Positions 1-21,896 of a stretch of 21,896 nucleotides of DNA are shown in pieces. The notes beneath the pieces are model-generated. The model made no database searches, was not told the DNA's origin, and saw only the letters and a program-made list of their open reading frames with translations. Location of the stretch: IMG/VR virus record IMGVR_UViG_3300046010_005557, positions 1 through 21,896 of that record, one strand, 5' to 3'. Each line of letters opens with the position of its first letter. Position 1 is the stretch's first letter. This stretch comes from a virus. Made by a program: the position numbers and the translations under genes.

Positions 1-1379
1 GGAATTGCTTCATTCTTCCCTACGCGAATTCTACGAACATAAAAGTCATTGTGCCATGCGTGTATTCCTGATGATGTACCTAATGCTAATGATGTTGTTC
101 CAGCTGGTTTAACTGTGGTTGTACGGGCTGATTTGTTGATTCCAATTAATTCAGCTACACGAGTATTTTCTTCTTTAACTGCTTTTGCCGCTGCTTTCAT
201 GTCATATCCTAACACAACGCCAGATCCGATACCTGTCATTGATACTCCAATAAGTGCATCTTTCTCAGTTGTACGTTGCCAGATTGGACGCAAATAATGA
301 AAGCTAGTATACCCTGCTTGAAGTGTACCAATAAATGCTGCAGCACGAACTCTTTCCATTAAATCTTCTTGTGATTTAATATCTGATGCATTTACTTCAC
401 ATAAATTACAGAATTGGAATGGTCTTAGTGCAATTTCACAGCATGGATTAGTTCCCCAATCTTTGTCATTTGTAAGATAAATTCCTGGTTCTCCTGCTCC
501 TGACAATTCAACACGTTTCCATAAATCCATAAAGAATTCTTTGGTTAATTTGTGACGCATCAAAGTTGCTGAGTTGTTAGCACGACCTCTTTGTGGATTG
601 TTTTCCCACCAGTTTCCTGATTTACATGCAATCATTTCTTCATCATCTGCTGAGAACAATGATATAAGTGCTGCTCTACGAATACCTCCGGCTAATACAG
701 CATCAGCAATGTGACATACCATATCGTGAACTTCAATTGAAGATAATTTGTCGCCATCTTCTTTAGAATCTAGGATACCTTGAAGCTTCATTAAACATTC
801 TTTCAAAGGCTGAGGTCCTGGAGCTTTTCCTCCTGAAGTAACCAATCTAGCTCCTTTGTGACGAATGTCAGAAAAATCAAATGTAAATGAAGATCCACCT
901 GTGAAATATGATTTAACTAGTACTTTTACTGCATCAGCCCAACCTTCGATTGAATCTGCAATTAGGTAACGACGATTTTTCTTTGGATTTGGTTTGTAAA
1001 TTTCCGGAAGCTTTTCAACATGATGCTTCTGAACTGAATATCCTACTCCTGTTCCGCCTAACAATAAAAACATGGATTCACCAAATGCTCTGTAATCATC
1101 AATTGGCAAATAGGCACAGTTATAAATTCGGTTAGGGGAGATTTCAATTGGCTTTCCTCCGAATTGCAAACTACGCATCGATGGCAATACTTTTTTGTTG
1201 TATACAAACTGATATGATGCTTCAATTTCCGATTCCAAATGTGGATATCTTTTAATGTGCATTTGTTTGTTTCTTGTAACTAATTCTTCCCATGTTTCTC
1301 GGCGGTTGAGCTCAGGAAGATATTTTGCATACTTCATGTATACGGTAATTTCACTTAAAATTTTGTTTGAAATCTCCAT
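1..1379 (-). CDS. nrdJ: Class II (B12-dependent) ribonucleoside-triphosphate reductase, N-terminal part
   Basis: This enzyme reduces ribonucleotides to deoxyribonucleotides with adenosylcobalamin as radical source, feeding phage DNA synthesis. The first 459 residues are visible; the C-terminus lies beyond the left edge. N-C-A-Y at residues 87-90 holds the cysteine expected at the reducing-pair position (C88). The block NPCCEIALRPFQFCNL (311-326) gives C313, E315 and C324, with the same C-x-E and 11-residue spacing as C408/E410/C419 of the Lactobacillus leichmannii monomeric enzyme. The glycine-rich LLGGTGVGYSVQ (106-117) is also typical. The sequence FCNL followed by EV fits the monomeric RTPR type better than the dimeric NrdJ type. 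The start is the ATG at 1377-1379; no strong Shine-Dalgarno is visible. It is the first gene after the helicase terminator, so it is probably its own transcription unit. Identification is firm; the monomeric subtype is less so. Confidence 0.92.
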   Translation of the reverse strand, partial: MEISNKILSEITVYMKYAKYLPELNRRETWEELVTRNKQMHIKRYPHLESEIEASYQFVYNKKVLPSMRSLQFGGKPIEISPNRIYNCAYLPIDDYRAFGESMFLLLGGTGVGYSVQKHHVEKLPEIYKPNPKKNRRYLIADSIEGWADAVKVLVKSYFTGGSSFTFDFSDIRHKGARLVTSGGKAPGPQPLKECLMKLQGILDSKEDGDKLSSIEVHDMVCHIADAVLAGGIRRAALISLFSADDEEMIACKSGNWWENNPQRGRANNSATLMRHKLTKEFFMDLWKRVELSGAGEPGIYLTNDKDWGTNPCCEIALRPFQFCNLCEVNASDIKSQEDLMERVRAAAFIGTLQAGYTSFHYLRPIWQRTTEKDALIGVSMTGIGSGVVLGYDMKAAAKAVKEENTRVAELIGINKSARTTTVKPAGTTSLALGTSSGIHAWHNDFYVRRIRVGKNEAI

Positions 1380-1421
1380 TTGTGTAATCTTTTTTGTTAA
1401 TGAATAAATTTGTTTTTAGAT

Positions 1422-1455
1422 AAAAAAAGGCCGGTAAACTAATACCGGGCCTTTT
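1422..1455 (-). terminator. Rho-independent terminator after the helicase gene
   Basis: On the minus strand, GGCCCGGTA is followed by a short TTAGTT loop, then TACCGGCC and a run of seven T. The stem is nearly perfect with a single bulged G. It lies 19 bases past the helicase stop codon and upstream of the reductase start, so it should end the replication transcript. Confidence 0.85.
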
Positions 1456-1473
1456 ATATGATATAAATATGTT

Positions 1474-2847
1474 TTAACCTAAAGTTCCGCCCAGATCTTT
1501 GAACTTTTGTGCTAAATTTTTCTTCATAATGTTTTCACCGGTTTTCATTGTTTGAGTTGTCTGTTTTCCTTGAGTTGTTTGTGGTTCAAAGAATTGGAAT
1601 TGTCCATTGTTTGTATTAATTTTACTAGGCAATGTAATTCCATCAGGTCCAAAACGATTCTTGATAACATGGCCTCTACCAGTACCTGACATCTTGTCTT
1701 CTACTTTTCTGGAAAGCGACATTAAGAAGTCAGCTACCATCACTTTACCATAAGATGATGCAATTTTGTCGGCTTCGATAATATCTTCTTCTAAGGCGCT
1801 TCTTCCTGCTTGTGATGCGGTCCATACGGGAACGTCATACTCACCTGCCATACCTCTTAACTCCTCGTAAAGTTCTTCTAAGGCCTCGTGTTTGTCCTTT
1901 TTTGTATTGATTTTCAACAAGTCACCGTAATCCACAATAACTAGTGCTGGTTTATTGCCAAGCATTATTGTTTTTTCTAAATGAGCTTTCAATCCCATAA
2001 CACCAACTGATTTTGTTGGGTAGTATTTCACAATTAAATCGCCTTGTAAAGTGCGCATACGTTCTTCAACTGTGTCTTGGTGGTGCTTTAATGTCTGTGC
2101 ATTAATACCTGTTAAGACCGAGTCATATCGCTGTCCTACATAGTTTTCATTGAGCTCCAATGTGTAGTGAATTACTGTGTGTCCTGCTTTAATTGCATTT
2201 GCTCCGATATTGATAAGAAGCCAAGATTTACCAATCCCTGCAGGAGCCATTACTACTCCTAATTCACCTGGGGCTAATCCGCCATCCATTAAATCATCAA
2301 TAACATCCCACCCGGTTGTGATTGTGTGGCGTGCTGACTCAGCATATCTTGCAGCTGGATTCAATTTGTATTCTAAGCCAATATTGGTATCAGCTCCAGC
2401 TTTCATGGCTGTGTCAATCTTTGTTTTAATTTGGTCATAATTGCCTTGTTGCAAAAGACCAACCGAATCCATGATTGCTCGTTTAATTTCTTGATTCTTG
2501 CAAAATTTTAAAATTTCATCTTTAACAAATGTTAAATCATCTGATTCCATGTATCGGAACACTTCTTTGAGTTGTTCTAAAATTGCAGCTTTTAATATGG
2601 ACTCGGGACCGTCATCAGTTAGTTCGGTTAATTTTACTTTTAATACGTCTTTTGATGGCGGGCATTTGTATGCTAAAAAATGTTCTATAATTATTTCTAA
2701 CAACCAAACGTTTGCATCCGATTCAAAATAATCAGGTTGTATAATATCTGAAATTTGTTGTAGAAATAAACGATCGGTAAACATTGCGGCAATTACTTTA
2801 ACTTGGAAGCCCCATCCATATTCTGTTAGTTTGTCTAATCCAGTCAT
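1474..2847 (-). CDS. Replicative DNA helicase, DnaB/T4 gp41-like
   Basis: Hexameric replicative helicase that unwinds the phage fork 5' to 3'. It has 457 residues, close to T4 gp41. The N-terminal ~150 residues match the small helical domain of the family. The RecA-like motor follows: Walker A APAGIGKS (201-208), a probable catalytic glutamate in YTLELNE (E231), Walker B ALVIVDYGDLL (301-311, D306) and the glutamine-bearing ASQAGRS motif (Q346). A low-complexity Gln/Thr tail (about residues 419-440) precedes a short basic C-terminus. The start ATG overlaps the stop of the upstream HNH gene in ATGA, implying coupled translation. The sequence AATAAGTT just before the ATG also precedes the RNase H-like gene's ATG, so the native leader seems to have survived the endonuclease insertion. 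No primase (gp61) or loader (gp59) homologue is in the window. Confidence 0.93.
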   Translation of the reverse strand: MTGLDKLTEYGWGFQVKVIAAMFTDRLFLQQISDIIQPDYFESDANVWLLEIIIEHFLAYKCPPSKDVLKVKLTELTDDGPESILKAAILEQLKEVFRYMESDDLTFVKDEILKFCKNQEIKRAIMDSVGLLQQGNYDQIKTKIDTAMKAGADTNIGLEYKLNPAARYAESARHTITTGWDVIDDLMDGGLAPGELGVVMAPAGIGKSWLLINIGANAIKAGHTVIHYTLELNENYVGQRYDSVLTGINAQTLKHHQDTVEERMRTLQGDLIVKYYPTKSVGVMGLKAHLEKTIMLGNKPALVIVDYGDLLKINTKKDKHEALEELYEELRGMAGEYDVPVWTASQAGRSALEEDIIEADKIASSYGKVMVADFLMSLSRKVEDKMSGTGRGHVIKNRFGPDGITLPSKINTNNGQFQFFEPQTTQGKQTTQTMKTGENIMKKNLAQKFKDLGGTLG

Positions 2848-3467
2848 AACTTATTGTCTTTTTTTAACTTTCGGATTACCCACGAATCTTTTATTTTTTG
2901 TTTACGTATTTCTTCTTTTTCTGGAGTTGCTGCTTTACCTGTGCATTTTGGATTATTCAAATGAGATTCTCGTAAATTATGTACATGCTCTTTTGATAAT
3001 GTTTTTCCTTTATTTTTTGTAGAAATTTTTTGTTTTGTTTCATTGGAATGATAATATCCTCGTTTAATTGTATTTGCGTGTCTTGCTGCTACAATTTTTT
3101 CTATTACAACTTGGGGTCGAGGAGGCATTTTTTTACCTCTCATTGCATTGCTAATTTTTTCATTCGCTAATAAACGTATTTCTTCAAATTCTCGAGAGCT
3201 TACATAATATCCACGTTCATTATCTTTACTAGTTTTCATTATTGCCATCATTCGATATGCAAAAAACAATTTATCTTCAGTTGGATAAATTTTACACAGT
3301 AATTTATGAACTATGAAATGTTCTCGAGCTGTTAATTCAACTAAATTATCTTTATCATCAACTCCACCCATACACCTTGGAATAACATGATGCTTTTCTC
3401 GATATCCCAACAATGTTCGATTGCGAGCTCTATCAATTATAGCATCATGTATTCTTTGGTAATTCAT
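2844..3467 (-). CDS. HNH homing endonuclease with NUMOD3-like repeats
   Basis: Free-standing homing endonuclease, a selfish gene that cuts unoccupied alleles and spreads by repair. It has 207 residues. The HNH core is in the first 60: H26-H27 in EKHHVIPRCMGG, N41, H50 and H54 in LTAREHFIVHK. These positions are identical to those of the second HNH gene at 6631-7338, so the two are paralogues. Downstream are about two or three NUMOD3-like DNA-binding units (for example SNETKQKISTKNKGKTLSKE, 141-160). It sits between the RNase H-like and helicase genes, and its last codons and stop overlap the helicase start. A sigma70-like promoter lies directly upstream. There is no Shine-Dalgarno before the ATG. 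T4 carries comparable seg and mob genes between replication genes. Confidence 0.88.
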   Translation of the reverse strand: MNYQRIHDAIIDRARNRTLLGYREKHHVIPRCMGGVDDKDNLVELTAREHFIVHKLLCKIYPTEDKLFFAYRMMAIMKTSKDNERGYYVSSREFEEIRLLANEKISNAMRGKKMPPRPQVVIEKIVAARHANTIKRGYYHSNETKQKISTKNKGKTLSKEHVHNLRESHLNNPKCTGKAATPEKEEIRKQKIKDSWVIRKLKKDNKL

Positions 3468-3473
3468 AATATT

Positions 3474-3502
3474 ATTATATTAAAAATAAATTGAGTTTCC
3501 AA
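3474..3502 (-). promoter_or_regulatory. Sigma70-like promoter before the HNH gene at 2844-3467
   Basis: On the minus strand, TTGGAA is followed by 17 bases and then TATAAT. The -10 box ends only 6 bases upstream of the ATG, so the transcript would begin at or next to the start codon. The -35 region shares the string ACTTGGAAACT with the promoter of the polymerase gene at 11297-11325. Confidence 0.6.
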
Positions 3503-3505
3503 GTT

Positions 3506-4570
3506 TTATTTTTTATGTGTTTGTTGTGCAAATGCATTCAATGATAACCAAGTGTTGTTTAGCCATTCTGGTAGATTTTTCATGGTTGACCACATTCGAT
3601 CTTCCATAAACATTCGCTGAAATTCTATTTTGTTTAATGGAGGAATCGGCTGTTGCATAATACCTCTAATTGTAGTTGAATTTGAAGCTGGAATGTTTAA
3701 TAGCTTGATATTCATTAAACGATAGTTCTTATCAATTGTATCATAGTTATCTAATACTTTTTGATAGTTTCGTGTTTCGTTTAATGCAATCTTATTATCA
3801 CACTTAGCATGCAAATCTTCTAATGTGAATTCAGCTTCGTTAGCTAGCTCCGGAAATGTTTTTAAAATTGTTTTTGGACCAAATCCATCAACGCCAGGAA
3901 TGTTATCAGAGTTATCTCCAGTAAAGGTTCGATAGACAACATAATTGTTTGGATGTACCCCAAACTCTTCGATAAGAGTGGCTTCATCATACATTTTCTT
4001 TTTGATTGGAGACCAAACCTGTAACGTTGGACTTATCAATTGATAAAAGTCTCGATCGGTTGATACAATTGTAACTTTCTTGCTAATATCATTGTACATT
4101 TGTGCAATATACGCAATAGTGTCATCTGCTTCAATTCCATCAATTGATAAAAAAGTTACAGGTAAATTGTCTAGATATGATATCAGTCGGCTAAATTGCC
4201 AACGCATGGCTTCTTGTTCATCTTCAATTGTTGGAAATTGCTGATGATCATGTCTACGCAATCTTGTTTTGTTTGCTCTATTCCCTTTGTAATCTTTGTA
4301 TATTTTCTTGCGTCTAGCACTTCCGCCTCTGCCATCGAAAACAATAACACATCTACTTGGTTTAAAGTCTCGTACTGCTTTTCCAACAGAATACAAAAAT
4401 CCAGTAATACCACCTACATGTTCACCGTCTTCATTTGTTGAAGGAGTAGCACCGAAGCTTCTTATGAAAGTATTTAATCCGTCAAACACCATGATATGAT
4501 CATCGACATTTGACGGATTAGATTCTTTTTCTTTTTGTAACTGTTTGAATAATTCTTGATATTTATTCAT
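3506..4570 (-). CDS. rnh: T4 RNase H-like 5'-3' exonuclease (FEN family)
   Basis: Flap/5' nuclease that removes RNA primers from Okazaki fragments. It has 354 residues, against about 305 for T4 RNase H. The acidic metal-binding residues expected of the family are present: D30 (VFDGLNT), D79 (VFDGRGG), E147/D149/D150 (GIEADD), D172/D174 (STDRDF) and D219/D222 (TGDNSDN). The helix-three-turn-helix DNA-binding motif PGVDGFGPKT is at 225-234. The basic segment between D79 and E147 (RRKKIYKDYKGNR) fits the arch region. The gene begins 14 bases after the uvsX stop codon, in the same operon. The start has no clear Shine-Dalgarno. The ~70 C-terminal residues are less conserved and could carry the contact to the gp32-like protein, which is inference. 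Confidence 0.9.
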   Translation of the reverse strand: MNKYQELFKQLQKEKESNPSNVDDHIMVFDGLNTFIRSFGATPSTNEDGEHVGGITGFLYSVGKAVRDFKPSRCVIVFDGRGGSARRKKIYKDYKGNRANKTRLRRHDHQQFPTIEDEQEAMRWQFSRLISYLDNLPVTFLSIDGIEADDTIAYIAQMYNDISKKVTIVSTDRDFYQLISPTLQVWSPIKKKMYDEATLIEEFGVHPNNYVVYRTFTGDNSDNIPGVDGFGPKTILKTFPELANEAEFTLEDLHAKCDNKIALNETRNYQKVLDNYDTIDKNYRLMNIKLLNIPASNSTTIRGIMQQPIPPLNKIEFQRMFMEDRMWSTMKNLPEWLNNTWLSLNAFAQQTHKK

Positions 4571-4584
4571 AACTTATTTTGCTG

Positions 4585-5748
4585 TTAGCCTTCTTCGTCT
4601 ATAACTTCATCTGTGATAATTACATCATCAATTCCGCCATCAATTCCTGCTTGATATTTAAAGATATATGCATCGCATATTCTGTTATACAAACGATCTT
4701 TTATTGCTGGAACATTGATTACCTTGTCAATAAAGTTTTTACTTTGAAATTTCACTTCGCCAAATGATTCACCAGTTTCGTGGTCTACATCTTGCAAAGT
4801 GTAATGTGCACCTGCTTGTGTAACAATATCGAATGTTTTCATAATTGCTAGCCAACCGCCATAATTATCAATTCCACTATCATAATAGATTTCATAATCT
4901 ACTTTGCGATGCGGAGGTCCGATACGATTTTTTACAACTTGCACATTTGTTTTGCTACCAACAATTTGTTCAACTCCATTTATCTTGGCTTTGATTTGAC
5001 CTGTATTCTTAAGTCTCAATCTAACAGATGCATGAAATGGTATAGCTTTACCACCGGCAGTTGTCCATTGATCTCCAAATGATACCCCTAATTTAGTTCT
5101 TAGCTGATTAGTGAATATTAGACAGATTCGTTCCCTAGCAATCCAATTGGTTACTTTGCGCATTGCTTTTGACAAAATAATAGATTTACTAGTTGCATAT
5201 CCATCTTTATCATATTCCGCAGCCATTTCAATTTTTGTGGAAGCACCCATGATTGAATCTACTACAATTGTAACTAATCGATCTTTATCTGATTTACGAA
5301 CACCCTCAACGATTGTTTCGATTGTTTCAAATATTTCTTCAATTGTTTCCAATGGTACATACAACATAGTTTTTAAGTCTGCGCCAATTGCCTCCAGAAA
5401 CTCAGCACTAGTTGCTGCTTCAGTATCAATATACACTGCCAAACCACCTCGTTTTTGTGTTTCTGCTAATGTATGGGCTGCTAACAATGATTTTCCAGAT
5501 GCTTCTAATCCGGTAACTTCAGTAATCCGACCTACTGGGAATCCTCCGTTCGGTCGGTTTGAAATTGCTAAATCTAACATCGAACATCCTGACGAAATAA
5601 ATTCCGTTACGTGTGTCGGTGCATCATTGTCGCCGGCAAGAAAAAATGCTGTTTTTAAAGCTTGACCTTTAAATTGCTTGTTAATGCTATCTGCTAAGGT
5701 GTTTGCTAAACTATCAGACAGTTCTGATTTACTTTTGCTCTTTGCCAT
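4585..5748 (-). CDS. uvsX: UvsX/RecA-like recombinase
   Basis: ATP-dependent strand-exchange protein for recombination-dependent replication and repair. It has 387 residues, close to T4 UvsX. The Walker A motif GLEASGKS is at 80-87, the catalytic glutamate of YIDTEAA is E110, and Walker B is VTIVVDS (159-165). The NQLRTKLGVSFGDQWTTAGG segment (214-233) corresponds to the RecA sensor glutamine plus DNA-binding loop L2, followed by FHASVRLRL. The C-terminus is acidic (about the last 15 residues), as is common in RecA-type proteins. A strong AAGGAG Shine-Dalgarno lies 6 bases before the ATG, in the 10-base gap after the gp32-like gene. The order gp32-uvsX-rnh puts three fork and recombination partners on one transcript. 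Confidence 0.95.
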   Translation of the reverse strand: MAKSKSKSELSDSLANTLADSINKQFKGQALKTAFFLAGDNDAPTHVTEFISSGCSMLDLAISNRPNGGFPVGRITEVTGLEASGKSLLAAHTLAETQKRGGLAVYIDTEAATSAEFLEAIGADLKTMLYVPLETIEEIFETIETIVEGVRKSDKDRLVTIVVDSIMGASTKIEMAAEYDKDGYATSKSIILSKAMRKVTNWIARERICLIFTNQLRTKLGVSFGDQWTTAGGKAIPFHASVRLRLKNTGQIKAKINGVEQIVGSKTNVQVVKNRIGPPHRKVDYEIYYDSGIDNYGGWLAIMKTFDIVTQAGAHYTLQDVDHETGESFGEVKFQSKNFIDKVINVPAIKDRLYNRICDAYIFKYQAGIDGGIDDVIITDEVIDEEG

Positions 5749-5758
5749 TTCTTACTCC

Positions 5759-6556
5759 TTAATTGAATAAGTCATTGAAAGCTGATGCCACATCGTCAAC
5801 TTTACCAGCAATTGGTTTTGCTGTTTTAGCTGGTTTTGCTGGCGCTTCATCCTCATCATCATCTGATGCCGCAGCTGCTGGTGTTGATGCTGGCGCATCT
5901 GCATCGGCATTTTCTGGGTTCATCCAATCACTCAATGCTTTTTCTAGCTCTTCATAAGTAGGCTCAGGAAACAAATCTGTGATTTCTGGTTGATTCATGA
6001 TTTTCTCAGCAATTGCTTTGTCTTCAGTTGCTGGTTGTGTGTTTGGTTTAACACGGATTGAAGTTTTTGGGAAATTTGCTCCTTCTGCTGGAGTGAATTC
6101 TACATCAATATCACGACCATTCATCAAATCTGTAATGTCGCCATAATCTGGATCTGAAATGATTGATAAAATTTCTGTGTAGATTTGTTTTCCGAATCCC
6201 CAGAACTTAACTCCTTCTGCTTCTTTTCCACGAACAATAACAGGAACATATGTTCTCATTTTTGGTTCAATTTTACGACCCATCAACCATTCATCTTTGT
6301 CGCCGGTTTTCTTAAGTTTGTCTGCAAACTCAACGATTGGATCTGCATTTCCAAATGTAATTGGAGATAGCATTGATCTTTTACTAATGTCGTAATGGAA
6401 ATACAATTCTAGGAACGGATTGTCTTTTCTGTGTACGTACGGTACAATTCGGATTCTTGTTTTACCTGATTCAGGTTTCCAAAGTGACTGTTTTTTGTCG
6501 TCTTGTTTGTTAAGTTGGTTAAGCTTGTTTTTTATTGCTGTTAAGTCTAACGCCAT
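5759..6556 (-). CDS. Single-stranded DNA binding protein, T4 gp32-like, without zinc finger
   Basis: Coats single-stranded DNA at the fork and organises recombination. It has 265 residues, against 301 in T4. The N-terminus (ALDLTAIKNKLNQLNKQ) is the probable cooperativity region. The core is recognised by SLWKPESGKTRIRIVPY (24-40), FGKQIY and the TPAEGANFPKTSIRV block, which parallels CPWEGANFVLKVK of T4. The C-terminus is an Ala/Pro/Lys linker containing DDDEDE, ending in an acidic-hydrophobic tip VDDVASAFNDLFN, the usual partner-binding tail. The whole protein contains no cysteine, so the zinc site of T4 gp32 is absent. A leader of about 37 bases with AAAGG precedes the ATG. Position directly before uvsX supports the call. 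Confidence 0.87.
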   Translation of the reverse strand: MALDLTAIKNKLNQLNKQDDKKQSLWKPESGKTRIRIVPYVHRKDNPFLELYFHYDISKRSMLSPITFGNADPIVEFADKLKKTGDKDEWLMGRKIEPKMRTYVPVIVRGKEAEGVKFWGFGKQIYTEILSIISDPDYGDITDLMNGRDIDVEFTPAEGANFPKTSIRVKPNTQPATEDKAIAEKIMNQPEITDLFPEPTYEELEKALSDWMNPENADADAPASTPAAAASDDDEDEAPAKPAKTAKPIAGKVDDVASAFNDLFN

Positions 6557-6599
6557 AATTTACCTTTTTGTTAATTGTTAATAAAAAATAATTAATAAT

Positions 6600-6628
6600 A
6601 ATATAATTGATTTACCGGTTAAATCCAA
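6600..6628 (-). promoter_or_regulatory. Sigma70-like promoter before the gp32-like gene
   Basis: On the minus strand, TTGGAT is followed by 17 bases and TATATT. The string GGATTTAACC overlapping the -35 box recurs as TGATTTAACC in the promoter of the HNH gene at 6631-7338. Transcription should start near 6593 and give an untranslated leader of about 37 bases that includes the AAAGG site. Confidence 0.55.
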
Positions 6629-6630
6629 AT

Positions 6631-7338
6631 TTAAAGTTGTGTTTTTTTGTTTAATTTCGTTTCACGTATTTTTTGTTTTGTTTCTTCAGAATGTCGCCTG
6701 CCAGGTTTTCCTTTTTTTGCATCACTTAATTTTTTACGATGTTCATCTGAAAATAATTTTCCTTTTTTCGCATCACTTATTTTTTTACGAGCTTCAGGAC
6801 TTAATATTCTGCCTTTACTTGCTTCACTAATTTTTAGTTTGGTCTCGATAGAATGTGTGTTTCCTGTATTAGCAATACTTAGTTTGTTTCTAGTTTCGTC
6901 AGAAAATTTTCTTCCTTTGAAAGATTCACTCATTTTTTTACGAGTAGCTGCTGATTTAAGTTTTCCAATTTTAGATTGACTATTCTTACGTCGATGTTCT
7001 TCTGATTTAGGCACACCTTTCATCTTTAAACTCATTTGCGATGCAATAAATTTTTTCGATGCATCATATTCTCGAGATGAAATTTTATATGTTCTATTTA
7101 ATGATTTGCAGTTACATAACATCCATAAAGCATACTGTAATTTACTATTACTTGGGTAAATCTCGCAAAGAAGTTTATGTGCTATGAAATGTTCACGAGC
7201 CGTTAACTCGGCAATGTTGTCAGGATTATCATCGCCTCCGATACATTTTGGAACAATGTGATGGCGTTCTTTATAACCAGTTAATGTCCGCGATATCGCG
7301 CGGTCTATTAGTTGTTGATATATTTTTTTGTAATTCAT
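6631..7338 (-). CDS. HNH homing endonuclease with about seven NUMOD3 repeats
   Basis: Free-standing homing endonuclease of 235 residues, paralogous to the gene at 2844-3467. The HNH core is H26-H27 (ERHHIVPKCIGG), N41, H50 and H54 (LTAREHFIAHK). A linker of about 45 residues follows. Residues 105 to 230 are then a tandem array of roughly seven 17-residue units of the form K-G-(R/K)-x-x-S-x-E-x-(R/T)-x-K-(L/I)-S-(D/E)-A, the NUMOD3 DNA-binding module. This is many more units than in the paralogue, so it may read a longer target. It sits between the leader-peptide gene at 7403-7795 and the gp32-like gene, and has its own sigma70-like promoter with no evident Shine-Dalgarno. The stop codon lies three bases before the -35 box of the gp32 promoter. 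Confidence 0.88.
   Translation of the reverse strand: MNYKKIYQQLIDRAISRTLTGYKERHHIVPKCIGGDDNPDNIAELTAREHFIAHKLLCEIYPSNSKLQYALWMLCNCKSLNRTYKISSREYDASKKFIASQMSLKMKGVPKSEEHRRKNSQSKIGKLKSAATRKKMSESFKGRKFSDETRNKLSIANTGNTHSIETKLKISEASKGRILSPEARKKISDAKKGKLFSDEHRKKLSDAKKGKPGRRHSEETKQKIRETKLNKKTQL
6650..7026 (-). repeat. 51-base tandem repeats encoding NUMOD3 units
   Basis: About seven imperfect in-frame 51-base units inside the HNH gene, each encoding a 17-residue Lys-Gly-rich, Ser-x-Glu-containing module. Units 5 and 6 (RILSPEARKKISDAKKGK and LFSDEHRKKLSDAKKGK) are the most alike, which suggests recent unit duplication. Confidence 0.75.
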
Positions 7339-7351
7339 TATGGTTAATTAT

Positions 7352-7379
7352 ATTATAATTAATAAGTGGGTTAAATCAA
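7352..7379 (-). promoter_or_regulatory. Sigma70-like promoter before the HNH gene at 6631-7338
   Basis: On the minus strand, TTGATT is followed by 16 bases and TATAAT. The -10 box is 13 bases from the ATG, leaving a leader of about 7 bases with no ribosome-binding site. Confidence 0.6.
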
Positions 7380-7402
7380 AGTTATTTGTTAAGTTTTTTT
7401 GT

Positions 7403-7795
7403 TTATTTTTCAAGCTCATAGTAACCGCCATATTGGTTTGTGACACCATCGGCTTTTTCTAATGCATCTCCAATTTTTTCTGCAATATCACTTGGCATAT
7501 TTACTGTAAATTCAACAATGCCTTCATTTGCATCGTATGATCGATTTATTTGAGTTTTATCAAATCCATATTTTTTTAAAACATTTACAGCAACACGATC
7601 CATGAATTTTTCATCACCCGAAAATACAATCATTAAATTATTAGTTGTATTAATCAAGTTACCTGTTTTAGGATCTCGGTTTGCTCCGCTATCAAATCCT
7701 AATTTATTTTCTAGATCGCTTAAATTCTGCTCAGTTAGATTCTTAGTGCCGAATCTACGCATATTTTCTGCAAGTAAGTTGTTTTCGTTTTTCAT
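7403..7795 (-). CDS. Small protein with shared NLLAENMRRFGTKNL leader
   Basis: A 130-residue protein of unknown function. Residues 6-20 (NLLAENMRRFGTKNL) are identical to the start of the next gene upstream (7876-8322). After this leader the two proteins differ entirely. The body contains a predicted mixed alpha/beta stretch (LMIVFSGDEKFMDRVAVNVLKKYGF, roughly 54-78; IVEFTVNMPSDIAEKIGDAL, about 95-114) and no cysteines, signal peptide or membrane segment. A TATTTATA element lies 14 bases before the ATG, with AGAAC in between as a weak ribosome-binding site. By analogy with the short capsid-targeting sequences of T4 internal proteins, the leader may direct the protein into the prohead. That is inference. 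Confidence 0.75.
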   Translation of the reverse strand: MKNENNLLAENMRRFGTKNLTEQNLSDLENKLGFDSGANRDPKTGNLINTTNNLMIVFSGDEKFMDRVAVNVLKKYGFDKTQINRSYDANEGIVEFTVNMPSDIAEKIGDALEKADGVTNQYGGYYELEK

Positions 7796-7809
7796 TGTGT
7801 TCTTTTTTA

Positions 7810-7817
7810 TATAAATA
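7810..7817 (-). promoter_or_regulatory. TATTTATA element (candidate late promoter) before the gene at 7403-7795
   Basis: Minus-strand octamer TATTTATA followed by TAAAA. It follows an inverted repeat (7830-7861) and precedes a start codon by 14 bases, the same layout as the elements at 19279 and 19884. Confidence 0.5.
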
Positions 7818-7829
7818 GTGTAATCAGTA

Positions 7830-7861
7830 AATAAGTGCCAACATTACTGCTAGCACTTATT
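7830..7861. terminator. Perfect 9-base-pair inverted repeat between the two leader-peptide genes
   Basis: AATAAGTGC pairs perfectly with GCACTTATT across a 14-base loop. It lies 14 bases past the stop of the gene at 7876-8322 and just upstream of the next TATTTATA element. The following T-tract is poor (TTACTG), so it could be a weak terminator, an mRNA-stabilising hairpin or a protein-binding site. Confidence 0.5.
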
Positions 7862-7875
7862 ATTTTATTGTATAA

Positions 7876-8322
7876 TTAATGTTCAATTGCGTTAATTAAA
7901 TCTTTAAGTATATCATATATAGTTTGCATTGCGGGCATGTTATTTGGAGATACTTTAAGTACTTTAATTGTGTCTTTAATTACATCTTGATTAATTTGTT
8001 GCACTGCGTCAATAATATCTTGATAATAAGACGCTACGCCTTGATCCTCAGCTGATTTTAAATTATCATATACATCAACAGAAATATATTTTAAAAGTTT
8101 GTTTGCGACTTGTGCTGCTGCACGTCCTTCTTTTCTTCGCATTGCTTGTTGTAAATCATGCATCATATCTTCAGGGTCTGCAGTTTTATCATCAGTCCAT
8201 GGGCGATCGTATATGTATTCGGTTTCTGAATTCCGTTTAAACATATCCATTTGTTGCTCATTTAAGTTTTTAGTGCCAAAACGACGCATATTTTCTGCGA
8301 GTAAGTTGTTTGTTTTTTTCAT
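7876..8322 (-). CDS. Small protein with shared NLLAENMRRFGTKNL leader
   Basis: A 148-residue protein of unknown function. The frame is open 69 bases further upstream, but the ATG at 8320-8322 is chosen because it has AAGGAT just before it and gives an N-terminus (MKKTNNLLAENMRRFGTKNL) matching the neighbouring gene at 7403-7795. Residues after the leader are different: an acidic segment (residues 34-52, rich in D, E and T), then helical, charged sequence with repeated hydrophobic positions (DLQQAMRRKEGRAAAQVANK; VIKDTIKVLKV). There are no cysteines. It is probably a virion or late protein, since it is preceded by a TATTTATA element that directly follows the upstream stop codon. Function unknown. 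Confidence 0.75.
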   Translation of the reverse strand: MKKTNNLLAENMRRFGTKNLNEQQMDMFKRNSETEYIYDRPWTDDKTADPEDMMHDLQQAMRRKEGRAAAQVANKLLKYISVDVYDNLKSAEDQGVASYYQDIIDAVQQINQDVIKDTIKVLKVSPNNMPAMQTIYDILKDLINAIEH

Positions 8323-8339
8323 TATATCCTTTTTTTTTA

Positions 8340-8347
8340 TATAAATA
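8340..8347 (-). promoter_or_regulatory. TATTTATA element (candidate late promoter) before the gene at 7876-8322
   Basis: The octamer begins immediately after the TAA of the upstream gene and is followed by an A-run and AAGGAT, then ATG 17 bases downstream. This separates the leader-peptide genes from the polymerase operon. Confidence 0.5.
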
Positions 8348-8734
8348 TTAGTTCCAAGAAATTTTCTTGAAAAATAGCAAATCAATAACACGATATCCTA
8401 TAGGATCGGTAAGTATGAATGAATTCTGATACATGTTCCAATCTAGCTGATATGTTTTATCTATAATTCCATTGTTAACAGAGCGAATAACTTCATTAAG
8501 TGCATTTACTGTGTACAATGTATTTGTTTCTTTTTTTCGGTGTATGCTAATTGTGTTCTGTCCTCGTTGAGTCCCAGCATCGGCATTGTATGTGCAATAC
8601 AAATTGTTTGATGCATTTGCGTTTGCAAATACAAATATTCTTTTTTCTGGTATCACGTAGCTTTGTTGTACATATTCTACAACAATGTTTATATCTGATT
8701 TATGTGCAAATGTGCATAGTAATTGTGTTTTCAC
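8348..8734 (-). CDS. Conserved-looking protein of unknown function, third gene of the polymerase operon
   Basis: A protein of about 128 residues. I do not assign a function. The likely start is the GTG at 8732-8734, which overlaps the stop codon of the upstream gene in GTGA and has GAGGA upstream; an adjacent in-frame GTG at 8735-8737 is the alternative. The sequence alternates hydrophobic strands and polar turns (KRIFVFANANASNNLYCTYNA; NTISIHRKKETNTLYTVNALNEVI), suggesting a small compact alpha/beta domain with a basic central HRKKETNT segment. No membrane segment or signal peptide is visible. Overlap with the putative nuclease gene and co-transcription with the polymerase hint at a DNA-related or assembly role, but nothing in the sequence proves it. 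Confidence 0.75.
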   Translation of the reverse strand: MKTQLLCTFAHKSDINIVVEYVQQSYVIPEKRIFVFANANASNNLYCTYNADAGTQRGQNTISIHRKKETNTLYTVNALNEVIRSVNNGIIDKTYQLDWNMYQNSFILTDPIGYRVIDLLFFKKISWN

Positions 8735-9969
8735 CACTCGTCTTCCTCATTAATTTCTTCAGTTAAATCAGAATCTTCGGCTCCGATTGATTTTTCAATT
8801 ATTCTTATTCTTCCTGCATCACAAACCACAAAGCGGAATTCATTTGTTAGTCGCACTCGGTCTTTTCTAAATACAATAAATTGCAAGTCGCCTTTTGTGA
8901 TTGAATCAACTGCTTCTTGTAAATCCGTATTAAACAGATCTGGTTCGCGTACATATTTTAGCCGGCGTAGTTCGGTGTTAACATATGTTAATGATTGGCT
9001 GTCGTCATCGATAGGTTTTATAGTAATTGAACCGTCTGAATTTGTTGCGATTGGTTCAATTGACAACTCAACCGGAGTAGCATTTGGTCCTCGCAATATT
9101 ACATTGGTAAATCCTTTTATATCTGAATTGATGGTGTTTGCTTCGCGATAAAATGTTTGCAACATTGCATTATCTTTAAAATTCAAATTACCAGACAATA
9201 TAAATGACTTGCGTTTATCTAGATAATCGATGGCTTGTAATAGTTCTGGATGTAATATTTTATGGAAATCAAACTTTGGATTTTCAATTGTACCTCGGAG
9301 TTGATCAATACGTTTTAATGTGGTTGTAATTTCATCCCAAAAACCAAAATTTGTTACGCTTCCTTTAGTACCTAAACGAATTGATGCAAATTTTGCTGTC
9401 CCACCGGTATAATCTTTTATCTCGTATTGGTTGCCGTTTTGATCCATATCATATGTTGCACCAGCTCCATTAATTTTTGAATTGTTAAATAAAATTGCTA
9501 GTAATATTTCACCTTTTCCTAATCCTTTAGTTTCTAATCTAAACAATTCATTTAGAAACCCAGATCGAAAATTAATTGTATTTAATATGTCTTCGGTTAT
9601 ATCTGAATATGAATATAAAATTGCCACAAACTCAACACATTTAGATTGATCCATTGAGTTTAAAAAACTAATTACGGCCGAATCTGCGTCAGTTGGTAAT
9701 AATTTTAAAAATTGACGAAACTCATCTAATTTATTTGCTTGTTGTAATATTTGTATTAGTACTGGATTTTCAATTGTTTCGACTTCAACTGATTCTGTTA
9801 CAATTGGAGCTAAACCTTTTGCATGATTAACTATTCGGTCTCGAGTTTCACGTGAAAATGTAGTCATTTCACTCAATACATCACATAAAATTGTGTAATC
9901 GGAATCTGTTGTTGGATATCCCTTTGGTAGTCGGAATTGCCATTCTGTAAGTATTGAGTCGATATTCAT
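8731..9969 (-). CDS. Putative PD-(D/E)XK-type nuclease or associated protein
   Basis: A 412-residue protein. The central region (about 140-215) has the spacing of a PD-(D/E)XK nuclease core: E154 in GLGKGEILLAIL, D174 or D176 in ATYDMD, then QYEIKDY with E183 and K185, followed by further strands (IRLGTKGSV). The N-terminal ~135 residues are helical and begin with LTEWQFRLPKGYPTTDSDY. The C-terminus is highly acidic (EDSDLTEEINEEDEW). Its ATG overlaps the polymerase stop codon (ATGA), and its own stop overlaps the next start (GTGA), so the three genes are translationally coupled. The nuclease call rests only on motif spacing. A non-catalytic structural protein is the alternative. Confidence 0.45.
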   Translation of the reverse strand: MNIDSILTEWQFRLPKGYPTTDSDYTILCDVLSEMTTFSRETRDRIVNHAKGLAPIVTESVEVETIENPVLIQILQQANKLDEFRQFLKLLPTDADSAVISFLNSMDQSKCVEFVAILYSYSDITEDILNTINFRSGFLNELFRLETKGLGKGEILLAILFNNSKINGAGATYDMDQNGNQYEIKDYTGGTAKFASIRLGTKGSVTNFGFWDEITTTLKRIDQLRGTIENPKFDFHKILHPELLQAIDYLDKRKSFILSGNLNFKDNAMLQTFYREANTINSDIKGFTNVILRGPNATPVELSIEPIATNSDGSITIKPIDDDSQSLTYVNTELRRLKYVREPDLFNTDLQEAVDSITKGDLQFIVFRKDRVRLTNEFRFVVCDAGRIRIIEKSIGAEDSDLTEEINEEDEW

Positions 9970-11288
9970 AACGATATAGTATTCATTTTACTATAAATAT
10001 TACCAACTTGTGTTTTCACCGGAAAATTACCTTGCTCTAACACTGTTTTTATAGCTGGTATCATTTCTTTGGCTTCATGCATTGGCATATCAAATAAAAG
10101 TGAATCGTATGTATATAAAATTAGACAAGTTTCTCGTCCTTGCAATACAGCTTGAACCGATTGCATTTTCTGCACAGACACTTCGGTTTCCGTGGCTTGC
10201 AAATAATAATTAAACAATTTGTTGGCTGTCATATTCTGCACAGCATCTTTGCTTATTCGGCGCTGAAGTATTGGTGTTTTAACATGGCCCTTAGCTTTCC
10301 ATTTTGCCCATAAACCGTATATAAAATCATTGACTTGCTTGAAGAACGGTATTTGTAAGAATTCGTGATCAATCCCACCATATAATAATCGAAACGTTAT
10401 CTGTTTGCTTTGTTCATATTGTTCTGTGGTTAACTGGGTGGTATCAAAATAGAATCGACCAAAATATTCATGCACACTTCCTGCCGGCAAGCTATATCCA
10501 ATTAATCGGGCAATCAATCGCACGTGATATGCATCAAAATCCATTTCAACCAATGCCCCTCGATCAAATCTAGATATGAATGCATCTCTGGTGCCATCTT
10601 CTTTGTTCATTGCAGCAAAGTTGAATCCTCTAAATGCATTGCTAGGTCTTCCGGTAGTTGTGTGATAATGATAGTTAGTGTACACGTATCCATTAGTTTG
10701 TAGTTCCGGCATTCTGAAATTCTCAGTAACATGCAATCCGTTTTGTTCTATTTGTGCAAATGTCTTTGGATATATTGAATTGAATTGTAAATATGATTCC
10801 GTTAACTTTACATTCATACACATAGGCCATGCATATTTACGTATTTTCTGACACATAGCCAATTGATTCATGATTGGAACTAATGCATTGATATTAGGAA
10901 ATGTAGTATGTCTTCTCCAATAAAATTGATGAGCCGGTGTATAATAATGTGTTTCATCATATGCTTCTCCGTAAGTAAACCACCACAAAGTCTTTACATC
11001 CCATACGGCATCGTTTCCACCTATTTGAAGCCATTGTTTTTTATCATATATAAAGATATCAGTTAGGTCTAGAAAGCGTTGTAGATGTTCAGTAAAGCCT
11101 TTTATTTGTTCTACGTGGCGTATTGGAACAATGCGTTCCACATCATCTTCAGTATACACATATATACATGATAGTTGATTGATAGATGCATGCCGTTGAT
11201 GATCTGCAAATATTGGAACTAGTAATGTTTTGCGTCCTCGAATATATCCGAATAATGCATCTAAATCTAATTCAGTATCTACTATCAT
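9966..11288 (-). CDS. Divergent, short family A DNA polymerase
   Basis: A 440-residue polymerase-like protein. The family A signature is seen in order: TTGRPSNAFRGFNF (211-224, matching T-G-R-L-S-S of Pol I), motif A MDFDAYHVR (249-257, D250), motif B KQITFRLLYGG (295-305, K295/F299/Y303), the NYYLQATETEV segment (360-370, matching the Q-G-T-A-A-D region) and motif C LYTYDSLLF (391-399, D395). Both metal-binding aspartates and the motif B Lys/Phe/Tyr remain. The usual motif A glutamate is H255, and motif C His-Asp-Glu reads Tyr-Asp-Ser. The N-terminal ~130 residues could be a reduced 3'-5' exonuclease-like domain; no clear DxE motif survives. The Rhodothermus phage RM378 is known to have a split family A polymerase, a possible parallel. 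It probably replicates the phage genome, but its activity is unproven. Confidence 0.8.
   Translation of the reverse strand: MIVDTELDLDALFGYIRGRKTLLVPIFADHQRHASINQLSCIYVYTEDDVERIVPIRHVEQIKGFTEHLQRFLDLTDIFIYDKKQWLQIGGNDAVWDVKTLWWFTYGEAYDETHYYTPAHQFYWRRHTTFPNINALVPIMNQLAMCQKIRKYAWPMCMNVKLTESYLQFNSIYPKTFAQIEQNGLHVTENFRMPELQTNGYVYTNYHYHTTTGRPSNAFRGFNFAAMNKEDGTRDAFISRFDRGALVEMDFDAYHVRLIARLIGYSLPAGSVHEYFGRFYFDTTQLTTEQYEQSKQITFRLLYGGIDHEFLQIPFFKQVNDFIYGLWAKWKAKGHVKTPILQRRISKDAVQNMTANKLFNYYLQATETEVSVQKMQSVQAVLQGRETCLILYTYDSLLFDMPMHEAKEMIPAIKTVLEQGNFPVKTQVGNIYSKMNTISL
9992..9999 (-). promoter_or_regulatory. TATTTATA element inside the polymerase 3' end
   Basis: The octamer lies within the last codons of the polymerase gene (encoding part of IYSK), 22 bases before the ATG of the putative nuclease gene, the same spacing as the element before the tail tube gene. 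It could give late expression of the nuclease gene and its downstream partner, or be a chance match in AT-rich coding sequence. Confidence 0.3.
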
Positions 11289-11296
11289 ACATTAAT

Positions 11297-11325
11297 ATAA
11301 TAATGATAATAAATCAAGTTTCCAA
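11297..11325 (-). promoter_or_regulatory. Sigma70-like promoter before the polymerase operon
   Basis: On the minus strand, TTGGAA is followed by 17 bases and TATTAT. The -10 box is 8 bases from the polymerase ATG. It starts directly after the stop codon of the gene at 11327-11938 and shares ACTTGGAAACT plus the adjoining ATTTATT with the promoter at 3474-3502. Confidence 0.6.
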
Positions 11326-11326
11326 G

Positions 11327-11938
11327 TTACTTGTTGATATCTTTAGGAACCAGATATGTTATGTCAGAATAGTATTGTAATGGATCGGTTAAAACTTTTG
11401 ATATTCCAGCCAACGACGTTTCAGCTGATTTAATCTGATTTGTATTTTTAGTTTGTACACCTTGTATAAAAACCATGTTTGATTGACTGTCTTCGATTGG
11501 CCCGGAAATATACCATTGCATTTTGATTGCTGAGTATAGTGCAGGATCAATTTGTTTGGATTGCCACATATTAAATTGTGCTTCATCAATTTCAATGATT
11601 TTTGATTCATTGACTTTTTTAATAAAATATCTAGTATAAGAGCCAGCCTTTAATTGTTCTGCGGTTGGTGCATTGAGTGCTGATACTGGTTGCGTATATG
11701 TTAGCTTTAATTCTCGCTTCAATGTTTCATACTCAACGTTCTTTGCCGTAATATTTTTGTATACAATTAATTTTTTCGATGTTTTTGAATCCCAAGTTGC
11801 ACCTGTATATACTTCGCCTGTTAAATATGTATGATACAGTCCACGATATTCAGTATTATCTTGCAACATGTATTGCATACCAGATGTATACAAATTGTTT
11901 GTAATCTCATCGGTTGTATAGTATAGTTTTAGTCTCAT
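11327..11938 (-). CDS. Probable virion-associated protein, function unknown
   Basis: A 203-residue protein that I do not recognise. The N-terminal half is rich in aromatic and threonine residues (LKLYYTTDEITNNLYTSGMQYML, then YRGLYHTYLTGEVYTGATWDSKTSK), which looks like a beta-rich structural domain. The C-terminal half contains a Trp-rich segment (FNMWQSKQID, MQWYISGPIED). It starts one base after the stop of the hub-like gene, so it is the last gene of the baseplate operon and is probably a minor baseplate or tail component. There is no cysteine, no membrane segment and no signal peptide. Immediately after it the polymerase promoter begins, with no obvious terminator in between. Confidence 0.7.
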   Translation of the reverse strand: MRLKLYYTTDEITNNLYTSGMQYMLQDNTEYRGLYHTYLTGEVYTGATWDSKTSKKLIVYKNITAKNVEYETLKRELKLTYTQPVSALNAPTAEQLKAGSYTRYFIKKVNESKIIEIDEAQFNMWQSKQIDPALYSAIKMQWYISGPIEDSQSNMVFIQGVQTKNTNQIKSAETSLAGISKVLTDPLQYYSDITYLVPKDINK

Positions 11939-11939
11939 G

Positions 11940-14267
11940 TTAATTGATACTTGGTTTCATTATACATCTAATTGTTGTTTGCCACTGCCCATCACTTGTT
12001 ACAGTATGTGTTATACTTATAATTCCAAAAACTGTGTTGATACGATATTTTAATGGCAATGCATCAAATGTTAAAGTATCACCATATCTAAATCCATTTA
12101 TCCCATCAATTGTAAATTCTACCGTAAATGGAAATATTGGTGCAGTTAGTTGCTGTGATTTTCTTATATCATCAGTTGGATATTTTATGTATGATGATAA
12201 TGCCTTATACAATGCTTGTGATTTTTCTGGTAAAAGTGGAGCTTGTGCAAATAATTGTTTAGTTTCGCGAAGCTGTTTAACAATATCACTATGTTTGTCT
12301 TTATACTTTTGCAATATAAGATTAATTGTATCAGGGTCATTTGAACTGTACATTAAATTCAAATAAGGTGCTAAATTTTCTTCTGTAACATCGGCATTTT
12401 CGCTATTTAAAACATACATCAATGTTTTTGCATTATCTGGTAATGTTGCTGAAATTTTAAAATCTCGCACTATAGTACCATTTTCGTGATTTGCTAACAT
12501 GGGAACTGAGTATGGTGTTACTACGGTTGGTTTATCTGTTGCCCCTGTTAATATAGTTTTTTGATAAAACTTATCAATATACATTAATTTTGTTTCATCT
12601 AATGGATATGTTTCCAATGACATTCCAATTGCATTACCAGTAGCATATGATATTTTTGCAGATACTTCTTTAAGAAATTGTGATAATGTAAAATTCTTTT
12701 TACCACCAGCAGTTAATCCAGATTTTCCATCTTCGCCATTTAAAATATTTTGAATTGTTATTAGATTTATAAATATTCTAGATGCAAAAATTTTATTGGA
12801 ATCAATTGCCTGAGCGGTTGTTGCTACACCTGGCCATGCATCTAATAATCCAAAACGATTAGTATTAGTCGAAATGTCTTTATAATATTGTAGCGAGGCC
12901 CTGGAACCAACCAATTGGTTGATCTGGATCTGTTCCGCGGAAGTATAACTATTCATTCCGCCAGCTGTATTAGTTTCTTTTGGTAGCAACAAAATTTCAT
13001 CTGGAATACATGATACTAGATGCGGATAATAATTACTACATGAAAATTGATCATCACAAATAATTTGTGCGTCTTTTACTGTGCTATTAACTTTTGTACT
13101 AACTAAATAATCATTAATGAATTGAATTAACGCGCCAACTGTAATATATCTATTAAACTTAGTAACTGACAATGTTCCTTGTACGATAGCATTCTCGCTA
13201 TTGTATGGACGAAACGGTTCTCCATATAAAATATATTGATCGGTTACATTTGATCGGGCTTGTTTAGGTGTTTGATATCGTATTATTCCGGTAGGCTCTG
13301 CAAATTGTGCTGGTACAACTAATCCATCTACAATATCATGCAATGCCGTGTAAAATGTAATTTGTTGAGTAGCAGTTGTAGTAGCAATTTCCGATTGATT
13401 TATTTCTCCAGTATTGTCAACAAATTCTGGATTTACGACTTCGGGGGTCTTTTTAGGTATAGGTGGCATCCACATTGATATATCAGTGTATACATTGCTA
13501 GCACCGCGCAACTGTATTGATGCATCGACTTGACCATTAGGTTGGTATGAAAAATCAAATGTTGTTATTACTCCTTGAAATGAATATTCGTTCATTTTTC
13601 GGATTTCTTTTTCAAGATTATCTAAATCCCATTTTGGATATAGTTCTTTTAATTTTTCTTTGATTGGAATTGATGTTTTACTAAGTAGACCAGCATTACC
13701 TTCAGCATCTCTAGAAAGTATTGCAGAATCAGGGTGCACTATATCAATTTTAACAAAGCGACCTGGACGAAACCATGTTTCTTCTATCCCATCTAAATCT
13801 CGCTCTGGGTTTGGTATTGTGATTTGTATGGTTGCTGAATTTAATAGGCCCTGTGCATGGTCTGACATTTGAATATCGACCCCAGTAATTACTGGTCCAA
13901 TTCGACGAGACTGGTCGATCTGAGTAGTTGTTTTTGAATAGGCTTTGCCATTTGTGTCAAAAGATAGATTTCCATTTTTATCTTTAGCAATATTGGTAAC
14001 ATCATATTTGTTATCATTCAAATAGCCATCAGGTCCGGTTGGCAAATATCTACCAGATCGAAGCTGCGCGCCTCCTAATATTCCATATGATTCTACAATT
14101 TCATTAGGATTACTAGATCCAGACTGATATGCTGTAAGTTGTACATTGGCAATTTTACCGACCATAAAATCTATGTCAGCAGTGCTTCGTGTTTTTCCAG
14201 AATTACCTCGATAGTTTAATTCAACTTGTAAATTTGGATCTACTTCTGAATGAAATATAAAACTCAT
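11940..14267 (-). CDS. Large baseplate hub-like protein (gp27/gpD-like, tentative)
   Basis: A 775-residue structural protein. The region around residues 120-185 (VITGVDIQMSDHAQGLLNSA, then ITIPNPERDLDGIEETWFRPGR, then VKIDI) has the pattern of the first tube-like beta-barrel of baseplate hub proteins. The C-terminus (FRYGDTLTFDALPLKYR, FGIISITHTVTSDGQWQTTI) matches the second barrel, where hub proteins end with a strand after a 'Htv..dG.W.T' motif. The middle, about 300 residues, is an insertion of unknown fold. It is roughly twice the length of T4 gp27. Its ATG overlaps the stop of the LysM-like gene in ATGA. Its place after tape measure, gp48-like and LysM genes fits a baseplate hub; the exact T4 counterpart is uncertain. 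Confidence 0.65.
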   Translation of the reverse strand: MSFIFHSEVDPNLQVELNYRGNSGKTRSTADIDFMVGKIANVQLTAYQSGSSNPNEIVESYGILGGAQLRSGRYLPTGPDGYLNDNKYDVTNIAKDKNGNLSFDTNGKAYSKTTTQIDQSRRIGPVITGVDIQMSDHAQGLLNSATIQITIPNPERDLDGIEETWFRPGRFVKIDIVHPDSAILSRDAEGNAGLLSKTSIPIKEKLKELYPKWDLDNLEKEIRKMNEYSFQGVITTFDFSYQPNGQVDASIQLRGASNVYTDISMWMPPIPKKTPEVVNPEFVDNTGEINQSEIATTTATQQITFYTALHDIVDGLVVPAQFAEPTGIIRYQTPKQARSNVTDQYILYGEPFRPYNSENAIVQGTLSVTKFNRYITVGALIQFINDYLVSTKVNSTVKDAQIICDDQFSCSNYYPHLVSCIPDEILLLPKETNTAGGMNSYTSAEQIQINQLVGSRASLQYYKDISTNTNRFGLLDAWPGVATTAQAIDSNKIFASRIFINLITIQNILNGEDGKSGLTAGGKKNFTLSQFLKEVSAKISYATGNAIGMSLETYPLDETKLMYIDKFYQKTILTGATDKPTVVTPYSVPMLANHENGTIVRDFKISATLPDNAKTLMYVLNSENADVTEENLAPYLNLMYSSNDPDTINLILQKYKDKHSDIVKQLRETKQLFAQAPLLPEKSQALYKALSSYIKYPTDDIRKSQQLTAPIFPFTVEFTIDGINGFRYGDTLTFDALPLKYRINTVFGIISITHTVTSDGQWQTTIRCIMKPSIN

Positions 14268-14563
14268 CTTAAACTGTTTGCGTTATTAATTATTTGTTGT
14301 AAATTGTTCGTGCTTGGAATTCTTAATCTAGATTCAGTTGGTATTACTAAAGTTCCTTTACCAATACCATTAGCTGTCGCAATAACCCACCATTTTGATG
14401 GATCGCCGTAAAATTTATCGGCAAGTTTATCTAAACGTTCTATGCTAGTTGTTACAATATAAACATCATCGGCGCCATATGGTATTACCGGAACAATTGT
14501 TGTTGTTAAATATCTAGGACCATTTGACTTTTTTAATACTTGTGTGGTTGCATATCTACTCAT
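14264..14563 (-). CDS. Baseplate LysM-domain protein, gp53-like
   Basis: A 99-residue protein whose centre (SIERLDKLADKFYGDPSKWW through VIATANGIGKGTLVIP and RLRIPS, about 40-85) is a LysM-like fold typical of phage baseplate wedge gp53 and of P2 X/XkdP-type tail proteins. The 'D-R-L-D-x-L-A..FYGD..WWvIA.aN....g.l.iP....LRIP' pattern is clear. It is half the size of T4 gp53 (196 residues), so it corresponds to the LysM part alone. An AAAGGA Shine-Dalgarno stands 6-7 bases before the ATG. It overlaps the hub-like gene start by four bases. In baseplates this domain typically clamps hub to wedge. Confidence 0.75.
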   Translation of the reverse strand: MSRYATTQVLKKSNGPRYLTTTIVPVIPYGADDVYIVTTSIERLDKLADKFYGDPSKWWVIATANGIGKGTLVIPTESRLRIPSTNNLQQIINNANSLR

Positions 14564-14577
14564 TAATTTCCTTTTAA

Positions 14578-16443
14578 TTATGCGTCTTTTTGTTTTACTA
14601 TTGATCTTATAAAATCGCCACGTTTCTGTCTTTCGTCTGGAATTGCATCAACATTGTCTAATGCATCACTTAACCAATTGTTATTACCGCGAATTGGAGT
14701 CCCACTACCTGACGCAAATTGTTTAGCCAATGTATAGAAACGGCCGCCTTTTTGTGGAAGATGATCAGATATCATTGTAAAACTACAACGCACTGTTACT
14801 TTGAATGGTACTTCCATCATTGTAGGGTCATTTTCAATGTTTATTTCCCAACTAGTATCAGCATCATGCAGTGTGTAATCTAATGTTGTTAATAGAACAG
14901 GCTGTTGCACAAATAAATCACCTACTGTTATTCGCATCCATGGAGCTTGCATTGCAATACTGTCAGGCAAATAAGTTGGGGCCGTGTAGCCGGCTAATGC
15001 ATTTAGTTTTCTCCAAATTGGTTGTAATTCATCTCGATCGGTTGCATAAACTGTGAAATCTAAACTTACATCTCGATTAAATCCTGTATATTGATAGTTA
15101 GGATCTGCTCTGCCTATCATTGTTATTGGTGTCCAATTGCCTTGGAATGAATCTGACAATGAACCTAATGTAGCTCGAAACACAATGATATCATCAGTGG
15201 CTAAAGCATTACCATTAACTAGTTTAGGTCCGGTCATATAAAATTTTATAAAATCTTGAGTAATTCCGGCCTTGTTTATGAGCTTGCCAATAATTGGGAC
15301 TTGTGAGTCACCGAATACTGGGTTCCACTCGTATGCCTGTGATATAGTTCGTTTACTAAAATCAATGACACTAACACGGTCTCCACGAAATGGTGTTACT
15401 TTTTCTACAATTTTTTTAGTTTTAATCCATTTGCCAGAAACATATGTTGATGTAGGAGGCTTAAAATTCCCAGAACCGAACGAATCTTGATATTTATCAT
15501 TACTGACAGTCGTCTCGCCAGGTAACCATTGTTTTGCTACATGGCTTCGTGCAGTAAAATCAGATCGTATTGCCCCAGCAGCATCATGAAATCCCCAACC
15601 ATATTTAGTATTCAAATTGATTATTGAATATGCTCCCGCCGGCGTTAATGATGCTGCAGCATACGCAATTGCTATTCCACTACCACGTAATCCGGCACTA
15701 GCTCCATCTAACCGTCTAGGTAATACTGCCGAGCCAACTGAATCTGCATTATATCTAGCACGGAAATCTGCATATGCAACTCCTGGTATTCTGCGTAATT
15801 GTCCTAGATCTAATGTTGAATATGTTGCCGATAAACTGTTTTCAATGTCATCTGCGACTGCACTGGCAACTTGACTTATTTGCGGAATACCCATAGCTGA
15901 TGCCATACCTAATCCAACTGTACTTAAAAGTTTTGCAGCTGAACCGCGGAAATTTATATTGGTACTAGATGATTGTGGTGCCTTCCAATTTGCGACCGCA
16001 CTACCAGTAGATATTAACGACAGATTGGCAAATTGTGGCGCAGCCCAATTTGCGGCTTGACCAGCATTAGGCATAAAAGTATATTCAGCTGCTGGAATAT
16101 TATCACCTGGACCAAACCATCCGGTGGGTGGAACAATTGCATCTGCTGGATTATTATAAACGATACCTGGCTTCGAATCCGGTATATCGAATGGTGCATT
16201 AAATTGTGGATTAGGTTTAGATGTTGGATTCTTATACCGATAACTTTCATCTGGAAGTATATTGAATGGTGCATTAAATTGTGTACCTGCAGTTGACGGA
16301 TTTATATAAATAGTATCTGGAAGTATATTGAATGGTGCATTAAATTGTGTACCTACAGTTGATGGATTTAGATAAATTTTATCTGGAAGTATATTGAATG
16401 GTGTGATGAATTGTGTGCCTGCCATTAATGTTGGGTTACTCAT
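14578..16443 (-). CDS. Large baseplate/tail-tube-junction protein with N-terminal peptide repeats (gp48-like, tentative)
   Basis: A 621-residue virion protein. Residues 8-100 hold four tandem copies of a ~22-residue unit with core GTQFNAPFNILPD and NPS, and weaker echoes (ANWAAPQ, ANWKAPQ) continue to about 160. A Gly/Ala/Ser-rich stretch (about 168-260) follows. The C-terminal domain, roughly 400-590, resembles the gp48/gp54 tube-cap fold: DIIVFRATLGSLSDSFQGNW, IGRADPNYQYTGFNRDVSLD, a DRDELQPIWRKLNAL helix, then PWMRITVGDLFVQQPVLLTT and a strand pattern ending in VTVRCSFTMI. The gene has TAAGGA before its ATG and lies between tape measure and gp53-like genes, matching the 29-48 order of T4. 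The tube-cap assignment is by topology and position only. Confidence 0.55.
   Translation of the reverse strand: MSNPTLMAGTQFITPFNILPDKIYLNPSTVGTQFNAPFNILPDTIYINPSTAGTQFNAPFNILPDESYRYKNPTSKPNPQFNAPFDIPDSKPGIVYNNPADAIVPPTGWFGPGDNIPAAEYTFMPNAGQAANWAAPQFANLSLISTGSAVANWKAPQSSSTNINFRGSAAKLLSTVGLGMASAMGIPQISQVASAVADDIENSLSATYSTLDLGQLRRIPGVAYADFRARYNADSVGSAVLPRRLDGASAGLRGSGIAIAYAAASLTPAGAYSIINLNTKYGWGFHDAAGAIRSDFTARSHVAKQWLPGETTVSNDKYQDSFGSGNFKPPTSTYVSGKWIKTKKIVEKVTPFRGDRVSVIDFSKRTISQAYEWNPVFGDSQVPIIGKLINKAGITQDFIKFYMTGPKLVNGNALATDDIIVFRATLGSLSDSFQGNWTPITMIGRADPNYQYTGFNRDVSLDFTVYATDRDELQPIWRKLNALAGYTAPTYLPDSIAMQAPWMRITVGDLFVQQPVLLTTLDYTLHDADTSWEINIENDPTMMEVPFKVTVRCSFTMISDHLPQKGGRFYTLAKQFASGSGTPIRGNNNWLSDALDNVDAIPDERQKRGDFIRSIVKQKDA
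16144..16422 (-). repeat. 66-base tandem repeats in the baseplate protein gene
   Basis: The string ATCTGGAAGTATATTGAATG on the plus strand occurs at 16249, 16315 and 16381, exactly 66 bases apart, giving three well-conserved 22-codon units. A fourth, diverged unit (QFNAPFDIPD) lies at the low-coordinate end. Periodicity is in frame. Confidence 0.9.
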
Positions 16444-16451
16444 ATTGTTCC

Positions 16452-18257
16452 TTAACTAAAATAAGATGTATTCATGCCCTCACCAAAACTAGATCCTTGT
16501 TTTAATGCTCGTGTTTGTTGTTGTATTGCTGTTACAATTGCGGTGGCCATTTGCATGATATCTGCATTGCCCGATGATTGTGTTGATCTATTAGATGTAT
16601 CCGTCATCGCAAACACAGTATCTTTATTATTTAATGCAATGTCGGGTTGTAATGTATCTTCTGGAAATGTTAATACTCGTGCGCCATACCCAGCTGGTGA
16701 TATTAAATCATCTGCCCCAGTCATTGCGCCGACCCCTTGTGGCTCAGTCTTCATTTTAGCTGACCCTTCTCGAGAAGTTACTACAGCTTTAACTCCATCT
16801 ACTTTATCAATTACATCTTTAGCTAAAAAAGTATATCCCAAGGATTCTAAACCTGCTGCTGATGCTTTTAAAAAAACACTATCTTTTTCTCGGTTCTTTG
16901 ATTCTGTTTGCATGGCTTCTCGCAATTTAGATATTACATCAAATTGAGTTTTATTTGCTGTGCTAGCTACCATTTGCAATATTAATTGATCTTGCAAAAC
17001 TTGTAACTGTTGCGCGGCTATTTCATTGGTAGTTCGAGTATCATGTTCGTCAGATTTCATTATTTTAGCAATATCTTCTGATTTAGCATTTACAGCTTTT
17101 AAAGCGCTCATTAGATCGTCGCCAACTAAAGTGAAATTAATCCCTTCCATTCCAGCTTCTTCTAAAAGTTTCTTTTTCTGTAATGCTCTAGATAATGTAG
17201 CCTCGTCTGTTCCTAGCAACTCAGTCATTTGACGTCTAGCAATTAAATTGGTACTTAAAACATCGCCTTCTTGTTCTAGTATAGTCTTCAATATATCAGC
17301 TTGATCTGATGCTTTCCCTGCAATAGTTGCTTGACGATATGCATCTGTCAAACTCTTGCCTCGCAAATTTGCTTGAGCTTTTTCATTTCCTACTAATCGA
17401 CGTCCACTTAAAAGTTGATATTCTAACTCTTGTCCAATGCTTGATTCAATATTTAAAAGGGTATCACCTGTTTTAGCCATTTGTGCTAATGAAAATCCTA
17501 GTTGTTTAGCTTTAAGTGATGCAACCTCGAGCTCGCCTGGTATGCGACCAAATTGTAATTGAACATCTGCAGTAGTTTGTGCAATGTCGGATACAATTGA
17601 ATTAAAGACTCCAACCGTACCCTTAGGATCTAATGCTTTGGCAATTTTATCTGCTACTTGTATTTGAGTAGCTGCATTCTTGCCTGTTTGAGTAGCGTAT
17701 GATGAATATGAATTTGCTAATTCGTCTGTCAATCCTAACTGTGTTTGTAATACATATTGAGTAGCAATTAATCCTTGATATGTTGCGTCATTTTCTTTGT
17801 CTAATTGATTAACCGTTGGTATTAACTTGTGTATCGAGCTAGCATATTGATTTGTTTGATCGTTCGTAATGCCTAGATTTTTACCTACTTTAGAAAAACT
17901 ATCAGATAGTTTTGCAGTTGCGATACTATTAATGCCAAATGATTTATTTATGGCTAAATTTCGAATTTCTAAAATAGACATCGACTTGTTTATAGCATTA
18001 ATTCCGTTTGCTAAATATTCATTGAATTGAATTACTTTATCTAGTCCCCGAGATACTTGACCAACAACCGTAGTAGTTGTAGTCATACTATTTACAACAT
18101 CTTCCATTGCTTTAGCTGCGTCGATACCAAGCTTAGTTATATTGGCTAAATCGGCAGCTGCTTTTCTTAAATCATCCATGGACGGTAAGCTAGTACCATG
18201 CCTAGGTTGTCGTTTTAATCTATTTATAATATGTGAGGTATTATGCTGCATATACAT
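16452..18257 (-). CDS. Tape measure protein
   Basis: A 601-residue protein, almost the size of T4 gp29 (590). It sits in the expected place after the chaperone-like pair and before baseplate genes. It is mostly helical with long Ala/Gln/Lys-rich segments (for example residues 30-60, 200-260 and 380-470). The C-terminus contains DDLISPAGYGARVLTFPEDT, followed by ALNNKDTVFAMT, a pattern often seen near the ends of phage tape measures. No long hydrophobic membrane-spanning stretch is visible. The start used is the ATG at 18255-18257; other ATGs follow at the third and 27th codons and none has a good Shine-Dalgarno. The upstream TATTTATA element is only 10 bases away, so a later start is possible. 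By comparison with T4, its length predicts a tail of roughly 100 nm. Confidence 0.82.
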   Translation of the reverse strand: MYMQHNTSHIINRLKRQPRHGTSLPSMDDLRKAAADLANITKLGIDAAKAMEDVVNSMTTTTTVVGQVSRGLDKVIQFNEYLANGINAINKSMSILEIRNLAINKSFGINSIATAKLSDSFSKVGKNLGITNDQTNQYASSIHKLIPTVNQLDKENDATYQGLIATQYVLQTQLGLTDELANSYSSYATQTGKNAATQIQVADKIAKALDPKGTVGVFNSIVSDIAQTTADVQLQFGRIPGELEVASLKAKQLGFSLAQMAKTGDTLLNIESSIGQELEYQLLSGRRLVGNEKAQANLRGKSLTDAYRQATIAGKASDQADILKTILEQEGDVLSTNLIARRQMTELLGTDEATLSRALQKKKLLEEAGMEGINFTLVGDDLMSALKAVNAKSEDIAKIMKSDEHDTRTTNEIAAQQLQVLQDQLILQMVASTANKTQFDVISKLREAMQTESKNREKDSVFLKASAAGLESLGYTFLAKDVIDKVDGVKAVVTSREGSAKMKTEPQGVGAMTGADDLISPAGYGARVLTFPEDTLQPDIALNNKDTVFAMTDTSNRSTQSSGNADIMQMATAIVTAIQQQTRALKQGSSFGEGMNTSYFS

Positions 18258-18267
18258 TTCAATTTAT

Positions 18268-18275
18268 TATAAATA
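18268..18275 (-). promoter_or_regulatory. TATTTATA element (candidate late promoter) before the tape measure gene
   Basis: The octamer directly follows the TAA of the gp51-like ORF, exactly as at 8340-8347, and continues as ATAAA. Only 10 bases separate it from the first ATG of the tape measure gene. Confidence 0.45.
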
Positions 18276-18566
18276 TTAACGTGTGGGTTTTCTGGTTTTT
18301 CTGCGTTCTTCAATTTCTTGTTTGATGCGTTCTTCCTCATCTTCCCGGTCGCGGTGCATTTTATTGATTTTACTTATATAAAATTTACGCAAAAATATTG
18401 GCATTGTGTAAATGGTGTCCCAGTCCCATCGACCGTCACCCCACCAAATTAGGTTGAATATTGATTCGTGTAGTTGTACTCGGTCTTCTGGTTTAAAACC
18501 AAAAAAGGTCTGTTCCAATTGGAAATGTTGATTGGAAGACGTCTCCTGTTTCGTCTTCAAACTCAT
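18276..18566 (-). CDS. gp51-like ORF, possible frameshift extension of the gp26-like protein
   Basis: A 96-codon ORF overlapping the preceding gene by 74 bases in the +1 (equivalently -2) frame. The recognisable domain begins only after the overlap: FGFKPEDRVQLHESIFNLIW, then WDWDTIYTMPIFLRKFYISK and a charged coiled tail rich in E, R and K. This resembles the small protein found next to gp26 in T4-like phages (T4 gene 51 is adjacent to gene 26), though T4 gp51 is longer. The ATG at 18566 has no Shine-Dalgarno, and residues 1-20 look like a by-product of the overlap. Translation by ribosomal frameshifting at the T-run 18501-18506 is therefore a real alternative. Its position between tail tube and tape measure is where tail assembly chaperone G/GT pairs are found in many phages. 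Confidence 0.7.
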   Translation of the reverse strand: MSLKTKQETSSNQHFQLEQTFFGFKPEDRVQLHESIFNLIWWGDGRWDWDTIYTMPIFLRKFYISKINKMHRDREDEEERIKQEIEERRKTRKPTR

Positions 18567-19254
18567 ACGAAGTAATTAAGCCAGGTACATTTTTTATTAC
18601 ATGAGTTCGAAATGGTTTTGCATCGCGTGATAAAAAATCATAGCGTATAAACTCTTCAATCTCTGCTGATGATCTAGTGTCATTAACCTGTGTAATTATT
18701 CGGCTCAATAGTTCTGATACTGTGATATCAGCTGCTACATCATATGCTAGGTATGAATATTTTATGGTTGTTTGATCTGATACTTGGTATATAATTTCGC
18801 CTTCGGTGTCAGATTGCCAATCAATGTCTTTGTATTTTAACTGATCTAATTTAACAACACGCTCTAGTTGTTTGCCAGTTTTTGGCGATTGAACTAGTAC
18901 TGGATAATCAGCTCCATATGCTAATATTCGAGCTTGAATAATCAATGCATCTTTATCACAAGGTGCAATCTCACTTACAGCTACCGGAGTAACAATTAAT
19001 GCTTCAAGCAATTTGTCAAACAATATTTGTTCGCGAATATATGATGTATTTGTTAGTATGTCCTCATCATATGCCGTCATGTGACGCATTTCAATTGTTC
19101 CACCACTTAATGGATGTGTAGTTGGATAAACACGACCTTTACTAACAAGTTGTACAACTACTGATGGTAATTTGCTTTTTTGCTTGTTTTCGTATTGTTG
19201 GCGAGCTAGATTGATTATGTCTTGGTTGCCGATTCTGTCTGTTACTTTTGTCAT
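18493..19254 (-). CDS. T4 gp26-like baseplate/tail assembly protein
   Basis: A 253-residue protein. The pattern 'LPS...SKGRVYPTTHPLSGGTIEMRHMTAYDEDIL' (about 29-72), followed by KLLEALIV and LIIQARILAYGADYPV, matches the T4 gp26 (T4_baseplate) family, usually annotated as a baseplate hub subunit. The expected CxxC-like segment after 'Y.V.v.' is here VQSPKTGKQLE, without cysteines. An AAAGGAACC Shine-Dalgarno precedes the ATG. The gene follows the tube terminator and a TATTTATA element, so it starts a new transcript. Its last codons (GAC CTT TTT TGG TTT TAA) contain a six-T run just before the stop, within the overlap with the gp51-like ORF. Genomic position suggests a chaperone role equivalent to lambda G; that is inference. 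Confidence 0.75.
   Translation of the reverse strand: MTKVTDRIGNQDIINLARQQYENKQKSKLPSVVVQLVSKGRVYPTTHPLSGGTIEMRHMTAYDEDILTNTSYIREQILFDKLLEALIVTPVAVSEIAPCDKDALIIQARILAYGADYPVLVQSPKTGKQLERVVKLDQLKYKDIDWQSDTEGEIIYQVSDQTTIKYSYLAYDVAADITVSELLSRIITQVNDTRSSAEIEEFIRYDFLSRDAKPFRTHVIKNVPGLITSYEFEDETGDVFQSTFPIGTDLFWF
18499..18508 (-). other. Candidate slippery site for programmed frameshifting
   Basis: On the minus strand ACCTTTTTTGG lies two codons before the gp26-like stop. In that frame it reads CTT TTT TGG. A +1 slip on CTT or TTT, or a -2 slip on TTT, re-pairs fully or nearly fully and enters the gp51-like frame (TTT GGT TTT AAA), giving a fusion of about 325 residues. Confidence 0.45.
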
Positions 19255-19278
19255 TTGGTTCCTTTATAACTTATTTAA

Positions 19279-19286
19279 TATAAATA
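19279..19286 (-). promoter_or_regulatory. TATTTATA element (candidate late promoter) before the gp26-like gene
   Basis: The octamer with ATATTTATATTAAAT context lies between the tube terminator and the AAAGGAACC ribosome-binding site of the next gene, so a promoter is expected here. Confidence 0.6.
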
Positions 19287-19296
19287 TACGAACAGT

Positions 19297-19320
19297 AAAA
19301 AAAGGGGCCGGAAAGCCCCT
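19297..19320 (-). terminator. Rho-independent terminator after the tail tube gene
   Basis: On the minus strand AGGGGC, loop TTTCCG, GCCCCT, then a run of T. The six-base-pair GC-rich stem and T-tract lie about 20 bases past the tube stop codon. Confidence 0.88.
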
Positions 19321-19339
19321 ATTATACAGTGTTTAATGA

Positions 19340-19861
19340 TTAGAAGTTTAAGAATGCCCAATCGTAACGAAGTGTCATTTCAATGTTGACAACTTCTTCG
19401 CTACCCCAATCCAAAGATCCAAAGTTTGATTCTGTGATGAAAGCTCCATTCAAGATCCATTCTTCAATAACCTCGCCTAATGGAGATAATTGATGAATAA
19501 CAACTCGTTTTTTATAGAAAGATGAATATCCGTCGCGACCTGTAGCTGATTCGTGGTGTAAACGAACCCATTCCATTACTGCTTGTGCTCCTGATGGTAC
19601 AATTGCATCATACAATGTTACTCCGATAGTGTTCCATTGAGTTTTACCTTTAACGTAGCGTTTAACGTTGATATGATCTAATGCAATTTCTCCATTTGTC
19701 ATTGATGGCTTTGCAGTTGTTTTAATTAAATAGGCTGGGATATTATCAATATACATGATAAATTGATGAGCTTTTTTTGGTTCCCATGAATACGCCGTTA
19801 AGAATATTTCATTATCACTTGCAAGACCTAGGCCCGTGTTTACTTGATCAATTAATGCCAT
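19340..19861 (-). CDS. Tail tube protein, T4 gp19-like
   Basis: A 173-residue protein, near T4 gp19 (163). It would form the hexameric rings of the inner tail tube through which DNA passes. Recognisable elements are the N-terminal strand AHQFIMYIDNIPAYLIKTTAKPSM (about 31-54), the central KRYVKGKTQWNTIGVTLYDAIVP strand-loop, the VMEWVRLH helix (about 95-102) and the C-terminal ESNFGSLDWGSEEVVNIEMTLRYDWA, which is the standard tube-protein ending. No cysteines. It follows the sheath gene as in T4 (18 then 19). It has its own TATTTATA element, an AAGGAT ribosome-binding site and its own terminator, so it is expected to be transcribed alone and strongly, as suits a major virion protein. Confidence 0.92.
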   Translation of the reverse strand: MALIDQVNTGLGLASDNEIFLTAYSWEPKKAHQFIMYIDNIPAYLIKTTAKPSMTNGEIALDHINVKRYVKGKTQWNTIGVTLYDAIVPSGAQAVMEWVRLHHESATGRDGYSSFYKKRVVIHQLSPLGEVIEEWILNGAFITESNFGSLDWGSEEVVNIEMTLRYDWAFLNF

Positions 19862-19883
19862 TTTATATAATCCTTATGTTTAA

Positions 19884-19891
19884 TATAAATA
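19884..19891 (-). promoter_or_regulatory. TATTTATA element (candidate late promoter) before the tail tube gene
   Basis: The octamer in ATATTTATATTAAAC context lies between the sheath terminator and the AAGGAT of the tube gene, 22 bases before the ATG. It matches the element at 19279 over 13 bases. Confidence 0.6.
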
Positions 19892-19901
19892 TCAGCAAAG
19901 T

Positions 19902-19932
19902 AAAAAAGGTAGAACCTAAGTCCTACCCTTTA
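19902..19932 (-). terminator. Rho-independent terminator after the tail sheath gene
   Basis: On the minus strand GGTAGGAC, loop TTAG, GTTCTACC, then TTTTTT. The stem is eight base pairs with one G-T wobble and lies about 19 bases past the sheath stop codon. Confidence 0.85.
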
Positions 19933-19950
19933 TTTTTATAATTTTACATG

Positions 19951-21896
19951 TTATTCTGGAAAGCTTGCTCCCGTTGGTTGAATATTGAAATCTAAGATTA
20001 TGAACTCAGCCGTACGAGTCGGTTGCAAAAATAATTGACCGTATAAAATATTTTGATCAATTACATCAGCCGTGTTATTTGATCCGTCCATTACAACACG
20101 GAATGCTGATAATCCTTGTTGTGCTTTTACTTGTTCCAAATAAGGATTAACGATTGCTAAGAAACGATTGCGAGTTGCTGTGGTATTTTGTTCGAATACT
20201 AAATACTTGGTTGCAGATGCAATATATTTTTTAACTTCAATTAACGCTCTACGCACACTTACGCGGTCTAATGCACTTGGTCTTGCTTGTAAGGTCTTTT
20301 GCCCCCAAACTGCAATTCCTTCATTAGGGAAGTTTGCAATAGGATTAATACGAGCTGAATACAATGCATCACGCATAGTTTGTGATAAACTCACATATGT
20401 GTCAGTTGCTGATGTAATTCCTCCACGTGTCAATCCTGCAGGAGCATACCATGGTGCACCAACTGCATCATTGAATGCTATTACTCCAGGCATAACCACA
20501 GATGGTGGAACCCATACCGGAACATTCTTATCGTTTTTAACACGTACCCAAGGCCAATATGCTGCTGTATAATTGCTATCCAATGTTGTTAATTGATTAG
20601 TAACGTTTGTCAATGGATCAGTTAGTGCATTTGAATCCATTATATAAAATGTGTCTTGACGAGTTTCACACAAGTTTCTTGCCGCAGTTGTTACTGGACT
20701 ATGCAAACTATCAATAATACCAGGAGTGATCAACATGTTGATATCATAATAATCTGAGTTGCTTAACAATGCAAATGCTTTATTATATGCAATTGTACCA
20801 GTGTTAGTTGTTCCGTCGCAATCAAATCCAAATGTATTTGTTTCAGAAATCCATTTACCAGAATATTTTGGTAAGTTTGGACGAGCTCCATCAAATCCTC
20901 CTTGGAAACCAACAATGAATTTACGTGTAGTAAATGCAATATCGGTTGCAAATGAACCAGAAACTAGAGCTGATTCCAATGAACCTGAATATGCTGCTGT
21001 TGATGATGGGAATGCAGCTGCTGCATCTTGATTTACATTTCCTAGATAGAAATCTACATTGCTTCCTGTGTTTGAACCAGATGTTGGTAAAGGAGCTAGG
21101 TAATTCAAGTTGTTGATGTTTGTGAAATCAAACCCAACATAGTTTCTAGGACTATATGTTGTTACTACTTGAGATGTTAAATAAGAAGTAGCCGTTAAAT
21201 TCAATGACCCTGATGCCGTTGGAATTGGCGAATTCATTGCACGGAATCCAAATGGTGCTAATGTGTTGCTGTTTGAACGATTGCTTACACTTGAATCAAC
21301 TTCAACACGAATAAATTTAGAAAGATTTGGATAATCTCCATTAACTAGAATATCACCAGCATCTGTTACTGTTTGATAACGATCACCGATTACTAAGGCA
21401 ATGTATCTAGAAGATTGTGGATCTAAATTAACATTAGTAAATACTTCAACTAAATCCGGATTGGCATCTGTATCTTGAGATGAATATGGAGTGTTTGCAA
21501 TATTTGTTGTGTTAACTCGACGAACCTCAACTGTAAATGTTGCATATCCTGCAGGATCTGATATTTCTGGAGATGTTCTAATATCTCGGATACCTACTTT
21601 GACTTCCGTGTTAACTGATGTTCCGTGTGATATTGTGTGAAATTTAAACAAGTTTTTAACAGCTGTTCCAATTTTCTGTGATGTGATCCATGGAGTTGCT
21701 GCTGATGCATAATCCGTTAAAAATTCATAGTTACTGAATTTAAACAATTCCATGGTTACTTGTCCTAGGTTTGCAAACAAACTGCTGGCAGTTTTATTTT
21801 CATATTGAACATAAACCGGATAATCATTTGATTTAGGACTTGCTCCAAATACTTTGTTGATGTATTTGTTGCTTGTGCTAACAATAGAACCAGTTC
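19951..21896 (-). CDS. Tail sheath protein, T4 gp18-like (N-terminus outside the window)
   Basis: Contractile sheath subunit that polymerises around the tube. 647 residues are visible; the frame stays open through the right edge (the edge-proximal sequence reads SIVSTSNKYINKVFGASPKS), so the true start lies beyond the window and an internal TTG at 21780 is not the start. The C-terminal ~200 residues carry the conserved sheath core: GIAVWGQKTLQARPSALDRV, RRALIEVKKYIA, a helix ending in NPYLEQVKAQQGL, FRVVMDGSNNTADVID, and a final strand LFLQPTRTAEFIILDFNIQP. The central part (TTNTGTIAYNKAFALLSNSD, MLITPGI) is the variable, surface-exposed domain region. It is followed by a terminator. Confidence 0.93.
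   Translation of the reverse strand, partial: TGSIVSTSNKYINKVFGASPKSNDYPVYVQYENKTASSLFANLGQVTMELFKFSNYEFLTDYASAATPWITSQKIGTAVKNLFKFHTISHGTSVNTEVKVGIRDIRTSPEISDPAGYATFTVEVRRVNTTNIANTPYSSQDTDANPDLVEVFTNVNLDPQSSRYIALVIGDRYQTVTDAGDILVNGDYPNLSKFIRVEVDSSVSNRSNSNTLAPFGFRAMNSPIPTASGSLNLTATSYLTSQVVTTYSPRNYVGFDFTNINNLNYLAPLPTSGSNTGSNVDFYLGNVNQDAAAAFPSSTAAYSGSLESALVSGSFATDIAFTTRKFIVGFQGGFDGARPNLPKYSGKWISETNTFGFDCDGTTNTGTIAYNKAFALLSNSDYYDINMLITPGIIDSLHSPVTTAARNLCETRQDTFYIMDSNALTDPLTNVTNQLTTLDSNYTAAYWPWVRVKNDKNVPVWVPPSVVMPGVIAFNDAVGAPWYAPAGLTRGGITSATDTYVSLSQTMRDALYSARINPIANFPNEGIAVWGQKTLQARPSALDRVSVRRALIEVKKYIASATKYLVFEQNTTATRNRFLAIVNPYLEQVKAQQGLSAFRVVMDGSNNTADVIDQNILYGQLFLQPTRTAEFIILDFNIQPTGASFPE

Follow-up and report, generated by a model that had tools for sequence, protein, structure and literature searches.

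A predicted +1 frameshift linking gp26-like and gp51-like ORFs into two forms of a tail assembly chaperone in an environmental relative of T4

Two ORFs on the minus strand, situated between the tail tube and tape measure genes of the virus recorded as IMGVR_UViG_3300046010_005557, overlap by 74 nt, which raises the question of whether they are expressed as separate genes or as a short and a fused form of one protein. The overlap, reported in an earlier note on this DNA, is present in the sequence of the window (the whole stretch analysed, 21,896 nt), and the fused product of about 325 residues proposed there is likewise borne out: taking CTTT as one step leaves a single reading frame open over 325 residues. 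The features concerned are as follows.

18493..19254, minus strand: upstream ORF, the short form G (gp26-like, TAC-N), 253 aa, zero frame
18276..18566, minus strand: downstream ORF as listed, 96 aa
18276..18500, minus strand: T extension in the +1 frame, beginning at GGT, with 74 aa beyond the slip and then the stop
18276..19254, minus strand: predicted frameshift product GT, 325 aa, open if CTTT is one step
18499..18507, minus strand: main candidate +1 slip motif CTT TTT TGG, conserved as YTT YTT TGG in relatives
18522..18525, minus strand: second candidate +1 slip site, TTT_C at codon -8, with no variation at its columns among 37 representatives of the window's group
18564..18566, minus strand: +1-frame ATG, the listed start of the downstream ORF, without a Shine-Dalgarno sequence and varying in position among relatives
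16452..18257, minus strand: tape measure protein, the next gene, 601 aa, BLASTP E 2e-11 to the immuto tape measure
19340..19861, minus strand: tail tube, the preceding gene, phrog_4542 E 4.9e-28

From comparative sequence evidence, it is very probable that a tail assembly chaperone is made here as two products, G and a predicted GT, through a +1 slip near the end of G. Most ribosomes would read the gp26-like ORF to its stop, yielding the short form G of 253 aa, and a minority would slip by +1 near its end and continue in the +1 frame to yield GT of 325 aa. We infer that slippage occurs, in which direction and how efficiently, and what parts G and GT play.

The gp26-like identity of the upstream ORF, claimed previously, was confirmed by matches to PF12322 (E 1.2e-7; 32.1 bits against a Pfam cut-off of 24.5) and phrog_150 (E 1.1e-10). 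The gp51-like identity of the downstream ORF (18276-18566) held indirectly, through profile homology to cyanophage gp51; a search of Pfam and PHROG gave no match. The order tube, G, T, tape measure was also upheld, the tube being assigned by phrog_4542 and the tape measure by its match with phage immuto: the 601-aa ORF downstream of T matched no family in Pfam or PHROG, and about 200 of its residues matched the annotated immuto tape measure protein (BLASTP). The ATG at 18566 does lack a Shine-Dalgarno core, as had been observed, but this is a weak argument against its use, because 8 of 17 other gene starts examined also lack one.

Several other minus-strand ORFs of the window merit record. Those at 7403-7795 and 7876-8391 are otherwise different and share a common N-terminal NNLLAENMRRFGTKNL, perhaps a targeting or cleaved peptide; neither gave a Pfam match over the cut-off or a PHROG match. 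The region 8731-9969 and 9966-11288 holds a 440-aa family A DNA polymerase (PF00476, E 3.7e-10), followed directly by a 412-aa ORF that matched no Pfam or PHROG family; a polymerase of family A is unusual in a T4-like phage. Homing-endonuclease-like ORFs with NUMOD3 motifs occur among the replication genes at 2844-3467 (just below the Pfam cut-off) and 6631-7338 (over it).

At the junction the upstream frame reads GAC CTT TTT TGG TTT TAA and the downstream frame ACC TTT TTT GGT TTT AAA, so that the downstream frame is +1. The candidate motif, CTTTTTTGG, occupies 18499-18507 on the minus strand of the window. At +1 sites the P-site tRNA slips onto an overlapping cognate or near-cognate codon, and the likeliest step here would be a slip of tRNA-Phe from UUU to the overlapping UUU within CUU UUU UGG. 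The fusion predicted for +1 slippage at the motif would contain ...STFPIGTDLFGFKP..., with a junction peptide ending ...TDLFGFKPEDR. We rejected the rarity of the motif as evidence on its own: there are 4 copies of YTTYTTTGG in the window where 2.06 are expected, not a significant excess, 14 of 100 shuffles having 4 or more. The evidential weight of the motif is in its conservation among relatives. A search for a stimulatory RNA structure downstream revealed none (mean z -0.02, n 39).

The closest relatives (group A) comprised the best 80 of 103 IMG/VR loci, together with Microcystis phage Mel-JY01 and Flavobacterium phage immuto. In all 82 of these, as in the window, T runs past the end of the gp26-like ORF in the +1 frame, and YTT YTT TGG is present in 83 of 83 records with the window included (56 GACCTTTTTTGG, 8 GAACTTCTTTGG, 7 GACTTTTTTTGG and 12 others). 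CTT TTT TGG is retained in most of the window's group, the only one in which the poorer slip site CTT CTT TGG was seen. Slippage at the stop codon (TTT TAA, TTT TGA) was considered and rejected as a general explanation: among loci of group A and of groups B and C described below, the stop of the upstream ORF follows the first base of TGG by 6 to 18 nt, and with so variable a distance it is not part of the slip site. The earlier note had set retention of the T-run and overlap in related phages as a check on its proposal; both are kept in each +1 group, and cleanly separated ORFs, each with its own start, were not found in the +1 groups examined. For these comparisons L048 (T cut short) was excluded from the representatives and L081/L082 from the group A tests. 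A further 129 loci (A2) are for the most part the contigs of L001-L080 with a different flank and were not added to the counts a second time, except for L201 and L212-L214 in the count of TTT_Y given below.

The arrangement extends to wider sets of relatives, namely a Mel-JY01-type group B (best 80 of at least 600) and an immuto-type group C (best 80 of at least 599). YTT YTT TGG occurs in 75 of 80 group B and 74 of 80 group C loci, or 149 of 160 together, the other 11 being truncated (4) or carrying TTT TTT TAC (2), TTT CTA TGG (4) or TTT CTT TAC (1); over the whole set including A2, the loci set aside as truncated were L215, L231, L256, L263, L347, L367, L389 and L406. A profile built from T of group A placed T in the +1 frame in 75/75 B and 74/74 C loci, with no match in either other frame. 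One locus, L328, reads TGA GCT TTT TTT GGC in its +1 frame, and because this TGA sits just before the T-run, the crossing point could only be the T-run or the few codons after it. Rhodothermus phage RM378 has a similar design, with a +1-frame stop three codons before TTT TTT and the first possible start of T located 28 nt past the G stop; its T was assigned by position and slip site only (cyanophage profile E 1.6). In Bacillus phage SP-15 (TTT TTT C) and Listeria phage LIS04 (TTT TTT A) the +1 frame holds a T-like ORF that the annotations leave out, with ATG codons upstream in that frame. The T profile A1 matched 2 of 7 records, Mel-JY01 and immuto only; the G proteins of these two fall below the PF12322 model, and their homology was established by tblastn. 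Existing annotations omit the T frame or list another small ORF in immuto (L082 4851-4961), SP-15 (L086 4811-4930), ACG-2014j (L181 after 2714) and LIS04 (L085 after 4144).

A more general feature of these junctions is a zero-frame TTT_Y within the interval (20 codons or fewer) that is open in the +1 frame, found at 245 of 246 junctions compared with 44 of 246 in a control placed 60 codons upstream. The sole exception, L201, is a relative of ordinary appearance apart from its gp26-like ORF (about 1201-1969), which stops early, perhaps through an indel in the assembly. Within group A, 8 of 81 records have as TTT_Y only the upstream TTT_C and none among the final nine codons. All 245 TTT_Y junctions are consistent with a +1 slip of tRNA-Phe, and the sequence variants favor +1 over -2. 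The direction had previously been left as either +1 or -2; +1 suits all the variants, whereas -2 does not suit TTT CTA TGG, found at 4 loci (L402, L414, L425 and L427). Slips of -2 occur in some Mu-like phages, and re-pairing of TTT two bases back is possible in CTT TTT and TTT TTT, which would give the product DLFFGFKP and a junction peptide ending ...TDLFFGFKPEDR. Re-pairing would, however, be poor at TTT CTA TGG and also at CTT CTT TGG, variants that allow +1 slippage at TTT_C or, as a near-cognate event, at CTT_T, and we regard the -2 reading as unlikely. Slippage of RNA polymerase on the T-run, generating mixed mRNAs, is still more improbable, to the point of being scarcely credible: the site often has six or seven T in a row, but CTTCTTTGG, TTTCTTTGG and TTTCTATGG have no run exceeding three T, for which reason transcript slippage is unlikely at those sites.

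The prospect that the downstream ORF is a separate gene, begun at an ATG, GTG or TTG within the overlap by translational coupling and giving no fusion, draws on the ATG at 18566 and on 27 of 83 records in which an SD-like run precedes an ATG located 47 nt ahead of TGG. It also accords with constraint on the +1 frame in the overlap, where amino acid identity is 0.494 against 0.303 in simulation and 1 stop is found against 9.7 expected. On the other hand, the ATG at 18566 has no SD, and the position of the start varies among relatives. In the window's group 81 of 81 records have an ATG, GTG or TTG somewhere in the stretch between the last +1 stop and the eighth codon after TGG; 64 of them have an ATG and 17 have none. 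All three codons are absent from this stretch in 28 of 75 group B and 19 of 74 group C loci (47 of 149 in total), and a separate start of T is for that reason hard to defend in those 47. A wholly separate gene appears very unlikely, though in the window's own group a separate T protein may be made, and a +1 slip near the end of G remains the preferred reading.

Where the slip would occur in the window's own group is less straightforward. Synonymous variation in the gp26 frame, evaluated across 36 representatives in 5-codon windows (L062 excluded and codons containing N treated as gaps), falls to 0.07-0.28 of expectation from about codon -10 on, and to 0.07-0.19 when counted from codon -9, against a background of 1.01 (sd 0.13). 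The Leu of the motif is encoded by CTT in each of the 37 representatives having Leu there, compared with 7% of Leu codons elsewhere in G, a bias due in part to the presence of Phe at that place in the +1 frame. Comparing 19 pairs, with each sequence used once, changes synonymous in the zero frame and in the +1 frame stood at 10:16 over codons -9 to -1, versus 98:33 over codons -49 to -23 (Fisher p 8e-4); over codons -22 to -10 they stood at 29:14 (p 0.43 against the same control). Judged by these patterns, the +1 frame in the window's group looks coding already some 8-9 codons ahead of the motif, at the place of the unvarying TTT_C. A slip at the motif alone does not explain constraint on the +1 frame about nine codons upstream, which could possibly reflect a further +1 site, or T being translated separately to some extent.

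One reading is that the same fusion is made in the window's group with the slip mainly at TTT_C (codon -8, seven codons upstream of the second codon of the motif), which would give ...STFQLEQTFFGFKP... in place of the sequence predicted above, and a junction peptide ending ...QLEQTFFGFKPEDR. The invariance of TTTC in the 37 representatives, the drop in synonymous variation and the excess of +1-synonymous changes all speak for such a site, as does the confinement of the poorer CTT CTT TGG to this group among the loci seen. Against it, Mel-JY01, immuto, RM378, SP-15 and LIS04 have no TTT_C at that place, the site would be out of reach given the short +1-open intervals of many B and C loci, and most of the group retains CTT TTT TGG; as the principal site of slippage, TTT_C is therefore possible but doubtful. 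Whichever site is used, a +1 slip of tRNA-Phe near the end of G would produce the two forms.

G was modeled with a pLDDT of 88.9, and the T part was modeled as helices (pLDDT 80.9). When the G model was compared with the PDB by VIA-align, the first row was the HK97 tail assembly chaperone 2ob9 (Z 5.8, rmsd 8.0, 89 residues; next row Z 4.5), at a level where VIA Z values (below 8) can reflect a common arrangement. Foldseek placed 2ob9 at rank 32 with an E value, 3.9, that is not significant, and with a target TM of 0.52, the highest among the 50 matches listed. The modeled resemblance to the HK97 chaperone is suggestive, and agrees with a chaperone role. Among PDB sequences, the G profile returned only three weak unrelated matches (best E 0.098) and the T profile returned none. 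If the parallel with lambda holds, the tape measure protein would be coated by G, and T, a helical extension, would recruit tail tube subunits.

Comparison with other T4-like phages places the locus in a broader setting. In cyanophages (P-SSM2 and the best 80 of at least 570 IMG/VR relatives), gp26 and the ORF called gp51 resemble the window in comprising G and T domains with T in a different frame where G ends. They differ in that this gp51 occupies the -1 frame, with gp26 ending in T TTT TTC at 81 of 81 loci, and in having an ATG soon after the G stop (P-SSM2 and relatives). The same T TTT TTC is found in S-PM2, ACG-2014j, nt-1, KVP40, Aeh1 and Desulfovibrio phage 7757, the last having no ATG, GTG or TTG in its T frame; HTVC008M has T TTT TTT and Rhizobium phage RHph_I1_9 has T TTT TTG. 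Reinitiation is possible in P-SSM2, nt-1 and RHph_I1_9, because an ATG lies 2 to 5 nt past the stop position, and likewise in the Ackermannviridae D531 and 207E48.1, which have TAATG. Profile-profile comparison related the T of far-T4 phages to cyanophage T (93.7%, E 2e-7), and cyanophage T to the C-terminus of gp51 of T4, RB49 and Acj61 (96.8%, E 3e-10); five reversed controls all fell below 1%. Far-T4 T gave no match to the T4 gp51 C-terminus when compared directly (0.5%), and Thornevirus T matched cyanophage T weakly (12.7%) and far-T4 T at 82.7%.

T4 itself was rejected as a frameshifter. Its gp26 is a PF12322 protein and its gp51 consists of PF12322 and a T-like tail (E 1.2e-5), so that domain content is shared with the window; the two are divergent genes, however, and no T ORF follows gp26. 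Full copies of PF12322 number two each in T4, RB49 and Acj61 (Acj61 having in addition one weak match below the cut-off) and one in 15 other genomes, with Mel-JY01 and immuto below the model. The recoding signal that the earlier note proposed to be still present in the window is absent from T4 itself, with its two gene copies. Cyanophage and vibriophage gp51 proteins have been described as lacking the first ~200 residues, and gp51 of Aeh1 as missing (Sullivan 2010, PMC3037559), both of which would be explained by frameshifting. Taken together, these comparisons tentatively suggest, as a plausible history that we do not press, that T4-type phages share one chaperone switch, its place in the protein unaltered while its mechanism changed in three ways: a -1 slip in cyanophages and the KVP40/Aeh1 type, a +1 slip at UUU_Y in far-T4 phages, and duplication without slippage in T4, RB49 and Acj61. 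The +1 site of the window's lineage may meanwhile be moving upstream to a second UUU_C, with two sites coexisting.

Other +1 sites include CUU_U of RF2 and UUU_C of influenza PA-X. RF2 has a stop codon in the A site, unlike the motif of the window, which has none there, the stop lying 6 to 18 nt past the TGG start. The family described here would be a source of natural +1 slip sites for study. In lambda, gpG and gpGT are produced by a programmed -1 frameshift (PMC5009743), and there too a short and a long form arise from one gene through a slip near its 3' end, between the tube and tape measure genes; the slip in lambda is -1, versus a predicted +1 in the window. The same 2016 review describes G-T frameshifting as conserved in long-tailed phages 'except T4', and considers the frameshift of HSTV-2 very likely to be +1. 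For T4-like phages the parallel with G/GT is already in print: a short chaperone gene and a long fused one, with T-rich -1 sites in some of these phages, were described by Vladimirov, Gautam and Davidson in 2022, as cited by PMC10885494 and PMC12846349. The functional parallel between gp26/gp51 and G/GT suggested in the earlier note is sound as an idea, though published before; those chaperones are of like kind to the ones considered here, and their T-rich sites, according to the citing papers, are -1. The literature searched, mostly without subscription journals, made no mention of the +1 class represented by the window, Mel-JY01, immuto, RM378, SP-15 and LIS04, and within that literature the +1 branch, its UUU_Y rule and those loci at which T lacks a start of its own seem to be new. 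By our findings the G-T frameshift rule would extend, with a +1 slip, to an environmental branch of T4 relatives, and the division between short and long chaperone would be one reached by slippage or by gene duplication.
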